From: a virus
Virus record (IMG/VR): IMGVR_UViG_3300043397_000067
Coordinates: 16,015 to 80,014 of that record
Length of the DNA: 64,000 bases
Reading direction: 5' to 3' (one strand)
In this document: in pieces, positions 1-64,000 of the stretch
Numbering within the stretch: the stretch's first letter is position 1
Layout: each line of letters opens with the position of its first letter
Program-made: the position numbers and the translations under genes
Notes under the pieces: generated by a model
The model's input: the letters and a program-made list of their open reading frames with translations, nothing else
Told to the model about the DNA's origin: nothing
Databases searched by the model: none

Positions 1-648
1 AAGCACCAAGCGCTATACGAGAAAATGGTGGACGAGCAGTTACTGCTGCTACCAGATGGCACCAAGATTGACCTGACTGTAAGTTCAAGGTTAAGACACG
101 CTCTGCAGCAAGTCGTAGTTAATTACGATTATTACTCTGGGGACCCTACGGTAAGGGCAGCTATATTTGATATAGTTGATCAAACTATAGAAGAAGCCGG
201 TATAGAAAAGCCCGGTAACTCCAAATTGATTATTTGGACATACTACAAGCGCACATCAGCAAAAATGTTGGAGTACTTGAAGTCAATAGGCATATATGCT
301 GTAGGTGCGTACTCAGAAGTAGACTCTAACAAGTCTTTTCAAATCTTTGATAGTGACGAGAAGTGCCGGATACTTGTGGCCCAGCCGTCAAGTGCTGGTG
401 CCGGGCTTAATCCACAAGCTTATTGCTGGGAAGCGCTATTTGCGGAGATGTTTACAACACCTATGCTTATGACACAATCTGTAGGTCGCCTAGACCGAGT
501 TGGGCAGCTACACGTACCACGTATGCGGCTTGCCGTAGCACGGAATACTGTGCAAGTACGGTTGCACCAGATGCTGCTAACTAACGACGATACAGTATCC
601 AAGGTGGAAAATAAAAAGGCGTTGCGGGAGTACCTGATGGGGCGCTAA
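1..648 (+). CDS. DNA helicase, C-terminal part (truncated by window edge)
   Basis: This is the second RecA-like domain of a superfamily 2 (SNF2/DEAD-like) helicase. The reading frame is open back to base 1, so the N-terminal ATPase half with the Walker motifs lies outside the window; the ATG at 25 is internal. Visible signs are the strand KLIIWTYYKR that opens a helicase C-terminal domain, the stretch RILVAQPSSAGAGLNPQA (motif V region) and QSVGRLDRVGQ, a good motif VI with its arginine finger. Family knowledge says such proteins use ATP to move along or remodel DNA. Its position upstream of the primase-helicase suggests a role in replication or recombination. The exact subfamily cannot be told without the N-terminus. 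Confidence 0.85.
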   Translation, partial: KHQALYEKMVDEQLLLLPDGTKIDLTVSSRLRHALQQVVVNYDYYSGDPTVRAAIFDIVDQTIEEAGIEKPGNSKLIIWTYYKRTSAKMLEYLKSIGIYAVGAYSEVDSNKSFQIFDSDEKCRILVAQPSSAGAGLNPQAYCWEALFAEMFTTPMLMTQSVGRLDRVGQLHVPRMRLAVARNTVQVRLHQMLLTNDDTVSKVENKKALREYLMGR

Positions 649-692
649 ATCCCAAATCTGAGCTAGAATCCGCCCCTTCATTCGAGGTTTTA

Positions 693-1181
693 ATGCAGAA
701 ATTTAACGGCCCACCTCCCCTAGTCCTTGAGTATTCGTTCGCAAACGAAAATGCCAAGCGACTAAACCACCCTTCTTACCTACGCTGGAAAGACTGCAAA
801 TCCAGCCATCGGTTCATGGTATGGGCCAACAAGCAGTTGGTCCACTACACCGTAAAGAATGGAGTACCAGTAGACATTACCAAGTTCAAGGTTGTAAGCT
901 TCTCAGCGGACAACGAGCAAGGTATGAGGACTAACTGGCTGTCTAGTAACGGGGACAAGTTCACAACTACTACTATGCCACTTGAGGTCATAGAAGGGTG
1001 CTTCCTTTACTCACCAAAGGTAAATGAAGTACGATACGTAGAAGTGGACGGCATCGACGTTCAAGACATACAGTGGTCTATGTGCTACAAAGTACCACAT
1101 AACCCTAAGCTTAAAGTAGAAGGTGGCACCACCCTCTGCGAAGAAGCCCAATTCAAATTTATGTTTGGAGAACATGTGTGA
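693..1181 (+). CDS. Hypothetical protein in replication module
   Basis: A 162-aa soluble protein that I do not recognise. The start is supported by a GAGG ribosome site about 6 bases upstream. The last bases overlap the GTG start of the primase-helicase (GTGA overlap), so the two are translationally coupled and probably act in the same process. There is no membrane segment, signal peptide or obvious catalytic motif. The sequence is rich in lysine and aromatic residues with alternating beta-strand-like patterns. A role as an accessory to the primase-helicase is inferred from coupling only. Confidence 0.75.
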   Translation: MQKFNGPPPLVLEYSFANENAKRLNHPSYLRWKDCKSSHRFMVWANKQLVHYTVKNGVPVDITKFKVVSFSADNEQGMRTNWLSSNGDKFTTTTMPLEVIEGCFLYSPKVNEVRYVEVDGIDVQDIQWSMCYKVPHNPKLKVEGGTTLCEEAQFKFMFGEHV

Positions 1182-4045
1182 CTCAGATGTACCGCTACTT
1201 TCAGCGTACAGGTGGGGAAGAAGCGTGGGAGCCAATACAGGCAAACCAGCCACTTGACCACATAAAGCCAACATTCATCACAGTTTTAACACTGGATACA
1301 CTCTTAGAGAAAGACGCAAAATCAGAAGTTACTGAGCTGGTAAAGTATCAAGGTCCACTATACTTCGACCTTGATAGCGACGATGTTACATATTCCATAG
1401 CAGGCGCTATTGAGCTACTTGAGAAGCTTAAAGAGCACGGCATAGAAGAAACAGACGTTGAGGTTTACCTGTCAGGCAAGAAAGGCTTGCACATTCTTGT
1501 ACCGCAAGAGTGCTTCATGGACAAGGTTATTCCGCTTGTCAAACTGCCTGCAGTGTACAAGGAAATAGCGTTTAAGATGGCTGTGGATACGATGGACTTT
1601 GCGGTATATACCGCAAAGAAAGGTCGTATGCTGCGTACCTGCTTTAACATTCGTGAGAATGGTAACTACCGGGTTCCTGTAACAGCGGCAGAGCTTCTGT
1701 CTCTTACACCAGAGACATACACAGAGTTCTGTAAAGAACAGCGGTACGTCACTCCACGTACCCCCCAGTACAGGCCGAGGTTTGCACTTGTATTTGATGC
1801 TGCCAAGCAGAAGATTGCACAGACAAAGAAGAAAAAGAGTAAGCCTGTAGACGCTGCCACCCTGAAACAGCACGAGCCAACGGTAAAGCGACTGATGGAC
1901 GGCGAGACAAACGGCGAGGTAAGCTTCAATAAGGCAGCTATCCAGCTTGCCTTATACGCCAGAGAAGCCCACCTCAATGAAGATCAGCTTGTCGCCGCCT
2001 GCCAAGGCCTGATTAACACCCACCAGTCTGACGGTACACGCTACAATACGCCAAATAAGCGGGAGCGTGAGCTTCGGCGTATGGTGGCCTACGTAGAAGA
2101 TAATGGCGGCTATGACTACAGCATCGGACCCATCAGGTCTATGTTAGCCAAAGAAGCCGTTCCTGAGGGTTTCACAGAGTCTGATGAAGGAGCATTCTCC
2201 TCTACCGGTGTAGCTATCGAAGGAGGAAGATACCTAGTCCTAGGCGGAGATTCTGGAGATAAGCGTATCCTTGACGCTACGTTCCAAGATATTGAAGTGC
2301 TTAGGTCAGTCTCTGACGAGAGTATTCTGTGCCTAACTGCAAGGCTCGTAAGAGCCGGAGCAGACACCGGGAACAGAGTTTCTATGGAGAGAGCAGACTT
2401 TACAAGCAGTGCCAGCCTGCACAGACTTGTATCAGGGCAGGGTTTATCTTTTACAGGCTCGGACATTCATGCCAGAGGGATTTATGAAATTATGCTCAGA
2501 TACATAAGCAAGAAGTCTTACGCAGTAGAGAGCGAAGGCGTAAACATTATCAAGGTGCGAAATGCAGAAGAGGAAGAACTCCGCGAAGGCGTAGTAGCTT
2601 GGGTAGATTCTTCCGGTGTACGGATGCCAGATCATGTAAAGGATTATGGTTATAACTTTACATTTCAAGGCTACCCCTCACCGGAGGGCGTACTTAAGAC
2701 TGACCTCTCTTATGCACCAAACCTTGTAACGTACCTTAAAGAACCTGAGAACTACGAGGCTTTCAAGACAATGATTGTCAGCCTTATACATTCTCAATCT
2801 CCTAGTGCAGTAGCCAAGCTACTTGGCTGGTGCATTGCTTGCTTTTGGCGTCCTATGTTCCACGAGGTACATGGCAAGTTTCCGTTGCTGCACATCAACG
2901 GAAGCGCGGGAGCAGGTAAGACTGAGTTTACGTCTGCTATGGCAAGGCTCTTCTATCACAAAAATGCACCATTCGTTACATCACCATCCAGTACCACCTT
3001 CAGTACGCTATGCGCTATCGCAGGAAGCTCTTCGATACCAGTTATCATTGACGAGTACAAGCCTACCGAAATGGGGTCCCAGAAGCACGGAATCTATAAG
3101 GGTATGTTCCGTGACGCCTACAACATGCGTGACACAGCACGGGGCGGCGGCAACCGTACCAAGGACGCATTCAACGCCCTTAACGTATGTACTATGTCGG
3201 CCCCAATTATCTTCCTTGCGGAAGCAATGGAGACAGAAACAGCGTTACTTGAACGGGTAGTACTGTTGACTTTGACAAGGCCAAGTTCTCTTACGTCATA
3301 CAAGACATACGGGTCCTTTGCCAAGTTCAAGGAGTCCGGTGAACCACTATCCGCACTAGGCTTGTACTTTGCAAACATTGTATCGCGTAGGTACAATAAG
3401 GAGCAGTTCCGCGCAGAGTTCAATGAGATATACAACCAGAACAGGGAACGTCACCTGATTATTCCGGGCTTGGATATGGATGCTATGTCGGAGGATGACT
3501 TCAAGGTCAGGGCCTCTAACCGTGAGCGTAGCGTCTATAACTACTCTGTAGCCTTGTTCGGTATCAGGAAACTTGAGCAAGTCCTTCGGAACGTATTCAA
3601 GGACGAGTTTGACGCTGTTTGTGGAAAGTGGTTCGCCATTAGCACTGACGCTGTATTTGCGCGTATGGGTGACATTAACGCTACTACAGTACCTGAGTAC
3701 ATCAAGGTTCTGCAGATAATGTCTGATATAACCCGTATCGTACTAGACGGTCCTGCTCACATGCGAGACGGCTTTGAGTACGCCTTGTATGACACTGGCG
3801 GATTCAAGACTATACACCTCGCTGTACGCCCTATATACTCAAAGTATAGGTCCTATTGTAGGACAGTAGGGGTCAATCCTCTGTTCTATGATGACGGCGC
3901 TTTTGCACATGCGTTAAGGGATTCGCCTTACTTTATACGCAGGGATATACGGACAAGAGCCTTGCAGACGGATACCGTGGTCCTTGACTATGAATCACTT
4001 TTACGGGCCGGGGTGGAAACTTTCCAAGGAAGATTCTACACTTAG
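1178..4045 (+). CDS. Primase-helicase (AEP-type primase plus C-terminal helicase)
   Basis: A 955-aa replication protein. Residues about 55-170 show an archaeo-eukaryotic primase active site: YFDLDSDD gives the metal-binding Asp64/Asp66 pair and SGKKGLHIL (Ser99-His105) gives the nucleotide-binding histidine motif. A middle region of about 300 residues links it to a helicase domain with Walker A GSAGAGKT (575-582) and a Walker B-like strand IPVIIDEYKP. Family knowledge: such fusions lay down RNA or DNA primers and unwind the fork. The start is GTG, overlapping the previous stop by four bases. An AEP primase replaces the DnaG/TOPRIM type found in T7-like primase-helicases. The helicase subfamily (D5/SF3-like or other) is not certain. 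Confidence 0.88.
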   Translation: MTQMYRYFQRTGGEEAWEPIQANQPLDHIKPTFITVLTLDTLLEKDAKSEVTELVKYQGPLYFDLDSDDVTYSIAGAIELLEKLKEHGIEETDVEVYLSGKKGLHILVPQECFMDKVIPLVKLPAVYKEIAFKMAVDTMDFAVYTAKKGRMLRTCFNIRENGNYRVPVTAAELLSLTPETYTEFCKEQRYVTPRTPQYRPRFALVFDAAKQKIAQTKKKKSKPVDAATLKQHEPTVKRLMDGETNGEVSFNKAAIQLALYAREAHLNEDQLVAACQGLINTHQSDGTRYNTPNKRERELRRMVAYVEDNGGYDYSIGPIRSMLAKEAVPEGFTESDEGAFSSTGVAIEGGRYLVLGGDSGDKRILDATFQDIEVLRSVSDESILCLTARLVRAGADTGNRVSMERADFTSSASLHRLVSGQGLSFTGSDIHARGIYEIMLRYISKKSYAVESEGVNIIKVRNAEEEELREGVVAWVDSSGVRMPDHVKDYGYNFTFQGYPSPEGVLKTDLSYAPNLVTYLKEPENYEAFKTMIVSLIHSQSPSAVAKLLGWCIACFWRPMFHEVHGKFPLLHINGSAGAGKTEFTSAMARLFYHKNAPFVTSPSSTTFSTLCAIAGSSSIPVIIDEYKPTEMGSQKHGIYKGMFRDAYNMRDTARGGGNRTKDAFNALNVCTMSAPIIFLAEAMETETALLERVVLLTLTRPSSLTSYKTYGSFAKFKESGEPLSALGLYFANIVSRRYNKEQFRAEFNEIYNQNRERHLIIPGLDMDAMSEDDFKVRASNRERSVYNYSVALFGIRKLEQVLRNVFKDEFDAVCGKWFAISTDAVFARMGDINATTVPEYIKVLQIMSDITRIVLDGPAHMRDGFEYALYDTGGFKTIHLAVRPIYSKYRSYCRTVGVNPLFYDDGAFAHALRDSPYFIRRDIRTRALQTDTVVLDYESLLRAGVETFQGRFYT

Positions 4046-4055
4046 TCACCCAATT

Positions 4056-4081
4056 TTGGAAATGTGTAATATAATTTCCAA
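4056..4081 (+). promoter_or_regulatory. Promoter-like TATAAT inside an 8-bp inverted repeat
   Basis: The intergenic gap before the gene at 4138 holds a perfect 8-bp inverted repeat (TTGGAAAT at 4056-4063, ATTTCCAA at 4074-4081) with a 10-base spacer. A perfect -10 hexamer TATAAT (4070-4075) overlaps the spacer and right arm. No good -35 hexamer stands 16-18 bases upstream. It could be a promoter needing an activator, an operator, or an RNA hairpin in the leader of the next gene. Confidence 0.35.
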
Positions 4082-4137
4082 CATGACAGCACGGAATAGA
4101 CGGCACAAACTTCAACTACACTGAAAGCGATAGCAAA

Positions 4138-4875
4138 ATGGGTCTTCTTAACCAAACTCCCGCCTTTGAGGCAGAAAATGATGGCAGCACCAGCACCAGC
4201 CCCGATACCAGCGCAGCACCCGCTGCCGCCACTGACACGAAAAAAGAAGCCGCAGCCAGCGCCCCCGCTGCTACACCTCCAGCCGTAAGGCCGTCAGGCG
4301 CTCTCTCCACCGCAGGCGCTAAGGGCAACATGAACGCCCTCGTGGAGATGAAAGACGCTCTCAAGGTGGACTACAACACACTTGCACAGGTAACCACTAC
4401 TAACGGCAACTTTGTGGAACGCGAAGGCAAGATCGTTATGGGTGACACCGTGGTGTTTGAACTGCTGTCCTTCCAAGATAGCTTCGTGGTATCACCGGAA
4501 GATGACAAGGCACCGAAAGAACTCGTCAAGTACTCCGACGACGGCATCACTACCAAAGACGGAATCCCCGTCCAAGAAGCCCTTGACGAGTTGTTCAAGA
4601 CTGGCTGGGTCAAAGCCCGGCTGCGTCGCCGCACAGTGCTTGTCGGTGCCATTGAGTCTGCTGCAAAGACTGACAAGTTCAATAACGAACTGATGCAGTT
4701 CGACTTGTCTCCCGCTTCCCGTACACAGTGGGAGCGCTACATGGCCAATGCAGCGTACCAGCTCAAGGTTGGCCGCTTGACGGAAGACCGCGCTAAGCGG
4801 GTGAAAGCTACGGCTGAACTCGCACAGAACGGCAGCAACACCTACACGCTGGCCAAGTTTGTGGCTGCTGCCTAA
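4138..4875 (+). CDS. Putative ssDNA-associated replication protein
   Basis: A 245-aa protein. Residues 1-65 form a disordered tail rich in Ala, Ser, Thr and Pro. The rest is a folded domain with beta-rich stretches (IVMGDTVVFELLSFQDSFVV) and a basic patch KARLRRRTVL. Size, a separate leader, and position between the primase-helicase and the exonuclease/polymerase genes fit the abundant single-strand-binding-like proteins of many siphoviruses. No OB-fold signature can be proven by eye and the C-terminus (KFVAAA) lacks the acidic SSB tip. The SSB assignment is therefore inference. It has its own upstream non-coding leader with a possible promoter. Confidence 0.55.
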   Translation: MGLLNQTPAFEAENDGSTSTSPDTSAAPAAATDTKKEAAASAPAATPPAVRPSGALSTAGAKGNMNALVEMKDALKVDYNTLAQVTTTNGNFVEREGKIVMGDTVVFELLSFQDSFVVSPEDDKAPKELVKYSDDGITTKDGIPVQEALDELFKTGWVKARLRRRTVLVGAIESAAKTDKFNNELMQFDLSPASRTQWERYMANAAYQLKVGRLTEDRAKRVKATAELAQNGSNTYTLAKFVAAA

Positions 4876-4884
4876 AGGCTACGT

Positions 4885-4960
4885 GGGACGGTAGCATAAC
4901 GGTTAGTGCCGTGACCTCATAAGTCATAAGGTGTAGGTTCAACTCCTATCCGTCCCACCA
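4885..4960 (+). tRNA. tRNA-Met (anticodon CAT), CCA encoded
   Basis: A complete 76-base cloverleaf. The acceptor stem GGGACGG pairs with CCGTCCC, followed by A73 and an encoded CCA ending at 4960. The D stem is GCA/TGC. The anticodon stem GTGAC/GTCAT encloses loop CTCATAA with anticodon CAT. The T stem GTAGG/CCTAT encloses TTCAACT. The G1-C72 pair and the lack of GC pairs next to the anticodon loop argue for an elongator rather than initiator tRNA. A CAT anticodon could also be tRNA-Ile if C34 is modified to lysidine; the sequence alone does not decide this. Confidence 0.93.
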
Positions 4961-4966
4961 ACTAAC

Positions 4967-5620
4967 ATGCAAGAGTATTACATTCTTGATACGGAAACTG
5001 CAGGCCTTAAAGGGCCTGTAGTTGAGTTGGCGTTTCTGGTTGTAGATAAAGACCTGAACGTAAAGCGTGAGTTCTGTGAGCGCTTTAACCCCGGAGTGCC
5101 CATTGAGCCGGGAGCATCTGCAATACATGGCATCTACGATGCGGACGTTGCAGACTGCAGGAGCATTCAAGACGCTATTGCAGAGATGGAGTTAGAGCCT
5201 ATATCGGTAGTATGTCATAATGCCCCATTTGATGTACGGATGATACAGGATGACCTGCCTGTAGTGCGTAGCTTGTGTACACTGGCACTGTCAAGGCAGT
5301 ATGTTAAAGGTACGACTAACCACAAGCTTGAGACTCTAAAGAAAGAGCTTAGCTTCTCAGAGCAGACCTCGCACTCTGCACTTGGTGACGTTTACACCGT
5401 GCTGGACCTTCTCAAGTACATCTTGCCTATGACAAGTTTGGACCTTGAGACGCTGTTTGAGCGTGGTAGCAAACCCCGTATGCTCTCTCATATGTACTTT
5501 GGGGAGCATAAGGGTAAGCCGATGCTCAAAGTACCAAAGCAGTATAGAGATTGGCTGCTTAGCCGTGCAGAGCTTGATAAGGACCTTCGTTACACACTTG
5601 AAAGACTGAAAGACCTATGA
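4967..5620 (+). CDS. DnaQ-like 3'-5' exonuclease (DEDDh family)
   Basis: A 217-aa protein with the three exonuclease motifs. YYILDTETAG carries Asp8 and Glu10, CHNAPFDVRM carries the ExoII aspartate, and SHSALGDVYTVLDL carries the histidine and final aspartate that define the DEDDh group. Family knowledge: it removes nucleotides from 3' ends in proofreading, repair or host DNA turnover. The C-terminal ~60 residues form a small extra helical part. The start lies 6 bases after the tRNA. The stop overlaps the next ATG by four bases. The DNA polymerase at 6595 carries its own, altered exonuclease domain, so this may supply extra proofreading. Confidence 0.9.
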   Translation: MQEYYILDTETAGLKGPVVELAFLVVDKDLNVKREFCERFNPGVPIEPGASAIHGIYDADVADCRSIQDAIAEMELEPISVVCHNAPFDVRMIQDDLPVVRSLCTLALSRQYVKGTTNHKLETLKKELSFSEQTSHSALGDVYTVLDLLKYILPMTSLDLETLFERGSKPRMLSHMYFGEHKGKPMLKVPKQYRDWLLSRAELDKDLRYTLERLKDL

Positions 5621-6060
5621 GCTTTTCTGAACAAATCCAGCAGTTCAATACCATGTATCGACTGCCGTGCCCTAGCAAGCCTACGCTAGAAGCTGTGGGC
5701 AACCCGATTGACCGGCTTATCAAGTTCCGCAAGACCCTGCAAGACGAGCTTGACGAGAACCTTGAGATTATCGGCCTGATTCAGGAGTACCAGAAGAACC
5801 CTACCGGCGAGAACTACCTTGCTGCACTGGTAGCAGTAGCTGACTGGCTCGGGGACATTCAGGTGTATGCAGCGAGTGAGATGGCTAAGTTTGGCCTGCC
5901 AAACGATCAAGTGCTTAACCTGATTATGAAAAGCAACTTCTCCAAGCAAAACCCCGATGGTAGTACAACGTATGACGAATATGGCAAGGTCCAGAAAGGC
6001 CCGGCGTACTGGAAGCCAGAACCTTCTATTGCGGAAGAACTACGCAGCCGCATGGTCTGA
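5617..6060 (+). CDS. MazG-like nucleotide pyrophosphohydrolase
   Basis: A 147-aa all-alpha protein. The helix with KTLQDELDENLEII and the later helix ALVAVADWLGDIQVY give the spaced acidic residues (ExxxE and ExxD-like) that bind magnesium in the MazG/HisE fold. The segment GLPNDQVLNLIMKSNFSK also matches this family. Such enzymes split nucleoside triphosphates to monophosphates and pyrophosphate, either to clean or reshape the dNTP pool or to lower alarmone levels. It is coupled to the exonuclease by an ATGA overlap. The substrate cannot be read from the sequence. Confidence 0.75.
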   Translation: MSFSEQIQQFNTMYRLPCPSKPTLEAVGNPIDRLIKFRKTLQDELDENLEIIGLIQEYQKNPTGENYLAALVAVADWLGDIQVYAASEMAKFGLPNDQVLNLIMKSNFSKQNPDGSTTYDEYGKVQKGPAYWKPEPSIAEELRSRMV

Positions 6061-6078
6061 GTAGTAGTAACTAAACAT

Positions 6079-6100
6079 AAGCCCTCTACGGAGGGCTTTT
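6079..6100 (+). terminator. Rho-independent terminator
   Basis: Stem AAGCCCTC/GAGGGCTT with a 4-base loop TACG, ending in a short run of T. It follows the pyrophosphohydrolase gene and precedes the ribosome site of the gene at 6117, so it probably attenuates rather than ends transcription of the module. Confidence 0.8.
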
Positions 6101-6116
6101 CTCGTGGAGATTTAAG

Positions 6117-6593
6117 ATGGCAGAAAAAGACCCAAGCGGATTAGATGCACATGCACCCGGCGCTAAACTCGACGCTGGAAAGACAAGACCTTGGCTAATG
6201 GAGTCCGGCTTCGCAAGGGCACTTGAGGAAGTTGCCAAGGTAACTACAGTGGGCGCTATCAAGTACACACCGAACGGTTGGGCGCAGGTAGAAGACGGTC
6301 CATCCCGGTACATGGAAGCCTTTGGCCGTCACAAAACCGCACTTGGCAAGGGTGAAATACTGGATGACGGACCTAGCGGTACAGGCTGCTACCATAAGGC
6401 TCAAATGATCTGGAACCTGCTTGCAAGCTTCGAGCTTGAGCTACGGGCGCGGGATGCGGTTAAGACGCAGCTAACTACCCCTGGCGGTGCCGGTGGCATA
6501 ACCATGATACCAAACCCACCGGGTCTAACTATTCAAGAGCAGCATAAGCGTTTATGTGCTGGGGACTTCTCCCTCGGCTATCCAAAGGATTAA
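6117..6593 (+). CDS. Putative dATP/dGTP diphosphohydrolase family protein
   Basis: A 158-aa protein. The pattern GAKLDAGKTRPWLMESGFARALEEVAKVTTVGAIKY followed by NGWAQVEDGPSRYMEAFGRH and GCYHKAQMIWNLLASFELELR matches, from memory, a phage family annotated as dATP/dGTP diphosphohydrolase (long known as a DUF). It would act on purine deoxynucleotides, complementing the MazG-like enzyme upstream and thymidylate synthase downstream. The last 35 residues are proline-rich and probably flexible. Family membership is recalled, not searched. Confidence 0.6.
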   Translation: MAEKDPSGLDAHAPGAKLDAGKTRPWLMESGFARALEEVAKVTTVGAIKYTPNGWAQVEDGPSRYMEAFGRHKTALGKGEILDDGPSGTGCYHKAQMIWNLLASFELELRARDAVKTQLTTPGGAGGITMIPNPPGLTIQEQHKRLCAGDFSLGYPKD

Positions 6594-6594
6594 T

Positions 6595-9500
6595 ATGAAA
6601 ATAGCAGTAGACCTTTCCTCAGTCATCTGGAACTGCATGAATGCAGGTACAGACCCACAGCAATACAAGGTAGAGTACGAAGGCAAGAGCTTCACTGTAC
6701 GCACTGCTGCACACGGTTACGAGTATGCCGTGAACTCTATCAAGTCTGTGCTAGACAAATACAACGCCTCTCCCCGTGACCTTATCATCGTGATCGAGGG
6801 TGCCAACAGCAAGGCTCCACGCTTGATGATCGACAAGGATTACAAGTCCCAGCGCGGCAAGCGGTGCCCAGAGCAGTATCAAGAGTTTGGCCTGCTGCGT
6901 GACCGACTCGTGACCTTGTTTCGTAACCTTGGAGCCTTGGCCATCCAGCAAGACAACGTAGAAGGTGATGACGTTATTGCATGGCTAGCCAAAACCTACC
7001 CCGGCAAGCTAGTCATTAAGACTACTGATAACGACATGGCTGCGCTTAATAGCGACCGCGTTATCGTAGACATTGCAGGGGATGCTGCCGTCAATAAGTA
7101 CGGAGACTTTCCTTTTGAGTACGTCACGCTTTACAAAGCGATGGTGGGGGATTCTAGCGATAACATTAAGGGTATCAAGGGCTTTGGTCCAGCAGCTTGG
7201 ATTGACTTTGACCGTCAGTTCGGTGCCGCTGGCATGAAGGAGCTTACCCGACTTGCTGAGAAGGGTTCACTGGAAGAGCTGGCACTGGAAGCTACTCAAA
7301 ATGATATGGTAGCGCGTATCTATGAAGGCGCAGAAGACTTTCTGCGTAGCTACCAGTGTGCCAAGATGCACCCGGAGTGGGTCAATACCTTGAGCAACCC
7401 CATAACATACCTTCCGGGACTTGTTCAGCCTACCTGTGATGACGAGCGACTGGCTAAGTACAAGGCACAGATGCGTCTTATCACTGCGGATAACTACGAC
7501 GCTGCAGTCGCGTTCTTTAAGTCCAAGATTACAGAGACTGCATACTTCCCGATTGACCTTGAAACTTCTACACCGGAAGAAAGTGACGACTGGCTTGCAG
7601 CCGCTGGCTCAGACAGAGTAGACGTTATCGCATCTAAGATCACTGGAGGCTCTGTTAGCTTTGGAGCCAACGGGCAATACGCTTACTATATATCGGTGGA
7701 CCACAAGGACACAAATAACGTCACCATGAAGCAGTTTGGTGACCTACTACGCTTGATACCTACAGATAAACTGTCAGTAGCGCACAACGCTCAAGGCTTT
7801 GAGCTGCCAGTGCTGTTCATGGAGTTTGGTCAGGAGTGGGCTGATAATGGCTGGCGTGGGTTCTTTCCTAACCTAGTTGACTCTCGCATCGCCGCATCAC
7901 ACTGGGACGAGAACCAGTTCAGCTTTGGCTTGAAGACGCTGACCAAGAAGCTGTTTGGCTACGATCAGACTAGCTACGCCGAGGTTACTGGTGGCCTCAA
8001 GATGAATCAGATACCGGCCACACAGGTACTTGCTTACGGCTGCGATGACGTATATACGTCGGGCGCTTTGTGGGACTTCTTCTCTTTCATCATGACTATC
8101 GAAGGTACACTCGATGCGTTCATAGAGATTGAGCAAAAGCCCATGTACCTGCAGGCGCTGTCTTACTGCCAAGGCATCAAACTTGACATGCCGAAGCTGC
8201 AACAGCTATCAGCAGCAGACCAAGAGCTTGAGAAAGTGCAGCAAGTCGTTCTTGACAAGAGCCTTATCAAGCTGGGCTGGGAAGGCACTGTATGCCCTAC
8301 TTATGTAGAGCTTACACCTGCAAATGTAAAGGAAGCCGTACAGATCATCTCTGGCATTGAGCTTAAGACTGCAGTACGCACCATCAGCAAGTTATCTCAA
8401 ATGGTTCGTGAGACTGGCAACGAGCAGTGTATTCTGCTAGCTAACCTCATTGACAGCAATGACGTTGTTGGCATTAATGCACTGGTAGCTACGCACTTCT
8501 CTGGCCACCCAGAGATGAACGTAGGTAGTCCAAAGCAGCTTAAGGAGTTACTGTACGACAAGCTTGGTATGCCGGTGCGCCTGCGTAACAAGCCTACGCA
8601 GGCTATGCGAGACAAAGGCATTCGAGAAGGTACACCCCGTACCGATGAAGACGCTGTTAAGATGGCCATCAAGATGGGAGATGTTCCAGAGGAGCATGTA
8701 GACGCCTTGAAGGCTCTCATGGAACTCAAGTTCATCAATACGCGCCGCTCGCTGTATTGGGATGCCTACCCTAAGCTGCTGCACTGGAAGACTGGCAGGC
8801 TACACCCAGAGCTGCGCCAAAGTGCTACAAACACACGGCGCTATGCTGGGTCTGCCCCCAACATCCAGCAGCAAGACTCTACTCCGGGCGGTGTACGCTC
8901 TACCTGCATACCACACAAGCGCAACGCTATTGTGGTATCACTAGATGAGTCTGCACAAGAGGTTAGGCAACTTGCTGACTACTGCCAAGACGCTAACTTG
9001 CTTACGTGTTACCTTGGCACCAAGGAGCAGCTACGTGACGTTCACTCTATCGTAGCGTGTAAGATCGCAGGCTGCACATACGAGGAGTTCCGTGCCCGGC
9101 TCAAGTCCGGTGATGAGCTATCTGCCAAACAGCGTCAAGCTGCTAAGATTACCTTGTTCGCTACGATCTACGGCGCTGCTGCACCTAAGATTGCAGAAGG
9201 CTTGGGTATCACGGAAGCAGAGGCTCAGGAGTACATCGACGCCATTTATGCACAGTTCCCTGATGTTAAGGCGTGGAAAGAGGCATCGGAAGACCAAGCT
9301 CGTAGGCTTGGCTTCGTCGAGATTCACGGCGGCACTATTCGCCACCTTGCTTCGCTTGTCCTGTCAGATGACAAGTACACAGCAGCCAAGGCTATGCGCC
9401 AAGCAGGTAACGCCCGGATTCAAGGCGCTGGCGGCAACCAGATCAAGCGTATCATGTCACGCATCTGGGATAGCCGCTTGATTGAGGACTACGATTACCG

Positions 9501-9723
9501 CTGGTACTTCTCAGTACATGACGAGACTGTTCACAGCGTAGCCCGTGAACACGCAGTGCCTGTTATCAAGATACTGCACGGCTTTATGACAGAGCAGTTC
9601 TTGAAGACCGTGCCAAGTGCGTCATCCATTGGTGTAGGCCGCAGCTTCGGTGAGCTGAATGAGCTTGGCGAAGTATTTGATGAAGAAGCTATAGCTAAGG
9701 CTGTAGAAGCCATCTTTCAATAA
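6595..9723 (+). CDS. polA: DNA polymerase I (family A) with 5'-nuclease and 3'-5' exonuclease domains
   Basis: A 1042-aa replicative polymerase. The start at 6595 is chosen because AAAGGA lies 7 bases upstream and the protein then opens with the 5'-nuclease motif MKIAVDLSSVIW; the frame is open 13 codons further up but that part overlaps the previous gene. Residues 1-290 are a FEN-type 5' nuclease (EGDDVIAWL, TTDNDMAAL, GDSSDNIKGIKGFGP). Residues ~320-520 are a 3'-5' exonuclease (DLET, HNAQGFELPVL, YGCDD); the usual ExoII aspartate appears as Glu. The polymerase follows: motif A VSLDESAQEVRQLA, O-helix RQAAKITLFATIYG, motif C SVHDETVH. The O-helix Phe predicts discrimination against dideoxynucleotides. 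Phage enzymes often lack the fused 5' nuclease, so this one is unusually complete. Confidence 0.95.
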   Translation: MKIAVDLSSVIWNCMNAGTDPQQYKVEYEGKSFTVRTAAHGYEYAVNSIKSVLDKYNASPRDLIIVIEGANSKAPRLMIDKDYKSQRGKRCPEQYQEFGLLRDRLVTLFRNLGALAIQQDNVEGDDVIAWLAKTYPGKLVIKTTDNDMAALNSDRVIVDIAGDAAVNKYGDFPFEYVTLYKAMVGDSSDNIKGIKGFGPAAWIDFDRQFGAAGMKELTRLAEKGSLEELALEATQNDMVARIYEGAEDFLRSYQCAKMHPEWVNTLSNPITYLPGLVQPTCDDERLAKYKAQMRLITADNYDAAVAFFKSKITETAYFPIDLETSTPEESDDWLAAAGSDRVDVIASKITGGSVSFGANGQYAYYISVDHKDTNNVTMKQFGDLLRLIPTDKLSVAHNAQGFELPVLFMEFGQEWADNGWRGFFPNLVDSRIAASHWDENQFSFGLKTLTKKLFGYDQTSYAEVTGGLKMNQIPATQVLAYGCDDVYTSGALWDFFSFIMTIEGTLDAFIEIEQKPMYLQALSYCQGIKLDMPKLQQLSAADQELEKVQQVVLDKSLIKLGWEGTVCPTYVELTPANVKEAVQIISGIELKTAVRTISKLSQMVRETGNEQCILLANLIDSNDVVGINALVATHFSGHPEMNVGSPKQLKELLYDKLGMPVRLRNKPTQAMRDKGIREGTPRTDEDAVKMAIKMGDVPEEHVDALKALMELKFINTRRSLYWDAYPKLLHWKTGRLHPELRQSATNTRRYAGSAPNIQQQDSTPGGVRSTCIPHKRNAIVVSLDESAQEVRQLADYCQDANLLTCYLGTKEQLRDVHSIVACKIAGCTYEEFRARLKSGDELSAKQRQAAKITLFATIYGAAAPKIAEGLGITEAEAQEYIDAIYAQFPDVKAWKEASEDQARRLGFVEIHGGTIRHLASLVLSDDKYTAAKAMRQAGNARIQGAGGNQIKRIMSRIWDSRLIEDYDYRWYFSVHDETVHSVAREHAVPVIKILHGFMTEQFLKTVPSASSIGVGRSFGELNELGEVFDEEAIAKAVEAIFQ

Positions 9724-9731
9724 GGACCATA

Positions 9732-10577
9732 ATGCAAAACTACCACGAACTACTACAGACCGTACTTGATACGGGCGTCACGCAAGTCAACCGCACTGGC
9801 GTATCGGCCCGGTTCATTCCGGGCGCTATGCTGCGCTACGACTTGCAGAAGGGCTTCCCGGCCATAACCACCAAGCGGCTGGCTTTCGGGGCCGTCAAGG
9901 GCGAACTGATTGGCTTCCTGCACGGTTGCCAGTCAGCCGCCGACTTCCGGGCGCTGAACTGCAATATCTGGACGCAGAACGCCAATGAGAACCAAGCGTG
10001 GCTAAACAACCCTAACCGCAAGGGCACAGACGACTTGGGGCGCATCTATGGGGCTATTTGGAGAGACTTCAACGGCATCGACCAACTCAAGGAGGTAGTG
10101 AGTAAGATCATCAATACCCCCACAGATCGACGCATCATCATGTCAGCGTGGAAGCCTGACGAGTTTGACAAGATGGCGCTACCACCTTGCCATGTACTGT
10201 ATCAGTTCCTTGTTGATACCGTACATAAGAGGCTACACTTATGCATGTATCAGAGGTCATGTGACTTATTCCTAGGCGTTCCCTTTAATATCGCCAGTTG
10301 TGCATTGCTGCTTTCACTCGTTGCAGAAGCAACAGGCTATACGGCGGGCTCCTTTACACATTTTCTCGCAGACGTTCATATTTACGAGAACCACGTTGAG
10401 CAAGTCAAGCTACAACTTTCAAGGCAACACCTTGAGCCACCAAAGCTGCGGCTTGCCATGACTAAAGGTGATGGACTTAAGGGCGCTATGGACGCTATTC
10501 TTGGTATGTCACCAGAGGACATTGTTCTGGTAGACTATAACTCACACGCTGCCATACCGGCACCAATGGCTGTATGA
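9732..10577 (+). CDS. thyA: Thymidylate synthase
   Basis: A 281-aa ThyA-type enzyme that methylates dUMP to dTMP using methylenetetrahydrofolate. The catalytic Cys153 lies in MALPPCHVLYQF. Other landmarks are NRTGV, the phosphate-binding RRIIMSAW, YQRSCDLFLGVPFNIAS and HIYENH. The Asn of FNIAS selects dUMP; an Asp there would suggest dCMP hydroxymethylase. Length is slightly above the 264 of E. coli. TAAGGA precedes the start at good spacing. It follows the polymerase by 8 bases and overlaps the next gene by four, so it belongs to the same transcript. Confidence 0.97.
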   Translation: MQNYHELLQTVLDTGVTQVNRTGVSARFIPGAMLRYDLQKGFPAITTKRLAFGAVKGELIGFLHGCQSAADFRALNCNIWTQNANENQAWLNNPNRKGTDDLGRIYGAIWRDFNGIDQLKEVVSKIINTPTDRRIIMSAWKPDEFDKMALPPCHVLYQFLVDTVHKRLHLCMYQRSCDLFLGVPFNIASCALLLSLVAEATGYTAGSFTHFLADVHIYENHVEQVKLQLSRQHLEPPKLRLAMTKGDGLKGAMDAILGMSPEDIVLVDYNSHAAIPAPMAV

Positions 10578-11038
10578 GCCACGCCAATAGAGGTAAAGAA
10601 GCGGAAAAACAGTTCCGCCTAGCCTGTGAAACCCTTGCCGTACAGCAGGGGTTTACCTATTGGCGAGTCCCTGATGCAAGGACTGCTATGGGCAACTCTG
10701 GCGGGGAAGGTCCGGGGGACTTTCTCGCTTGGAGCCGTATTACTACTCCAGCAGGCCTAGCAGACAGGTCCTACTCTATTGAAGTTAAAGAAGTCGAACA
10801 TGAGTACAGGCTTCCAAAAGCAAATTTTAAGAATGACCAAAGAGCGCGTATGCGTATGCTTGAGCTGGCGGGGGTGGTATGCTACGTCGCAGTGCTGTTC
10901 AAACCGCTTAAGAAGTGGAGAGTAACTAGGCTCTCCTACTTTGACTCTGGTACAACTGGGTCATGGGACATGACAAATCTTGAATTAGTAGAAATCACAG
11001 ACTGGATTAAAGTACTACATGCTAACTATTCTAAATGA
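10574..11038 (+). CDS. PD-(D/E)XK nuclease, possibly a Holliday-junction resolvase
   Basis: A 154-aa protein. The core of the fold is visible: GEGPGDFLAW provides the metal-binding Asp, SYSIEVKEVEHEYRL provides the ExK pair, and the helix ARMRMLELAGVVCYVAVLFK follows as in RecU/Hjc-like nucleases. It sits between thymidylate synthase and SbcD, overlapping the first by 4 and the second by 20 bases. The context suggests resolution of branched DNA before packaging. It could also be another PD-(D/E)XK nuclease; the substrate is inferred. Confidence 0.65.
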   Translation: MSHANRGKEAEKQFRLACETLAVQQGFTYWRVPDARTAMGNSGGEGPGDFLAWSRITTPAGLADRSYSIEVKEVEHEYRLPKANFKNDQRARMRMLELAGVVCYVAVLFKPLKKWRVTRLSYFDSGTTGSWDMTNLELVEITDWIKVLHANYSK

Positions 11039-12041
11039 CGTACATGCTGGCGCTATACGCAGCGCCGGTACTACACCGTTCTCGCAGTTCGCGCTAAGAA
11101 CGCACATCCTAAATAAGTTTGAGGAACTACTACCTGAGTCTGGCGACTTAATGATTCTTGGCGACCTATTTGACACCAATAACGTACCGCTATGGGACGT
11201 TAGCAAGGTGCTGTTTATGTTGTCAAAGTGGGTGACAAATAGGCCCGGTAGCACGCTGTACCTAGTCAGAGGCAATCACGATATCAGCAAGACTTCAAAC
11301 GTAATGTCTAGCTTTGACTTTCTAGGCACCATGCTTAAGGTTCACGATAACGTAATGGTTATTACAGAGCCAACAGCTATCAAGTACGGCTACGTTATCC
11401 CCCACCTGATAAATCAGGACCTATTCGATCAGGCACTTGCCTCAGTGCCCAAGTGCGATAATCTATTCTTGCACTGCAACTACGATAACAACTTTGCTGC
11501 TCAAAGCGACCAGTCCCTAAACCTTAGCGCGGAGCAAGCCAAAGTCTGCCTAGCAAGCAGAATCGTCATTGCACACGAACACCATGCAAGGTCACTGGGC
11601 AAGGTGGTTATTCCCGGAAACCAGATAGCAAGTTCAGTGTCTGACTGGTTATCTCCGGGTGACAAGCAGTACGCTACTATAAACGCCAGCAACGAGCTTG
11701 CACTTGTCAAGTGTGCGGATAGAAGTACAGAGTATGCTGAACTTGACTATACATCGGACTTTACCTCGTGTGATGCTAAGTTTATTCGCATAACTGGTAC
11801 TGTAGCAGCAGATACGGCAAGCAAGCTAATTACTGCAGTATCCAAGTTTAGGCAAAGAAGTAGCGCGCTGGTCATTACATCAGCAGTAAAGACGTTATCG
11901 GAAGATGGCAGCGAAACATTTGAAGCTGCCTTGGAAGAGGCTAAGAACTTCTCTGTCATGGAAGCCCTTAAAGACTTCCTCACTCAAGACGAATACACAA
12001 AACTGGAGAAGCTTCATGCTAAACGAGCTAACACTAACTAA
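11019..12041 (+). CDS. sbcD: SbcD/Mre11-like nuclease subunit
   Basis: A 340-aa calcineurin-type phosphoesterase. The metal-binding motifs are in order: NDVHAG near the start, GDLFDTNN around residue 50, VRGNHDIS around 90, FLHCNYD and AHEHHAR further on. It is the nuclease half of an SbcCD/gp46-gp47 complex that trims DNA ends and opens hairpins for recombination. Its end overlaps the start of the SbcC gene by 26 bases, as expected for equal production of partners. The start overlaps the preceding nuclease by 20 bases. Confidence 0.9.
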   Translation: MLTILNDVHAGAIRSAGTTPFSQFALRTHILNKFEELLPESGDLMILGDLFDTNNVPLWDVSKVLFMLSKWVTNRPGSTLYLVRGNHDISKTSNVMSSFDFLGTMLKVHDNVMVITEPTAIKYGYVIPHLINQDLFDQALASVPKCDNLFLHCNYDNNFAAQSDQSLNLSAEQAKVCLASRIVIAHEHHARSLGKVVIPGNQIASSVSDWLSPGDKQYATINASNELALVKCADRSTEYAELDYTSDFTSCDAKFIRITGTVAADTASKLITAVSKFRQRSSALVITSAVKTLSEDGSETFEAALEEAKNFSVMEALKDFLTQDEYTKLEKLHAKRANTN

Positions 12042-14067
12042 ATTTAGGCAGCATGAGTCTAAGGTAGTAAACTTTACATCGGGCCTTAACGTCATCCGTG
12101 GCGCTAACGAAGCAGGCAAGAGTACTATCTTTGAGGCTATCATGTACGCCTTCTACGGGGCACGGGGTCTGCGTGAGTCGTTGGATGATGCCGTGACATG
12201 GGGTAACCCGGCGTCGCAACTCAGGGTTAAGTTAGTGTTCACTCACTTAGGCGTCAAGTTCACCATCACCCGGTCAAAGTCGGGCGCAGAGCTTGTCGGA
12301 CCCGGAGTGACGGCCTCGGGCCAGTCTGAGGTCACCAACTTCGTCACGGCCTTGTTTGGTGCCCCGCTTGACGTTGCCAAGGCCATCCTCATGGCGAAAC
12401 AAGGCGGCTTGCAGGAATCCCTCGACGGCTCTAGTGTACGGATGATTGAGCAACTTGCTAATGTCCAACTGATAGACAAGCTCATTGAGTGGGTGCAGCT
12501 TGACTTGTCTACTGGAAACACTAGCTCGCTGGTCAAGCAACTACAAGACTACCGCGATATGGTAGCCCCAGTGTTAGATACCGCAGAAGCTGACGCTAAA
12601 GTATCTACACTAACTTCCCGAGTTGAGGCAGTTAAAGCAAACCTTGAGTTGGTAGAAGCTAAAATCGCTAACCTGCAGTGGGCACCACCTGTGATAGCAG
12701 CTAGGGCGGACTATAACGCTAAGCGGGAAGCTTTGGATAGTACGCTTACGCGCCTGCAAACTACACTGCCGTCAGTACCAGAGCCGGTAGAAGATAACTC
12801 CAAGGAGTTAGAAGCAGCGGCTGCTGAACAGACTCGCAACAAGGAGCTTCAAGGCAACTACATGAAGTATGCAGCTTTCGTACAGCCTAAAGTCGATAGT
12901 AAATACACATCAAGAAGTGAGGCAGACGCTCACCGTGAGAAACTTCAAGAAGAAATTCGCGCTATTACGAAAGGGTTATCAGATACTAGCACTAAGATAG
13001 CGGTAGAACTATCAAAGAAAATTACAGAAACAGCCTGCGGACTATGCGGTAAAGACTTATCACAGGTGCCAGAAGTTGTAGAGAAGAATAAGGTAATAGA
13101 TAGCACCATCGCGGCCCTTAAGGTTAGTAAAGCTAGCTTAGAGGCAAATCTTAGCGCCTATAACCTGCAACTGAGCGGTTTGATAGAGTTGCTTAAAGCA
13201 GACTCTGCTGCTAGAAATACAGCAGCAGGTATCCCCCACCTTGAGGAATATCCCACCTTTCCTGCCACCTACGGATGGGCTGGCGGTATTCCAGTAGTAA
13301 CTTACGTTGACTATGCAAAACAGTTAAAGGAGCTTACTACAAAGCTTGCACAAAGAGAAGCTGCTTTGCATCAGTATAACAAGGTTCAGACGGCTATAGA
13401 GGTTACTAGGGTCAACATATCAAGGTTGTACAACCCTGTGCAATCAGAAGTTGACATGGCTAATGAAGCATTTGCTGAGTTGACGTTAGCAGCTACACGT
13501 AAGAATGAATCTATTGACGAGCGTAGGCGGCTGGAATCTCAGCTTTCTGAGGCTAGGCACACCCTAGCGATTTTGGAGACGCGCCATACGGAGCAGATGA
13601 AGGCTTTTACACAGGCTCAATCTCAGGCCTCGGTAGTAGAGTCTAGTATCAGGGAGATGACAGATAACAATCTCTTGATTAAGAAGCTGAGGGAAGCAAG
13701 GCCGTCAGTAACTAACCGCTTATGGAATACTGTACTTGGTACAGTAACCAGTTACTTCTCACAACTTCGTGGTGTTCATACAGTAGTAGGGCGTAAAGAT
13801 GACTGCTTCACGCTTGACGGCAAGAAGCATACATCCTATAGTGGTTCTACCCAAGACTGCCTTGGCCTTGCCATTCGTGCTACCCTGCAAAAGACCTTCA
13901 TGGCCGGCTGTGACTTCACCACGTATGACGAGCCTGCAAGTGGGTGTGACTTAGCGCGGGAAAGCGATATGCTAGCGATGCTATCGACTTGTGGGTTTGA
14001 GCAGGTACTGCTCGTCACCCACAGCGACTTAGCAGACGCTTACGCTACTAACTTCATCCAGATATAG
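12016..14067 (+). CDS. sbcC: SbcC/Rad50-like ATPase subunit
   Basis: A 683-aa SMC-type ATPase. The start at 12016 is chosen because the protein then begins MLNELTLTKFRQHES, the normal first strand of Rad50/SbcC; an open frame further upstream overlaps sbcD only. Walker A is GANEAGKST (about 35-43). Long coiled coils flank a zinc hook whose CxxC is Cys341-Cys344 (ACGLCGKD). The C-terminus has an ABC signature-like SGSTQDCLGLAIR and Walker B TTYDEPASG. It works with SbcD as an end-processing complex. The coiled coil is short compared with cellular SbcC, as in phage gp46 proteins. Confidence 0.92.
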   Translation: MLNELTLTKFRQHESKVVNFTSGLNVIRGANEAGKSTIFEAIMYAFYGARGLRESLDDAVTWGNPASQLRVKLVFTHLGVKFTITRSKSGAELVGPGVTASGQSEVTNFVTALFGAPLDVAKAILMAKQGGLQESLDGSSVRMIEQLANVQLIDKLIEWVQLDLSTGNTSSLVKQLQDYRDMVAPVLDTAEADAKVSTLTSRVEAVKANLELVEAKIANLQWAPPVIAARADYNAKREALDSTLTRLQTTLPSVPEPVEDNSKELEAAAAEQTRNKELQGNYMKYAAFVQPKVDSKYTSRSEADAHREKLQEEIRAITKGLSDTSTKIAVELSKKITETACGLCGKDLSQVPEVVEKNKVIDSTIAALKVSKASLEANLSAYNLQLSGLIELLKADSAARNTAAGIPHLEEYPTFPATYGWAGGIPVVTYVDYAKQLKELTTKLAQREAALHQYNKVQTAIEVTRVNISRLYNPVQSEVDMANEAFAELTLAATRKNESIDERRRLESQLSEARHTLAILETRHTEQMKAFTQAQSQASVVESSIREMTDNNLLIKKLREARPSVTNRLWNTVLGTVTSYFSQLRGVHTVVGRKDDCFTLDGKKHTSYSGSTQDCLGLAIRATLQKTFMAGCDFTTYDEPASGCDLARESDMLAMLSTCGFEQVLLVTHSDLADAYATNFIQI

Positions 14068-14093
14068 TAAAGGGAGCCTAGGCTCCCTTTACT
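14066..14093. terminator. Bidirectional terminator (perfect 13-bp palindrome)
   Basis: Arms AGTAAAGGGAGCC and GGCTCCCTTTACT are exact inverse complements separated by TA. It lies exactly between convergent sbcC and the last lysis gene and overlaps both stop codons. A-rich and T-rich flanks are present on each side, so it can stop transcription from both directions. Confidence 0.9.
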
Positions 14094-14682
14094 ACTTAGG
14101 TTCAGCGGACTTTGGAGGTCGGGTCCCGAACCAGAAAAGGGATACTGTAGTCCAAACATATAAAATAGTAGAGACTATTTGTACAACAATACCGGTTATC
14201 TGTTCAGGTGTAAATGAAATACCATGAACGTCCATCAGATTACGTGCCCACACAAACATGTAGGTCACAAGTACGCAAAGATACGCTGTCATCCCGGGGC
14301 GGATAAAGCCGCGCAGGAAGTCAACGAAACCCATCATCAAGGTCACAGCGCCACCCACAAAGCCGGGGCGGCTCTGGGCACCTTTATCAAGGTAGGTAGC
14401 CTTGTCATTCTCAAGTGCAGCAATCAAGGACTTGGAGGCGGCTTCATCGCCTCGCGCCTCTGCATCAACCTCTGCCATACTGACTTCGGCAGCGTTACGA
14501 GAATCCGCTCTAGCAGACTCAAGCTTTGACAGCTCAAGCGTGTTCTGGTGGTTCAGCTTGATGATTTCAATATCTTGCTTCTTATGCTGCAAGTCAAAGT
14601 AGCGTTGCAGCAATACTCCGATAAGGCCAGTAGCCCCGCCAGAAAGAACACTTGTAAACAGTCCACCAATAATTTCTAGCAT
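14092..14682 (-). CDS. Holin-like membrane protein (3-TM type)
   Basis: A 196-aa protein with an N-terminal hydrophobic segment (about 1-25, LEIIGGLFTSVLSGGATG), a charged helical middle (30-105), and two later membrane segments (about 115-145 and 163-188). The stretch FIRPGMTAYLCVLVTYMFVW resembles, from memory, three-helix holins of the gene-transfer-agent type. It is the last gene of the lysis cassette and overlaps the endolysin stop region by 7 bases. A holin makes the inner-membrane hole that frees the endolysin. The assignment rests on topology and position. Confidence 0.6.
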   Translation of the reverse strand: MLEIIGGLFTSVLSGGATGLIGVLLQRYFDLQHKKQDIEIIKLNHQNTLELSKLESARADSRNAAEVSMAEVDAEARGDEAASKSLIAALENDKATYLDKGAQSRPGFVGGAVTLMMGFVDFLRGFIRPGMTAYLCVLVTYMFVWARNLMDVHGISFTPEQITGIVVQIVSTILYVWTTVSLFWFGTRPPKSAEPK

Positions 14683-15233
14683 AGTATTAACGCCTTTGTG
14701 TATAGAGCTTGCCTATGTGCAATGCCGTTTGTGCCGCCGTTTATACGTTTAGTCAGTGTAACAAAATCTCCACTATCTGCAAACGTATTGAGTTTCTTTA
14801 AGTTCCAAAATATAGCTGCCGATAATGCTGCATACTGCACAAGCGCTAGCTTCTCTGGTTCTGCGTGAAAGTCTGGGCAGTCTGGTACTAACTTTCTCAT
14901 TTCCCTTGTGGTAATGATATAGTTAGATTCTCCCGTAGTTTGTATCCAGCCACGGCCCATATATCTTTTACCTGAGCCGGGTGCTATATTGCCAAGCTGC
15001 TTAGCAAGCTTACTTGGTGGCTCATACTTTAGCTGCTGCTGCGTAGGACCCCAAATCTCCTTAGTATATACTAGCATCCCGCTCTCATGCCCCACCTGTG
15101 CAAGAAAGCAGGCTTTACGCTGTTGCGTAGTACACTTCGCAAGTAGCAAAGCCGCCTCCATAAATGGGGCGGCTTCCTTAGCTTTAGATAACCTCAGGTT
15201 ATATAGCTGGACCAGGGTTTGTGTGAGGTTCAT
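14676..15233 (-). CDS. Endolysin, glycoside hydrolase family 19
   Basis: A 185-aa chitinase-fold muramidase/lysozyme. The catalytic glutamates are Glu50 (FLAQVGHESGML) and probably Glu59 (YTKEIWGP). The family hallmark RYMGRGWIQTTGESNY follows, and KRINGGTNGIAHR closes the domain. There is no signal peptide, so release needs a holin. It cuts the peptidoglycan glycan chain at the end of infection. The start lies inside the upstream spanin-like gene (35-base overlap) and no clear ribosome site is seen, which suggests translational coupling. Confidence 0.92.
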   Translation of the reverse strand: MNLTQTLVQLYNLRLSKAKEAAPFMEAALLLAKCTTQQRKACFLAQVGHESGMLVYTKEIWGPTQQQLKYEPPSKLAKQLGNIAPGSGKRYMGRGWIQTTGESNYIITTREMRKLVPDCPDFHAEPEKLALVQYAALSAAIFWNLKKLNTFADSGDFVTLTKRINGGTNGIAHRQALYTKALILC

Positions 15234-15537
15234 TGGCTTGGTAGTCTTTTAACATAGTCTCAAGCTCATCTATCTTCTTGTTTGCCTTACGCAACTCACC
15301 CATAAGACCTACGTTCTGTTCGTGGAGTTCAGCTACCTGCTTTGACAAGCTCTGAACAAGCTCAGACTGGGCCTTGAGCTGTGCTGATAAAGTAGCGCCA
15401 ATAGAGGTTACGTCGGCTATGTCTACCTTACGTGAGTGGAGGTAGAGCGCAAATACTGCAAATACGAACCCAACGGTAAGGGTGAACGCTGCGGGTTGAC
15501 CCTTTAGGGCCTGAATCAGTAGCGTTATAGCTTCCAT
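15199..15537 (-). CDS. Rz-like inner-membrane spanin candidate
   Basis: A 112-aa protein with one N-terminal membrane segment (about residues 18-34, FTLTVGFVFAVFALYLH) and a long periplasmic coiled coil (QLKAQSELVQSLSKQVAELHEQ and onward). It overlaps the endolysin gene. This is the architecture of an i-spanin, which joins an outer-membrane lipoprotein to fuse the two membranes at lysis. I did not find an Rz1-like lipoprotein nested in another frame, so the partner is missing or elsewhere. Confidence 0.6.
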   Translation of the reverse strand: MEAITLLIQALKGQPAAFTLTVGFVFAVFALYLHSRKVDIADVTSIGATLSAQLKAQSELVQSLSKQVAELHEQNVGLMGELRKANKKIDELETMLKDYQANEPHTNPGPAI

Positions 15538-15899
15538 GTAAACCTCAACATGCTTACGTTTACGACAAAGGCGTACAAGTTAGTAAGCCCTAGAGTTAGT
15601 AAACCTATAGCTACATGGTCCGTAGAGAGACTACTAATGCCGACCCACACCCAAAAGCTACCGTTTACCCAGCACATTATAGTGCGAAGTAGCTCTTGTT
15701 TCGGGTACGCCAGTAGGCCAATTAACTGCAAAATCAGCAGAGAGGTAATGGCCCACTCCCAATATACGCAGGGTTTAGATGACTCCATCAGAATAGGGGA
15801 ACCAGACACCAATATAGTAATCAAAAGTAAGGCTAGAGCCATACAACTTGCAAGCTCTGCTACTCTGGTATCTTGTGGAAATAGGTTAAAAGATTTCAC
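15525..15899 (-). CDS. Four-helix membrane protein in lysis cassette
   Basis: A 124-aa protein with four predicted membrane helices (about 15-35, 46-64, 72-92, 95-115). The start is GTG, supported by GGAGG five bases upstream. It overlaps the spanin-like gene by 13 bases. Position suggests a second holin or antiholin, but similar small membrane proteins of unknown role also occur in siphophage lysis regions. Confidence 0.65.
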   Translation of the reverse strand: MKSFNLFPQDTRVAELASCMALALLLITILVSGSPILMESSKPCVYWEWAITSLLILQLIGLLAYPKQELLRTIMCWVNGSFWVWVGISSLSTDHVAIGLLTLGLTNLYAFVVNVSMLRFTWKL

Positions 15900-15944
15900 G
15901 ATGCCTCCAAGCCTTCACTATATATCGCCAACATTAACGCTGAC

Positions 15945-16232
15945 TTAAGTGCCAACTGACTTGTCGCAGTGGTCTTTATCGAATACGTCTAGCAGTTTGC
16001 ATAGCACGCATCCCCACTTTTTATTTTCTCTCTTAGCTCTACCTGCCCTTGAGGATACTGTTTCGTCCTCACTACCGTTGCTAGCTGCATTAAATAGCTG
16101 GTCGAAACTAATTGCTATCTTCCAACTCTTGTCTGGCGCTACCAGTACTGTGTACAGATAGCGAACAAAAGCTATTACTGCTGCAAGGGCGAGCAGTGGA
16201 AGAAAACAAATCAGTATCAACCTAGCTTTCAT
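15945..16232 (-). CDS. Membrane-anchored cysteine-rich small protein
   Basis: A 95-aa protein with an N-terminal hydrophobic segment (residues 4-31) and a conserved-looking soluble tail DETVSSRAGRA followed by WGCVLCKLLDVFDKDHC. I recall this tail from many phages, where it sits next to lysis genes, but no function is known to me. The two CxxC/HC elements could bind metal. It is coupled to the upstream gene by an ATGA overlap. Confidence 0.7.
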   Translation of the reverse strand: MKARLILICFLPLLALAAVIAFVRYLYTVLVAPDKSWKIAISFDQLFNAASNGSEDETVSSRAGRAKRENKKWGCVLCKLLDVFDKDHCDKSVGT

Positions 16233-16537
16233 GCAGCGTCCCTAGCAAGGGCCTCACTTATATACAGGCTGTAGAGTACAGCATAAACTTGCTCATGCGT
16301 CATAACAGTACCAGTAGGTTCCCCAGTAGTCGGGTCAATCAACTGAAATACGCCATCAGCTCTAAAGCTGGCGTTTATTGCTCCAACGGGTCGTGCAATT
16401 GAATCTGCTCCAAGCTCAATAAACCGCTCCTCAAGAAAGGCCATTGATGGCACACCACCCTTGGGGTTGTTAATGACTACCTGATTACATCTGGTATAAG
16501 CTGTACCAGAAATAGAACTTTCATTGTAGTTTGGCAC
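16229..16537 (-). CDS. Hypothetical protein between tail fibre and lysis genes
   Basis: A 102-aa soluble protein. It has the sequence GVFQLIDPTTGEPTGTVMTHEQVYAVLYSLYISEALARDAA near its C-terminus, split here into a short beta part and a long helix. No known motif was recognised. It shares an ATGA overlap with the next gene. It may be a virion-associated or fibre-related protein by position only. Confidence 0.65.
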   Translation of the reverse strand: MPNYNESSISGTAYTRCNQVVINNPKGGVPSMAFLEERFIELGADSIARPVGAINASFRADGVFQLIDPTTGEPTGTVMTHEQVYAVLYSLYISEALARDAA

Positions 16538-16546
16538 AGTAGCTCC

Positions 16547-16744
16547 TTAAGCGGACTTGAGTGTAGGCGAATAACCCTGAGCAGAGGCTGACTGCAAGGC
16601 TTCCTCAAGGGACTTGACCTGTTGTTGTAGAACAACAATAGTCCCGGCGTCCATGACGTTTTGGGCTTGAGCAATATCGCGCTGTCGGGTAAGACAGGCG
16701 AAACGGGCATTGAGTTCGATTTCAGAAACGATGTTTTCGGGCAT
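16547..16744 (-). CDS. Small coiled-coil protein after tail fibre
   Basis: A 65-aa mostly helical protein with a heptad-like stretch TIVVLQQQVKSLEEALQSA. It starts 9 bases after the fibre gene stop and has AAGGAAATAAA upstream of its ATG, a good ribosome site. Possible roles are fibre assembly or chaperoning, by position only. Confidence 0.6.
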   Translation of the reverse strand: MPENIVSEIELNARFACLTRQRDIAQAQNVMDAGTIVVLQQQVKSLEEALQSASAQGYSPTLKSA

Positions 16745-16753
16745 TTTATTTCC

Positions 16754-19700
16754 TTACCAGTAGGGGATGTATCGGGTGGTTCCCGCCACGGCAATGGCAA
16801 GCCACCCTTGGACTGTGGTGTTAGCGCCAGTCGGGCCAACGCTGCCAAGTGTAGTCGCAACTGCACCATTTGCAACGTTTGAGTTCACAAAATTTACGCG
16901 ACCGTTAGTGGTGCCAGTGCCAGTAGTGAGGTTAATGTCACCACCTACGCCAGAGCTACCATTAGATGCTGTTATAGATACGTTAGCACCAGCACCAGTA
17001 GAGCCTCTAGCCCCGGCTGTTATAGTAACAGCACCTCCTGCCCCGGTGGCCCCACCAGTACCCCCAGCGATATTTACAGCACCACCAGCAGCAGCAAGCC
17101 CACCTGCACCGGCTGTTATGTTTATAGCACCACCGATACCACCAGTAGTCGTAGTAGAACCCTGACCAGCTAGTATGTCTACTTTTCCGCCCACAATGCC
17201 AGTAACTGTGGCACTAGAATTACCAGCAGTAATAACAACATTACCTGCTCTTACATTACTATTGGTTAAGTTACCCGCAGTAATAGTAACATCACCGCCT
17301 TGGTTACCGCCATTACCAGCTGTTACGCTAATAGAGCCTCCGTTAGACCCCGCAGTAGTACCGCCTGTAATAACTACACTACCTCCACTACCTAGTGAGT
17401 TAGTAACTGCACCACCGGTTATAGCTACATTACCCCCAGTACCAGAGCCAGAAGACGTACCACCATTTATAGTAACAAGGCCCCCAGGAGATGTATTAGA
17501 TATACCGTCACCCCCGGATACAGTAGTACTGCCAGATACACCGCCTGAACTACCTCCGGCTTTAATAGATACTGCTCCACCATTCTGGCCAAGGCCACCA
17601 GCTCCAGCAGTTATAGTAACTGCACCGCCAATACCCCCACTGGTAGTTGTAGACCCAGCACCTGCTGTAATTACTACAGGGCCACCAGCCACAGAGGCAA
17701 CTGCACCGGCAGCACCTCCGTTAATTACTACTCCACCGGAGTTACCGGACTGTGCAGCACCCGATGTACCGCCCTGCAGAGTAAGTATCCCAGCAGTAGA
17801 TGCAGAACCACTACCTATTGTAATTGTTATATTACCAGATGTATTTGCATTACCTGTAGTAATACTAATTGCACCGCTAGAGGTTGAGGATGCGGCGGTA
17901 TTTATTGAACACGCCCCTGAGCTACCGGTAGACGAAGAGCCGCTAGCTATAGTTACATTACCGCCAGTAGCTGCAAGTCCACCAGTACCAGCGGTAATAG
18001 AAATAGCGCCTCCAATGCCGCCAGTAGTAGTAGTGGAGCCTGCTCCAGCGGTGAGCACTATTGGGCCACCTGCCACAGAAGCTACTGCACCAGTAGAACC
18101 ACCGTTAATAACTACTCCACCAGAGTTACCGGATTGCGCTGTATTAGATGTTCCACCTTGCAGGGTTAAAATGCCAGCAAATCCGGTAGCTCCACCCGTT
18201 CCAGAGGATATAGTTATATTACCGCCGGAGTTTGAAAGACCTCCAGTACCACCAGTAATTGTAATAGGCCCACCAAAACCCCCTGTAGTTGTGGTAGAAC
18301 CAACACCACCAGTTAACACGACTGGACCACCAGATATACCTATTACTGCACCAGCAGCACCACCAGTTATGACAACACCGCCTGAGTTGCCAGACTGCGT
18401 TGTGTTGGATATACCACCAGTTATATTTAAAATACCCGCTCGCCCTGTAGCACCCCCACTAGCTACAGATAAATTAAGGTTACCGCTTGCAGCAGCAAGT
18501 CCACCAGTACCGGAAGTGATAGTAACTGCACCACCAACGCCACCAGTCGTTGTAGTAGAGCCTGCACCAGCAGTAAGCACAACAGGGCCACCTGCAATAG
18601 AGGCTACAGAGCCAGCGTTGCCTCCCAGCAGAACCACCCCACCGGAGTTACCCGACTGTGCAGACCTTGCTGAACCACCCTGCAAAGTAAGAATACCGGG
18701 GGTGCCTGACGTTGGGTTTCCAACAGAGATAGTTACGTTACCGCTACTACCAGAAGTAGTAGTACCAGAGCTAATGGAGATAGGGCCGCTAGCACCGCTA
18801 GTGCTTCCACCTACTCCGGTAGCTAAAGTAATTGAGCCACTACTACCAGTAGTACTACCGCTACCAGTAGTGAGTTGAAATACTCCACCACCGGATGCTG
18901 ATGGCGTGGTATTAAATACAACATCACCAGTACTAGTAACAAGCAGTATATTAGTAGCCCTTGCATTAACAGACAAGGCGTTTGCAGTGGAGCCAGCAAG
19001 TGTGCTTATGGAGACAAGGTTTTGACTTCCTACGCCGCCAGTAGCTGCGGAAGTTTCACCGATAGCGAATGCCGTCTGAGCGGCTGTAGTCTGCGACCAG
19101 TTCCAAGTCTGTGGATTGTTGCCGTTGGCAAGCGTGTTTGAGCCTGTTGCAGCCGTCAGACCACTCAAGGCCGAGGTCACACTCAACTGGCTTGCTGGGA
19201 CCTTGCCAGTGCCATCCAATGATGCGTAGCCGTTAGCATTACCCTTCTCACTCAAATCCTGCTTGAGATTGAATGCTGTTTGCTGAGCAGTAGAGACTGG
19301 CTTGTTTACGTCAGAAGTGTTATCTACGTTGGATAACCCGATATCGGCTTTAGCAAGTGTTACTACCCCGGCGTATCCATTTACAGAGTCTACTGCACCA
19401 CTGGTTATATAAATATAGGCACTACCAGACCACCTATAAGTCTTGTTTGTATCAAGTGCTACATAAATCTTACCGGTTTCACCGGTTCCTGGAAAGGCTG
19501 CAAGATTGGCGTACTCAAGAACATCGTCAACAAAAGATGGCAGTTGACCCGAGGGAACTTTACCACCAGAGTCCAAGGAAGCATAGCCATTAGCTACGCC
19601 TTTTGCAGATACATCCTGCTTTAAGTTCAAAGCAGTTGTAGTAGCTGTAGAGACAGGCTTATTTACGTCAGATGTATTATCGACGTTGCTAAGTCCAACA

Positions 19701-19930
19701 TCAGCCTTAGTAGGTGCAGACCACGAAAAGTCATAATCTGTAGTACTATTTTTTCTAAGGTAGAAACCTGTAGCACCTCCTGTAGGAGTACCTACACCGG
19801 AGGGGCCTTGGCCCACTGACAAAGCAAGTGCTATAGTGGGGGGCGCACCAATGGCAAGTTGTATCGGGTCTTGCCCGGCCTCCACTACCTCAAGATTTAG
19901 AGGGGCAGGTGTATTAACAGTAATACTCAT
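16754..19930 (-). CDS. Tail fibre protein with long Gly/Thr-rich repeat region
   Basis: A 1058-aa fibre. Residues 70-260 carry classical phage fibre modules: KADVGLSNVDNTSDVNKPVS occurs twice (once with Ile for Val), each followed by KQD.. and GYASLD..GKVP..QLP. Residues ~310-1000 are Gly/Thr/Ser-rich repeats of the form GGxVxITAGxGG, likely a triple-stranded or beta-solenoid shaft. The C-terminus (VQGWLAIAVAGTTRYIPYW) is a common fibre tip. An 87-residue higher-order repeat is visible in the DNA. It probably binds the host surface. The ATG overlaps the upstream stop by four bases. A long proline-rich frame on the other strand is a by-product of the repeats. Confidence 0.85.
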   Translation of the reverse strand: MSITVNTPAPLNLEVVEAGQDPIQLAIGAPPTIALALSVGQGPSGVGTPTGGATGFYLRKNSTTDYDFSWSAPTKADVGLSNVDNTSDVNKPVSTATTTALNLKQDVSAKGVANGYASLDSGGKVPSGQLPSFVDDVLEYANLAAFPGTGETGKIYVALDTNKTYRWSGSAYIYITSGAVDSVNGYAGVVTLAKADIGLSNVDNTSDVNKPVSTAQQTAFNLKQDLSEKGNANGYASLDGTGKVPASQLSVTSALSGLTAATGSNTLANGNNPQTWNWSQTTAAQTAFAIGETSAATGGVGSQNLVSISTLAGSTANALSVNARATNILLVTSTGDVVFNTTPSASGGGVFQLTTGSGSTTGSSGSITLATGVGGSTSGASGPISISSGTTTSGSSGNVTISVGNPTSGTPGILTLQGGSARSAQSGNSGGVVLLGGNAGSVASIAGGPVVLTAGAGSTTTTGGVGGAVTITSGTGGLAAASGNLNLSVASGGATGRAGILNITGGISNTTQSGNSGGVVITGGAAGAVIGISGGPVVLTGGVGSTTTTGGFGGPITITGGTGGLSNSGGNITISSGTGGATGFAGILTLQGGTSNTAQSGNSGGVVINGGSTGAVASVAGGPIVLTAGAGSTTTTGGIGGAISITAGTGGLAATGGNVTIASGSSSTGSSGACSINTAASSTSSGAISITTGNANTSGNITITIGSGSASTAGILTLQGGTSGAAQSGNSGGVVINGGAAGAVASVAGGPVVITAGAGSTTTSGGIGGAVTITAGAGGLGQNGGAVSIKAGGSSGGVSGSTTVSGGDGISNTSPGGLVTINGGTSSGSGTGGNVAITGGAVTNSLGSGGSVVITGGTTAGSNGGSISVTAGNGGNQGGDVTITAGNLTNSNVRAGNVVITAGNSSATVTGIVGGKVDILAGQGSTTTTGGIGGAINITAGAGGLAAAGGAVNIAGGTGGATGAGGAVTITAGARGSTGAGANVSITASNGSSGVGGDINLTTGTGTTNGRVNFVNSNVANGAVATTLGSVGPTGANTTVQGWLAIAVAGTTRYIPYW
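17640..18720 (-). repeat. 261-bp internal repeats in the fibre gene
   Basis: The recurring block that begins near CCACCGGAGTTACC appears at 17733, 18117, 18378 and 18639. Two intervals are 261 bp (87 codons). The third is 384 bp, which is one unit plus 123 bp (41 codons). All intervals are multiples of three, so the shaft can grow or shrink without breaking the frame. The copies have diverged, so they are old. Confidence 0.8.
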
Positions 19931-20310
19931 GTCTTGGTAACCTCACGGAATACGGATACAGCACCATACATCAATGGTGTAACAACCCCAGCAATTTCCA
20001 TCTCCATATCCCAGTAGTACTGAGAGTCTGCATCAGTTTCTGTCAATCCCGCAGAAAGTGAGGCAGTGTCAGTAGCAGTTATAGAGTAAGAAAACTGTCC
20101 AGCAGCCGAGTTAGTTATCGTGCATGTAAACGGAGCCGCTACAGTAGCTGAGTTAGGCAACCGTCTTACCTGCCCACGGATTGTAGCACCGGCAAGGCTT
20201 ACTGGGGATGTGTCCGGATTAGTCAGTGTGCAGGCCATAGGGCCGAATGTGGCACCCTGACGCACCAGTAGGTTAAGCTCTGCACCCTTGAAACCAATAG
20301 TTACTGCCAT
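19927..20310 (-). CDS. Tail-associated beta-domain protein
   Basis: A 127-aa protein. The ATG at 20310 is preferred: AAGGAG lies 9 bases upstream and the ATG follows the previous stop by one base; an in-frame ATG further up lies inside the upstream gene. The sequence MAVTIGFKGAELNLLVRQGA.. continues with alternating strands, a Thr/Ser-rich middle and YYWDMEMEIAGVVTPLMYGAV. I recall similar proteins next to siphophage fibre genes, with an Ig-like or baseplate-upper-protein-like fold. The function is probably to link fibre and tail tip. Confidence 0.7.
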   Translation of the reverse strand: MAVTIGFKGAELNLLVRQGATFGPMACTLTNPDTSPVSLAGATIRGQVRRLPNSATVAAPFTCTITNSAAGQFSYSITATDTASLSAGLTETDADSQYYWDMEMEIAGVVTPLMYGAVSVFREVTKT

Positions 20311-20311
20311 T

Positions 20312-22084
20312 TTATTTAGCTCCTTCAAGCGCCTCAAGGCGGGCTGTAAGTTCTTGTATAGCTTTTACAAGTACTGGTATGAGGCTACTCTCGTTGTACA
20401 AAAGTTTGTCTGGATTTTCATTATCTATAATAACTGCGTCATCCCCCTCAAGTGCAAGTACTTCCTGAGCCTTAAAGCCGTAGCGCTTGCCGCCTTGTGT
20501 ATCCGTAGTGTCCCTAGATACTCTAAATCTGTAGCTTACAGGGCTAAGAGCTTTAACAAATTCAAGTCCATGCAGCACGGGTTGAAAGTCCGTTTTATCC
20601 CTTTCATCAGAAACTACGGTCCAAGCTACCTGAATATACGCATTAGTTGCCGCAGTGCTACCAAGCACTATACGGTTAGACTCCGTAGTTACGTTAAACA
20701 CCGAGGTGCCCACACCCGAGGAAATCTCAATATTATTAGTACCACTTGTTGCGTTAATGAGGGCTTGGCTACCTATAGCCGTATGAATACCAGATACTAC
20801 GGAGTACAGGGCTTGGTAGCCGACTGCAGTGCAACTATTGGACGAACTAAGGTTTTGACCAGCTTGATAACCTACAGCAGTATTAAAACTGCTGTTAGTA
20901 GCATTAACAAGTGCCCCATAACCTATAGCCGTGTTGCTAGCGCCAACTGTGTTTGTCTGCAGTGCAGAATACCCCAGCGCAGTATTACCGGAACCTGTAG
21001 TAAGTGCAGCCCCCGCCGATTTACCTACTAAAGTACAGGTACTCCCAGAAGTTAGTGCAAGTCCCGAGTTATGGCCGACAAGTGTGTTGTCAGAGCCTGT
21101 GTTTGTCGCTGAACTACCAGCATACGAACCTATAGCAGTATTTCTGGCGCCTGTGGCGTTATATAGAGAACTTACACCAACTGCTACAATGCTACCGTTG
21201 CTATTAGCTACATTTAAAGCATTATAGCCTACAGCGACATTGTAGCCGCTAGCTAAAGAACCGCCGCTTTGGTAACCAACAGCGGTGTTTCCAAGTGCGC
21301 CAGACGTAGTGTACAGGCTACGATAACCTATAGCTACGTTAGCCTGACCAGAAGAGTTGCTAGCTAGGGTAGAGTTACCAACTGCTACGTTCTCTGTACC
21401 AGAAGTGCTAGACTGCATAGCCGAGCTTCCAACTGCTACGTTGTTAGAAGCTGTAGTACTGGCGCTAAGAGCGAAAGAGCCAACAGATACATTGTTGCTA
21501 CCAGTGGTATTGGCAGAGCCGGAGTTACTGCCAGCAAATACGTTACTTCCGCCGGAGCTTATAGAACTACCCGCACTCAGGCCTATAGACGTATTATTAG
21601 TGTTACTATTGTTACCAGAGCCTACAGTAATAGTACCCTTAACCTTGATATCACTATCACACACCATAGTGATACTAGTCGGAGAGATAGTCCAACTATT
21701 AAATGTACCTGACCCACCAGTAAATGTTACGTTTACAATAAGTGTAGTAGATGAGTAAGAAGTTACAACACCTTTCATGTAGTTATTTGCATCAGCAGCA
21801 ATAACTACAGCCATACCAACAGCCCACAACTTGCCTGACTGCGTTGTAAAAGTCTTGGAGCCTGTACCGATGGCAGTGCTAGTAGTGCTGGAGCCGCTGT
21901 ATCCGGGCAAGGCCAGCGCAGCAGCCGCACTGGCGGCAACGTCTGCATTAGTCTGCATGGCAATGGCAGTAGCATTCACCTCGGTCGTAAAGGTGCCAAG
22001 CGCAGCTACCCAAGCGTTAGCCTGCGTGGCAAAGTTTATTGGGTCGTCCCGTGTAGGTGCGGTTGGGAGTGCTGTAATCGTCAT
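20312..22084 (-). CDS. Tail fibre with YadA-like head repeats and S74 chaperone domain
   Basis: A 590-aa trimeric fibre. Residues 1-150 form an attachment region. Residues ~165-470 are about 13 repeats of the type NTAVGYQAL, as in the heads of trimeric autotransporters. The last ~100 residues are a peptidase S74 intramolecular chaperone: SDERDKTDF begins at Ser492, then FVKALSPVSYRFR, RYGFKAQEV and a C-terminal helix ELTARLEALE. Family knowledge: this domain drives trimer folding and then cuts itself off at the Ser-Asp site, so the mature fibre should be about 490 residues. It overlaps the upstream gene by four bases. Confidence 0.9.
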   Translation of the reverse strand: MTITALPTAPTRDDPINFATQANAWVAALGTFTTEVNATAIAMQTNADVAASAAAALALPGYSGSSTTSTAIGTGSKTFTTQSGKLWAVGMAVVIAADANNYMKGVVTSYSSTTLIVNVTFTGGSGTFNSWTISPTSITMVCDSDIKVKGTITVGSGNNSNTNNTSIGLSAGSSISSGGSNVFAGSNSGSANTTGSNNVSVGSFALSASTTASNNVAVGSSAMQSSTSGTENVAVGNSTLASNSSGQANVAIGYRSLYTTSGALGNTAVGYQSGGSLASGYNVAVGYNALNVANSNGSIVAVGVSSLYNATGARNTAIGSYAGSSATNTGSDNTLVGHNSGLALTSGSTCTLVGKSAGAALTTGSGNTALGYSALQTNTVGASNTAIGYGALVNATNSSFNTAVGYQAGQNLSSSNSCTAVGYQALYSVVSGIHTAIGSQALINATSGTNNIEISSGVGTSVFNVTTESNRIVLGSTAATNAYIQVAWTVVSDERDKTDFQPVLHGLEFVKALSPVSYRFRVSRDTTDTQGGKRYGFKAQEVLALEGDDAVIIDNENPDKLLYNESSLIPVLVKAIQELTARLEALEGAK

Positions 22085-22971
22085 GTCAATCCTTCTATCT
22101 CAAGTGTACACATACTAGCAGAGAAATACTGTATGTCCATTGTGAAATCTCTGTAAAATCCAAATACGTTTAGTGACTGGTAGTTACTGTCATCAGTACC
22201 CACCCACATGCAGGGTGTGGCTCTTAAGTCCGCAAGTACGCCGTAGACTCTATCGAAGTCTGTATTAAGCACCCACAGCTTAGTGTTTACTCTACTGCTA
22301 AAGCTACGCTTTACGAACGTAGTAACCCCGAACTCGTCAGTATTCTTTCTTGAGTAGTCGGTTATGCCAAGCGTTGTGCCATACTGAGCGCCGCCAATAC
22401 TGGCTGCATTACCAAAGCTTACATTACCGATGGCCACCACTGCAAGCGGCGCAGCACTTACTTTAATGTCCATACTAGCATTAACATACGAAGGCAAACC
22501 ACCCAGTACAAGTGTATTAACTTGCGTAAAGGGTTCAAAGAAATATAGATACCAGTCTGTAATAACAGCCCGGTCAAGTGTAATGTCACCACTATCGTAA
22601 ACAGTAGGTCCAGCTATTCCGTCTTTAATTACTACCCTTGCCTTAGTACCTGTAAGATTAACCAAAGCAAGTGAATCACAGTTTCCAGTAGCTACCTTAA
22701 ACTCTATGTCACCCAGGTCTTCAGAAGCAGTGCTGACCTGTGGGTCAAATGCTGCCCACTTGTTAGATGGACCAAATACTGACCACTGCGCTGGGCTTAT
22801 ATCGGGCTGATTACCCGTAGTAGATGTTGTAGCAGTATATATGTAGTTACCATACACTACCTTAGTCCCAGTAGTATAGGCAGTCACAGCCGAGTATGTA
22901 GCGTACAGTTCCGTGGTGGAACTGTACTGAATCATACCTGCAACCATTGTTGTGGGTTTTATGACCTTCAT
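22081..22971 (-). CDS. Tail-tip protein with N-terminal carbohydrate-binding-like module
   Basis: A 296-aa protein directly after the tape measure. Residues 20-70 (YSAVTAYTTGTKVVYGNYIYTATTSTTGN..PDISPAQWS) have the Trp/Tyr pattern of a chitin-binding type 3/CBM5-12 fold often found in phage tails. The rest is beta-rich. By position it takes the place of distal-tail/tip proteins, and may cap the tube and hold the fibres. It shares ATGA overlaps with both neighbours. No Dit or Tal signature was recognised. Confidence 0.65.
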   Translation of the reverse strand: MKVIKPTTMVAGMIQYSSTTELYATYSAVTAYTTGTKVVYGNYIYTATTSTTGNQPDISPAQWSVFGPSNKWAAFDPQVSTASEDLGDIEFKVATGNCDSLALVNLTGTKARVVIKDGIAGPTVYDSGDITLDRAVITDWYLYFFEPFTQVNTLVLGGLPSYVNASMDIKVSAAPLAVVAIGNVSFGNAASIGGAQYGTTLGITDYSRKNTDEFGVTTFVKRSFSSRVNTKLWVLNTDFDRVYGVLADLRATPCMWVGTDDSNYQSLNVFGFYRDFTMDIQYFSASMCTLEIEGLT

Positions 22972-25900
22972 ACTGCGTGTGTAGTTATGGGTGTATCTGC
23001 ATCATTACGTATCAGCAGACCGCGACCATCCCAGTCATTTTGGAGCTTCGCCATTTTAGCCGTGTGCGTAGCCGTTGCGCGGGTTTCATACCGCAGCAAG
23101 TCAATTTGGGCTATCAATTCCTTGATAAGTCCTGACACATTGCCGTCATCGGAGCCGCCAAGCATTGACTTGGTTTGCGACGCATTGTAGTACATTGCTG
23201 GCCCGGTAGCCTCAATCTCTGGCCCATCTTCACCAACAAGTCTATAACCACCTCTATGATAGCCCCCAGACGCAAAGGCTGGTATAGTCAAGGTGGGGTC
23301 TACAGCTTTAGCTGCAAACATAGCTTTATTAGCCAGCACGGAAACAGAAGCTAACCACTGTTCACGGGTAGCACTATTTTCTTTCAGTGCGGTGCTTATA
23401 TCTGGCAGAGCGTCTGCAAGCTTTGTCAGGTATTCAGCTTGTGTAGTTCCAGACGTAGACAAAGCAAGTGTATAGTTCTTATCGAACTGCCCTATTTGCT
23501 GCTGCAGCGTCAGCGCTGGAGAAGCGTCCTTCATGACTTTTTCAGCAGCCTGCATCAAGCTATCTGCACTAGATACTGCAGCACTGGTCATGTCGATGAA
23601 AGCAGAGCTAAGCTTGAGCAAACCACCATATACTGCTTGACCACTTTCAGTGGTAAGGTCCTGAGCCTCTACAAGCTGGCGGAATGCTTGCCGAGTCATT
23701 GGAACTGTACTGATACCCAACTTAGACAGCTCGGACGTAAATACGCTAAGCTTAGAGCTAGACTTATCAGTGTTGCTGTAGAATGCGTCAAAGTAGCCTC
23801 GTACTGCAGACTCAAACTCAGATTGAGAGCCTACTGCGTTGATTATGTTTTGAGCATACTGCGCACTCTGCATAGATGCAGAGTACGTAGCCTTACCAAG
23901 CAGTAGCATAGCTGAGTTAACGCTATTCAGGCCGCCAGACAGCCGCGACAAAGTAGCAGAAGCAGTTTCACCTATCTGTGAGTACTCAGTAGTCCCAAGT
24001 ATAAGCTGGGCCATAGCTTCTCCAGCACCCTCAAACGCAGACTTAATCTGAGCGTTTATCTGGTCACCATTAAGGCCGTCTGTTGCAAAAGCAAAGCTAT
24101 GTGTGAAATTAACCAAGGCTTCTGCTGATGCACCAAGTGTAGTAGCCTGCAAAGCCGCCTGAGTCTTAACCAGTTGGAACTGGTTAGACAGCTGCTTTAC
24201 TATACGTGGGTCAAGAGCGGAAGTGTCTCTCCCGCCTGAGCTAAACCAGCCACCCTCATAGTCTGTATAGCTATAGCCTGAGAAACCGTCACCAGCGCCA
24301 AAGGTTCCGGCGATACCACTACCGTCGTATTTTTTGCCAAATGCACGGTTAAATAGGCCAGAAGCAATACCACCGATAGGCCCGAACCACAGGGATACAG
24401 CAGTCCCAATAGCATCAGCAAAGTTACTGACCTTAAAGCCGCCGCTTATTGCATTTTTAAGTGATACACCTGCAGCAGCGCCGCCTACAGCACCGAGTAC
24501 TTGACCAAGCTGGGCACCTACCCCGGTTAGTTGGTAAGCGTTACCATCATAGTAGCTTACTCCAAGCTTTTCGCCCATGGAGTTACCGGCAAGCTTAGTG
24601 AAACCATTAGCAATACTTGTAGACACGCCACTATTAAGAGCATCAAACACGCTCTTACCTGCGGACAGGGCGCTAAACGCGCTGCCCTTGCCAGTGCCCG
24701 CTCCTTGGGCCGCAGCAGCCGCGCCAGTGGGGTTCAGGGCCGTCGCAATGGTAGCGGCAAGGTCATTGATGATCGGGTCAAGGAAAAGGCGCAGCGGGGC
24801 CATCAGCGCCCGTTGAATCTGGTCACGCAGTTTCTTACCGGACTTGTCTCCTACACCGATGATAGCGTCGAACAGTGAGTCAGCTATGTCTTTAGAGGTA
24901 GTCTTCCAAGACGTAGCAAGTTTCTGACGCTCAGCCTCAAGCTGGTCAGAGTCAAACTTAGCACCGGCAGTGCTGCCTGCCTTAGAGATATATGTAGCTT
25001 CATCCTTTGATAGCTTAGCAATTTCAGCTCTAAGCCTCTCAATCTCAAGGCCCTTACGTCTGTACATCTCAATGTACTCTGGGTTTCCACCACTAGAAGT
25101 GGCCAACTCATCGTACTTTGCCTGCTCAGCTGTAAGTTCAGTGATCTTAGTAGTAGTAGAAGCAATTCTATCAGAGAAATCCTCTTGTACTTTCATCTGA
25201 GCTTCAACTATAGCTACTGCTCTAGGTCCTTGCTTCTCCGCAGCAGCCCTTGCAGCCTCCACAGCCGAAGCTTTATTGACGCGCTTACTGTAACTCTGCA
25301 TCCACTCCTCATTAGCCTTAACCATACGGTTAATCTCACCAGTGGCTTCGTAGGTTTCATTAGCAAGCCTCTTCGTCTCGTCAGACTGACGGGCAATGCT
25401 ATCATCAATAATCTTACTAGCAGAGCTGTCGTATGCTTCCCCAAGCGCTGTCAAGCGTTCATTTAGATTGCTTTTCTTCTTTGGGTCTTTCTCTTTATCG
25501 TACTGGTCCCCAATAGCTTTATAAACGCTAGTGTACTCCTTATACAACTTATTAAGGCTGTCAGTCTCTATTTTGTCAGCTTCGTCATTAAAACGCTTGA
25601 TAGTAGCCGTTCTCTTAACATAAAACTCAACGTCGCTGAGTTCTTTAGCTTTATGAGCATAGCCGAGCATATCAAGCTCGTCTTGCATGAGCTTTCTTTG
25701 TAGGCCAAGGTCTCTACTATAGGCAGCGTTTATCTTACCAGAGTTATCATAAATCCGACCCATGTCTTCATCAGTAGAAAGCATACCAGTACCAGCTTCA
25801 CGCTTGTTCCTAGCCTTTCTGGAAGCTTCAGACTGTATTTCATCCAACTTAGAAAGAGACTTTATACGCCCCGCATCGGCCAGCAGGGCGTTTACTTGAC

Positions 25901-28900
25901 TCTCAGTTTCAGCCTTATACTTATCCAGTTCGTCCTTAGCCGTCTTAGCTAAACCCTCATTTACTCTATTATAGGCAGGACTTTGATTGTTTTTTGCAAG
26001 CTTAGCTTTAAACTCTGCGTCTTTCCTAAGCTCATCTTCTACAGGCTGGCGCTTAGAGCGAAGTTCCTCAGCAGCCATGCGAACCTGTGCATTAGTTGCT
26101 TTATCAATCTCGCTAGCATAAAGGCTCCAAGCGTTAGTCTTGGCTTCTAGTCTCTCTATCTCTTTCTTAAAAGACTCGCTGGTATTCTTAAAGAACTCAT
26201 CAGAGTTTTCTCTAGCCTTATCTAGTCCACTCTTTGCTTTATCTCCGAATAAAGTATAAGCAGTACCAGCTATTGTGAGTAGTACCCCAAGTGGGCCAAG
26301 TACTCCGAGTACCCGTGACAAAGCCGTCATGCCAAATGTGGCAGTAGCAGCGCTGGCTCCAAGTGTCTTAAGGCCTCCAGACAGGCCTTCGGCTACTACA
26401 GTTGTAGCCGCCATAGTGATACCCTTAGCTTTAATAGCATTAGCAAGCAGTGTAACCTGCGTAACCAAAGCCATTAACCCACCAGTAGCTACTAGCCCTA
26501 GCATCACCATCTTATAAGCAAGATAAGCCTTACCCAAACCTACAATAAGCTCGATATGGTCAGCAAGGACCTGACCAGCTCTGGTAACAACGTCTATAAG
26601 CTCGGTAACAGCACCCACAAAACGATCAGAAGACAGTATATCTCCAAGGGTACGCATAAGCTTAGTAGCAGCGCCTTCTGATGCACTAAAAGCTTTTACC
26701 AAGGAACGCTCTATATCCGCAGCCGTATCCTTAAATACGTAACCAAAAGCCTGCCGCTTTCCTATATCAGCAAGTACAGTAAACCCAGCTGCGTTATTAA
26801 TTGCATCAGCAATCTTAGCAAACTCAGTTTGTACATCTTTGCCAGCAGCTGCAGCATTTTGAGCAAAAGCTATAAGATCAGCACTCATAGACTTAAGGCC
26901 ACGCTCATTGCCAAGTCGCTGCAGCAACTCAATTTGCTGGTCAAACCTAAGACCAGATAGCTTAGTCGTAAGCTGTCCAAGAATATCTGGCAAACCCTTC
27001 ATCTTATTATTCTGTAGGTCCCATACCTGAATACCAAACTCTTGAAGTGTTTTCTTACCCTTGGCAGTAGCTCCTGTCAATTCGACGTACATCTGCCGCA
27101 CAGCAGTACCGGCAGCACTTCCGGTAATACCAATATTAGCAAGTAGTGCCAGAGATGTAGCAACATCCCTAATATCTACACCGTAGGTCTGGGCAATTAC
27201 TGACGAGGCCTTGAATGCCTCCGTCATGTTCTCAATACTAGCCATAGAGCTAGCAGCAGCAGCGCCAATAACGTCGGCTACAACACCAAACTCTTTAGCC
27301 TTATATCCGAATGCACTACCAATAGCGACTAATGATTCTGCACTCTTTTCTATGTTTACGTTACCAACATTAGAGAATGCACGAACTGTACTGAGAGCAT
27401 CAAGCTGCTCCTTAGCATCCAAGCCTGCCAAAGCAAGTGAGCGCATACCCTTGGCCATCTCAAGTGGTCCAGCGGCACCATTAGCAGAGTCTACAGCAGC
27501 CGCTTTTAGCTTGGTCATGTCCTCCGCAGCAGTCCCTGCTACGTACTGTATGTCAGCGAATACAAGGCTCAGCTCCTTGCCTGCTTGGTAGGACTTGGCA
27601 ATGCCGAAAGACAGGGCAGAACCAGCCAGCAGGGGGGCCATCTGACCCCAAGTGAGCCACAGCAAGCCAAAGCCCGACGCAAGGCCACGGGCCGCGCTAT
27701 GGGCTGTATTCATGTCGCCACCGAGTGACTTGAGGGCGTTGCTCAGGCTGAATAGTTTAGGTGTAACATCACCTGTGTTCTTTCCAAGAGTAGCCATAGC
27801 GCCAGCGAGTCGCTCTGTAGCCCCTGACTTAACGGCTTCCACCATGTCAGACCCAAACTTACCTACTGCTGCAGACTCTCCACCACGAACTCCAAGCATA
27901 CCCTGAGCAGATACCATCTTGCTAAGCAAAGCCTTAGCACCAGTAGTTTCGCCAGCTTTGATAGCTTGGTCTACAAGCGCTTGTTGATGTCTGTAGTTAG
28001 CATTAAGCTCTCCCTGACGGTAAGACTCGTTTGCTGCCTTTTGTGCATTTCTGTACTGAGCTTTAGCTAGGGCTGCTGCATCATCCAGCCTTTTTTCGTG
28101 CTCCAAAATTTCTTTAGCAGCGGAAGCATCTAAAGCAATATTATCTGCCTTAGTTTTATCCCTACGAGCTTTATCCCTAGCGTCTAGGTCAGCAAGTCCG
28201 CTAGACGCCCTTGCTTTTGTAGCTGCCTCTAATCTTGCAAGCTCCTCCATACCAGCAGAACCCGGCTTAGAAACTTTAACGTAGTTAGAAGCCTGTTGTA
28301 GCTCTCTACCGCGAGCTGCTATGTTGTCAGAAATACCAGACGCAAGTGTTTTAGACTCTTGGTTAGCCTCCCTAAGTGCATCTCTATATTCTCTGGCAGC
28401 TTTTACTGTAGCCTCTGCTATGAGTTTACGATTAACAGTATTCTGGTCCACAGCGTTTACTGAACCAGAGAGTTTTTCTACAGCCCCAGCTTTAACTGCT
28501 TCGACCATATCAGAGCCAAACTTCTTAGCAGCCGTTGACTCCCCTCCAGCTACGCCTAGCATACCCTGAGCGGATACCATTCTACCAAGCAGCGTTCTAG
28601 CGCCCGTGGTCTTACCCGCCTCTATAGCCTGATTTACTAGCGCCTGTTGGTGGGCAAAACTAGCATTAAGTTCCCCTTGGCGGTATAGTTCATTAGCTAC
28701 TTTTTGTGAATTTCTAAACTTAGACTTAGCTATAGCTAATGAGTCATCTAAAGCTCTCTCCTGCCCTTGTATCTGCATAGCAGCAGAAGCATCTAGTGCT
28801 TTACTTACTCTCTTATCTTCCTCCCTGCGAGCCTTTTCTTTATTACTCTGCCACGAGTTGAGGTTGTTAGTAGCATACTTAACACTCTCTGCATACTTAG

Positions 28901-29663
28901 CCTCCTCTGCAGCAGCAGCCGCATAAGTACTAGCTATCTCTGCCCGCTTTTGCTTATTTCTTTGCTTATCAATAAGGTCCCAAGCAGCCTCACGAGAGGC
29001 AGCAGCTTTATTAAGCTCTGCTTGTTCAGCAAGTAGAGCTTTAGAGGCTACTCCAGCCTCTTTCAAAGCGTCTCTGTAATCTCTAGCAGCCTTCACAGTA
29101 GCCTCTGCAATCAGCTTACGATCTACACCAAGCTCAGTACTGGCCCCAGCCACTGTCTCAGAAAGGTTTCCTTTCTTATCTCGTGGAAAACTTACGCGGC
29201 TAAATACGCCACCAGACAGCAGCGACTCGCCGTAGGAAGCAAGTGCTTGTGATCTTATACTTTTGTAAGAAGCTTCTTTTGCTCTGTCGTACTCATACTG
29301 TAGAGTTAGCTTAGCAGTACCCAAAGATTCTCTAAGAGTAGCAGTTATTTTCGCTATAGAGTTAGTAAGAGCGCCATTGGCCGAGCTACCTACATTCTCA
29401 ATAAGCTTTGGATAACTACTTAATGCCTTAGCTACCTCCTGCATTGCAGAAGTACTATCCTTAGCTAAGCCCTGCAGCATAGTCTTAGCATCCCCAGTTC
29501 TCTTCTGGGAGGCCTCTATAAAAGCATCTAATTGGGCTTTTGCGGTATTTAGTTTTGCCCTGTTAAGCGCGCCTAAGCTAGCCGTCAACTCGTCTAAAGC
29601 TTTTGTAGCCTTATTCGTCTCGTTGATAGTCTGCGTAAAGCTTAACTGTAGATCGTCGCTCAT
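22968..29663 (-). CDS. Tail tape measure protein
   Basis: A 2231-aa protein, the largest in the window. The TP901-type core is visible in the middle (LVFADIQYVAG, AKGMRSLALAGLDAKEQL, FSNVGNVNIEKSAESLVAIGSAFG, ANIGITGSAAGTAVRQMY), with membrane-like segments after it. The N-terminal third is helical and contains two diverged copies of a ~190-residue block (RKLIAEATVKAA.. and QGELNA..HQQALV..AI.AG.TTGA). Family knowledge: its length sets tail length, here expected to exceed 300 nm at about 1.5 angstrom per residue. It overlaps the next gene by four bases. The ribosome site GGAG is at the foot of a hairpin. Confidence 0.95.
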   Translation of the reverse strand: MSDDLQLSFTQTINETNKATKALDELTASLGALNRAKLNTAKAQLDAFIEASQKRTGDAKTMLQGLAKDSTSAMQEVAKALSSYPKLIENVGSSANGALTNSIAKITATLRESLGTAKLTLQYEYDRAKEASYKSIRSQALASYGESLLSGGVFSRVSFPRDKKGNLSETVAGASTELGVDRKLIAEATVKAARDYRDALKEAGVASKALLAEQAELNKAAASREAAWDLIDKQRNKQKRAEIASTYAAAAAEEAKYAESVKYATNNLNSWQSNKEKARREEDKRVSKALDASAAMQIQGQERALDDSLAIAKSKFRNSQKVANELYRQGELNASFAHQQALVNQAIEAGKTTGARTLLGRMVSAQGMLGVAGGESTAAKKFGSDMVEAVKAGAVEKLSGSVNAVDQNTVNRKLIAEATVKAAREYRDALREANQESKTLASGISDNIAARGRELQQASNYVKVSKPGSAGMEELARLEAATKARASSGLADLDARDKARRDKTKADNIALDASAAKEILEHEKRLDDAAALAKAQYRNAQKAANESYRQGELNANYRHQQALVDQAIKAGETTGAKALLSKMVSAQGMLGVRGGESAAVGKFGSDMVEAVKSGATERLAGAMATLGKNTGDVTPKLFSLSNALKSLGGDMNTAHSAARGLASGFGLLWLTWGQMAPLLAGSALSFGIAKSYQAGKELSLVFADIQYVAGTAAEDMTKLKAAAVDSANGAAGPLEMAKGMRSLALAGLDAKEQLDALSTVRAFSNVGNVNIEKSAESLVAIGSAFGYKAKEFGVVADVIGAAAASSMASIENMTEAFKASSVIAQTYGVDIRDVATSLALLANIGITGSAAGTAVRQMYVELTGATAKGKKTLQEFGIQVWDLQNNKMKGLPDILGQLTTKLSGLRFDQQIELLQRLGNERGLKSMSADLIAFAQNAAAAGKDVQTEFAKIADAINNAAGFTVLADIGKRQAFGYVFKDTAADIERSLVKAFSASEGAATKLMRTLGDILSSDRFVGAVTELIDVVTRAGQVLADHIELIVGLGKAYLAYKMVMLGLVATGGLMALVTQVTLLANAIKAKGITMAATTVVAEGLSGGLKTLGASAATATFGMTALSRVLGVLGPLGVLLTIAGTAYTLFGDKAKSGLDKARENSDEFFKNTSESFKKEIERLEAKTNAWSLYASEIDKATNAQVRMAAEELRSKRQPVEDELRKDAEFKAKLAKNNQSPAYNRVNEGLAKTAKDELDKYKAETESQVNALLADAGRIKSLSKLDEIQSEASRKARNKREAGTGMLSTDEDMGRIYDNSGKINAAYSRDLGLQRKLMQDELDMLGYAHKAKELSDVEFYVKRTATIKRFNDEADKIETDSLNKLYKEYTSVYKAIGDQYDKEKDPKKKSNLNERLTALGEAYDSSASKIIDDSIARQSDETKRLANETYEATGEINRMVKANEEWMQSYSKRVNKASAVEAARAAAEKQGPRAVAIVEAQMKVQEDFSDRIASTTTKITELTAEQAKYDELATSSGGNPEYIEMYRRKGLEIERLRAEIAKLSKDEATYISKAGSTAGAKFDSDQLEAERQKLATSWKTTSKDIADSLFDAIIGVGDKSGKKLRDQIQRALMAPLRLFLDPIINDLAATIATALNPTGAAAAAQGAGTGKGSAFSALSAGKSVFDALNSGVSTSIANGFTKLAGNSMGEKLGVSYYDGNAYQLTGVGAQLGQVLGAVGGAAAGVSLKNAISGGFKVSNFADAIGTAVSLWFGPIGGIASGLFNRAFGKKYDGSGIAGTFGAGDGFSGYSYTDYEGGWFSSGGRDTSALDPRIVKQLSNQFQLVKTQAALQATTLGASAEALVNFTHSFAFATDGLNGDQINAQIKSAFEGAGEAMAQLILGTTEYSQIGETASATLSRLSGGLNSVNSAMLLLGKATYSASMQSAQYAQNIINAVGSQSEFESAVRGYFDAFYSNTDKSSSKLSVFTSELSKLGISTVPMTRQAFRQLVEAQDLTTESGQAVYGGLLKLSSAFIDMTSAAVSSADSLMQAAEKVMKDASPALTLQQQIGQFDKNYTLALSTSGTTQAEYLTKLADALPDISTALKENSATREQWLASVSVLANKAMFAAKAVDPTLTIPAFASGGYHRGGYRLVGEDGPEIEATGPAMYYNASQTKSMLGGSDDGNVSGLIKELIAQIDLLRYETRATATHTAKMAKLQNDWDGRGLLIRNDADTPITTHAV

Positions 29664-29670
29664 GGGTACT

Positions 29671-29701
29671 CCGGTAAAATCGCGTAGCGATTTTATCCCG
29701 G
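29671..29701 (-). promoter_or_regulatory. Hairpin covering the tape-measure ribosome site
   Basis: A 9-bp perfect stem (TAAAATCGC/GCGATTTTA, loop GTA) is extended by CCGG/CCGG at its base with a two-base bulge. The base includes part of the GGAG ribosome site (29669-29672) of the tape measure. Melting would expose the site, so the hairpin can limit synthesis of this protein. Confidence 0.6.
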
Positions 29702-29706
29702 CCCAT

Positions 29707-29739
29707 AAGAAAAAGACCTCACGCGGAGGTCTTTTTCTT
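29707..29739 (-). terminator. Terminator-like hairpin between chaperone and tape measure genes
   Basis: A perfect 14-bp stem (arms 29707-29720 and 29726-29739) with a 5-base loop and A/T tracts on both sides. The last codons and stop of the second tail chaperone lie within it. It probably lets only part of the transcripts continue into the tape measure, which is needed in few copies. Confidence 0.75.
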
Positions 29740-30072
29740 GCTGTCTTCTTGGAGTTTCCTATTCTTGGAGTACTCAGATAGCCATATCATGTCTATTCTG
29801 TGTAACTCTTCCCATAAGTCTCCAATGTCTTCTTTAGTGAAGCCTTGCGCTATACACCAAAGAAATATCTCACTAAATGGTATCTCAGCAGGACCACCCA
29901 TTGTGTAGTTTCTGCTGCCACTAAGCTCCTGCCAGATTTTATGGTAATACCGTAGATACTTTGGTATCTCCGGTATATTCCTTAAGCCATCTGGCGTATG
30001 TCCAAGTTGCTCTTGTATCTCAAGCAGGTCATTAAGTCTTTCTCCATACTTAAATTGCCACTCGAAATACAA
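29719..30072 (-). CDS. Tail assembly chaperone, frameshift extension (gpT-like)
   Basis: About 117 residues in the -1 frame relative to the upstream chaperone. The frame can be read from a TTG at 30072, but no ribosome site precedes it. The frame is instead entered from the slippery site at 30078-30084, giving a fusion of about 253 residues (134 + LeuSer + 117). This is the gpG-gpGT arrangement of lambda and many siphophages, in which the long form brings the tape measure to the tube protein. Position directly before the tape measure agrees. The protein is rich in Trp, Tyr and charged residues. Confidence 0.85.
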   Translation of the reverse strand: MYFEWQFKYGERLNDLLEIQEQLGHTPDGLRNIPEIPKYLRYYHKIWQELSGSRNYTMGGPAEIPFSEIFLWCIAQGFTKEDIGDLWEELHRIDMIWLSEYSKNRKLQEDSKKKTSA

Positions 30073-30074
30073 AC

Positions 30075-30479
30075 TTAGTTTTTTTCGTCTTCTTCGTCTT
30101 TAACAGCTTTGAAGGTGTTCATGTCATCTGCAACGGATGACACAGCAGCGCGGAACTCCTCGTGAGCAAGTAGTTCCTTAACAAGGTCCTCGCTGTAGGT
30201 GAACTGCTTACCCTTGTAGGTAATCTCGCCTTCAAAGCCCAGCAAAATAGTCTTTGCCATAACATTGATGACAATCTCCTTTGCCTTGGCGTCCGCAGCA
30301 TCGCCCTTGCTGTCCAGCACGGCGCGGTTTTGCTTTGCCAGCTTGTTCATCAGCTTAGCGTAGTTCTTGTTGCCTGCACGAGCGATCAGCCACTTCGTAT
30401 CGCCTGCGCCGGGAATCTGCGTCAGCGTACCTTTTTCTTGAGCTTCGGTATCGACTGCAAAAGCGTTAAACAAGTCCAT
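30075..30479 (-). CDS. Tail assembly chaperone (gpG-like)
   Basis: A 134-aa protein. The start at 30479 is supported by AAGGAACACCAA just upstream and by the family-typical opening MDLFNAFAVDTEAQEKGT. Further motifs are LIARAGNKNYAKLMNKLAKQ and ILLGFEGEITYKGKQFTYS, both recalled from siphophage tail chaperones. It coats the tape measure during tail assembly and is not kept in the virion. Its last sense codons form a -1 slippery heptamer, so a minority of ribosomes continue into the next frame. Confidence 0.88.
   Translation of the reverse strand: MDLFNAFAVDTEAQEKGTLTQIPGAGDTKWLIARAGNKNYAKLMNKLAKQNRAVLDSKGDAADAKAKEIVINVMAKTILLGFEGEITYKGKQFTYSEDLVKELLAHEEFRAAVSSVADDMNTFKAVKDEEDEKN
30078..30084 (-). 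other. Programmed -1 frameshift site (A AAA AAC)
   Basis: On the minus strand the codons GAA AAA AAC TAA contain the classic heptamer A AAA AAC in the correct register, one codon before the zero-frame stop. Slipping back one base continues as CTA AGT TTG into the downstream frame, which stays open for 117 codons. Confidence 0.9.
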
Positions 30480-30524
30480 TTGGTGTTCCTTAAAGTTGGT
30501 TGGTTGGAGGTCGTAATATAAACG

Positions 30525-30554
30525 AAAAAAGCCCGGTGGAGCTAACCACCGGGC
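30525..30554 (-). terminator. Rho-independent terminator after tail tube gene
   Basis: Read on the minus strand, a perfect 9-bp GC-rich stem (GCCCGGTGG/CCACCGGGC, 6-base loop) is followed by six U. It lies between the abundant tail tube gene and the chaperone gene and should lower expression downstream. Confidence 0.9.
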
Positions 30555-30609
30555 AAATTTCACTTTCCCCAACCAACTGGTTGAGTAGTAGGGCTATACC
30601 ATACTACTA

Positions 30610-31824
30610 TTAAACAACTGCTACACCGATACGATCAATGAAGATCAGCTTACGGAGAGCTGATACTGCATTGCCGGTATCAGACAATGCAGTAATTTCA
30701 ACATCGACCATCTGGTCTTTATCCTTAGCGTCGCTGTTGGACTTGTACGTAGCAAGGTTTCCAACAGGCACCGTGAAGATGTAGCCGTTACCAGCAGCAT
30801 CTGTGGAGCTAAAGATAACGCTGGTGTTGGCGTTAGTGCGGAACTTGGTAAACAAGCTCTTGTCAGCGAAGTACAGGCTCATGTTGAGCTTGCAGTCGAT
30901 GGTGCCAGAACCAATACCAACGCTACCCAGAGTACCGATGCCGTCTTGGTTACGAAGACCGTTATCAAAGGACAGGTCCACAGACTTGACAAACGTGCCG
31001 GTCAAAGGAACGCCATCGAGCCAGATAGCATTGGTAGCACCACCGACACCAGAGTGAATGTCATAGGTAGGTGCAGCAATGGGACTGCCCGGCATCACAG
31101 TGGTGTTGGACTCAATACCAGCTTTGCCCATGAAGTCAAAGGTGACTTCCGTGAGAGAGCCGGAAGCAACTTTCAGGCCCATCTTGCTAGGGGTTTGGCC
31201 GGTGTAGGCCACAAACACACCAATGTCTGGGTTCTCACGCTCAATGGTCCAGCTAGTCTGGGTCGTGCCATGCGTCAGTCGTGCAGTCTGCACCTGAATG
31301 GATTCACCAGCCGACACCACAGCAGGAGTATTGGTGTCAAGGGTGATAACCGTAGTCGTAGGAGCCGTGACGGTGCTGACACGCAGAATCTTGCCGTTGT
31401 TAGCGCCAGCACTGGTAATACGGAACCACTGACCTTTTTGCAGGTTAGTGAATATGCTGCTACCAGAAGTGGCAGACGTAGCCGTAATAGCAGTAGTAGA
31501 GATGCTGGTAGTAGGAGTAGCTACACCAACGCCATCAGTACCAAACTCGGTAAAGGTAGATTGCAGGGTAGACTCCAAGAAAGGCTCTACACCCGCGTAG
31601 TGCATTTCTTGAGTAACGCCACCGTTAGCAGTAGCACCAACAGGTACCTTGCTAGAAATAGTACGGGTGCCGTTAATTTCCTTGGATGCTTCCTTGGAGA
31701 TGGCGTAATCAAGGCTTTCACCCGTGATACGCAGGGCGCTGGAGTTACCTGCTACTGGGGTAACGCCAAACGTGGATTCTTTGATTGCGCGTACAACGGC
31801 AAGGCTGGATGATGCAAAAGGCAT
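30610..31824 (-). CDS. Major tail tube protein
   Basis: A 404-aa protein. The opening MPFASSSLAVVRAIKESTFGVTP and segments ALRITGESLDYAISKEASKEI and WTIERENPDIGVFVAYTGQTPSKMGLK match the siphophage tube family known as Phage_tube_2. It stacks in hexamer rings to form the tail tube. Residues ~100-190 are Thr-rich and may be an inserted domain. CCGGAG precedes the start. It is followed by a strong terminator, in line with a high-copy product. Confidence 0.88.
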   Translation of the reverse strand: MPFASSSLAVVRAIKESTFGVTPVAGNSSALRITGESLDYAISKEASKEINGTRTISSKVPVGATANGGVTQEMHYAGVEPFLESTLQSTFTEFGTDGVGVATPTTSISTTAITATSATSGSSIFTNLQKGQWFRITSAGANNGKILRVSTVTAPTTTVITLDTNTPAVVSAGESIQVQTARLTHGTTQTSWTIERENPDIGVFVAYTGQTPSKMGLKVASGSLTEVTFDFMGKAGIESNTTVMPGSPIAAPTYDIHSGVGGATNAIWLDGVPLTGTFVKSVDLSFDNGLRNQDGIGTLGSVGIGSGTIDCKLNMSLYFADKSLFTKFRTNANTSVIFSSTDAAGNGYIFTVPVGNLATYKSNSDAKDKDQMVDVEITALSDTGNAVSALRKLIFIDRIGVAVV

Positions 31825-31918
31825 AAGTTGCTCCGGTTAGATTGACTTTGCTGGAGTCTATAGGCGTAGGTACCGAATAGACCTTACACTACTATTTTCT
31901 GGATAACAAACCTTACCA

Positions 31919-32332
31919 TTAGTAGGTCTTGTCGCACCAGAAGGGCACTATCACTTGGTACTCAACCCTATTCTTGTCAGGATGGGCACCTCCCATCATG
32001 GCCATATAGGTTCTAACAGAGCCAAGTGTTTTTCTCTGTAAGCGTTCATAGAAGTGACTCAGTAGGGCATTAGCCTTGGCAGAGCCCTCTCCCTCTCGGA
32101 CAGAAGCCCCAAGCAGTATCTGCCCCATAATTCGGTGTACCGGATTATCGGATATATCAGCTTGGTAACCATCAATAAGGTTTACTTTGACGCATAAGAA
32201 TGGGTCAGTAAGTTCATACCTAGACTCAAGTACTCGGTTGTCATACTCAATGCTAAGCGCCCAAGCTGTAAAACTTGGGGCAGCAGCTACTACAGCAGTA
32301 GTAATGTCTTGTCTGATTGAATCAAGGCTCAT
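31919..32332 (-). CDS. Tail terminator/completion protein candidate
   Basis: A 137-aa protein between the gp10-like protein and the tail tube gene, the usual place of the tail terminator. It begins MSLDSIRQDITTAVVAAAPSF and contains a conserved-looking RIMGQILLGASVREGEGSAKANALLSHFYERL. The protein would close the tail end that joins the head. ATGA overlap with the upstream gene. Identification is mainly by position and size. Confidence 0.65.
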   Translation of the reverse strand: MSLDSIRQDITTAVVAAAPSFTAWALSIEYDNRVLESRYELTDPFLCVKVNLIDGYQADISDNPVHRIMGQILLGASVREGEGSAKANALLSHFYERLQRKTLGSVRTYMAMMGGAHPDKNRVEYQVIVPFWCDKTY

Positions 32333-32832
32333 TTTGCATACCCGAATTTAGTTTTAATAGCAGCCGCTACTGCAGGTATCCCACCAGCCCTTATATTAGC
32401 TTCTCTTATCTTAACAAGGCCAGCTTCCATTGCTTCTGCTATGGGCTTAGTATTAACAAGCAGTACCTTACTGTTCCACTTTATATTAGCAATGATTTCT
32501 TTATTATAGTCCACCCGCGGCTTAAATATTGGGTCTCCGGCTACTTTAGGTTTAACCTGTTCACCAACGTAACCGTATGAGCCAGTCTTACCAAAGCTAG
32601 CATCATGTCTTGCTCTATCAGGTATCTTAGAGTAAGCTGGATTTTTATACCCAGTTATCTCTACATACCAGTTAGCAGCAAGATCGCCTGTATACTGAGG
32701 AGTAACCCTCCAAGCGTACTCAAGTACTTTAAGCGTATGCATTTGAACATACTTAGTCGCAGACCTCGTTATTTTATTTTTAGCAGCCTGCGTCTTATCT
32801 TTCCACCTGTTTACATTACCAGTTACTATCAT
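32329..32832 (-). CDS. HK97 gp10-like head-tail/tail completion protein
   Basis: A 167-aa basic protein. The segment MHTLKVLEYAWRVTPQYTGDLAANWYVEI and the later YVGEQVKPKVAGDPIFKPRVDYNKEII match the pattern of gp10-like minor structural proteins (a helix with TP..TG.L..SW, then a tyrosine-rich strand pair). It acts in joining head and tail. Overlaps by four bases with both neighbours. Confidence 0.7.
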   Translation of the reverse strand: MIVTGNVNRWKDKTQAAKNKITRSATKYVQMHTLKVLEYAWRVTPQYTGDLAANWYVEITGYKNPAYSKIPDRARHDASFGKTGSYGYVGEQVKPKVAGDPIFKPRVDYNKEIIANIKWNSKVLLVNTKPIAEAMEAGLVKIREANIRAGGIPAVAAAIKTKFGYAK

Positions 32833-33668
32833 AGGCGTGTAAGATTATGTGCCCAAGCATCAAGGTCTTGGTTTACTGAACTCACTCTATAAATCTTGCC
32901 ACTAACTGTAATAGTTCTTCCTGTTGGTACTTCCACGGGCAGAATTAGCGTAATATCTGCAGCATTAACTTTTGGTTCAGCTTGGTTGTTATAGTTATAC
33001 AACTTGTACGCATCAAGCTTTATACCGTTATAGTTACCTGACGTAGTGGTATAAGTATCTGTTACTGGGTTATAAGTTTTCACAGTATCTACTGAAACTG
33101 CTACTATGCTCTCATTAGGGCTATCATCAAGTTCATCACAGCCTGCAAGCATCAAGCCTTCAAGTTCCAGGTGTAAGCCTCTTACTCTAGTCAACTTATT
33201 CTCAAAGCTTATGAAGTAGCCCCGACTTACTACTTCGTTACCAGAATAGAAAATATTCCAGAACGGGTCGTACTGTGAGTTAGTGATACCATTTACGGTA
33301 TCCTTAAGGTACTGCTTGTGTGTATGTACTGTAGTGCCAGAGTCCCCATTACATACCTGCAGCGGTGTCCTGAACTGCGCTACATCAGTTACCTTCTTAA
33401 TCCAGTAGTTCTTGCGAATAGGCTCACCAAAGATAGAGTCTGTGAGGCCATCGCCTACAAGCCAGTTCTCACCTTCAATCCTAATAGACCTGCGCGCGGG
33501 TATAGAAAAGCTTGGGTCTAGCGACAGAATACGACGCTTAGATGTAGTTCCGTCTGGTGAACCCTCGTCGTAAGTACTATACTGCCCATTAAACAAAAAG
33601 GCGTTAGTGTACCCATTGTATATGGGTACATCATCAAACCACCTTGCTGCTTGAAATAGATCAGCCAT
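32829..33668 (-). CDS. Virion neck protein of unknown family
   Basis: A 279-aa protein beginning MADLFQAARWFDDVP. The ATG at 33668 overlaps the upstream stop by 8 bases; an in-frame ATG further up lies within that gene and is less likely. The sequence is beta-rich with many Tyr and Asn and no known motif. By position between the connector and gp10-like genes it may be a head-completion or tail-attachment protein. Confidence 0.7.
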   Translation of the reverse strand: MADLFQAARWFDDVPIYNGYTNAFLFNGQYSTYDEGSPDGTTSKRRILSLDPSFSIPARRSIRIEGENWLVGDGLTDSIFGEPIRKNYWIKKVTDVAQFRTPLQVCNGDSGTTVHTHKQYLKDTVNGITNSQYDPFWNIFYSGNEVVSRGYFISFENKLTRVRGLHLELEGLMLAGCDELDDSPNESIVAVSVDTVKTYNPVTDTYTTTSGNYNGIKLDAYKLYNYNNQAEPKVNAADITLILPVEVPTGRTITVSGKIYRVSSVNQDLDAWAHNLTRL

Positions 33669-34149
33669 TTGTAACAGGGTCCGTTCCAAGGGTGGCTGCA
33701 AGGGCTGTGACCAGCGTGACGCGGGTTACCCCTGCTGCAGCGGGTTCTGCGCTTGCGTAAGCCGCCAAGAGCCTGTAGCGCAGCGACGTAAGAGCAGCAT
33801 CCACGCCATCCCTTACGTCTGCAAAAATATCCGTTTGTCGCTGAAATTCTGCCCTGCCGTCAGTGATACGCTGTACGGAAAACATGGGCAAAGAAGTGAG
33901 AAGCTCTTTGGCTATTGCATATGCAGCATACAGCTTAGTCACTTTTAAGAACCTAGTTTGCACATCTGTAGGAGACGGCAAAGCAGTGATCTCAGCGAAC
34001 TTAGCTGGTATGTTAACGTCTACATCCTCAAGCTTTAGATCAACCAGTATGTCATACATGGGTTGAGTAAGCGCTGCGTCTGAAAGCTCCTTAGAGGATA
34101 CCCCAAGTATAGCCCTCAGTTCGTCATGTGTGGTGTAGGTCGTAAGCAT
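33661..34149 (-). CDS. Head-tail connector (adaptor) candidate
   Basis: A 162-aa mostly helical protein that begins MLTTYTTHDELRAILGVSSKEL, a typical opening of gp6/gp15-type adaptors, followed by helices FLKVTKLYAAYAIAKELLTS and DVRDGVDAALTSLRYRLL. Adaptors sit under the portal and widen the channel to the tail. The gene is the first after the capsid block and lies behind a small hairpin leader. Confidence 0.65.
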   Translation of the reverse strand: MLTTYTTHDELRAILGVSSKELSDAALTQPMYDILVDLKLEDVDVNIPAKFAEITALPSPTDVQTRFLKVTKLYAAYAIAKELLTSLPMFSVQRITDGRAEFQRQTDIFADVRDGVDAALTSLRYRLLAAYASAEPAAAGVTRVTLVTALAATLGTDPVTNG

Positions 34150-34165
34150 CCAGCGATGATAGACC

Positions 34166-34184
34166 TATCGGGTTTTACCCGATA
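34166..34184 (-). promoter_or_regulatory. Leader hairpin of connector gene
   Basis: A perfect 8-bp stem (TATCGGGT/ACCCGATA, 3-base loop) that ends about 16 bases before the connector ATG on the minus strand. It lacks a U-run, so it is more likely an RNA processing or translation element than a terminator. Confidence 0.5.
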
Positions 34185-34190
34185 TAGAAC

Positions 34191-34382
34191 TTACTTCTTT
34201 TTGGAGTCTTTGGTAGGCTCAGTAGGCGCTTCGGCCTTGATGGTGGGCTGTCCTTCAATCCATGCGTTCGATTTAACCTTCACAGGCTCTCCCGGATTGA
34301 ATACGTGACCGCTGATAGGGTCAGCAAACGCAAAGTTGCCGGTATTGGTGTGAACAATGCCGTCTTCATCAATGATTTTCAT
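34191..34382 (-). CDS. Small conserved head-region protein
   Basis: A 63-aa protein. The ATG at 34382 is chosen because GAGGA lies just upstream; the frame is open further but the upstream part overlaps the endonuclease leader. Sequence GNFAFADPISGHVFNPGEPVKV is a short beta unit, followed by a Lys/Glu/Pro tail ending KKK. Many siphophages have such a tiny gene between the capsid and the connector; the function is not known. Confidence 0.65.
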   Translation of the reverse strand: MKIIDEDGIVHTNTGNFAFADPISGHVFNPGEPVKVKSNAWIEGQPTIKAEAPTEPTKDSKKK

Positions 34383-34487
34383 AGATTCCTCAGTTTGTGG
34401 AGCCCCGGATTTTACCCAAGGAAGGATGCAATTTTCGTGTACACTATGCGCCAGTTTATAAATTCTTACCAATGAATAGGTGACCTA

Positions 34488-36131
34488 GTGAACAAGTTTG
34501 AGGAATTCGTAGCAAAGGCTGGCCCAGTCCATGAGGGTAAGTACACATACTTATCTATAGGTACTGGAAAACGTAGAAAGATAGTTTATCAGTGTTCTAC
34601 TCACGGAGTCAAGGAGCAGGACGCTACAGCACACCTAAGAGGTGCTGGATGTGTGGACTGTTCCTATGAGCTTAGAGCCGCTAATAAAAAACTAACGCTA
34701 GAGCAGGCTATTAAAAGGATAGGGTCAAAACATAATAATAAGTACAGTTACTTAAGAATTGGCACTAACTCAGCCAATAAGTCCACTGTAGTGTATGTAT
34801 GTAATAAACATGGAGAGCAAGAGCAGTCCCTAAATGACCACGCTAACGGACACTCATGCTGTGGCTACGATACTTTAAAAGTAAGTAACTCTGATAGGTA
34901 TGAGGACTACTTAGCTAAAGCTATTAAAATCCATGGCAATAAATACACGTATAAACCGTCTGATATAGAAGGTTACTTTTTAATCACATGCCCTACACAT
35001 GGAGAGTTTCATAAGAGATTTACAAGCCATGTACACTCCGAAGAAGGGTGTAAGAATTGTGCTTATGAAGCCTTCGGTAAGTCCATAAGGTACGACTTTG
35101 AAGACTACTGCAGTAGAGCATCTACAGCTCATAATAATAGATATACATATACTGAACTTATATACGGTAAAGGTCGTACACTTATAAGAGCTGTATGTAG
35201 AGAACACGGAGAATTCATACAGAATGCTAAAGACCACTTATCTAAGCTGACTAACTGCCCTAAGTGCAGTAATAGCGGTGTGTCTGCACCTTCTATAGAG
35301 TTATCTGAATACTTAAGCCAGTTCGGTTTAGTAGAGAGTGAATATAGAGTAGAGGGTTGCAGGTTAAGATGGGATATAAAATATAGTAATACTTTAATAG
35401 AGTACGACGGCCTATACTGGCATTCGTCACAGCATAAGAGTAACGCGTACCATAGCGAAAAAAGACGCTTAGCAGAGTCGTCAGGATTTAGTCAAATAAA
35501 TATATTTAGTGATGAGTGGACTAATAAGAAAGCTTTAGTAAAGCGGCTGTTGCTTAATAGGCTTGGATTATCAACAGAGTCTACAGTCTATGCTAGAAAT
35601 ACTGTAGTATGTATTGTAGATTCAAAAAAAGCTAGTGAGTTCCTAGACTTATACCATATACAGGGCTATAAAAAATCTAGTCACTATGTTGGATTAGTAT
35701 ATAGTGGAGAAGTAATAGCTATAATAGGCTATGAAATGCGTGAGTCTGGCAGAGGTAAAACAACGTCTAGCAGCCACATGGAAATTACCCGGTACACAAC
35801 AAGCTGTTCTGTACCGGGTGGGTTCAGTAAATTACTTAGCTTCCTTATAAAGAATAGCCCCGACTTAGTTGAGGTATATACATTCTCAGATAAAAGGCTA
35901 TTTTCTGGTACGTTATACGAACGCTGTGGGTTCAAAAAAGTAGCCACTGTAAGACCTAGCTACTTCTACACTGATGGGGTTAGTAGGTATGACAAGTCTT
36001 CATACCAAAAAAGTAAGTTAGCTACTATGACCAACAAAGTTGGCACTGAGGAAGAAATGGCTGCTTCTCTTGGGCTATACAGGGTTTATGACTGCGGTAA
36101 AGTGAAGTGGTCTAAGCGAATCAGCAAATAA
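34488..36131 (+). CDS. Free-standing homing endonuclease, Vsr-like, with zinc-finger repeats and GNAT-like tail
   Basis: A 547-aa mobile endonuclease gene on the strand opposite to the structural operon. Residues ~4-260 hold four copies of a ~60-residue zinc module (..F..A...H..KY.Y....C..HG....H..GC..C). Residues ~265-355 form a Vsr/EDxHD-like nuclease (IELSEYL, LRWDIKYSNTLIEYDGLYWHS, FSDEW). Residues ~375-510 resemble an acetyltransferase-like domain often fused to such nucleases (VPGGFSKLLSFLI, YTFSDKRLFSGTLYERCGFKKV). The gene is clearly more AT-rich than its neighbours, a sign of transfer. It would cut alleles lacking it and so spread during co-infection. Confidence 0.85.
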   Translation: MNKFEEFVAKAGPVHEGKYTYLSIGTGKRRKIVYQCSTHGVKEQDATAHLRGAGCVDCSYELRAANKKLTLEQAIKRIGSKHNNKYSYLRIGTNSANKSTVVYVCNKHGEQEQSLNDHANGHSCCGYDTLKVSNSDRYEDYLAKAIKIHGNKYTYKPSDIEGYFLITCPTHGEFHKRFTSHVHSEEGCKNCAYEAFGKSIRYDFEDYCSRASTAHNNRYTYTELIYGKGRTLIRAVCREHGEFIQNAKDHLSKLTNCPKCSNSGVSAPSIELSEYLSQFGLVESEYRVEGCRLRWDIKYSNTLIEYDGLYWHSSQHKSNAYHSEKRRLAESSGFSQINIFSDEWTNKKALVKRLLLNRLGLSTESTVYARNTVVCIVDSKKASEFLDLYHIQGYKKSSHYVGLVYSGEVIAIIGYEMRESGRGKTTSSSHMEITRYTTSCSVPGGFSKLLSFLIKNSPDLVEVYTFSDKRLFSGTLYERCGFKKVATVRPSYFYTDGVSRYDKSSYQKSKLATMTNKVGTEEEMAASLGLYRVYDCGKVKWSKRISK

Positions 36132-36158
36132 ATAAGGGACCCTAGGGTCCCTTATTTA
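36129..36158. terminator. Bidirectional palindromic terminator
   Basis: A perfect 14-bp inverted repeat with TA centre (core GGGACCCTAGGGTCCC). It overlaps the endonuclease stop codon and lies 18 bases from the end of the convergent capsid gene. It stops both transcripts and has the same design and CCTAGG-type centre as the terminator at 14066. Confidence 0.88.
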
Positions 36159-36175
36159 CTCAATGAACATTATGT

Positions 36176-37393
36176 TCAGGAGATGGTAAGCGCGTCAAAC
36201 GGCTTCAAGTCGGTATCGCCCATCGTGCGGTAGACTTCCTCAGACCACTGCATCGTCATAGCTTCGCTGCGACGCAGAACGAAGGCTTCCGAAGCCGTGT
36301 AGTTAGCAGACACGTTCTGCACACGGGTGATAGCGTAACGGCTATCAACAGCGTACACAGTGTTTGCAGGCACTGGACCACCGTCGGTAGCTGCATCCGT
36401 GATGAACCACACCACATCGTTACCAAAGCCGACATTTGCAGCACGGGCTTGTGGGTCAATACGAGCCAAGGTTGGGTCGTAGTTGGTAGTACCGGGGCGA
36501 CCGGTACGGCTTTCAACCTTCAGGTACGTGTCAATGTCGCCCATTACGTGAGTAACGGTACGGAACTTGCGGTTACGGGCAAGGAACTTGACCCAAGCTT
36601 TGTGGGTGAGCACACCGCCAGTAGCAGCAGCATCCAAGCTGGTAGAAGTCACAGCAGACACAGCACCCACGATCAGGTCACTGTTACCAGTGAATAGATC
36701 AGCAATGTACTGGTACACGCGACCATCTTTTTCCACTTCCAGATAGCGGCCCATCGTCAGGGCAACCATGTCCAGAGTAGAGGCGCGCAGAGCCTGCTGA
36801 GAGAACTCAAGCTGGATACCGTAGGTAGGCAGCTTGCGGATACGGTCGGAGGTGCCGAAGCGCATGATGGTCGGGGCTTCTGCAAACTGAGCGATACGCT
36901 GAGCGCGGGCTTGCTCAGGACCGTTCAGGGTGCCGTAGCTGATAACGGGCTGCTCGAAGTTTTCGTTAGCAATGGACAGCTCTTGGCCAACCATGCCGTT
37001 GAAAACGTTGCCGTCCGTAGTACGGTCTTTCATCATCTTGTCTTCGACAAGTTGAATCAGAGCAGCAGGGAACAGGGTACGAGAAGCGCTACCGAAAGGC
37101 GTACCGGAATCACGAGCGTTACCGGCAGCTTCAAAGCCGCTAGAACCGTCCAAGATTTCAGCCACCGTCTTGTCACGCAGACCAAAAGCGTTGTCACCGG
37201 CGACCGACAGGCCTTCCGAAGCAAACAACTGCTGCGCGGCAGTACCGAGCTTAGCGTCAAAGTCGCTGAACTCACGGTTGATATAGGCTGCAACGCTCAG
37301 ATTGGCGCGTTGAGCGTTCTGGTACATCTCAGCGCCAAGGCGCTCAGGTGCTACGTGCTGGATAACGCCAGCGGTGTCTTGGTAGAATGCCAT
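36176..37393 (-). CDS. Major capsid protein (HK97 fold)
   Basis: A 405-aa protein. After an N-terminal scaffold-like region comes the E-loop/P-domain region FPAALIQLVEDKMMKDR.., then PTIMRFGTSDRIRKLPTYGIQLEFSQQALR, DMVALTMGRYLEVEKDGRVYQYI and a C-terminal beta segment ..EAMTMQWSEEVYRT. The pattern and position (after protease and decoration genes) fit the HK97-type shell protein. No clear isopeptide crosslink motif was noted. The gene is followed by a palindromic terminator and the homing endonuclease. Confidence 0.88.
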   Translation of the reverse strand: MAFYQDTAGVIQHVAPERLGAEMYQNAQRANLSVAAYINREFSDFDAKLGTAAQQLFASEGLSVAGDNAFGLRDKTVAEILDGSSGFEAAGNARDSGTPFGSASRTLFPAALIQLVEDKMMKDRTTDGNVFNGMVGQELSIANENFEQPVISYGTLNGPEQARAQRIAQFAEAPTIMRFGTSDRIRKLPTYGIQLEFSQQALRASTLDMVALTMGRYLEVEKDGRVYQYIADLFTGNSDLIVGAVSAVTSTSLDAAATGGVLTHKAWVKFLARNRKFRTVTHVMGDIDTYLKVESRTGRPGTTNYDPTLARIDPQARAANVGFGNDVVWFITDAATDGGPVPANTVYAVDSRYAITRVQNVSANYTASEAFVLRRSEAMTMQWSEEVYRTMGDTDLKPFDALTIS

Positions 37394-37423
37394 TTTGTGA
37401 ACTCCTTATTTGTGTGTAGTGGA

Positions 37424-37897
37424 TTAGCAGACTTCCATGATAACACCGGAAGTACCAACGGCACCAGTACCGGCAGTACCAAGCGAAACCACGCGCCACT
37501 TGTAGACGATGCCCGTAGCTGCAGCCGTAGCTTTGCAAACCTTGGGATACACAGTCATTGCCGTATTACGAGCAACTGGAGTACCAGTAACCACATAATC
37601 ACCCACAGCGATGGTGCCAGTGCCGGGCGTAGCTTGCAGACCATCAAAGGTCACATCAAGGATGCCTTCACAGATAACGCCACCGATGGAGAAGCCGTTT
37701 TGCGTAGCCGGTTCCACGGAAGTGATAACGGCTTCGATTTCATTGCCTACTGCACAGAGGTCATACTGACTCTCAGCGGCCAGCTTGACAAACTTGCCAG
37801 CATCATTTTCGCTGTAGTTGACACCTTGAGCGCCAAGACGAACGGTGATAGCCGTGTCCTGTACACCCTGAGGGCGGATATAGTGTTGACGTGCCAT
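37424..37897 (-). CDS. Head decoration protein candidate
   Basis: A 157-aa beta-rich protein with glycine turns (AVGDYVVTGTPVARN). It lies between the protease-scaffold and the capsid gene, where lambda gpD-like decoration proteins are coded. AAGGAGT precedes the start. It probably binds the outside of the shell; trimer formation is expected from the family but cannot be seen. Confidence 0.65.
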   Translation of the reverse strand: MARQHYIRPQGVQDTAITVRLGAQGVNYSENDAGKFVKLAAESQYDLCAVGNEIEAVITSVEPATQNGFSIGGVICEGILDVTFDGLQATPGTGTIAVGDYVVTGTPVARNTAMTVYPKVCKATAAATGIVYKWRVVSLGTAGTGAVGTSGVIMEVC

Positions 37898-37923
37898 GTT
37901 AGTGACTCCTTAGAAATGGCGGG

Positions 37924-38421
37924 TTATTTAGAGACAAGTGCTGCAAACATGGGACTCACCCGAGCCGTAGGCTTAGGTGCGTCCTCACTAGCGGCGGTTG
38001 CAGCGACCCCGCCCACTTTCATTTTCTTACGGTACTCAACAGACAGCCGTGCATGCTCTGCAAGCACTTCCGATGCAGACATAGTAGCCGTGTCAACAGT
38101 CTGGTTGAGTGGAACACTCATGTTCTTCACAGACACTCGAACAATATCAAGGGCAGCATTAAGTTGCACCTTGTTAGCGTCCAGCTCTGCCTTAGCAGCT
38201 ATGGCTTCTGCAGTAGCAGCGGCAGCAGCCACATTAGCATCCGACACCATCTTCTGCAGAACAGTCAGTGTATCAGCGCCGCTTTCAGCAGCCGCAGGTA
38301 CGACAGTAGCAGTAGTTTCGGTAGTACTGGCAGTAGCTTCCGTAGCTTCTTTATCTTCTGCATCAAGGTCAACACCAGCAGCAAGTGCTTCAAGGTGTTC
38401 CTGTGAGAGTGGTTTTGGCAT
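37924..38421 (-). CDS. Nested scaffold protein (internal in-frame start)
   Basis: A 165-aa product that begins MPKPLSQEHLEALAAG inside the protease gene. A strong ribosome site AAGGAACACCA lies directly before this ATG and is almost identical to that of the tail chaperone at 30479. This is the lambda C/Nu3 arrangement: the protease-scaffold fusion is rare and the free scaffold abundant. The protein is Ala-rich and helical throughout. Confidence 0.8.
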   Translation of the reverse strand: MPKPLSQEHLEALAAGVDLDAEDKEATEATASTTETTATVVPAAAESGADTLTVLQKMVSDANVAAAAATAEAIAAKAELDANKVQLNAALDIVRVSVKNMSVPLNQTVDTATMSASEVLAEHARLSVEYRKKMKVGGVAATAASEDAPKPTARVSPMFAALVSK

Positions 38422-39369
38422 TGGTGTTCCTTGCGAATTGGGCGAATTATCTGCCAAAACATCAGTACCGGGAAGCGTAGATGCTTGAACTGTGCCACTA
38501 TTGGAAGATTCAGCTTTGAAATTAGACGCTTGCGCCCTCGCTTTAGCCTTGTCTGCCAAGGAAGCAGCCTTGGCAAAGGCATCTTCAAAGGTGCCCACCT
38601 TGTCCACAAGGCCCACATCTACGGCTTGCTGCCCAATAAACTCCCGGCCTTGACCAAACTTACCATCTGCTACAGACTTAGTAACTCCACGAGCATCAGC
38701 CATATAGCCCAAGAAAATGCTGCTAAGCGTATCGGCTTGAGCCTGCAACTGGTCCTTGGCTTTCTGGCTAAGTGGCTCAACTGCTGTTGCAAGTGCCTTG
38801 CTGTCGCCGGAGCGAATAACTGTAGGCGTAATGCCGTCAGCAGCAAGCTGCTTAGAGCGTTCTACATGAGTAATCATCGTACCAATGCTACCAACCAATG
38901 AGGTTTCACCGACTACAGAGTAGCGTGCAGATGCACCAATCCACAACGCAGCACTAGCCATGCGCGAACCCGAATAGGTGACAACAGGCTTTACCTTGTC
39001 AACGCGACGAATAAGAGCGGCAGTTTCTGACACACCATCGACTTGGCCACCACCGGACTTTACGTTAAGGAGAATGGAGCCAACTGAGGGGTCAGTAACG
39101 GCCATTGCAAGCGCGTCACGAATGTCACCATACCCAGTAACGCCAAAGTATAGTCCGTAGCCGACATTACCGTCAACTAAAGAGCCACTAACCGTGATGA
39201 TAGCAACCCCATTTTGCTTTTCATACATCATCTTTGCAAGGTCAGGGTTATCTGACAAAGCAGCAACGATCTGGTTTTTCTCCATACCAAGGATTTCACC
39301 CTTGTTAAGGGCTATAACGGAAGCGTCATAGGAATCCTGAGAACCTAACCAAAGAATTGACTTATACAT
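37924..39369 (-). CDS. Capsid maturation protease (S49/SppA family) fused to scaffold
   Basis: A 481-aa protein. Residues ~55-260 are an SppA-like serine protease: Ser139 in GSRMASAALWIG is the probable nucleophile and Lys191 in RSGDSKALA the general base; the 52-residue distance equals that in Bacillus SppA as I recall it. Residues ~315-481 are Ala/Glu-rich and helical, a typical scaffold. Family knowledge: the protease cleaves scaffold and itself during prohead maturation, as lambda gpC does. An internal start (38421) gives the scaffold alone. The start shares a base with the upstream stop. Confidence 0.88.
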   Translation of the reverse strand: MYKSILWLGSQDSYDASVIALNKGEILGMEKNQIVAALSDNPDLAKMMYEKQNGVAIITVSGSLVDGNVGYGLYFGVTGYGDIRDALAMAVTDPSVGSILLNVKSGGGQVDGVSETAALIRRVDKVKPVVTYSGSRMASAALWIGASARYSVVGETSLVGSIGTMITHVERSKQLAADGITPTVIRSGDSKALATAVEPLSQKAKDQLQAQADTLSSIFLGYMADARGVTKSVADGKFGQGREFIGQQAVDVGLVDKVGTFEDAFAKAASLADKAKARAQASNFKAESSNSGTVQASTLPGTDVLADNSPNSQGTPMPKPLSQEHLEALAAGVDLDAEDKEATEATASTTETTATVVPAAAESGADTLTVLQKMVSDANVAAAAATAEAIAAKAELDANKVQLNAALDIVRVSVKNMSVPLNQTVDTATMSASEVLAEHARLSVEYRKKMKVGGVAATAASEDAPKPTARVSPMFAALVSK

Positions 39370-39779
39370 TACAAAAGCTCCATGAGTATAATGGCAAGTT
39401 CTTCATCGGAGATTCCGACCTTACCCTCTGCCACCATTGTACCAATGCTTGACTTGGAAGATACACGCAAAACAGCCAGTCTAGCGCCTGATTTAACTGT
39501 GACATTTCCGATTTTGGTAGTGGTATCTACCGTTACTAGTTCCAGAGCTACACCAACTTTAGCCTCTAGCTTATTTATAGTAGCTTGAGTAAGTACACCT
39601 TCTAGGCGTACATGCTTGGCTACTCTGTTGTATTTTTTGGCTTGGTATGGATTAGCATAAGCACCACCGAATGTCTGGTTTGGTGCTTCTGGTAACTCTA
39701 TAGCTATGTAAGTAAAGCCCTGCAATGCAAGTGCCATTACTCCGTAACCTATGCCTTGCAGTGCTATATTAAGGCTCAT
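39369..39779 (-). CDS. Small head-module protein
   Basis: A 136-aa protein that opens with a hydrophobic segment (IALQGIGYGVMALALQGFTYIAI) followed by VELPEAP-like and charged strands. No family was recognised. It is coupled to both neighbours (ATGA upstream, shared base with the protease start) and so belongs to the head operon. The first 25 residues could be a membrane or core-packing helix. Confidence 0.65.
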   Translation of the reverse strand: MSLNIALQGIGYGVMALALQGFTYIAIELPEAPNQTFGGAYANPYQAKKYNRVAKHVRLEGVLTQATINKLEAKVGVALELVTVDTTTKIGNVTVKSGARLAVLRVSSKSSIGTMVAEGKVGISDEELAIILMELL

Positions 39780-41416
39780 ACTCTGGTTACCGTAGTTACA
39801 TTACCAACTGTATTTATAGTCTGTGTAATAGAGCCCGCTGATCTTGTGTTATTGCTTACTGTAAGATCAGCACCTATACCATGCAGCATAGCAAGTTCGC
39901 TGAGCATTACGGATACGTTAGCATCCGTAAAGCTTGGCTCCTCAAGTGTACTTACAGTAACTATATCTGTCCCTGTAACAGCTTGTACCAGCGAGCCTGC
40001 CTGCCTTCCAGTAGGGCTTACTACTAATGGGTCGCTGCTAAGGCCGTGAAGCTTGTATATCTTAAATAACTTAAGTATATCTTCTGTACTAATCAAGTAC
40101 AGTATCGAGCCGCTACCGGCTACTGGCGTTACCGTGATTGGCCGTAGTGAAGACAAAGCGCCTGCGCCAGCACTCGCCAAACCCTGAGCAGGCGTAAAGC
40201 TGACCTGTGGGCAGGTAGCTACTCCAGTAGCATTTACTGTAGCATAACCGTTAGGCGTAGCTATATTTATGCTTGAGCAAGCTGTAGTAGCAGTAGCGTC
40301 TACTCTTGCTATAGCATTTGGTGCAGCAAGCTGCACAGCTTGATTACTAGCGGATACAGTAGCACTTCCGCTAGCACTAGCTGTTGGTGCTTGTAAATTC
40401 ACCAGGGCTACTGCACCAGAACCCGTAGCTTCATTAGTAAAGTAACCACTTCCCTGTACTGGGGTTGTAGTTACTACAGGCGTTGACCCGCTAGCTACTG
40501 CACTACCAGAACTGTTAGCTACTGGAGCGGCTATAACTACTACAGAGTTAGTGGTACTAGCTACTGCACTGCCTGAGCCAGTAACAGTAGTAGCAACTAC
40601 AGATACCGATGCTAAGCTTGCGCTAGCTGCTGCGCTACCGTTAGCTGATACTGTTTCTGCCGTAACAGATACTGGGGCTACAGTTACAGAACCAAGTCCA
40701 GAGCCGTTGGCACTTGCTGTGGGTGCGGCAAGTATTGCCGTTGGCAAAGACGCACTAATAAGTCCCGAGCCGTTTGCGCTAGCTGCTGGAGCAGTAACAA
40801 CCGCTGCTGCGGGTGCAGTGCTTGCTGATGCAGTACCGGTAGCTGAACCAGCCACAGGTGTAAGGTTTATTACAGTGCTTGCAGCAGACGCAGTAACAGA
40901 TACGTTGCCAGTAGCGGCAGGAGCTACTATAGATACGCTAGCAAGTGCAGCACTCGCTGTATTGGAAACTGTAGCAGCACCGGATACCGATGAAATAGAT
41001 ACAGCAGATATGGAACCACTACCAGTAGCGTTAGAATTAGCTACTCCAGTACCATTTGGCGCTACTACTGTTACAACACTATTAGCAGCAGAACCTACCG
41101 CAGAACCACTACCAGTACCGGTAGTAGGGGTAGCCGATAATGGATTAATGGTAGCAGAAGCAACCCCTGAACCATTTGCAGTAGCAGCAGGAACTACTAC
41201 AGTCGCAGGTGAAACTACAGAGCTACCAACTGCTGTGCCAGAAGCAGTACCAGCAAGTGCTACAACAGATAAACCGCTGACTACACTGCTAGCAGACGCA
41301 CTGCCACTACCGCTGCCAGTAGCAAATACTAAGCTGATAGCGGAAAGTGAGCCACTACCCGTGGCATCTACTCCACCGCCACCGCCTACGGCTGTAAGGG
41401 CTAGTAGCAGTGACAT
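39776..41416 (-). CDS. Low-complexity repeat protein of the head module
   Basis: A 546-aa protein. Residues ~15-410 consist of about 17 irregular repeats of 22-24 residues built on AxTASANGSGxxSASxxxV with almost only Ala, Ser, Thr, Val and Gly. Such a pattern suggests a beta-solenoid or fibre. Residues 420-546 form a normal domain (DILKLFKIYKLHGLSSDPLVVSPTGRQAG.. TLEEPSFTDANVSVMLSELAMLHGIGADL). It may be a head fibre or decoration protein, by position between portal and protease. Unusual composition; no catalytic motif. Confidence 0.7.
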   Translation of the reverse strand: MSLLLALTAVGGGGGVDATGSGSLSAISLVFATGSGSGSASASSVVSGLSVVALAGTASGTAVGSSVVSPATVVVPAATANGSGVASATINPLSATPTTGTGSGSAVGSAANSVVTVVAPNGTGVANSNATGSGSISAVSISSVSGAATVSNTASAALASVSIVAPAATGNVSVTASAASTVINLTPVAGSATGTASASTAPAAAVVTAPAASANGSGLISASLPTAILAAPTASANGSGLGSVTVAPVSVTAETVSANGSAAASASLASVSVVATTVTGSGSAVASTTNSVVVIAAPVANSSGSAVASGSTPVVTTTPVQGSGYFTNEATGSGAVALVNLQAPTASASGSATVSASNQAVQLAAPNAIARVDATATTACSSINIATPNGYATVNATGVATCPQVSFTPAQGLASAGAGALSSLRPITVTPVAGSGSILYLISTEDILKLFKIYKLHGLSSDPLVVSPTGRQAGSLVQAVTGTDIVTVSTLEEPSFTDANVSVMLSELAMLHGIGADLTVSNNTRSAGSITQTINTVGNVTTVTRV

Positions 41417-41429
41417 TTACTCTCCGTGT

Positions 41430-41711
41430 TTAGCTTACTGTTCCGGGTTCAATTAGGCCATTTTGCACAAGGTAGGCATAAACAGAGTATGATAAATCAT
41501 CCCTGCGACTTAACCCATGGATGGGTTGTGAATCCAGTATAGCAGAAACTCCAGCCTCGTCTATCTGGAATGCCTGCTCACTAATAGCGTTAAATACTTC
41601 GTCCTCGCCAACATACCCAAATCTAACAGATACACTAGCCCTTCCATCAGGGTATAGCGTAAGAGGAAGCAGCTTTAACTGCTTTTTGTACACCCCGTAG
41701 GAAACAGGCAT
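41430..41711 (-). CDS. Small head-module protein
   Basis: A 93-aa protein with alternating strands and a C-terminal helix. No family recognised. It lies 13 bases before the repeat protein and 3 bases after the 494-aa virion protein, inside one operon. Possibly a virion or assembly component. Confidence 0.6.
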   Translation of the reverse strand: MPVSYGVYKKQLKLLPLTLYPDGRASVSVRFGYVGEDEVFNAISEQAFQIDEAGVSAILDSQPIHGLSRRDDLSYSVYAYLVQNGLIEPGTVS

Positions 41712-41714
41712 AGC

Positions 41715-43199
41715 TTACTCCCATCCGTATATAAACGTAATGTTATGTGCCACAGTACCAGCCGTTGGTGCTGCACCAACCTTCTTCTTGACGCACTGTA
41801 CAAACTCACCGGGGTTGACGAACACTGGTGCATCGTCCAGATCAAGCCAGATATCCTGCAGCATTATAAGTGCAGCAGCACCCGATGCTACCGACTGCAC
41901 ACCCATAGGGATACGCCTAGGGGCTTTAGTAGCAGTACCCTCGGCAGTAGCAAGTGATACTGCAGTGTGGCCGAAAGCAAGTGACCATACAGCGTTATAA
42001 CCGCCGCCAGTAAGTGCGGTCTGTATGAAGCTTTGAATCTTCACACCGCGTACTACAAGTCTTGCGCCACGGGCGTTAACAGTGGCAGCTGGCACTTGGA
42101 AAGACTGAATGATACCATCAGTAGTTACTGCCAGCGTATCGGTTTCCCAGAACTGACCACCAAGTCCAGAACCTAAGGCTGCAGTCGTGTTAGTTGGTAC
42201 TGCTGCAGTCGGGTTAGCACTATTGGCAAAGCTAGCCAAGCTTCCTTGAGTAGCACCATCAAGTGCTTGGTAGCTGCCGTAAATACGGTTGCCCATAGTA
42301 GACATTACCGTAGCAATGTTACTGCCGCCGAGTCGCACGCTGTAGCCGCTTTCTGACGCTTGCAATGCGCCACCAGAAGCTCCACCAGTAACCCGGTGTT
42401 GGAAGAACTTACGCAAGGACTGCGACATGCACATCCGGCCTTGACCTGCTGGCAGCGGAATGATACCCATCAGCACAGCACCAGTACCATCATTCATCCA
42501 GAATGCTGCGTACACTCCGCCAATGTAGAGGATATACTGGTATCGCTTATTCAGCGTATACTGCCAAGGAGAAGCATTAGAGGAGGAAATCGGGAAGATA
42601 CCAGTAGAGGTTTCCGCTCCGTTGTAGCTGGCAATACCCTGCAAGCCCGAGCTATTAAGCCGGAAAAACACACCATCAGTAGGTGCTGCCGCTGTAATGG
42701 TGGCGGTCTGGCCCCCAAACTCTACAAAGTTGTTCGTAGGGCAGTTAGCAGAAAAAGCTACTTCTTGGTCAAAAGACAGGGTATGCGTTCCAATAGCAGG
42801 AAACGATGCATAGGTCTGAATGCCTGAAAAAGAACCAGCAGCAGAGCCTGATACATTAGCACTATTACTGGTAAAGTTACCAGCAACAAAGCCGTTAGCA
42901 AATGTGGTAGCAAGTGAGGTATGCTTACCTGTATACTGAGCAGCCGCAGAGTAGGAGTACTCGTCAAGTTGAATATCTTGGCTAACCCGGCCACGATAAT
43001 CAATATCAACTTCCATAGAAGCAAGCCGTGCTACACCTGTAATGACACCTTGGTCATTTTCAGAGAATGTCCTAGTAGCACCAACATTAGCAGCATTAGC
43101 CCACGCATCCGTTTCGGTAACTACTTCAAGTGACCTGTAGGAGTTAACGTCTGCGCCAGTCCCAGATACTGCACCTACGATTGTGTTGTCCATTGACAT
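41715..43199 (-). CDS. Probable virion surface protein
   Basis: A 494-aa beta-rich, Ser/Ala/Gly-rich protein. The middle (residues ~150-280: QTATITAAAPTDGVFFRLNSSGLQGIASYNGAETSTGIF.. YQYILYIGGVYAAFWMNDG) looks like a lectin-type jelly roll. The C-terminal part repeats strands around GARLVVRGVKIQSF. Large surface proteins between portal and protease genes are seen in some siphophages. A carbohydrate-binding head appendage is inferred, not proven. Confidence 0.65.
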   Translation of the reverse strand: MSMDNTIVGAVSGTGADVNSYRSLEVVTETDAWANAANVGATRTFSENDQGVITGVARLASMEVDIDYRGRVSQDIQLDEYSYSAAAQYTGKHTSLATTFANGFVAGNFTSNSANVSGSAAGSFSGIQTYASFPAIGTHTLSFDQEVAFSANCPTNNFVEFGGQTATITAAAPTDGVFFRLNSSGLQGIASYNGAETSTGIFPISSSNASPWQYTLNKRYQYILYIGGVYAAFWMNDGTGAVLMGIIPLPAGQGRMCMSQSLRKFFQHRVTGGASGGALQASESGYSVRLGGSNIATVMSTMGNRIYGSYQALDGATQGSLASFANSANPTAAVPTNTTAALGSGLGGQFWETDTLAVTTDGIIQSFQVPAATVNARGARLVVRGVKIQSFIQTALTGGGYNAVWSLAFGHTAVSLATAEGTATKAPRRIPMGVQSVASGAAALIMLQDIWLDLDDAPVFVNPGEFVQCVKKKVGAAPTAGTVAHNITFIYGWE

Positions 43200-43211
43200 A
43201 GTAGTTCCTTA

Positions 43212-43505
43212 TTAGTCTGCCCAAACCCAGCGCACCTTGTAGGTGCCTTGCAGTTTCTGTTGTGATGTTGCGTATATGGTAAAACCGGTAGCTGCTGTCG
43301 GTGTACCACAAGTCAAGCCGCAGAACACGTCAAAGTACCTGTGGTCCCTTGCAGTATGGTCAGCCGTGCTGTCATCACCCATTACCCAAGCCTCTGCCTT
43401 ACTCGTAGCGCTTATAGTGCCCTGACCAGAAACGACGACCGTTGCTTCGTTAGAGCCGGGAAAGGCTCCGAAGTTAATAGTCGCTGTTCCGGTTCCAGTA
43501 GCCAT
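43212..43505 (-). CDS. Small virion-type protein
   Basis: A 97-aa beta-rich protein (GTGTATINFGAFPGSNEATVVVSGQG.., YKVRWVW at the end). Its ATG shares the A of the upstream TAA, so the genes are tightly coupled. I recall similar proteins in phage head operons annotated only as structural. Confidence 0.65.
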   Translation of the reverse strand: MATGTGTATINFGAFPGSNEATVVVSGQGTISATSKAEAWVMGDDSTADHTARDHRYFDVFCGLTCGTPTAATGFTIYATSQQKLQGTYKVRWVWAD

Positions 43506-43936
43506 TATGCGTTAATGTAGAGAGGTGTGGTGTACGTGATGCCGTAGTTACCGTTCGTGCTGGTAATGGTGCCGCCAAAGTCGACAAAGCTAATAAGCTT
43601 GTCGGTAGCTGCTGTACCGGTTGAAAGATAAATGATAGCGCCGACTGCCGAAATGCTAGCAGCAGTCCAGCCAGCCACAATATTCGATGGGGTCACTGGA
43701 ACTCTATTATTAGTGGTATCTACTGCACCCACCGTCATCGTCTGTGCAATACCACCAGTAGCGTAACCACCACCAGCGGCAACTTCGTTCGTCACATCAG
43801 AGCGGTTAACCCATGCGTCGATGTTACCAGCGCTTGGAACAGATGTTACGAGTAGTACCTTAAAAGTACCCGAAGCAAAGTTAACTCCAGCCCTAGCAAG
43901 GTGGTCTGCCAAGTTGGTAAAGTTCGATGATGCCAT
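43505..43936 (-). CDS. Structural protein, paralogue of the 43949 product
   Basis: A 143-aa beta-rich protein. It shares a pattern with its upstream neighbour: an opening strand FKVLLVTS, the segment EVAAGGGYATGGIAQTM, and an ending in ..VDFGGTITSTNG.YGITY. The pair likely arose by duplication and may form part of the head surface. A good ribosome site (GGAG) is upstream. Confidence 0.7.
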   Translation of the reverse strand: MASSNFTNLADHLARAGVNFASGTFKVLLVTSVPSAGNIDAWVNRSDVTNEVAAGGGYATGGIAQTMTVGAVDTTNNRVPVTPSNIVAGWTAASISAVGAIIYLSTGTAATDKLISFVDFGGTITSTNGNYGITYTTPLYINA

Positions 43937-43948
43937 GCTAAAGCTCCG

Positions 43949-44341
43949 TTATGCTTGTGGGAATTCCCACGTAATGAGTGCGGCATTATCGCCTACACCC
44001 GCTGAAAACGTATCATTCACGGACTTTACTACTTCTCCAAAATCCTGAACGTACAACACAATGCCTGATTCTACGTGGTAAACAACAGCGCTACGCGCCG
44101 CTATGTTTGAATTTTTCCACTGCGCGTTAATGTTTCCACCAAGGTCTATAGCGCCCTCTCTTTGCACTACTTCCATAGCGCCTACGGATTTACCGCCAGT
44201 AGCGTAACCAGTTGTAGCACCAGCGGCTACTTCTCCACTGGAGCTATAAACTTCTCCAGTGAACATATCAGAATACAGAGCAATCTTTAGCTCTGTATTT
44301 TGGTAATCTCCACTAATATACCCAGCAAGCAGCTTAATCAT
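43949..44341 (-). CDS. Structural protein, paralogue of the 43505 product
   Basis: A 130-aa beta-rich protein with LKIALYSD, EVAAGATTGYATGGKSV and VQDFGEVVKSVND, matching the order of motifs in the next gene. It is coupled to the portal stop by an ATGA overlap. Role unknown; a head or neck decoration is likely by position. Confidence 0.7.
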   Translation of the reverse strand: MIKLLAGYISGDYQNTELKIALYSDMFTGEVYSSSGEVAAGATTGYATGGKSVGAMEVVQREGAIDLGGNINAQWKNSNIAARSAVVYHVESGIVLYVQDFGEVVKSVNDTFSAGVGDNAALITWEFPQA

Positions 44342-46080
44342 TGCACAGCCTCTGCCGTAGTGGTTCCATCAGCGTTCTTTGTAAGAACCACTTTTCTGTT
44401 CACCGGCTGCTTACCCTGCTCAAGCACAAGGTTAAGCTCTATCGGCTGCATATCCACAGTAACTTGTACTGGCTTATTTGCAGAGCTTTGCATAGCAAAA
44501 GCCATATCCTGCACCGCTCTCATAGCACCCTCTGTTGCTTCTACCGCCCTGTCCGCGCTGGCGTGGGCACTGGACAGCATCTGCGCGGCAAGCTGCACAT
44601 CGGATTCAGCCTTCACGGGGCCTTTGGGAGCCGCTGGAGCCTTTGGCTTCAGGGTCTGGCCCATTGCACTGGTGTTGGAGTCTGGATTGCCTCCAGCCTG
44701 CCCAGCCGCGCCTTGACCTCGGAACATGGTGCCCGACTTTGGCGTGTAGCCGTCTGGTGGCAGGTTACCAGTCAGCGCTATACAAGCTTCTTCATCAGTC
44801 AAGAACCCAAGGCTTAGTAGGTCAAGGATGCGTGACTGCTCCATCGACTTATAAGCTTCAAGTTCTCGTGTCGGGCGTAGGTCAATCGGCTCATACTCAA
44901 ATTCTACATACGCATCTTGCCCCATGATGCGTACAGCAATAGTCATTGCACGGGAGTATATCTCATTGAGCTTAACCCGCAGCATATTCGCTTGCTTAAC
45001 ATACAGCATAGCTTCCGTAGAGCTAGCGTTCGATGTAGAGGCTTGGCCAAGGATAACCGGCAAGGTCTTTGCACCGCTACTCAGTTTCCCGTTCAGCACC
45101 TTCTGTATGCGCTCAATAATAGCGCTTGGGTCTTGCCCACCGTCGATGTATTTATAGTCTACTTGGTCGTAGCTAACAAACGCATCTTCTGGTGCAGCAC
45201 CGTTCACTACTGCTTGCACTTCCTGAATCAGTGCATTCTTGTACGCAGCGTACTTTTCAGGGTCGCCAAGGATATCAGGTGGCGTAAACTTCTTCACCGC
45301 TTCGCTATCAATAATAGCAGTCAAGCGCGGCAGCACAGCACGCTTCAAGGCTCTGCGTGTATCGTTGTTGAAGTCAATGTCTGCAAGGATAGGCTGTATA
45401 GCCGACTCCACGTATGAAGACGGGTACACCTCCGTTTGTAGCTGATCTACCGTAACATAAATAATGGTAGGCAAGTCCAGATCAATGTCTTCGCCACCGA
45501 TGCGCTGCTTAAGCTTGAAGCTGTTATCTTCTTCAAACATCACAAGTGTAGTAACACTGATTGGGTTAAGGCTAGCAGGAATCCTTGCCTTATCCAGCGC
45601 TACTTCCAAACAGCTAGCACCATCAAGAATCAACTCAAGGCCAAGCGCTTCGCTCAAGCTTTGCAAGCCCATCTGTGCGCCAAACGTACCATCTACGTTT
45701 CCAAGGTAGGTCATGCGGCGTAGCAACTCGTGTGCAAGCTTCGTAGCGTCTACGCTAATCTTGCCATCCATATCCCTTGCAGTCAGCTTAAACTTCTCGG
45801 GAATACCGGTACGCATCAAGAATGATACTGCGCTACTAAGGTCTGGGCTACTCTTGCTCAGCTCTCGCAGCACCTTCTGCGTATTAGACTGTGACCTTGC
45901 CGATACCAGTCTATCAGTATTAGCAAGGTTTCTATCAGTCTTTGGTGACGCACTTGTACGTACCGCAGTTTGTGTTCTATAGCCTGGCAGACCTTGAGGA
46001 CCCTTAGGAGCCTTAGGTATAGGCATTGGAGGCAGCAATGCCGCCTCAAACTTATTCATCAGGGTGTCTAGGAGTTTCAT
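44338..46080 (-). CDS. Portal protein
   Basis: A 580-aa protein directly after the large terminase gene. Helical and wing regions are visible: SSPDLSSAVSFLMRTGIPEKF, the stem-like VDQLQTEVYPSSYVESAIQPILADIDFNNDTRRALKRAVLPRL and a long C-terminal helical, Ala/Lys-rich crown. Portals form the dodecameric ring through which DNA enters and leaves. No ribosome site is seen before ATG 46080; a perfect hairpin ends 3 bases upstream, so the start may depend on translational coupling or processing. ATG 46059 is a possible alternative. Confidence 0.85.
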   Translation of the reverse strand: MKLLDTLMNKFEAALLPPMPIPKAPKGPQGLPGYRTQTAVRTSASPKTDRNLANTDRLVSARSQSNTQKVLRELSKSSPDLSSAVSFLMRTGIPEKFKLTARDMDGKISVDATKLAHELLRRMTYLGNVDGTFGAQMGLQSLSEALGLELILDGASCLEVALDKARIPASLNPISVTTLVMFEEDNSFKLKQRIGGEDIDLDLPTIIYVTVDQLQTEVYPSSYVESAIQPILADIDFNNDTRRALKRAVLPRLTAIIDSEAVKKFTPPDILGDPEKYAAYKNALIQEVQAVVNGAAPEDAFVSYDQVDYKYIDGGQDPSAIIERIQKVLNGKLSSGAKTLPVILGQASTSNASSTEAMLYVKQANMLRVKLNEIYSRAMTIAVRIMGQDAYVEFEYEPIDLRPTRELEAYKSMEQSRILDLLSLGFLTDEEACIALTGNLPPDGYTPKSGTMFRGQGAAGQAGGNPDSNTSAMGQTLKPKAPAAPKGPVKAESDVQLAAQMLSSAHASADRAVEATEGAMRAVQDMAFAMQSSANKPVQVTVDMQPIELNLVLEQGKQPVNRKVVLTKNADGTTTAEAVQ

Positions 46081-46083
46081 GTG

Positions 46084-46115
46084 GTTATCATCCGGTCGGT
46101 TGACCGGATGATAAC
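46084..46115 (-). promoter_or_regulatory. Perfect 14-bp hairpin before portal start
   Basis: Arms 46084-46097 and 46102-46115 are exact inverse complements with loop GGTT. There is no U-run. On the minus strand it fills the whole gap between the terminase stop and the portal ATG. It may be an RNA processing site or a translation control element. Confidence 0.65.
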
Positions 46116-46119
46116 TTCC

Positions 46120-47808
46120 TTACGAGTATTCCTTGGGCCTAAACGCTACCAAAAGTGGAGTTCTCCCCGGTTCCGTCCACCCACTTACAGTGCCTAGCAG
46201 GGTAGTAGCAAGGAACATGTACATCAGTGAGAAGAAGTAGTGATCTTGCCCATCAGTCTTCTGCCAACTGAAAACAAGTTCATCATTTTGGAATATCTTA
46301 GTGCGCTTCAAGCTCAAGTAGTGCTCTTGCAGCACACCATCATCTGCTCCCTTTGAGATAAATATCTTATTTTCCTTGAATATCTCAAGCAGCTTATCAA
46401 ATGCAGCAGTACGGTTAATCTTTAGCAAGCGCAAGTTGAGCTTACCCTCTTCTGCATCCTCGTCTTTATCAGCCACAGTGTACATCTGCGGATTCTTGGA
46501 TGTTGTAAACACTGCACCATAAGCATTAGTATCTACTTCGCAGACTGACATAATCTCAGAAACATAAGGTTGTACGTCATGAACTGAGATAACTACCCGG
46601 TATTGGCGTATAAGCTCAAGGCGTCTTTCCCTGAACTTTGATAGTGGCACCATCTCTCTATGCACTACAAGCAACAAGCCTTCGTTAGACAGCCTGCCGA
46701 TAGTCACAGCGCACAGTAAGCCCATGTCAAAGCCCATGAAATGTATAGCACTGCTAGACAAATCCGCTTGTACAAGTGCCTTGCTTATATCCGCTGCCGT
46801 CAACTGCTCATTAGTATCTTCGCTTGTCTCACCTAATACCTGATTTTGCCACTCTGCTCTTGTATTGAACTCCGTACTTGTTCGTACCAAATACGCTGGC
46901 ACAAGCAAGCGGCAAGCAGTGACCGGTGTAACGTAGTGCGTATGTGCTTCATAGTTATCATCTGGGTTTTCTACTACCCACTCAAGTTTTGTAGGGTCAA
47001 GTTGTGGGTCGCGCCTGCAAGCAGGGCACATCCAGTGGGCTTTTTGCCACTGATAGTCCTTGATGTTGTATTTCGTTAACCCTTTAAGGTCATCATAGTA
47101 GCCCGGAATCACAATATCTGTATGGTAACTTGGCAACCACTTATGGCCACAGCAGTTGCATATACCCATGTGGCGTATGCGCTTTGAAGTCTCTGCTTCC
47201 TTAGAAATTCCCACACCTTCTTGTGTAGGAGTACTAAACTGCCTGATAATCTGGTGCTTAGAGGCTTGCAAGCGGCTTCTGAACTGCTTCAAGGTGTCCG
47301 GGTCACATCGGTCTATCTCGTCGGCTACAAGGCAGTCTGCGCTGATAGACAAGGCTGCAGTTTCTGATCTAGTTCCGCGAATAAACAAGAAATTGCCGTT
47401 GATTTCCTTTAACTCTGTAGAGTCTACATTGACGTTTAGCAAGCGCTTAAGGTCAGGACTACCGTAAAGTATGGGATTTACTTTGGTAATTGTCAGTTTT
47501 GTTGCATCATTGGTCGATGGCAAGGCATAAATAACGTTAAACTGTTTTTGTGTAGCAAGGGCAGATAGAAAGTAGCAGATTGTGCTGACAGTCAAGCCGA
47601 TTTGTGCTGGTTTGACTGTGTTCGTTACGCGTGAATCGTCATTAAGAATGGCTCGCTGGAACTCATAACCACCCGTAAAAGACAGCTTTTTGCTCTCTAA
47701 AATGATGTGTTTTTCTGCATAACTTGCTAAATTGTGCAGGTGAAATACGTTATTTAGGCCGTCTTCTATGCGTTTATAGTGGTCATTTAGCACTTCCTGC
47801 CCTTTCAA
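46120..47808 (-). CDS. terL: Terminase large subunit (GpA-like)
   Basis: A 562-aa packaging motor. The ATPase has a Walker A-like NTVKPAQIGLT (Lys66-Thr73) and Walker B CLVADEID (Asp163-Asp166). A zinc site CNCC (217-220)/CPAC (261-264) lies between ATPase and nuclease as in lambda GpA relatives. The nuclease starts with FMGFDMGLL (Asp361). It cuts concatemers and pumps DNA into proheads. It overlaps the upstream small gene by 26 bases. GpA-type enzymes usually make defined ends, but the end type cannot be told here. Confidence 0.93.
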   Translation of the reverse strand: MKGQEVLNDHYKRIEDGLNNVFHLHNLASYAEKHIILESKKLSFTGGYEFQRAILNDDSRVTNTVKPAQIGLTVSTICYFLSALATQKQFNVIYALPSTNDATKLTITKVNPILYGSPDLKRLLNVNVDSTELKEINGNFLFIRGTRSETAALSISADCLVADEIDRCDPDTLKQFRSRLQASKHQIIRQFSTPTQEGVGISKEAETSKRIRHMGICNCCGHKWLPSYHTDIVIPGYYDDLKGLTKYNIKDYQWQKAHWMCPACRRDPQLDPTKLEWVVENPDDNYEAHTHYVTPVTACRLLVPAYLVRTSTEFNTRAEWQNQVLGETSEDTNEQLTAADISKALVQADLSSSAIHFMGFDMGLLCAVTIGRLSNEGLLLVVHREMVPLSKFRERRLELIRQYRVVISVHDVQPYVSEIMSVCEVDTNAYGAVFTTSKNPQMYTVADKDEDAEEGKLNLRLLKINRTAAFDKLLEIFKENKIFISKGADDGVLQEHYLSLKRTKIFQNDELVFSWQKTDGQDHYFFSLMYMFLATTLLGTVSGWTEPGRTPLLVAFRPKEYS

Positions 47809-48154
47809 GTGCTGCTTTATATGCTAACAAGAACTCTTCATGTATAGCTGCATGTGGCTTCAAGGTTTCTAGCAGTACATCTTCAATGATTCTCAAGCGC
47901 CCAGCGTTGTATATATCCGTTTGCTGTTTAGTGATGCTAGCAAGGATAGAAGTAATGGTGTTTAGGGTCTGCGCTTTTTGGTTTAGCGGTGTTTCTGGAT
48001 CGTGCATAACCTCGGATATCAAGGTTTCTGCTCTGTTGTATTGCTTTAGTAGCTCAGTTTCAAGGTTTAGCTCGTTAAAGCTGGTAACCAAGTGTACTTT
48101 TGGTATAACCCTTGGAGTTTCTGGTACGTCGCCTTCAAAATCAATTAGACTCAT
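47783..48154 (-). CDS. Helical protein upstream of terL (terminase small subunit candidate)
   Basis: A 123-aa, nearly all-helical protein (ELLKQYNRAETLISEVM.., AQTLNTITSILASITKQQTDIYNAGRL). Long helices with little else resemble the oligomerisation part of small terminases. It overlaps terL by 26 bases and the HTH gene by 14. Together with the HTH protein it may act as a split TerS. The role is inferred from position. Confidence 0.55.
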   Translation of the reverse strand: MSLIDFEGDVPETPRVIPKVHLVTSFNELNLETELLKQYNRAETLISEVMHDPETPLNQKAQTLNTITSILASITKQQTDIYNAGRLRIIEDVLLETLKPHAAIHEEFLLAYKAALERAGSAK

Positions 48155-48497
48155 TATCTATCTCCCTTACTTTGTTTACTGCGCGCATCATGGTGTTGTA
48201 GCTTACAAAGGCTATTTTTGCAGCTTGTGATATGCTGTACTTTCCCTTTATTACTTCCCGACCAAGCTCTAATTTCAAGGCTTTACGCGCTTCAATTAAG
48301 GGCTTTTTATTGAATATGGGTTGCTTGCCGGGAAAGACTGAGGATACGTATTTCTCATGCACTCCAAGCTGCTTGGCAAGTTCCCTAGTCGTTATTCTGC
48401 GCTCCCAGAGGTCTTGTCTTTGCTGTTCCGTCGTGCGCGAGGCTACGGTGTCAGGTCGCTTTGGGTTGGCTTTGGGCCATGTCACAGGATATGTCAT
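48141..48497 (-). CDS. Helix-turn-helix DNA-binding protein (TerS-like)
   Basis: A 118-aa protein starting at the ATG at 48497; an upstream in-frame ATG runs through AT-rich control DNA and would give an odd, tail-like extension. Two helix-turn-helix patterns are visible: TTRELAKQLGVHEKYVSSVF and YSISQAAKIAFVSYNTMMRAV. As the first gene of the late operon next to terL it is probably the DNA-recognition part of the small terminase. It could instead be a regulator of the adjacent control region. Confidence 0.65.
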   Translation of the reverse strand: MTYPVTWPKANPKRPDTVASRTTEQQRQDLWERRITTRELAKQLGVHEKYVSSVFPGKQPIFNKKPLIEARKALKLELGREVIKGKYSISQAAKIAFVSYNTMMRAVNKVREIDNESN

Positions 48498-48607
48498 TTT
48501 CGGATTGTGCCATAGAATTTTTGGTTTGTGTCGTGTAGGTGTGCATATGTATGTGTTTATAAAAGTTTTAAAATATATTTTGCATTTTTTTGAGGGCTGG
48601 TATGCCG

Positions 48608-48664
48608 CTGTCCACAACTTATCCACAATGTGTATACGTCCAGCTGTGGATAACTTGTGGATAT
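48608..48664. promoter_or_regulatory. DnaA-box cluster beside AT-rich DNA
   Basis: TTATCCACA (48619-48627) and TGTGGATAA (48645-48653) are perfect DnaA boxes on opposite strands. TGTGGATAT (48656-48664) and CTGTCCACA (48608-48616) differ by about one base from the consensus TTWTNCACA. Four sites in 57 bp next to an AT-rich stretch resembles a DnaA-dependent origin or a DnaA-controlled promoter. Confidence 0.65.
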
Positions 48665-48669
48665 CATAT

Positions 48670-48773
48670 TAGGGTAAACCCCTATTCCCTAAACGCCGAT
48701 TCTATGTTAGTCGCGCGCCTAGGTGTTAACCCCTAGCACACAATCTGCACCTTGTATATAGGGGTTTGCCCTA
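48670..48773. repeat. Three related operator-like dyads
   Basis: TAGGGTAAACCCCTA (48670-48684), TAGGTGTTAACCCCTA (48720-48735) and TAGGGGTTTGCCCTA (48759-48773). The third read on the other strand is TAGGGCAAACCCCTA, one base different from the first. Spacing is about 50 and 39 bp. They look like binding sites for a dimeric protein. Confidence 0.65.
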
Positions 48774-48866
48774 TGGTGTCCGGACTGTAGTCGTGAGAAT
48801 ATATGGGTGTCGGTTGATCGTAACCGGTGGCCCTAGGGCCGTGATCATTAACAAATCAGACGGTTA

Positions 48867-48908
48867 AGCACTCCCCGCGCGGCCCCCGCGCTGGGTGTGG
48901 GGAGTGCT
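48867..48908 (+). promoter_or_regulatory. GC-rich inverted repeat in early leader
   Basis: AGCACTCCCC (48867-48876) and GGGGAGTGCT (48899-48908) are exact inverse complements around a 22-base GC-rich loop. It lies 44 bases before the first early gene and could be a leader hairpin or a binding site. Confidence 0.55.
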
Positions 48909-48951
48909 CAAAATTCACCCAGCGCGGGAAACCTTTATAGGAAACCCCACC

Positions 48952-49485
48952 ATGCAAACCACAAAATCTATCGCCCTATCTTTTCTCTCTGCAAAACAGC
49001 TGCAAGCGGCCGCAAACTTGGCGGAAATGTCCAGCACTGAACTGACCCTCACGGCCACGGCGGGCCGTGGCGCGGCCCGTAAAGTAGCGGCCCAAATTGT
49101 CGCCGACAATTCATTAGGCGAAGTGCTCGCCCAGTATGAAGCATCCAAATGTTCACGCCCCGAACCGCTGGCCCGGTATGTCCGGGCCTACGTGGGTCAG
49201 TATGAAAGCACGGATAAGCTGCAGGTTTGCCCGTTCAACCGGGCTGGCTTTGAAGCTTACCCACATGCGCTGCAAAGCTGGGCGCTGTCCAGCGAAAACG
49301 AAAAAACGCAGTCGGCCCGGTTGAAAGTGGCCGCGCATGTTGAAAGCGTCGTAAAGCTTGCCGCGCAAGCCTATGACAACATGAAAGCGCAGGAAGCTGC
49401 AGCGCAGGAAGCTGCAGCGCAGGAAGCTGCAGCGCAGGAAGCTGCAGCGCAGGAAGCTGCAGCGCAGGAAGCTGCAACAGCTTGA
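48952..49485 (+). CDS. Early Ala-rich protein with (AQEAA)n tail
   Basis: A 177-aa protein starting at ATG 48952 (TAGGAAA upstream). It is the first early gene right of the control region and is more GC-rich than its neighbours. Residues 1-145 are mostly helical with some Cys (LQVCPFNRAGFEAYPHALQSW). The tail is six exact copies of AQEAA, a stable single helix. No family recognised. The high GC and the repeat suggest recent gain or active change. It is followed directly by a strong terminator. Confidence 0.75.
   Translation: MQTTKSIALSFLSAKQLQAAANLAEMSSTELTLTATAGRGAARKVAAQIVADNSLGEVLAQYEASKCSRPEPLARYVRAYVGQYESTDKLQVCPFNRAGFEAYPHALQSWALSSENEKTQSARLKVAAHVESVVKLAAQAYDNMKAQEAAAQEAAAQEAAAQEAAAQEAAAQEAATA
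49387..49476 (+). repeat. Six perfect 15-bp tandem repeats
   Basis: The unit GCGCAGGAAGCTGCA occurs six times in a row without change. Each copy adds five residues (AQEAA) without breaking the frame. Identity of all copies implies recent expansion by slippage. Confidence 0.95.
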
Positions 49486-49491
49486 AACCCG

Positions 49492-49515
49492 CCGGGCCGC
49501 TATCGGCCCGGTTTT
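49492..49515 (+). terminator. Rho-independent terminator
   Basis: Perfect 8-bp stem CCGGGCCG/CGGCCCGG with loop CTAT followed by TTTT, seven bases after the stop of the early gene at 48952. Confidence 0.9.
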
Positions 49516-49546
49516 CATAGCGGCCCACAGTGGGCCGCTATGAAAA
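49512..49546. terminator. Second long hairpin, possible back-to-back terminator
   Basis: A perfect 16-bp inverted repeat with loop CAG, arms beginning TTTTCATAGCGG and ending in AAAA. It shares its T-run with the terminator just upstream and would also stop transcription coming from the right. Confidence 0.75.
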
Positions 49547-49658
49547 CCGATCTTTAAAAATTCAATGCAAGCTGAAAACCCGCCTTTAGTGGCAGGGATA
49601 AGCACGTCCGGGCCTTAGGTGGTCGCCGGGCGGAAAAGTACACTACGGGAAACCCTAC

Positions 49659-49717
49659 GGGCCGCACCTTAACCGGGCCGCTAGTGACTAACCGGGCCGC
49701 ACCTTAACCGGGCCGCT
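49659..49717 (+). repeat. 24-bp exact direct repeat, period 35
   Basis: The same 24 bases, beginning GGGCCGCACCTTAACC, occupy 49659-49682 and 49694-49717. Each copy itself contains GGGCCGC twice, so the element appears four times. Iteron-like sites or duplicated binding sites are possible. Confidence 0.85.
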
Positions 49718-49772
49718 CAAATTGTCACACGTAGGGCATACTGGTACAGAATACCGCATTGATGCACACACC

Positions 49773-49836
49773 GACAACAAACCCTTACGGGGTTGCGCTG
49801 CCGCATGCCTTAAGCGCATGCCTTGCGGCTGTTGTC
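49773..49836 (+). ncRNA. Candidate three-way-junction RNA element
   Basis: Outer stem GACAACA (49773-49779)/TGTTGTC (49830-49836) encloses a small hairpin AACCC/GGGTT (49780-49794) and a second stem CCGCA (49801-49805)/TGCGG (49824-49828) with an inner GCATGC/GCATGC pair. All three helices are exact. Structure only; no known family recognised. Confidence 0.4.
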
Positions 49837-50372
49837 ACAATCCCTTATAGTTGAGTGAACCAAAAGACAATGACATAGAATTTTCTACATCTGAGAATGT
49901 AGGGTTAGCGGGCTAGATTAGCGGCGCGACACGGTGAAAATACGGACTTTCATTTTACAATGTCATATACTGTTGACGCATAGCTGTGAAGCTATACCCC
50001 ATAAATCAGAATAACGGATTAGGGCCTATTTGCGGCCCTAGGCGCGTTGCGTTATAGCCACGCCGTCGAAAAAGTTGTCTAGTAGCTCCTGAGAGTAGGT
50101 GCGTCTGGCTTTGCGTCATTGCGGGCTGGGCTTTCGGTATGTATAGACTCCCTCCCACGTTGTAGACCTTTGCGGAATGCCTCCGCTATAGGTGGGCGTG
50201 GTTACAGTTTATATTGCAGATAGGGTAGGGATGCGAAGCGGACTTAGCAAATACGGCATAGTGACAGTGTGCCTCATGTTGCGGGAACTCATTAAGTCAA
50301 AATCCCGTTCTAGTGGTCGGATAGAGTAGACCAACGCTTATCAGTCTTGCGGAATAGACTTAACCTTAACCC

Positions 50373-50428
50373 TTAACGCCTTTGCGGAGGGTCTCCGATA
50401 CACGGACGGCCCTCCAGCTCGGCGTTAA
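50373..50428 (+). ncRNA. Candidate long nested hairpin
   Basis: Three exact stems lie inside one another: TTAACGCC/GGCGTTAA (outer), GGAGGG/CCCTCC (middle, 50386-50391 and 50410-50415) and TCCG/CGGA (tip, loop ATACA). TTGCGG sits in the bulge between the outer and middle stems. Likely to fold as RNA. Confidence 0.5.
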
Positions 50429-50535
50429 CGCCCCACGTTGGCGCAAAATTACGATCAAGCGTGAAAAACGCTGCAACCTTCTAGGCCTTCAATGGCTTTG
50501 CGGTATGTCTGCCCTTTGCGGTAGAGCAAACCATC

Positions 50536-50566
50536 ATGCCCACTCTTGTAGTGGGCATTTTAGTTT
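50536..50566 (+). terminator. Rho-independent terminator
   Basis: Perfect 9-bp stem ATGCCCACT/AGTGGGCAT with loop CTTGT, followed by a T-rich tail. It closes the structured non-coding locus, which implies that the locus is transcribed on the plus strand. Confidence 0.88.
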
Positions 50567-50624
50567 GTGGGTCTTGCCCTGATACTAAAGGGATTACGGC
50601 TATTTGCCGACTTACGGATTTATC

Positions 50625-50828
50625 ATGTCAGTATCAAGTATCGCTCATTCCATCGCAGCCGTCTGGAATGGGTCAGCACTCCAGACAGAGTGCTTTTATA
50701 CCGGTATTCGGGCAGATATTGCCCATTCCTTGCGGATTGCCCCTAACAGGGCGGACTTCAATGCAGCTTTCGATCTGCTTTCGTGGTATCAGTCCGGTGA
50801 CGGACTGCTTTACTGCACCCTAGATTAA
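50625..50828 (+). CDS. Small early protein
   Basis: A 67-aa protein starting MSVSSIAHSIAAVWNG. The ATG at 50625 has only a weak CGGA site upstream; an ATG seven codons earlier is possible. The composition (Ala, Trp, Tyr, Asp balanced) looks like a real globular protein, unlike the other two frames. No family recognised. It leads the first group of tiny early genes. Confidence 0.55.
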   Translation: MSVSSIAHSIAAVWNGSALQTECFYTGIRADIAHSLRIAPNRADFNAAFDLLSWYQSGDGLLYCTLD

Positions 50829-50874
50829 CAGGGTCTTGCACGTTCCCTTTAATGTGCTATTGATAGGAGTTGCC

Positions 50875-51087
50875 ATGTTGCAACAAAGATTGGACCGGAT
50901 TAACACCCGGATTGTGGAAATCACTCCGGCCTTGTCTAAGGCTTGGGAAGACATGGTAGCCGCTAAGGCTGACCGTGACCCAACGCACCCGCTGTACAAG
51001 GCGTGGAAGGCTATCGACCTCAAGGACAGCCAGCTGCGTGAAACGCGCTCTGATCTTGAGTTCGAGCTTGAGTGCTTGGAAGACTGA
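50875..51087 (+). CDS. Small early helical protein
   Basis: A 70-aa helical protein (MLQQRLDRINTRIVEITPALSKAWEDMVAAK). The start at 50875 is supported by ATAGGAG. The last codons (..ECLED) and the following 25-bp block are repeated exactly at the end of the next gene. Function unknown. Confidence 0.75.
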   Translation: MLQQRLDRINTRIVEITPALSKAWEDMVAAKADRDPTHPLYKAWKAIDLKDSQLRETRSDLEFELECLED

Positions 51088-51395
51088 CAGGGCCAGTTAC
51101 ATAGCAGCGCGCTGCTATGTTGCGGGTATTGTTGCCCTAACTTGAAAGGAAGTGTTATGAAACACCAAGACATTATCAAGGCTGTCAAGGCACAGCACTT
51201 GCTTGAGTGTGCCAAGCTCAACATGCTCGACTATAACAAGTTGAGTCTTATCATTGCTATTGCTTGCAATATTGCGGCAGATGTGACGCAACTGCGTCAG
51301 CTTTCGTTGTTCTTGCAGTGCTTGGAAGACTGACAGGGCCAGTAATAGGGCATATGCCCTATTGCGGGGATTGTCCCTAACTTGAGAGGAATATC
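51073..51395 (+). repeat. Duplicated intergenic cassette with differing palindromes
   Basis: A 25-bp identical block (51073-51097 and 51319-51343) covers the last codons and stop of two consecutive genes. Each copy is followed by a perfect palindrome (22 bp at 51099-51120; 20 bp at 51344-51363), then by TTGCGG, a small GGG..CCC hairpin, CCTAACTTGA and a ribosome site. The palindromes have different sequences but the same layout. Confidence 0.85.
51157..51333 (+). CDS. Small early protein
   Basis: A 58-aa helical protein starting MKHQDIIKAVKAQHLL with GAAAGGAAG upstream. Its end shares the LED-stop with the preceding gene through the duplicated cassette. The rest of the protein is not similar to that gene. 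Function unknown. Confidence 0.75.
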   Translation: MKHQDIIKAVKAQHLLECAKLNMLDYNKLSLIIAIACNIAADVTQLRQLSLFLQCLED

Positions 51396-51542
51396 ATGAG
51401 AATTCTTATGTCTGTTATCGGAGTCGTAGCCATTCCTATGGCTTCGCTTGGGTCTTTGTTCAGCGTTATGACGCTGGCTGAGTGCGGTCTGCTGCTGACC
51501 ATCGCAGTCTTTTGCTGCTGTTTCGGAACGATTGGAGACTGA
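51396..51542 (+). CDS. 48-aa membrane peptide
   Basis: A small protein opening MRILMSVIGVVAIPMA with two hydrophobic segments and a Cys cluster (AVFCCCFG) near the end. GAGAGGAA precedes the ATG in the second copy of the cassette, and the stop is four bases before the next ATG. It probably inserts in the inner membrane. Possible roles include superinfection exclusion or host takeover; none is proven. Confidence 0.65.
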   Translation: MRILMSVIGVVAIPMASLGSLFSVMTLAECGLLLTIAVFCCCFGTIGD

Positions 51543-51545
51543 GCC

Positions 51546-51830
51546 ATGAAACCATTTGAAATACGTGCCAAGCTCAAGGAAATGGGCTTCAAGGAAGACC
51601 GCTACGGCAACATGCTTACCCCCAAAGGTAAGTACCGCATACACTTCAACTCTATCTCTTTGCGGGTAGAGAAGAAGCGCCAATGGGTAGACCATTTCAC
51701 GCAGAAAACCCAATCCGACTGGCAAAACCTGCGTACCGTCTACTACACCAACACTGTCATCCAAGACGGTGTGCTGCGTCTGGGCACTCTCGAACTCAAG
51801 GATTATGCTGCTACTGCTGTGGCTGCTTAG
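51546..51830 (+). CDS. Early hypothetical protein
   Basis: A 94-aa basic protein (MKPFEIRAKLKEMGFKEDRYGN.. RIHFNSISLRVEKKRQW). An alternating helix-strand pattern is seen but no family. It is tightly coupled to the membrane peptide upstream (TGAGCCATG). Confidence 0.8.
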   Translation: MKPFEIRAKLKEMGFKEDRYGNMLTPKGKYRIHFNSISLRVEKKRQWVDHFTQKTQSDWQNLRTVYYTNTVIQDGVLRLGTLELKDYAATAVAA

Positions 51831-52226
51831 CCTAGACACAACGCATACATTGCGTCCTGTATGGAAGGTGCTTACTACACCCACCTTCCATAACATACAT
51901 CAGCACAGATTTTCGGTGTCTGTTAGCTGAGAGAATACAACCAGAGTACAGGGCTTGCCGGTTTACGCGACGGCAAGCCCGCTTTCGTTTGGGTCCTCAG
52001 GGTCTCAAACGAAAACTAACCAGTTCGTACATTTTGCCGCGCACGTAAGATCGTCAGCACACTGATTATCCAAATTTGCGGATTCTGCACGGCCTTAAGC
52101 AAGTTCCGTGCCAGCAAAGTTTCGCGCAAAAATTTCTAATTTGCAGATTTTTGCAAATCTAGCCCTTCCCGTGCATACTTTTGCATATTTGTTACAATTT
52201 TCCCTAACCATAATGGTGGTATTTTT
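51831..52226 (+). other. Intergenic region with hairpins and terminator
   Basis: No gene seen. It contains the small hairpin ACGCA/TGCGT, an inverted repeat ATGGAAGGTG../CACCTTCCAT, the terminator described separately, an inverted repeat TTTCGTTTG/CAAACGAAA (51983-52014), GCACGG/CCGTGC with TTGCGG just upstream (52076), and AT-rich DNA before the next gene that may hold a promoter. Confidence 0.6.
51951..51990 (+). terminator. Probable Rho-independent terminator
   Basis: A perfect 10-bp stem GGGCTTGCCG/CGGCAAGCCC with a 10-base loop, then GCTTTCGTTT. The T-run is interrupted, so efficiency may be moderate. Confidence 0.65.
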
Positions 52227-52412
52227 ATGTCCTTCGATAACGAAGACCGTGCATTAGCAAGGTCTTTAGCTCAGGCTGCTGGTACTAACAAGTCAAGAGC
52301 CGCTAACGCTAAAAGACGCACAATCAAGAAAGCAGCCCAACGTATAGGCTTTCTGCCCAAGCAGCCCAATATGCGTACACTGCAACGCATCTTCTTTCAC
52401 TTTGCGGAGTAA
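52227..52412 (+). CDS. Small basic early protein
   Basis: A 61-aa strongly basic protein (SRAANAKRRTIKKAAQRIG) likely to bind nucleic acid. GGTGG precedes the start. The stop is two bases before the next ATG. TTGCGG occurs in its last codons. Confidence 0.7.
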   Translation: MSFDNEDRALARSLAQAAGTNKSRAANAKRRTIKKAAQRIGFLPKQPNMRTLQRIFFHFAE

Positions 52413-52414
52413 CC

Positions 52415-52603
52415 ATGCGCCTCATTCGCACCCTCTCAAACGATAAAGCCGAAGTCAAAATCTACAAAGACGACGGCGAATTCGTATGCAAGTTGACTGG
52501 TAACCCTGCTGCCGGCTACTTCACTGATGACTGGCAAGATGCAGAGGGCACTGCCAAGCACATGCTGGCCGCACAGGAAATCAAGCTCTGTAAAGCGCAT
52601 TAA
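52415..52603 (+). CDS. Small early protein
   Basis: A 62-aa protein with the pattern MRLIRTLSNDKAEVKIYKDDGEFVCKL.. YFTDDWQDAEGTAKHML. I recall very similar small proteins in many phages without function. A short beta sheet plus a C-terminal helix is likely. Confidence 0.75.
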   Translation: MRLIRTLSNDKAEVKIYKDDGEFVCKLTGNPAAGYFTDDWQDAEGTAKHMLAAQEIKLCKAH

Positions 52604-52955
52604 ACTCTCTGGTATTTGCGGAAAGACTAGCGCCTACAAGTGCTAGCCAAAGGCACTCCCTCTACCTGTGCCTTACACAACCCACAAGCCAGAACAAACC
52701 GCCTACCAAGTGTTTTGCGGTCTTTCCCTCTTCCAGAAAAAGAACTAGAAGAGTAAATAATAAAAATAACAGAATAATTCTATATAATACCTTCTGAGAT
52801 TCTAGTTATTTTTACGGGCGGTCGTAGCAGCTTTTTTTTTGAGTCCAAAATTTTTTACATTTTGTACCCTCAAACCCGTCCCCGTAAATATATCCAGAAA
52901 TCCTGACTGTTCTATCCAGAGTTCAGAACTTTAATAGCTCCAAGTAGGAAATAAT
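52604..52955 (+). other. AT-rich intergenic region
   Basis: No gene seen in 352 bases. Two TTGCGG elements (52616, 52715) are followed by complementary arms GGAAAGAC and GTCTTTCC about 100 bases apart. An inverted repeat AACTAGAA (52743-52750)/TTCTAGTT (52800-52807) encloses an AT-rich loop with a perfect TATAAT (52783-52788). A run of ten T near 52830 follows. A promoter for the next gene is likely but no -35 element is clear. Confidence 0.55.
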
Positions 52956-53777
52956 ATGGAAAAAGCCCGCTTGTATAACCGACAAGTCGCTACGGTAGGT
53001 ACAATAGTTAAGAACTACCACATCCGGGAGAAGCTTCCACAGAAAGACATATCGGGGTGCAGAGTGCTGCGCCTTGAGTGTGAGTTCTGCAAGGCCCAGC
53101 TAAAATTGAGCTTGTACGAGCTTTTGCGGAGAAAGAGCATCTGCATATGCAGAAAGCAAGACGCCGAGCCAAAGGCAACCACGACCATAGTCCTTGCCCT
53201 GCCGCAAAGCCGCTTGCACTCTTTCAAGCTTGACTACAGGATAAGCCTTGAAAACCGCCTGCAACGTATGCTGCAAAAGACCACAACCCTGAAAGACATA
53301 GGCTACGAGAACATCACAGTCTATGAGATCGTGGGAGACTTGCTGAGAAAAATAGGCAACTTGAAGGACATACTTGAAGCGCCACCAATAAAAAAGCCGG
53401 GAAGGCCGAGAAAGAATCCCGTTCTTATATCCGAACCCGACACAGGCATCAAAGAACTTGAGGTTCAGCCACCACCGCTACCCCAAGAGCCAGAACCACC
53501 AAAAGAAGAACTATCTTGGCCGTCCTTCCTACTTGAAGACCCAGCGGACTATATCTGGTTCACGGCCCAAGCCCCACAAAACCGCTTCCCTCCAAAGTAC
53601 ATCACCGACTGGGTGGAAGAAGCAAACTACGACCCCAAGACCTCAAAGCTGTTTTCCGTAGCCACAGAAGAAGGCCTAAGGGTCCACTACAAGACCTTGC
53701 CAAGAGAAGAAGCGCCAGCAGTATCCTCAAGGATGCCCACTTGGAGCTTTGATGATGACGACGATACCCCATTTTAA
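52956..53777 (+). CDS. AT-hook protein with SSB-like acidic tip
   Basis: A 273-aa early protein. Residues ~40-70 contain CEFCKAQ and CIC, a possible zinc ribbon. Near residue 150 lies KKPGRPRKNP, an AT-hook that binds the minor groove of AT-rich DNA. A proline-rich linker follows. The protein ends WSFDDDDDTPF, very close to the C-terminal tip of bacterial SSB (DFDDDIPF), which recruits many replication and repair enzymes. It may bring host proteins to phage DNA or compete with host SSB. TAGGAAA precedes the start. Family unknown; the function is inferred from motifs. Confidence 0.75.
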   Translation: MEKARLYNRQVATVGTIVKNYHIREKLPQKDISGCRVLRLECEFCKAQLKLSLYELLRRKSICICRKQDAEPKATTTIVLALPQSRLHSFKLDYRISLENRLQRMLQKTTTLKDIGYENITVYEIVGDLLRKIGNLKDILEAPPIKKPGRPRKNPVLISEPDTGIKELEVQPPPLPQEPEPPKEELSWPSFLLEDPADYIWFTAQAPQNRFPPKYITDWVEEANYDPKTSKLFSVATEEGLRVHYKTLPREEAPAVSSRMPTWSFDDDDDTPF

Positions 53778-53786
53778 GGAGCAACT

Positions 53787-54059
53787 ATGAAACACCCACA
53801 CCTTGGCTGGTATGAAGAAACTTGCATACCAATCAAAGACAACAAAGTTTTGCAAGTGACCACATGTAAGCGAAGTGACAAGGCCCTGACCACAATCGCC
53901 AAGCTCATCACCCAAGAGGGCGCATTCAACGTCAGCGCCGCAGGCGCTCCAAAACGCTTGCTGGCACATGAGTATGTCCGAGTCACCGAACGCGCCACCA
54001 AGGCCCAGCACGAGGCCTGCCTGCCACTTGCCCAAGCCTTTGCACAGGAACTTAAATGA
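53787..54059 (+). CDS. Early hypothetical protein
   Basis: A 90-aa soluble protein (MKHPHLGWYEETCIPIKDNKV..). A strong TAAGGAG lies upstream. It ends in a helix and overlaps the next ATG by four bases. No family recognised. Confidence 0.75.
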   Translation: MKHPHLGWYEETCIPIKDNKVLQVTTCKRSDKALTTIAKLITQEGAFNVSAAGAPKRLLAHEYVRVTERATKAQHEACLPLAQAFAQELK

Positions 54060-54232
54060 AAATCGCCGCCACCGCCCTTCTCGTCTGGCTGTGCCTCTTG
54101 AGCATCTACTGGATGATCGAGTTCCTGACCGATAAAGACTATGCACAAGCCATACGCCTTGCAACTGGCTCCGCAGTCTTAATCTCGACGGCTATCCTTT
54201 CCCTCTACGGCATCACCCAACTCTGGAGATAA
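54056..54232 (+). CDS. 58-aa two-helix membrane protein
   Basis: Begins MKIAATALLVWLCLLSIYW and has a second hydrophobic segment (GSAVLISTAILSLYGI). The ATGA overlap with the preceding gene supports translation. Probably an inner-membrane protein acting early; function unknown. Confidence 0.7.
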   Translation: MKIAATALLVWLCLLSIYWMIEFLTDKDYAQAIRLATGSAVLISTAILSLYGITQLWR

Positions 54233-54236
54233 CATC

Positions 54237-55649
54237 ATGCGACTTGCACCCAATCACCCACACTACAACGTGTGGAAAGAATACATCACGGCCTTGGCAC
54301 AAGACATAGACGTTACGCTGTATTGCTGCGGCACCAAATGCGAAAATCCGGCGTGGAACCCCGGAAAGGACTACACCCTGAAGTACCCTTGCAAGGGCTG
54401 GTTCATTGACTCTGACTTCCAAGTCACGCAGGGCGACGGGCCATTCAGTACCGAGCAGCAGGCCGTGGAACACTTGCTGGACAAAACAAGCCACCTTGGC
54501 AGGTGCCCACCCCAAGGCCCATACGACCTGTGGAAAAGCGCCATGCTCCGCGCAATGAGCGGCGAAAACGTGCACATCACGTACTACGGCAACAGCCTTG
54601 AGTGCCCCACCTGGGGAGGAGACGCTACGGCCTACAGGGTTGAAAAGCACGCCTTCTACATCAACGAGGTGGACTTTACGGTACAGTCACACAAGCATGA
54701 GGCAATGTCAAGGGCCTATGCCACTGCCGACGAGGCGCAGCACGCAGTAAACAGCGCCGTCTCGGTGCTTGGCCGGCCCCCAGAGGGAAGCTGCCACGTA
54801 GCAATCTGGAGGGAGGCCATGCAGCGCTACATCAGCGGAGAGAAAATCCGCTTGCATACAAGCATGACTTGGCTCAGCGGCCCACCGGACTGGACAGCAC
54901 AGAAGTACGTCATTTGCAGGTATAGCCCTGCAAAGAAATACTACTTCGATAACGCCTTTGGCATACGGTTGTGGGACAGCCTGTACCTGCACCCAGAAGC
55001 CAAGTTCAGTACACGCCAAGAAGCGGAAGCCTATAAGACGGAGAAGGCTGGTCACCTTGGCCATGACCCACACCTTGGCACGGTATGGCTGCAAGCCATG
55101 CATGCTGCTATCCATGAGGGCAGGGATGTGATGGTACAGAAGCTTGCCAGCGGGGTTTGGGAAGACTGCTGTATTCCGACATGGAACCTCACAGCATACT
55201 ACCGTATAGTGCCTGCACGGTGGTCTATCGACCGGGCCACATTTGAGCCGGTACGCAAAAGCGACGGCAAGTTCGACACTAAAAAGGACGCACAGGCTTG
55301 GCTGGATGACCAGACTCCAAAGCCTGATAACCGCCACCTAGGCCTGTGGAAAGAGTACATAACCCTGCTGATCGACGGCAAGGAACCAGTGCTCGAGTAC
55401 AAGCAGAGAGCAGGGCCTTGGGTAGAGCGCCTACGTAAAGATGTGATGCTTGAGGGCGTAGAGTACCGGCTCAAGCGCAGCATCGACCCCAAGAAACTCT
55501 ACTGGGTGGTGGGCATTTCTGACGTGTATCAAACACTGGGTCAGTACCTGATGCCCAAAGCCTTTGAACTTGGTTGTGTCTTCGACACCGAGGAAGAAGC
55601 ACAGAAACGTGTGCAGAGCCTGCAAAACTGGATGCGGAGTACAGCATGA
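54237..55649 (+). CDS. Five-repeat Trp-rich protein
   Basis: A 470-aa protein made of about five copies of a ~90-residue module. Each module has a helix HxxVWxEAMxxxxxGxxV, a strand pair around W..P.W....YR(I/V), and a helix FSTxxEAxxxxxxxxxHLG. Starts are near residues 8, 95, 190, 285 and 372. I recall single copies of the W..YRIKP-type module in many phage proteins, without known function. The next-but-one gene has two or more copies, so the family has expanded here. GGAG precedes the start. Confidence 0.8.
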   Translation: MRLAPNHPHYNVWKEYITALAQDIDVTLYCCGTKCENPAWNPGKDYTLKYPCKGWFIDSDFQVTQGDGPFSTEQQAVEHLLDKTSHLGRCPPQGPYDLWKSAMLRAMSGENVHITYYGNSLECPTWGGDATAYRVEKHAFYINEVDFTVQSHKHEAMSRAYATADEAQHAVNSAVSVLGRPPEGSCHVAIWREAMQRYISGEKIRLHTSMTWLSGPPDWTAQKYVICRYSPAKKYYFDNAFGIRLWDSLYLHPEAKFSTRQEAEAYKTEKAGHLGHDPHLGTVWLQAMHAAIHEGRDVMVQKLASGVWEDCCIPTWNLTAYYRIVPARWSIDRATFEPVRKSDGKFDTKKDAQAWLDDQTPKPDNRHLGLWKEYITLLIDGKEPVLEYKQRAGPWVERLRKDVMLEGVEYRLKRSIDPKKLYWVVGISDVYQTLGQYLMPKAFELGCVFDTEEEAQKRVQSLQNWMRSTA

Positions 55650-55903
55650 ACACGCACGAACTGGTTGCTGCTCTTGCTAACGTGCAGAGAACCATCGCAC
55701 GGTGGGAGAGTCAAGAGATGCGTTACGCAAGCGACATGGGGTACTACACAGGCTGCCTGCTTGAAGAGCAGTTTTTGTTGGACGAGCTATCGACTGACAA
55801 GAGCTGGCTGCACGCTTTCTACCTGACAAAAGCGATAGGCTTGCCAGGTACTCGGCATGAGCGCCAGTACTGGCTTGACAAACTACATGGAAGAACCAAA
55901 TGA
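55646..55903 (+). CDS. Small early helical protein
   Basis: An 85-aa protein starting MNTHELVAALANVQRTIARW, with ATGA overlaps on both sides. Mostly helical. It lies between the two repeat proteins and may work with them. No family recognised. Confidence 0.75.
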   Translation: MNTHELVAALANVQRTIARWESQEMRYASDMGYYTGCLLEEQFLLDELSTDKSWLHAFYLTKAIGLPGTRHERQYWLDKLHGRTK

Positions 55904-56811
55904 AAAAAGATCACAAACACTACCAAGTATGGCGCGAGTGGCTGCAAGCCCAGCTTGATGGCCGGGACTTTGAAGTACACTACAACGTAGCAGGGGAAAA
56001 CCCACGGTACCTCATCGAGGAGCCATCCTGGATAGAAGAAAACGACTACAAGATCGTGTACAAAGACAAGTACACGTTCGACGAAGACTTAGGCCTAATC
56101 TTCGCCAAGGAAAGCAAGTTCCCACTCTTCAACACCAAGGAGGAAGCACTTGAATACCGGGCAGAGGCTCTCAAACACCTTGGGCACCCAGACCCAGATT
56201 CAAAGCACATGCCCGTTTGGAGGGAGGCTGCAAAGCGCCGGCTGTTGGGGCAGAAAGTCGCTATCGAGTACTTTAACCCGACCACCAGTACTAAGTTTCG
56301 CTGCTGTGGCGGAACACCTATGTGGTTGCAAGAGCTTGACTACCGCATTGCCGAAGAACGCTACAGCGTTACAGGTGGACGCATTGTGGCAGACGCTAAT
56401 GGAATCACCAAGGAGCGTATTGAGAAGCTGCTAATGGAAGCGGGTAGTAAGTACATGTGCTTGCCAGAGCCACACGCTACATATGCTATTGACCTGTACT
56501 GCAGCAGAACACCACACTTGGTGTACACAAGGCCTAATGGGGATTCATGCTGGAAGACATACTACAGGGAGTTTTACCCGGACAGTGGTAGCTACGAGTT
56601 CATTGTAGTCCCCAATCCCGGACCAGTACGGTCGTGGGATACCAAGAAAGACAGGGATTACTGGGTTGTGAAGCCCGGTCAAGGCATATGCAACATGCCC
56701 CACTCAAACCTGATGGCCAAGCAGTGCGGTATGGGGCTTGTATTTGACAACCGGGACGCTGCCCGTGTGAGGGAAGATAACATCAACTTTTTACTCAAAG
56801 GTGAAGCATGA
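55900..56811 (+). CDS. Paralogous Trp-rich repeat protein
   Basis: A 303-aa protein with two clear copies of the module described at 54237 (HYQVWREWLQAQLDGRDFEV..PSWIEENDYKIV and HMPVWREAAKRRLLGQKVAI..PMWLQELDYRIA), then a different C-terminal part with VWN-type strands and Cys residues. ATGA overlaps on both sides. Function unknown. Confidence 0.8.
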   Translation: MKKDHKHYQVWREWLQAQLDGRDFEVHYNVAGENPRYLIEEPSWIEENDYKIVYKDKYTFDEDLGLIFAKESKFPLFNTKEEALEYRAEALKHLGHPDPDSKHMPVWREAAKRRLLGQKVAIEYFNPTTSTKFRCCGGTPMWLQELDYRIAEERYSVTGGRIVADANGITKERIEKLLMEAGSKYMCLPEPHATYAIDLYCSRTPHLVYTRPNGDSCWKTYYREFYPDSGSYEFIVVPNPGPVRSWDTKKDRDYWVVKPGQGICNMPHSNLMAKQCGMGLVFDNRDAARVREDNINFLLKGEA

Positions 56812-56978
56812 AAACCCTTGCAGGCCTTGCCCTGACACTTGCGCTGTGCTACGGCTACATCGCCAACATCGTATCGCTAACCGAGGCATGGAACGGCCCA
56901 CTATCAGGCAAGACTGTCTTGCGGATAGTAGGTGTTCCCGCAGTTCCTATCGGCATCATTATGGGGTATGTACCATGA
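56808..56978 (+). CDS. 56-aa membrane protein
   Basis: Begins MKTLAGLALTLALCYGYIANI and has a second hydrophobic segment (LRIVGVPAVPIGIIMGYV). It is framed by ATGA overlaps. Probably an inner-membrane protein with two helices; function unknown. Confidence 0.7.
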   Translation: MKTLAGLALTLALCYGYIANIVSLTEAWNGPLSGKTVLRIVGVPAVPIGIIMGYVP

Positions 56979-57499
56979 AACTTGAACGCACAGAAAGAAA
57001 GTACGCCGTCAAGTGGCCAAGCGAGTATGTAAGCGAGACTACCTACGTAGGGACCGACTTTGCCACGGTTGAGGCAGCCCTGTTCAACGGCTGGCTTGAG
57101 GAGCCGCGCACTATAACGCCGGTAGGCAAAACCTTCACAGAGGTTGTACAAAAGGTGGACTACCTTCTGCTCAAGAACGACAGTGAGGCTTTCCTGTTTG
57201 TACATGAGCAGGACTGCTGTGAGCATGTAGAAATTGCCGACGTTACCGGCGACATATCTGACCTTGTAGGCCATCCCCTACTTACTGCGGACCTGGAGGA
57301 AAGCGAGGCTACCGAGGTTGAAGAATCCGGTACGTGGAGCTTCTACAAATTCGCTACCATTAAGGGGTACGTCGATATTCGCTGGCTTGGAGAGTCGAAC
57401 GGTTATTACAGCGAAACGGTAGACATGGAGCACTTCGACCTCACAAACGAAGAGGAAGCAAAGGAATTTGAGAAGCAAATGCGCTACCTCAATGCTTAA
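56975..57499 (+). CDS. Early acidic hypothetical protein
   Basis: A 174-aa acidic protein starting MKLERTERKYAVKWPSEYV at the ATG overlapping the upstream stop. It has a beta-rich body and a Glu-rich end (TNEEEAKEFEKQM). No family recognised. The last bases overlap the next start. Confidence 0.75.
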   Translation: MKLERTERKYAVKWPSEYVSETTYVGTDFATVEAALFNGWLEEPRTITPVGKTFTEVVQKVDYLLLKNDSEAFLFVHEQDCCEHVEIADVTGDISDLVGHPLLTADLEESEATEVEESGTWSFYKFATIKGYVDIRWLGESNGYYSETVDMEHFDLTNEEEAKEFEKQMRYLNA

Positions 57500-57752
57500 G
57501 ACAGGCTGGCCACCGGGTCTGCTACAGGACGATAGCAGGCCCCTTAGCCGATGGTTCATGTCCCGCCTAGGCTGGAAGTATCAGCTAAGGGGATTATTTA
57601 AGGAGAAAGAAATGATAGTATGGGTTGTTTGTGTAGATGACAGGCCAGTATCTGTCCATATTACGGAAGATGGAGCAGAAGCTTTCTTGGAAGTAGAAGA
57701 AAAGACTGCTACAGGTAATGTGACGATTGAGCATTTCGAGGTGCAACCATGA
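57492..57752 (+). CDS. GWPPGLLQDD-motif protein joined in frame to a second small protein
   Basis: From ATG 57492 the frame encodes 86 residues. The first 40 contain GWPPGLLQDDSRPLSRWF, a motif I recall from small proteins of many phages. From residue 41 a second protein follows, MIVWVVCVDDRPVSVHI.., whose own ATG (57612) has a perfect AAGGAG six bases upstream. Either one fused protein or two products (86 and 46 residues) are made. Start 57492 has no ribosome site and would rely on coupling with the upstream gene. Confidence 0.6.
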   Translation: MLKTGWPPGLLQDDSRPLSRWFMSRLGWKYQLRGLFKEKEMIVWVVCVDDRPVSVHITEDGAEAFLEVEEKTATGNVTIEHFEVQP

Positions 57753-58096
57753 CACACCAAGAAATTTTCAACACCGTGCTGTTCGGCCTGCGTAAGCAAG
57801 GGGTAGCTTCCGTGGAGCCGGGCAAAGGGTGCCGCTACCGGGGACCTAATGGCACGAAGTGCGCCGTAGGTATGCTCATACCGGATGATAAATACCACTG
57901 GGAGATTGAAACACTTGGCACATCGGATGCCAAGGTACAAGCCTGCCTGCCCTTCGCTATGGACAGCACGGTTCACCACCTACTTAGCATGCTGCAGTCT
58001 GCCCATGACATTGACCTTCGCCAGTCAATGGAAGAGTGGGAAATTCGTATGGCAAATATTGCCCACTACTTTAATCTGGAGTACACGACATGTTAG
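57749..58096 (+). CDS. Conserved phage protein (CxYRG..CAVG family)
   Basis: A 115-aa protein: MTHQEIFNTVLFGLRKQGVAS.. then GCRYRGPNGTKCAVGMLIPDD and a helical end. I recall the pattern from many early phage proteins of unknown role. The opening MTHQE recurs in the gene at 58821. ATGA overlap upstream and 7 bases downstream. Confidence 0.75.
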   Translation: MTHQEIFNTVLFGLRKQGVASVEPGKGCRYRGPNGTKCAVGMLIPDDKYHWEIETLGTSDAKVQACLPFAMDSTVHHLLSMLQSAHDIDLRQSMEEWEIRMANIAHYFNLEYTTC

Positions 58097-58437
58097 TCAA
58101 AGTTGCAGAAGCTGAGGGCGCCACGCTTGACTGGTTGGTGGCGAAGTGCGAGGGCTTTATCGGCGCAGACGGTAAGTACACCGACGAGTACTGTGATAGC
58201 CTGAGACACGACCAAGACGGTGGATTCTCAACCGAATGGGCACAAGGTGGCCCGATCATTGAGCTGGAACGCATCTGCCTGCGCGACACAGGCGATGAAG
58301 ACGATCTGATGTGGGAAGCGACCGACCAGCGCGAGAGCACGTATTTTCGCGGCCCCACACCCTTGATCGCAGCCATGCGCTGCTACGTGGCGTCCAAGCT
58401 TGGAGAGGAAGTGGAGGTTCCAGATGGCCTTAGTTAA
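58090..58437 (+). CDS. DUF2591-like phage protein
   Basis: A 115-aa protein with MLVKVAEAEGATLDWLVAKCEG, the signature WAQGGPIIELERI and the ending GPTPLIAAMRCYVASKLGEEVEVP, which fits the family I know as DUF2591. Function unknown. It overlaps both neighbours. Confidence 0.8.
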   Translation: MLVKVAEAEGATLDWLVAKCEGFIGADGKYTDEYCDSLRHDQDGGFSTEWAQGGPIIELERICLRDTGDEDDLMWEATDQRESTYFRGPTPLIAAMRCYVASKLGEEVEVPDGLS

Positions 58438-58807
58438 AGCATCCCAACTAACCATCGGGCAAGTCGTAAGGGCTGACATGGGCCTAGGTGGCACCGAGAT
58501 GATGGAGAATTGCAAGATTACTTCCATTACCACTACAACAGGCCACTTTGGCGGCACTGTAGTGCGATTCAAAGTTAAAAGACCCTGCGGAGAAGTGGTG
58601 CATGTATTCGACCACGCACCAAACGCTCTGGTAGAGGTGCAAGAACCGTTAAGATTGGGCATTACCAGCCAACAACTTGCAGCAATGCAGCGCAAAGTAA
58701 ACAGCTTAGAAAGAGAAGCTGATGCCATTGAGCCAACACCAATAAGGCACGAGATTAGCAAGCGTATTGTAGAGATACGCAAGTTGCTTCGTGATGGGCA
58801 CCTGTAA
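58424..58807 (+). CDS. Early hypothetical protein
   Basis: A 127-aa protein starting MALVKASQLTIGQVVRADMG, with a beta-barrel-like first half (FGGTVVRFKVKRPCGEVVHVF) and a helical, coiled-coil second half. It overlaps the upstream gene by 14 bases. No family recognised. Confidence 0.75.
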   Translation: MALVKASQLTIGQVVRADMGLGGTEMMENCKITSITTTTGHFGGTVVRFKVKRPCGEVVHVFDHAPNALVEVQEPLRLGITSQQLAAMQRKVNSLEREADAIEPTPIRHEISKRIVEIRKLLRDGHL

Positions 58808-58820
58808 CGGAGAAACCTGT

Positions 58821-59102
58821 ATGACCCACCAAGAACTTTGCGCCGAAGTGCGCCGCTGCATGGACCTTGAAGGCAGGCCCCAGCCAGAAGACCTGTTCGA
58901 CGAGTGCCTGCGCTTGTTTATGCAGCTTAACATCTGCAGCAAGCCTCACAAGAACAAGGTGCAAGGCTTGCATTACACTGCCGCCAAGTGGACAGAAGAC
59001 GGCACCATAGGGTATGCCCCAAGCGACGGAGCTTCGCACATGGAAGCCATGATGCGATGCTACGTTGCATACGTAAGGAGAATCAAATGCGGTACTGTTT
59101 GA
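58821..59102 (+). CDS. Small early protein, MTHQE family
   Basis: A 93-aa protein starting MTHQELCAEVRRCM with GGAGA upstream. Its opening is like that of the 57749 product and its end (MEAMMRCYVAYVRR) is like that of the DUF2591-like protein, so it looks like a chimera of neighbours. It overlaps the lipoprotein gene by 16 bases. Confidence 0.75.
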   Translation: MTHQELCAEVRRCMDLEGRPQPEDLFDECLRLFMQLNICSKPHKNKVQGLHYTAAKWTEDGTIGYAPSDGASHMEAMMRCYVAYVRRIKCGTV

Positions 59103-59284
59103 TACTGACCCTGCTACTTGCGGGGTGTAATGCGGCATATGTAAGTACAGCTACGTGGGATAAAGCACGGGAAATGTGCCAGTCCAATGGTGGTCTACAG
59201 GGCGCTAGTGTCATATTCCACAAAGGCAGCGAAACCGTAGTCGCTATTTGCAGCAATGGCGTAGAAGCGAGGGCTAAAAAATGA
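59087..59284 (+). CDS. Small lipoprotein
   Basis: A 65-aa protein with the signal MRYCLILTLLLAGC; the lipobox LAGC predicts lipid attachment at Cys14 and cleavage by signal peptidase II. Asn at +2 favours the outer membrane. The mature part has two more Cys that may form a disulfide. A strong AAGGAG lies before the start. Early phage lipoproteins can block receptors (as T5 Llp does); this role is only inferred here. Confidence 0.82.
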   Translation: MRYCLILTLLLAGCNAAYVSTATWDKAREMCQSNGGLQGASVIFHKGSETVVAICSNGVEARAKK

Positions 59285-60102
59285 GCGACAAAGAGTTGTT
59301 TAACAGGCTAAGAGACTGCGCTAAAAGAAGGGGTATAATCCTCCACCCTAACGGAGGCACTTATCCAACCCTTGTAGCTGCCCTTCGGGATACGTTGAAG
59401 GTGTGGCTGTCCAATGACCAGTATAACGCAGTACGAACCCTGTTCGACTACAGAGCTGTGATGCTTGGAAACAAAAACATTGATAGCTGGATTGCGTTCG
59501 ATGTAGCGTATTACAAGTCACAGCCAGCACCACTGAAAGATATAGCTGCCATAGTAGGCTACTACAAAGCATTCAGTGAACGTGAGGGTGGAAGAGTCAC
59601 AATAGACCACGCTATTGCAAAGATGCTGCTGGCACATGGTTACGAGCCAAATGAGTTGGCTCAAGAGCCGCTCGACTCTATCGAGCAAGATGAAGGAGAA
59701 AATGACATGAGTGAGAAGAACGCAGTTGCGCTTGTTCGCAACGACACGAAGACGGTTGAAGTCGAACATGACGGCTCCGAAAAAACATATACGTATGTCA
59801 CGACATTTGACCTACAGCCCGATGACATGATCGTCGTCAAGAACATCCGAGGACTTGCACTGGGCAAAGTCAAGGCTGTGCATGAGCGCCTTGAGATTCA
59901 GCCCAATGCAAGCATCACGTATGCCTACGTCGTCGCCAAGATCGACATGGGACCCTACAACCGGCTGCTGGAGGAAAACGCGCAGATCGAAAAAGTTCTT
60001 GCGGACGCTTACCGGCTCCGCGCCCAAGCCTCGTTCCGAGAGCAGATGCTGGCCACCCTGCCTGCCGAAGCCTTGGCCCTGCTGCCTAGCAGTGTGAAAT
60101 GA
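59281..60102 (+). CDS. Two-part early protein with internal start
   Basis: The full frame encodes 273 residues. The first 140 (MSDKELFNRLRDCAKRRG..) are helical. Residue 143 is a Met (59707) with a perfect AAGGAG eight bases upstream; from there MSEKNAVALVRNDTK.. forms a separate domain with DLQPDDMIVVKN and a strand-rich middle, then a helix. I recall the second domain as a free protein in other phages. Either a fused protein or both forms are made. ATGA overlap upstream. Confidence 0.7.
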   Translation: MSDKELFNRLRDCAKRRGIILHPNGGTYPTLVAALRDTLKVWLSNDQYNAVRTLFDYRAVMLGNKNIDSWIAFDVAYYKSQPAPLKDIAAIVGYYKAFSEREGGRVTIDHAIAKMLLAHGYEPNELAQEPLDSIEQDEGENDMSEKNAVALVRNDTKTVEVEHDGSEKTYTYVTTFDLQPDDMIVVKNIRGLALGKVKAVHERLEIQPNASITYAYVVAKIDMGPYNRLLEENAQIEKVLADAYRLRAQASFREQMLATLPAEALALLPSSVK

Positions 60103-60251
60103 ACCGGCACCCCACACCGAGGAAGAATCCGGCGCAATTACTGGCAGTATTTGGCCAACTTGTGCGGGCATACACCGATATGTGGGGTATGCCACCAGAT
60201 AAGGATGCTGTGCTAAATGCGTGGCATCAAGCAAAGAGCCTTGTAGGTTGA
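60099..60251 (+). CDS. 50-aa early protein
   Basis: Begins MNRHPTPRKNPAQLLAVFG at an ATG overlapping the upstream stop by four bases. A mostly helical basic peptide. No family recognised. A terminator follows. Confidence 0.6.
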   Translation: MNRHPTPRKNPAQLLAVFGQLVRAYTDMWGMPPDKDAVLNAWHQAKSLVG

Positions 60252-60274
60252 GCTTTAATCAACCTTCGACACCG

Positions 60275-60307
60275 GGCCGCTATACAAGCCACGTACAGCG
60301 GCCTTTT
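60275..60307 (+). terminator. Rho-independent terminator
   Basis: Stem GGCCGCT (60275-60281)/AGCGGCC (60297-60303) with a 15-base loop, followed by TTTT. It ends the run of coupled small genes. Confidence 0.75.
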
Positions 60308-60334
60308 CATCGTCCACAACTTAAAAGGACTATC

Positions 60335-60949
60335 ATGGCAATCATCAAAATCACCGTCGCCCAAGCCCAAGCACTCTTGGCTGCTCGTACCCTGTCTTCT
60401 TCGGGCCGTGCGACTGAGAAGAAGCGCATCTTCGCTCAGATTCGTGCAGCCCACGGCATTGCTCGGTCTACACGCTTTCGTGTGGCAGTGGAAAATCCTG
60501 ACAACCCACGCTATCTCGTGTTGCGGAACAAGCGCACGGACCAGCCGTTGACTAACAACTTGCCAGAGCCTACCATCACGGCGGCAGTGGCACCTCCTGC
60601 ACCGGCACCAGTGCCTGCACCAGTGCCTGCACCAGTGCCTGCACCAGCCCCAGCGGCACCTGCCAAGCCTGCTGCCAAGGTTGCTGCCAAGGTTGCTGCC
60701 AAGAAAGCGCCTGCCAAAAAGGCGGCAACTGTGGCCAAAAAGCCCGCAACTGCGGCGAAAAAGGCGGCAACTCCGGCTAAAAAGGTCGCCGCCAAGAAGG
60801 CACCTGCCAAGGTTGCTGCCAAGCCTGCAGCCAAGAAAGCTGTGCCTGCCAAGAAGGTAGCAGCGAAGGCTGCACCGGCCAAGGCTCCCGCCAAAGCGCC
60901 TGCCAAGAAAGCTGTGCCTGCCAAGAAGACAACGAAGGCTGCTAAGTAA
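60335..60949 (+). CDS. Histone-H1-like basic protein
   Basis: A 204-aa protein with AAAAGGA before ATG 60335. Residues 1-80 form a small folded domain (MAIIKITVAQAQALLAARTL.. RSTRFRVAVE). A Pro/Ala hinge (APAPVPAPVPAP) leads to about 110 residues built from AAKKAPAK-type repeats, as in eukaryotic H1 tails and bacterial AlgP/Hc1-like proteins. Such tails bind DNA without sequence preference. It has its own leader between two hairpins and so may be strongly made. It could compact phage DNA, silence host genes or displace host nucleoid proteins. Confidence 0.82.
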   Translation: MAIIKITVAQAQALLAARTLSSSGRATEKKRIFAQIRAAHGIARSTRFRVAVENPDNPRYLVLRNKRTDQPLTNNLPEPTITAAVAPPAPAPVPAPVPAPVPAPAPAAPAKPAAKVAAKVAAKKAPAKKAATVAKKPATAAKKAATPAKKVAAKKAPAKVAAKPAAKKAVPAKKVAAKAAPAKAPAKAPAKKAVPAKKTTKAAK

Positions 60950-60961
60950 GTAGCACCAAGC

Positions 60962-60988
60962 GGGAGGTAGTTACATCGACTACCTCCC
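60962..60988 (+). promoter_or_regulatory. Hairpin between H1-like gene and next gene
   Basis: Perfect 10-bp stem GGGAGGTAGT/ACTACCTCCC with a 7-base loop and no T-run. It ends about 22 bases before the ATG at 61011 and may be a weak terminator, an RNA end stabiliser or a leader element. Confidence 0.55.
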
Positions 60989-61010
60989 AACTTAGTATAG
61001 GAGTAGTGAC

Positions 61011-62771
61011 ATGAAACTGAGCGACAAAATCACAAGCAGAGATCAGTGGGAAAGCCTGAACATGGCTCACCACTACCACCAGTACGCCATTCTTGAAGAA
61101 GACAGGTTCGCATGGTGGGCGCACCGTGAAAATGCCCGTATTCAGACAGGCCAATACAAAACAACAACCCAACTGAATCGGCTCAATACCCGCCTGCCAC
61201 ACTATATTCATGTATCTAGCCGTGACCCGGCTATGATTGCCTATACACCGGACGCACAGACCGGAGAGAAAGACATTCAAATTGTCTCTACGCTGGGCAA
61301 GTATCTCAGCAAGTATGCAGCTTCCTACACGGACGACGTTATCCGTGAATTTGTCGAAGCCCACCAGTCCGAAGCCTGTGCAAAGCTTGAGTACCTAGAC
61401 GGCACGGACATTACTGACATTGGGTACGGTAAAGACTCACCGCACTCTTGCATGAACGAGCAGTATCGCTACTTCTCTAACATGATGAGCAACACCGGCG
61501 GCATCCGTCCAACGAGGGTGTACGAAGTGCCCGGTATTCGTATGGCCATTGTACGTCGCAGGGACGGCACTATTCAGCAACGTACACTTGTGCGGGAAGA
61601 CACCAAGCAGTACATTCGCATGTATGGTAGCGGCCCACTTATCAACCTGCTTACGGAAGCTGGTTATTCTGTGGGCAACTTCATTGGTATGAAGCTCAGA
61701 GCTATAAAAGCCGAAGAAGGCAAGTACATCGTGCCTTACATCGACGGAGACGGAGAATCTGGCTCCAGTTACACAAGCTCAGTGGCCGTTATAGGTGAAG
61801 ACCTGTGCGTCCTGACAGGAGAGCAAAAAGATGCACTTGATAATGCAGGCTTTCGCTACCGCACTGCGACCGAGACAGCAGGAACACTGGACCTTGACCC
61901 CATTGCTATGGATGAATTTGTGTTTAAGGACGCAATCACCGGGGATATAGTAGATATCTTCGATACAGGTGACAGGGTGTGGCCTACTATTTCAGTCGTG
62001 GATGGTGAAGTAGTACAGGGAAAGACAACCCTGAGCGTAAATAGAGCACTGGTTGATTTTGGCGTATCAAAGGTCCAGTACCTTGGAAATTCGATCTATC
62101 TGGTAGGCAAAGCCGACTTGTTTGATCTATGCAAGCTCGATACGCCAGAGAATCGTGCGTACTACAACTACGTGAAGCTCGACCATACCTTCTACCCAGA
62201 CTCTACAGAGTGGGTATCTTGTGACGAAGCGGTTCGCACAGAAGACGGCACCTTTATTAAGGTGACAGATGCTGTGAAGTTGTACCGTAGCGCCGATTCT
62301 ACTACAGTCTTCGTACACAAAGACCACAACCTTGACGGGTTCGTTAAGATGACGAACGAGTACAACGGGTTTGCTTTGTACACCTACCCGGAAGACGTAC
62401 AGACATACGAGGGTGTTCTGTACTCACAAACTTATCAGCGACTTTTGCCACGTACAGACGGCTTGATGGGCTTTGAGTGTGATGGCTGGCATCTTTACAA
62501 CTTCCGGGGGCATAGCTGCTTATACAAGACGGGAGACAAGACAAGGGCTATTGAAATCGCCAAGATGGCCTACGTACGGAACCGTGCCGAGGGTTACGGT
62601 TCCGTGCTGAGTTACGTGAGAGAGTGGTTTAACGTAGATGATGACCTACAATTCATCGTTGATACGCTCAAGCCTTCCGAAGAACTATGGAAGCAGTCGC
62701 TAGACACCAACTATTTCGTCTTCAAGCTGGCAGAAGAAGAGCTTGAAAAATCCGCAGCAACCGCTGCATAA
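61011..62771 (+). CDS. Large early protein of unknown function (paralogue 1)
   Basis: A 586-aa soluble protein with TAGGAG before the start. It shares long motifs with the next gene: DP.M.AYTPD.Q.GE.D, TLGK...KY, IGYG.DS..SCM, (T)GG..P..VY..P.IRMA(I/V), R.LVRED.KQYIR.YG, GYS.G...G..L.AI. The shared region covers about residues 65-245. The C-terminal half is strand-rich with scattered Cys and no known motif. The constant Cys in SCM and the Arg/Tyr-rich LVRE..KQYIR.YG block may be an active or binding site. I know no function. Confidence 0.8.
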   Translation: MKLSDKITSRDQWESLNMAHHYHQYAILEEDRFAWWAHRENARIQTGQYKTTTQLNRLNTRLPHYIHVSSRDPAMIAYTPDAQTGEKDIQIVSTLGKYLSKYAASYTDDVIREFVEAHQSEACAKLEYLDGTDITDIGYGKDSPHSCMNEQYRYFSNMMSNTGGIRPTRVYEVPGIRMAIVRRRDGTIQQRTLVREDTKQYIRMYGSGPLINLLTEAGYSVGNFIGMKLRAIKAEEGKYIVPYIDGDGESGSSYTSSVAVIGEDLCVLTGEQKDALDNAGFRYRTATETAGTLDLDPIAMDEFVFKDAITGDIVDIFDTGDRVWPTISVVDGEVVQGKTTLSVNRALVDFGVSKVQYLGNSIYLVGKADLFDLCKLDTPENRAYYNYVKLDHTFYPDSTEWVSCDEAVRTEDGTFIKVTDAVKLYRSADSTTVFVHKDHNLDGFVKMTNEYNGFALYTYPEDVQTYEGVLYSQTYQRLLPRTDGLMGFECDGWHLYNFRGHSCLYKTGDKTRAIEIAKMAYVRNRAEGYGSVLSYVREWFNVDDDLQFIVDTLKPSEELWKQSLDTNYFVFKLAEEELEKSAATAA

Positions 62772-62789
62772 CTTGAAAGGATGTACATC

Positions 62790-64000
62790 ATGTACGAGAA
62801 ACTCGGTGACAAAATCACCTCAGTTGAGGCGCTTGCAGAAGCGCTTCACATACAAAAGCACCAGATACCAGACCTTGTTCTGATGCCCCCTAGAAACGGG
62901 GTGATAAGTAGCTCACCGAAGAAGTGGTGGGCTTACCGTGAGCAAGTACGGCTGAACATGAATGTTTACTACCAAACATCTGTGCTTGAGTCGCTGAATA
63001 AGCAACTGGGTATATACGCTCACGTTTCCAAGGAAGACCCGGAAATGGTGGCCTATACGCCGGATAACCAAGCAGGTGAGCAAGACCGCCAGCTGCGTAC
63101 CACACTTGGCAAGCTCATTACCAAGTACTACCCATCCATCAAGGACGAGGCGGTAAACGACTTCGTATCGACTCATAAGTCAGAGCTGTCAGATGAAATC
63201 TTCTGGCTTGACGGTGACGATATTGCCAACATCGGCTACGGTCCTGATAGCGTAGGGTCCTGCATGTCAACCAGCTACAACAACCGTGAGAGCATTATGA
63301 GAGCTACTGGTGGGCTGGCACCAGCGCTGGTCTATTCGATGCCCAACATTCGGATGGCTGTTCTGTACGACAAAGACGGCAAGATTAATGCTCGGTCATT
63401 GGTACGGGAAGACAAGAAGCAGTACATCCGTGTTTACGGTGACGCACTGCTTACCAAGCGACTCGCACGTAACGGCTACAGCCTTGGGGACTGGCAGGGT
63501 ATTGAGTTGAAGGCCATCCCAACAGGCAGTGACTACCTTATGTCCTACCTTGACGGCATGAACGCAGCAGGAAACAGGGAAAACGCAAGTGTTGCCATGC
63601 TCGATGACAAGTTGGTCGTTCTTACAAGGGAACAGGTAGCTGCATACTACACAAGGTTTCATAGCAACCCTTCCACTGGGATTACAACGGCTGGTAAAGT
63701 CAAGCCGTCGGTGGTCAACTCAATCGACTTTATTGTTACCGACGGCCTCACTGGTCAGACGTATAACCTGCTGGCGGAGACAGTACAGTTTAGGAACTAC
63801 ACTGTAGTTCGTAATGATGTGATAGATAATGTCAGCACTGCGTCAGACATGACCATCTACCCCCTGTGCATGGCTTACGGAAGAACCGTCTACTGTATGG
63901 ACGGTAATGAACTTGTGGACTATGCAGGAAACAAGTACTACAACACGGAGAAAAACCTTGTACAGTACAGCTTGGTACGTCTCGATGCAGAGTTGTACCC
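62790..64000 (+). CDS. Large early protein of unknown function (paralogue 2, cut by window end)
   Basis: At least 403 residues, open to base 64000. ATG 62790 is chosen because GAAAGG lies 9 bases upstream; ATG 62781 is too close to it. It begins MYEKLGDKITSVEALAEAL and is similar to the preceding protein over its first ~250 residues, with all key motifs kept (IGYGPDSVGSCM, RSLVREDKKQYIRVYG). The gene pair arose by tandem duplication and has diverged strongly, which suggests that both copies are useful. Confidence 0.8.
   Translation, partial: MYEKLGDKITSVEALAEALHIQKHQIPDLVLMPPRNGVISSSPKKWWAYREQVRLNMNVYYQTSVLESLNKQLGIYAHVSKEDPEMVAYTPDNQAGEQDRQLRTTLGKLITKYYPSIKDEAVNDFVSTHKSELSDEIFWLDGDDIANIGYGPDSVGSCMSTSYNNRESIMRATGGLAPALVYSMPNIRMAVLYDKDGKINARSLVREDKKQYIRVYGDALLTKRLARNGYSLGDWQGIELKAIPTGSDYLMSYLDGMNAAGNRENASVAMLDDKLVVLTREQVAAYYTRFHSNPSTGITTAGKVKPSVVNSIDFIVTDGLTGQTYNLLAETVQFRNYTVVRNDVIDNVSTASDMTIYPLCMAYGRTVYCMDGNELVDYAGNKYYNTEKNLVQYSLVRLDAELY

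Follow-up and report, generated by a model that had tools for sequence, protein, structure and literature searches.

Many phages have large structured RNAs, of which very few have been assigned a role. In the protein-sponge RNAs of the CsrB/RsmZ type, many copies of a short GGA loop motif are carried on a hairpin-rich RNA. At the DNA level, Chi sites and the short repeats of T7 are short, oriented words; the known Chi words are asymmetric, and the T7 repeats lie close to the terminal repeat. The GOLLD and ROOL RNAs, the ~800-nt transcript of ICP1 and the lncRNAs of phage K are ORF-free stretches of ~0.6-1.1 kb in phage genomes, structured or abundantly transcribed, whose role is unknown (PMC7567579, PMC9241854, PMC12286853). 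The ICP1 transcript (PMC7567579) and the phage K lncRNAs (PMC9241854) are precedents for large untranslated phage RNAs, and the consulted portions of these two reports describe no oriented hexamer. A further point of comparison is the pac cut site of phage SPP1, cut between CTATTGCGG and C, which contains TTGCGG (PMC5615212).

The window analysed here is a stretch of 64,000 nucleotides, positions 16,015 to 80,014 of an IMG/VR-type virus contig of 80,014 bases (IMGVR_UViG_3300043397_000067). Like the phage genomes mentioned above, it holds a region of about 1 kb without long ORFs, from which copies of TTGCGG extend into the genes that follow. The features of the locus are listed below, relatives of the phage being designated by L and a number.

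48671-48951, plus strand: leader/promoter region preceding gene 1, conserved in part among sister phages (48671-48804 is ~80% identical to L002)
48952-49485, plus strand: gene 1, an ORF for a hypervariable helical protein of 177 amino acids with an Ala-rich tandem-repeat tail
49486-50567, plus strand: putative large structured noncoding RNA with nine TTGCGG copies and no long ORF (folding z -6.2)
49495-49549, plus strand: twin hairpins just after the gene 1 stop codon, with a 20-nt perfect inverted repeat
49823-52720, plus strand: TTGCGG cluster, with starts at 49823, 50030, 50119, 50170, 50279, 50347, 50382, 50498 and 50516, further starts at 50730, 51120, 51272, 51362, 51660, 52076, 52402, 52616 and 52715, and the next copy at 53124
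50274-50373, plus strand: 3' module of the putative RNA, matched by covariance model R2 (E = 0.0096 over 279 kb)
50313-50334, plus strand: conserved hairpin, loop GGATAGAGTA, stem TGGTC/GACCA
50498-50521, plus strand: pair of TTGCGG words with starts 18 apart; a similar pair, with starts 19 apart, is present in L018, L045 and L047
50536-50567, plus strand: predicted intrinsic terminator, where the putative RNA probably has its 3' end
51080-51142, plus strand: intergenic leader unit with perfect hairpin CATAGCAGCGCGCTGCTATG, TTGCGGG, a second small hairpin and a ribosome-binding site, duplicated as the next unit
51332-51396, plus strand: second copy of the leader unit, with hairpin ATAGGGCATATGCCCTAT, an inverted repeat; TTGCGGG kept

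An earlier note on this DNA had described TTGCGG as strongly over-represented, and the effect turned out to be stronger than stated. Its 17 plus-strand positions are every one exact; the copy at 51272 had been overlooked and a further one lies at 53124, the exact-word count being 18 in 49823-52720 and 19 up to 53129, with none on the minus strand within 49823-53129. About 1.2 copies are expected in 49486-53200 under a first-order model, and 400 dinucleotide shuffles of that segment gave a mean of 1.23 and a maximum of 5. The note had named two outcomes that would speak against its claim, equal density elsewhere in the genome and lack of conservation in relatives, and neither was observed. Over the full 80,014-base record the word was counted 38 times on the forward and 18 times on the reverse strand, compared with 18 and 23 for the reversed word, TTGCGG surpassing this control on the forward strand only. 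When each hexamer was scored in its densest 3.3 kb, TTGCGG ranked first (interval at 49823, 18 of the 38 copies, p ~7e-18), no other oriented hexamer in the 80-kb genome being as strongly clustered; these p-values come from a Poisson model on first-order composition, with which the shuffles concur in direction and size. Throughout the cluster the word is in the sense orientation relative to predicted transcription, and it runs on beyond the terminator into small coding genes, where it falls in differing reading frames. In the second copy of the leader unit the stem is altered on both sides with respect to the first and TTGCGGG is retained.

The map is probably circular, because the record ends overlap (527 bases, 91% identity). 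Structural genes, including those for the large terminase (TerL; 46120-47808, phrog_675), portal and tape measure, run leftward from 48626 to 14092, and replication genes (primase, DNA polymerase A, thymidylate synthase, SbcCD-like) run rightward from 48952 round the record ends, the TTGCGG cluster being located at the start of this rightward operon. Similar DNA was not found in GenBank phages, a TerL scan of genome contigs gave no relative, and GenBank relatives of the terminase, found in Caulobacter phage Seuss, Vibrio phage SHOU24 and Acinetobacter phage fJoAci01, are distant, with 26-29% identity. The relatives compared here, all of them fragments of metagenomic origin in a single viral collection, come from TerL searches, as contigs reaching into the module described below.

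Judged by gene order and sequence comparison, the cluster belongs to a pre-early, exchangeable module in a clade of uncultured tailed phages. The module begins beside the divergent terminase genes and comprises a leader, gene 1, which is hypervariable, an ORF-poor stretch of ~1.1 kb with a terminator at its end, and small genes preceded by hairpin leaders. L002 and L003 align with the window at ~94% identity up to 48604 and at ~80% over 48671-48804, the alignment being absent beyond, and L004 is similar; L005 and L006 share 92% identity as far as gene 1, beyond which they are unrelated. The TerL proteins of L005 and L006 are identical and their modules different, and the same is true of the window and L002. 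Since the five phages with TTGCGG need three changes on the TerL tree and the L005 and L006 modules differ, the word is, as far as these comparisons reach, one that travels with the module and not with the terminase. At the place of gene 1 the relatives have a gene of comparable size with a repeat tail. The gene 1 protein had no match in Pfam or PHROG, and its predicted structure was of low confidence with no fold match. DnaA boxes at 48611-48661 were dropped as a sign of an origin, the sister phage L002 lacking them.

After gene 1 the plus- and minus-strand copies of TTGCGG number 13 and 1 in L018, 12 and 0 in L047, 20 and 1 in L045, and 7 and 1 in L005. In each of these four relatives the word is again the first of 4096 hexamers, and jointly they have 52 copies against 4.1 expected; together with the window, 71 copies are found against 5.3 expected, compared with only three on the opposite strand. 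Enrichment after gene 1 was not found in L012/L013 and L048, and the contigs of L002, L006, L042, L044 and L046 stop too early in the module for judging it. Among 41 aligned copies from the five phages no consensus extends beyond the six bases. Hence, what is conserved is the hexamer itself, and duplication of a longer repeat does not account for the cluster, apart from the two intergenic copies at 51120 and 51362. When L018, L047 and L045 are aligned, they have few positions of the word in common, among them the pair near the 3' end whose starts are 19 apart; the majority of copies occur in a single phage each. Because it was found again in five phages, the pattern is considered real and probably selected. 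The broader rule that each phage has its own word, as with GCCGCC in L002 and CAGACGC in L012, was dropped, these words coming mostly from the gene 1 tandem repeats.

Comparative folding indicates that the noncoding stretch is a conserved structured-RNA family absent from Rfam, present in the window, L018, L045, L047, L048 and L012. In L018, L047 and L045, alignable noncoding stretches of ~1.1 kb separate gene 1 from the first small genes, with a terminator-like end at the matching place, and an adjacent pair of hairpins of different sequence follows gene 1 in L002, L005, L006, L012, L018, L045, L047 and L048. The consensus fold, with an energy of -519, is far more stable than those of column-shuffled alignments (-434, sd 11.5), and is less distinct on the antisense strand (-503 against -441 shuffled). 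Double changes number 56, barely above the shuffled alignments (mean 45, maximum 55), so that the energy is the better evidence for the fold. Structure is concentrated at both ends of the stretch, the middle being unremarkable in 200-nt windows. A hairpin with the loop GGAUAGAGUA (variants GGAAAGAAUA and AGAAAGAAUG) occurs in the window, L018, L045, L047, L048 and L012, each time with a different stem; its covariation score over these six phages, in an alignment centred on the loop by eye before counting, is 0.978 against 0.24 shuffled, with 0 of 500 shuffles as high. The model of this hairpin, R1, supports the homology of the window RNA region. For model R2, built from three phages with the window left out, the window was the best match outside the training set, on the correct strand and at the correct place; the match to L048 was weak (E = 0.48), and L005 and L012 were not found. 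A search of Rfam 15 (GOLLD, ROOL, OLE and all other families) with the window region, L005, L012, L018, L045 and L047 gave only tRNAs and sub-threshold noise. The suggestion of the earlier note that the words form part of a structured RNA family thus holds for the noncoding part, given its compensatory changes, and the family is not one in Rfam. Among scans for more relatives, that with AAGCGTGAAAAACGCTGYA gave, besides the relative L005, only an unrelated coding match, and the hairpin scan with GGATAGAGTAG gave two known relatives and two chance matches without structure.

L048 has the homologous hairpin ACGCC-tgctccct-GGCGT without TTGCGG, its counterpart in L018 being ACGCC-tgttcTTGC-GGCGT. 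Since the RNA relatives L048 and L012 are without the word, TTGCGG is an addition to the RNA and not its structural core, and it is unnecessary for the fold; from these sequences it appears to have been repeatedly gained on a stable RNA scaffold. TTGCGG straddles a loop-to-stem boundary in 57% of cases and other NNNNGG words in 43% (p = 0.07), GCGG being mainly paired and UU more often open, and no special accessibility of UUGCGG was found (mean accessibility percentile 0.36). Most copies do sit at hairpins, as had been claimed, but the region is hairpin-rich and the preference, though suggestive, is not significant (p = 0.07). With the same two values, a binding site in accessible loops is unsupported.

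The anatomy of the region is much surer than the reader of UUGCGG. We tentatively favour a sequence-specific factor that reads the word in the early transcript, the RNA being a multi-site platform. In this model, the region would be transcribed early, giving the large noncoding RNA and early mRNAs, and UUGCGG would be a short site for a sequence-specific partner, which might be an RNA-binding protein, encoded by phage or host, or else an antisense RNA whose seed is CCGCAA, and its effect might be stabilisation, processing or repression. The noncoding RNA would act as a multi-copy platform or sponge, and early mRNAs would be subject to the same partner through the copies located in leaders and small genes. 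The recognition element for an RNA-binding protein proposed earlier is compatible with these data. Observations on the side of such a reader are the first rank of the word in five phages, its sense orientation, the structured RNA, the terminator and the absent flank consensus, together with the word-free RNA relatives L048 and L012, which show that the word is unneeded for the fold; on the other side, UUGCGG has no special accessibility, its copies run on beyond the terminator, L012 and L048 have the RNA without enrichment of the word, and structure is concentrated at the ends of the stretch. The complete picture would be that of a new family of large phage RNAs in which the early transcript bears a UUGCGG address, in up to ~20 copies, for an undescribed partner, the address spreading over the RNA into neighbouring genes and moving with the pre-early module and not with the rest of the phage; we regard it as possible, with considerable doubt.

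The main rival, which we hold to be unlikely, is that the word is an oriented signal in double-stranded DNA, Chi-like or for replication, placed in first-entering or terminal-repeat DNA, the RNA being a separate feature of the module. In its Chi-like version, the word would turn a host end-degrading nuclease into a recombination loader. Such a signal would suit a word that is strict, oriented, flank-free and indifferent to reading frame and terminator, and in the distantly related Seuss and fJoAci01 the long terminal repeats, which are annotated as such, contain a gene resembling gene 1. However, those repeats contain other words and no TTGCGG cluster, and in the window the word is limited to ~3.3 kb and rides on the RNA scaffold. 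If true, the DNA signal would show how such phages protect or handle their first-entering DNA. A factor reading the transcript is favoured because of the sense orientation and the tie to the RNA scaffold.

It is rather improbable that the word spread without function at a repeat-prone locus, words and small hairpins multiplying by slippage, template switching or recombination. The locus does hold GGGCCGC at 49490-49720, the tandem repeats of gene 1, arrays of GCCGCC and CCTCTGGCCGTG in L002, and perfect hairpins whose stems are wholly changed. Neutral spread would nevertheless predict differing words and shared flanks, whereas one hexamer is found in five phages, on a single strand, with unshared flanks and with coding copies in different frames.

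That the copies are packaging (pac) sites is very improbable. The cluster lies near the terminase genes, and CTATTGCGG of the SPP1 site occurs at 51357 in the window and also in L005 and L018; against this, the word does not follow the terminase (TerL tree, L005/L006, window/L002), the copies span 3.3 kb, mostly without CTA, and L048 and L012, with 60-62% TerL identity, are without the cluster. An SPP1-type site, with CTATTGCGGC at the packaging start and a cognate terminase, does not fit the TerL mismatch and the copies without CTA. Least credible is a promoter series in which TTGCGG would serve as the -35 element. TATAG lies exactly 17 nt downstream of the first three copies (49846, 50053, 50142), to which the promoter element with hairpins of the earlier note could at most apply, but the other 16 of the 19 lack such a Sigma-70 -10 element at 16-18 nt, no downstream consensus exists over 41 sites in five phages, and the region has no more promoter-like sites than expected by chance.

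On comparative evidence the locus holds a new structured-RNA family with an unexplained oriented word. Its short countable signal differs between close relatives, so that the role of the RNA is testable by altering the words and keeping the stems. Compared with GOLLD, ROOL and the ICP1 and phage K RNAs, the putative window RNA has no Rfam match, lies in a pre-early module beside terminase genes and carries a multi-copy oriented hexamer. With CsrB/RsmZ it shares a multi-copy short motif on a hairpin-rich RNA, but the word is UUGCGG and not the GGA loop motif, and without loop enrichment it lacks the preference for accessible hairpin loops of a CsrB-like sponge. The SPP1 pac cut site likewise contains TTGCGG near terminase genes, whereas the window word has many dispersed copies, mostly without CTA, and does not follow TerL. 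Chi sites and the T7 repeats are, like the window word, short and oriented; the latter is restricted to ~3.3 kb and rides on a conserved RNA.

The first three plus-strand TTGCGG copies of the window (49823, 50030 and 50119) are each followed by the word TATAG, at 49846, 50053 and 50142, starting in every case exactly 17 nt past the hexamer; at that spacing TATAG is absent after all later TTGCGG copies of the window. The three TATAG sites are possible promoters of separate small RNAs. Immediately ahead of the cluster, GGGCCGC occurs six times on the plus strand between 49490 and 49720, with 0.2 copies expected. In the sister phage (L002, positions 1-460, reverse-complement end), the place corresponding to the start of the putative structured RNA is occupied by a tandem array of CCTCTGGCCGTG.

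Gene 1, the hypervariable gene directly preceding the RNA, carries in-frame tandem repeats (window 49390-49475), found also in L002 and in the related contigs L005, L006, L042, L050 and L051. Such repeats are present in nearly every phage, differ in sequence between phages and lie at one end of the protein or the other. The stretch that separates the terminase genes from gene 1 contains two DnaA-box-like sequences, TTATCCACA and TGTGGATAA, which together form a 17-bp inverted repeat (window 48611-48661); the pair is missing from L002, and similar boxes occur in L016, another related contig.

Elsewhere in the window, a plus-strand gene (34488-36131), whose 547-aa product weakly matches DUF723, lies within the leftward structural operon. 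Since the ends of the 80-kb record overlap (window 63474-64000 with L001 1-527, 91% identity), the contig probably represents a circle whose junction varies between strains.

In the related contigs L018 and L045 (both reverse complement) and L012/L040, repeated leader units, each consisting of a variable and a constant hairpin, stand in front of small early genes:

L018 leader unit: ACTGTA-hairpin-TGGCTTGCGATTTTGCAAG
L012 leader unit: AGGCC hairpin-AAAGGC...GCCCTACTTCAAAGGAG

Compared with the leader units of the window (51080..51142 and 51332..51396, plus strand), their design is identical and their sequences are different.

Follow-up and report, generated by a model that had tools for sequence, protein, structure and literature searches.

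Two intergenic cassettes that precede small genes in an uncultured phage may belong to a family of mRNA leaders whose hairpins process or insulate messages in the manner of the T7 RNase III sites, and whose stems have been rewritten by template switching, a combined reading that we favor while placing it a little short of even. The window, meaning the whole 64,000-nt stretch analyzed here, spans bases 16015–80014 of an 80,014-base virus record (G000). The ends of this record (contig 1–527 and 79488–80014) overlap by 527 nt at 91% identity, so that it appears, as far as sequence can tell, to be a near-complete circular map of ~79.5 kb broken at a variable place. With a tape measure protein, a family A DNA polymerase, a primase and an SbcC-like protein encoded in the window, and a terminase gene at 46120–47796, the phage looks like a siphovirus. 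The cassettes sit on the rightward strand, past a 1.4-kb non-coding stretch and among four small genes (50875–51830) of no known family and without a Pfam match, and this position suggests that the flanking genes are early genes. The features are as follows.

50875–51087, + strand: small gene 1 (70 aa), an open reading frame with a ribosome site, C terminus ...CLED*, no Pfam match
51071–51097, + strand: 27-bp block of cassette 1, identical to 51317–51343, overlapping the end of gene 1 (final codons and stop)
51099–51120, + strand: 22-nt perfect palindrome ACATAGCAGCGCGCTGCTATGT
51124–51137, + strand: mini-hairpin GGGTA-TTGT-TGCCC of cassette 1, from fold prediction
51135–51150, + strand: conserved tail CCCTAACTTGAAAGGA with the gene 2 ribosome site, of the same tail family as in relative G009
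51157–51333, + strand: small gene 2 (58 aa), an open reading frame of no known family, C terminus ...CLED*
51317–51343, + strand: 27-bp block of cassette 2, identical to 51071–51097
51344–51363, + strand: 20-nt perfect palindrome AATAGGGCATATGCCCTATT
51375–51390, + strand: conserved tail CCCTAACTTGAGAGGA with the gene 3 ribosome site
51396–51542, + strand: small gene 3 (48 aa), hydrophobic and membrane-protein-like

The surrounding sequence has further structure of its own. The 1.4-kb non-coding stretch contains a 41-nt near-perfect inverted repeat (49509–49549) and a 25-bp direct repeat (49658–49717), and two contigs of the same phage (L004 and L005) stop near window position 50246. The first rightward gene ends in a 15-bp tandem repeat (AQEAA, 49386–49475), and the corresponding gene of relatives L007 and L008 has different repeats. 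Between the leftward structural and the rightward modules lies an inverted pair of DnaA-box-like sequences (TTATCCACA / TGTGGATAA, 48611–48661), a possible origin, and a 14-bp perfect hairpin (46084–46115, fold z-score −7.4) fills the terminase–portal gap, covering the portal ribosome-site region. In addition to the cassette palindromes, this phage encodes, in the SbcC-like protein (12016–14064), a subunit of a nuclease that cleaves palindromes.

Both cassettes (51071–51156 and 51317–51395) run in the order 27 bp, perfect palindrome, TTGCGG, weak GGG/CCC hairpin, CCCTAACTTGA-RAGGA and ATG, with TTGCGG overlapping the 3′ end of the palindrome by 1 base in cassette 1 and by 2 in cassette 2. An earlier sequence-only reading had proposed two cassettes of one layout with different perfect palindromes of 22 and 20 bp; every part lies where it was placed, and both palindromes have the given lengths and are perfect. 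The shared block turned out to be 27 rather than 25 bp, and the GGG/CCC mini-hairpin is predicted in cassette 1, whereas the minimum-energy fold of cassette 2 takes other pairs. The upstream genes (both ...CLED*) have their final codons and stop in the first 17 bp of the block. At up to 3 mismatches CTTGGAAGACTGACAGGGCCAGT occurs twice in the window against 0.00 expected, and the block has no further copy there. As RNA, the first palindrome is predicted to form a 9-bp stem with a CGCG loop (11 bp counting lower GU/GC pairs) and the second an 8-bp stem with an ATAT loop (12 bp counting GU/GC and CC/GG extensions).

By chance, a 64-kb sequence should contain 0.06 perfect palindromes of ≥20 nt; five were observed, two of them in the cassettes. 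Elsewhere, two A/T-flanked 30-nt perfect palindromes lie at converging gene ends (14065–14094 and 36129–36158, the latter overlapping the end of a homing-endonuclease-like gene at 34488–36131) and are probably bidirectional terminators, and a 22-nt perfect palindrome, CTTTGCGGTATATACCGCAAAG, lies within a primase-like gene (1597–1618). Fold z-scores of the whole cassettes are modest (−1.6 and −3.3). The mean over 26 intergenic gaps of this phage is −1.95, so structured gaps are common in it and neither cassette is an extreme case by energy; it is the shared, homologous layout that sets the two apart.

A terminase alignment brought in phages at 55–65% terminase identity. In one of these, G009 (86.4 kb, 62% identity), the matching region contains four cassettes (C, F, G and H) with the part order of the window cassettes, namely hairpin, short hairpin, tail TGCCCTACTTCAAAGGA and start codon, and the consensus [CTTTGGTAGGCC..GGCCTACCAAAG][GGC..GCC]CTACTTCAAAGGA-N5-8-ATG. 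Two looser leaders (A and B) have the same layout with other stem sequences. The genes that follow the G009 cassettes are unrelated to each other by blastp, and a further record, G010, represents almost the same phage as G009. A covariance model (R1), built from C, F, G and H alone without any window sequence, found cassette 2 as its sole significant match in the 80-kb genome of the window phage (51338–51398, + strand, 26.1 bits, E = 1.2e-5; next match, E = 0.18). Hence, on sequence grounds, cassette 2 is homologous to the G009 cassettes and belongs to their family. Cassette 2 and its counterpart, cassette C, both precede a small hydrophobic, membrane-protein-like gene; position and hydrophobic character make small gene 3 the positional counterpart of the G009 gene, and blastp gave no significant match between the two. 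Cassette 1 was not matched by the model in the window phage genome, and its putative membership rests on its 27-bp identity and common tail with cassette 2.

Beyond G009 and G010 the family thins out. The model has weak matches in G014, G005, G006 and G015 (E = 0.01–0.3), which were left out of the count. Small genes of L008 (57% terminase identity) are likewise preceded by hairpins, of different sequence, and no shared leaders were found near relatives of an L008 early protein. In IMG/VR, neighboring proteins as queries led to no direct cassette orthologues; a 15-base core had 71 matches, about the estimated chance number and not inspected singly; and a gapped cassette pattern had only six, in unrelated sequence that looks coding. 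The tail pattern matched G009 and G010 as well as six contexts without the cassette layout. No convincing DNA match to the cassette region was found in cultured phages, no terminase relative in bacterial genomes, and no Rfam 15 family scoring close to its gathering threshold in the cassettes.

On what is presumably the early strand, each cassette separates the stop codon of a small gene from the ribosome site that serves the following one. A polycistronic mRNA would there carry a hairpin with an 8–11-bp core and usually a 3–7-nt loop, which short helices below the core often lengthen beyond small internal loops; a weaker structure would follow, and after it the AACTTGAAAGGA ribosome site. Were the genes transcribed as one message and cleaved here, the hairpin would separate each small gene's message and leave a clean folded end beside its ribosome site, with a possible effect on expression. 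In the folded leaders the main hairpin ends 22–45 nt ahead of the start codon. Geometries from predicted folds are given below as stem bp / loop nt / nt to ATG.

Window: cassette 1, 11/4/33; cassette 2, 12/4/27
G009: C, 13/4/29; F, 14/7/24; G, 20/3/22; H, 11/3/35; A, 26/4/23
T7: R0.3, 18/4/23; R0.5, 10/5/30; R1, 9/4/35

The T7 sites are those we take to lie in these particular gaps, and the yardstick is imperfect, the gap taken as R0.7 having no predicted fold. The geometry of T7-type sites, a hairpin of ~9–20 bp with a small loop and 20–35 nt to the start codon, is found here. As with the T7 early RNase III sites (R0.3, R0.5, R1, R1.1 and R1.3), there is one hairpin per gap between small early genes, at a similar distance from the start codon and with a comparable stem and loop, and the T7 stems likewise have a common portion of sequence alongside variable portions. 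Unlike T7, the phage is unrelated, the core stem is shorter than at some T7 sites, a second small hairpin and a conserved tail are added, and cleavage is presumed. RNase III-type processing or insulation is the best analogy, supported by the T7-like geometry, the G009 layout, the covariance-model match and the absent U run. Against it stand the uninterrupted 8–11-bp stems, which are short for RNase III, and the only moderate fold z-score of cassette 1.

The sequence-only reading had taken the retention of pairing under sequence change as the mark of selection on RNA or cruciform structure. Aligned, the window palindromes comprise 10 pairs, of which 4 are the same in both, 6 differ in both partners and none differs in a single partner, and with the 12 differing positions fixed and their bases random a perfect palindrome is kept in 0.14% of trials. 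Ten of the 12 differing bases form one contiguous central block (CAGCGCGCTG vs GGCATATGCC), the other two being the outermost pair. With five of the six paired changes inside this 10-nt block, independent events may number only one or two, and one template-switch or replacement event is enough to explain most of the differences. Among the G009 cassettes C, F, G and H the stem sequence is conserved, 7 of 44 main-stem cells are unpaired, and the covariation test that had been proposed found no compensatory change. Leader B exists in two versions at the overlapping G009 ends; within the stem they differ by two uncompensated changes, both in the 3′ arm, and pairing is partly retained through another register. 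The unpaired cells and these 3′-arm changes are in part what had been named as contrary evidence, arms mutating independently in relatives. The layout is conserved and the hairpin persists as stem sequences differ, but paired changes alone do not prove selection on structure. In its strong form the inference therefore fails in the relatives, and in its weak form, that a hairpin is kept at this place, it holds; the pattern looks like selection but need not reflect repeated selection.

A comparison within G009 points to how such stems may change. Between the 29-nt hairpins of F and G there are 5 differences, and these coincide with the 5 positions at which F departs from its own reverse complement; inverting F raises its identity to G from 24/29 to 28/29. 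Random placement of five substitutions reproduces this pattern in 1 of 2,000,000 simulations (~1e-6); the comparison was picked after seeing the data, and the margin is large. The sequences thus identify the two hairpins as inverted copies of each other, and we infer template switching as the cause. Bacteriophage studies first led to the proposal of template switching between the arms of inverted repeats; its two known products are homogenized arms and inverted spacers (PMC8604942), and multibase compensatory changes in RNA stems can arise in this way (PMC8794818). Multibase paired changes and spacer inversion are likewise seen here; unlike the named element families, template switching is a mutation mechanism, and here it would act between cassette copies within one phage genome. 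It would also explain the perfect centers CGCG and ATAT, which have a chance of 1 in 256 and are not required by selection on an RNA stem. Stem sequence would vary largely by template switching during replication, with the hairpin replaced or inverted and pairing restored, and the paired changes, the perfect centers and the inverted copy would each come from single events. That multi-copy mRNA leader hairpins have had their stems rewritten and flipped as units in this way, with a processing role preserved, is a possibility we hold tentatively.

The main rival to T7-like processing is a start-associated leader without cleavage, whose hairpin would hold the ribosome site accessible, shield it from the gene upstream or protect the 5′ or 3′ end of the message; a hairpin 22–45 nt upstream of the start codon is also compatible with a role in translation start or in stabilization. 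Cluster K mycobacteriophages have a short ribosome-site repeat (SAS) before many genes, and about half of the SAS are directly preceded by an imperfect inverted repeat whose spacer varies (ESAS), with 17-bp arms and one consensus kept per genome (Pope et al. 2011, PMC3203893). The arrangement here is the same, a repeated ribosome-site sequence with an inverted repeat just upstream, and the two travel together before unrelated genes. The parts are separable, though, since tail ACTTNAAAGGA is also present at places in this phage that lack a hairpin (window 62771, L083 2694), and the function of ESAS is itself not established; we consider an uncleaved leader unlikely, if still a serious contender. 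As for membership, the 13-bp GGGATAGGAGCCC (≤2 mismatches) gave one chance-level match, not at a start, and the inverted repeats are shorter than 17 bp.

A cassette kept mainly as a recombination boundary for small-gene shuffling, its palindrome needing no RNA role, is improbable. The same cassette precedes unrelated genes within one genome and gene 2 could be swapped by homologous exchange at the 27-bp repeats, but the hairpin persists where sequence identity is low and the relatives are too few to show gene swaps at the joints. The model for such a boundary, the PeSL, was reportedly described by Arbiol et al. in 2010 as an intergenic stem-loop cassette before small genes in variable regions of T4-type phages, and is said to contain an early promoter. 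The placement here is alike; unlike PeSLs, the cassettes contain no early promoter detectable by a sigma-70-like search, although the host's promoter type may differ. A T4 early-promoter-like string had no match and is given no weight. A palindrome acting as DNA, as the operator of a dimeric regulator or as a cruciform, would account for the perfect window centers, which an RNA loop does not need, and is nonetheless a good deal less probable again. The stems differ between copies, so that no single dimer site is common to them, and the relatives' centers are mostly non-palindromic (UUUA, UCAC, CUGCCAA); with both-copy palindromic centers only in this phage, the cruciform part of the sequence-only reading is disfavored. 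Stable GC-containing hairpins after stop codons could also be Rho-independent terminators or attenuators between small genes. An intrinsic terminator has a GC-rich stem followed directly by a U run; here TGCGGGTATTG and GCGGGGATTG follow the main stems, neither cassette has a U run, and the palindromes at converging gene ends lie elsewhere in the phage (14065, 36129), which makes termination the most improbable reading.

Paired changes in two stem arms are routinely taken as proof of selection on RNA structure. In this series, an evidence base of few cassette copies, the same paired pattern would come more simply from one mutation event, and the inverted copy is an independent signature that separates a single-event origin from selection. 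The cassettes also add a leader-hairpin family from uncultured phages, one with no match among records of cultured phages, to the short list of elements known to package small genes as separate expression units.
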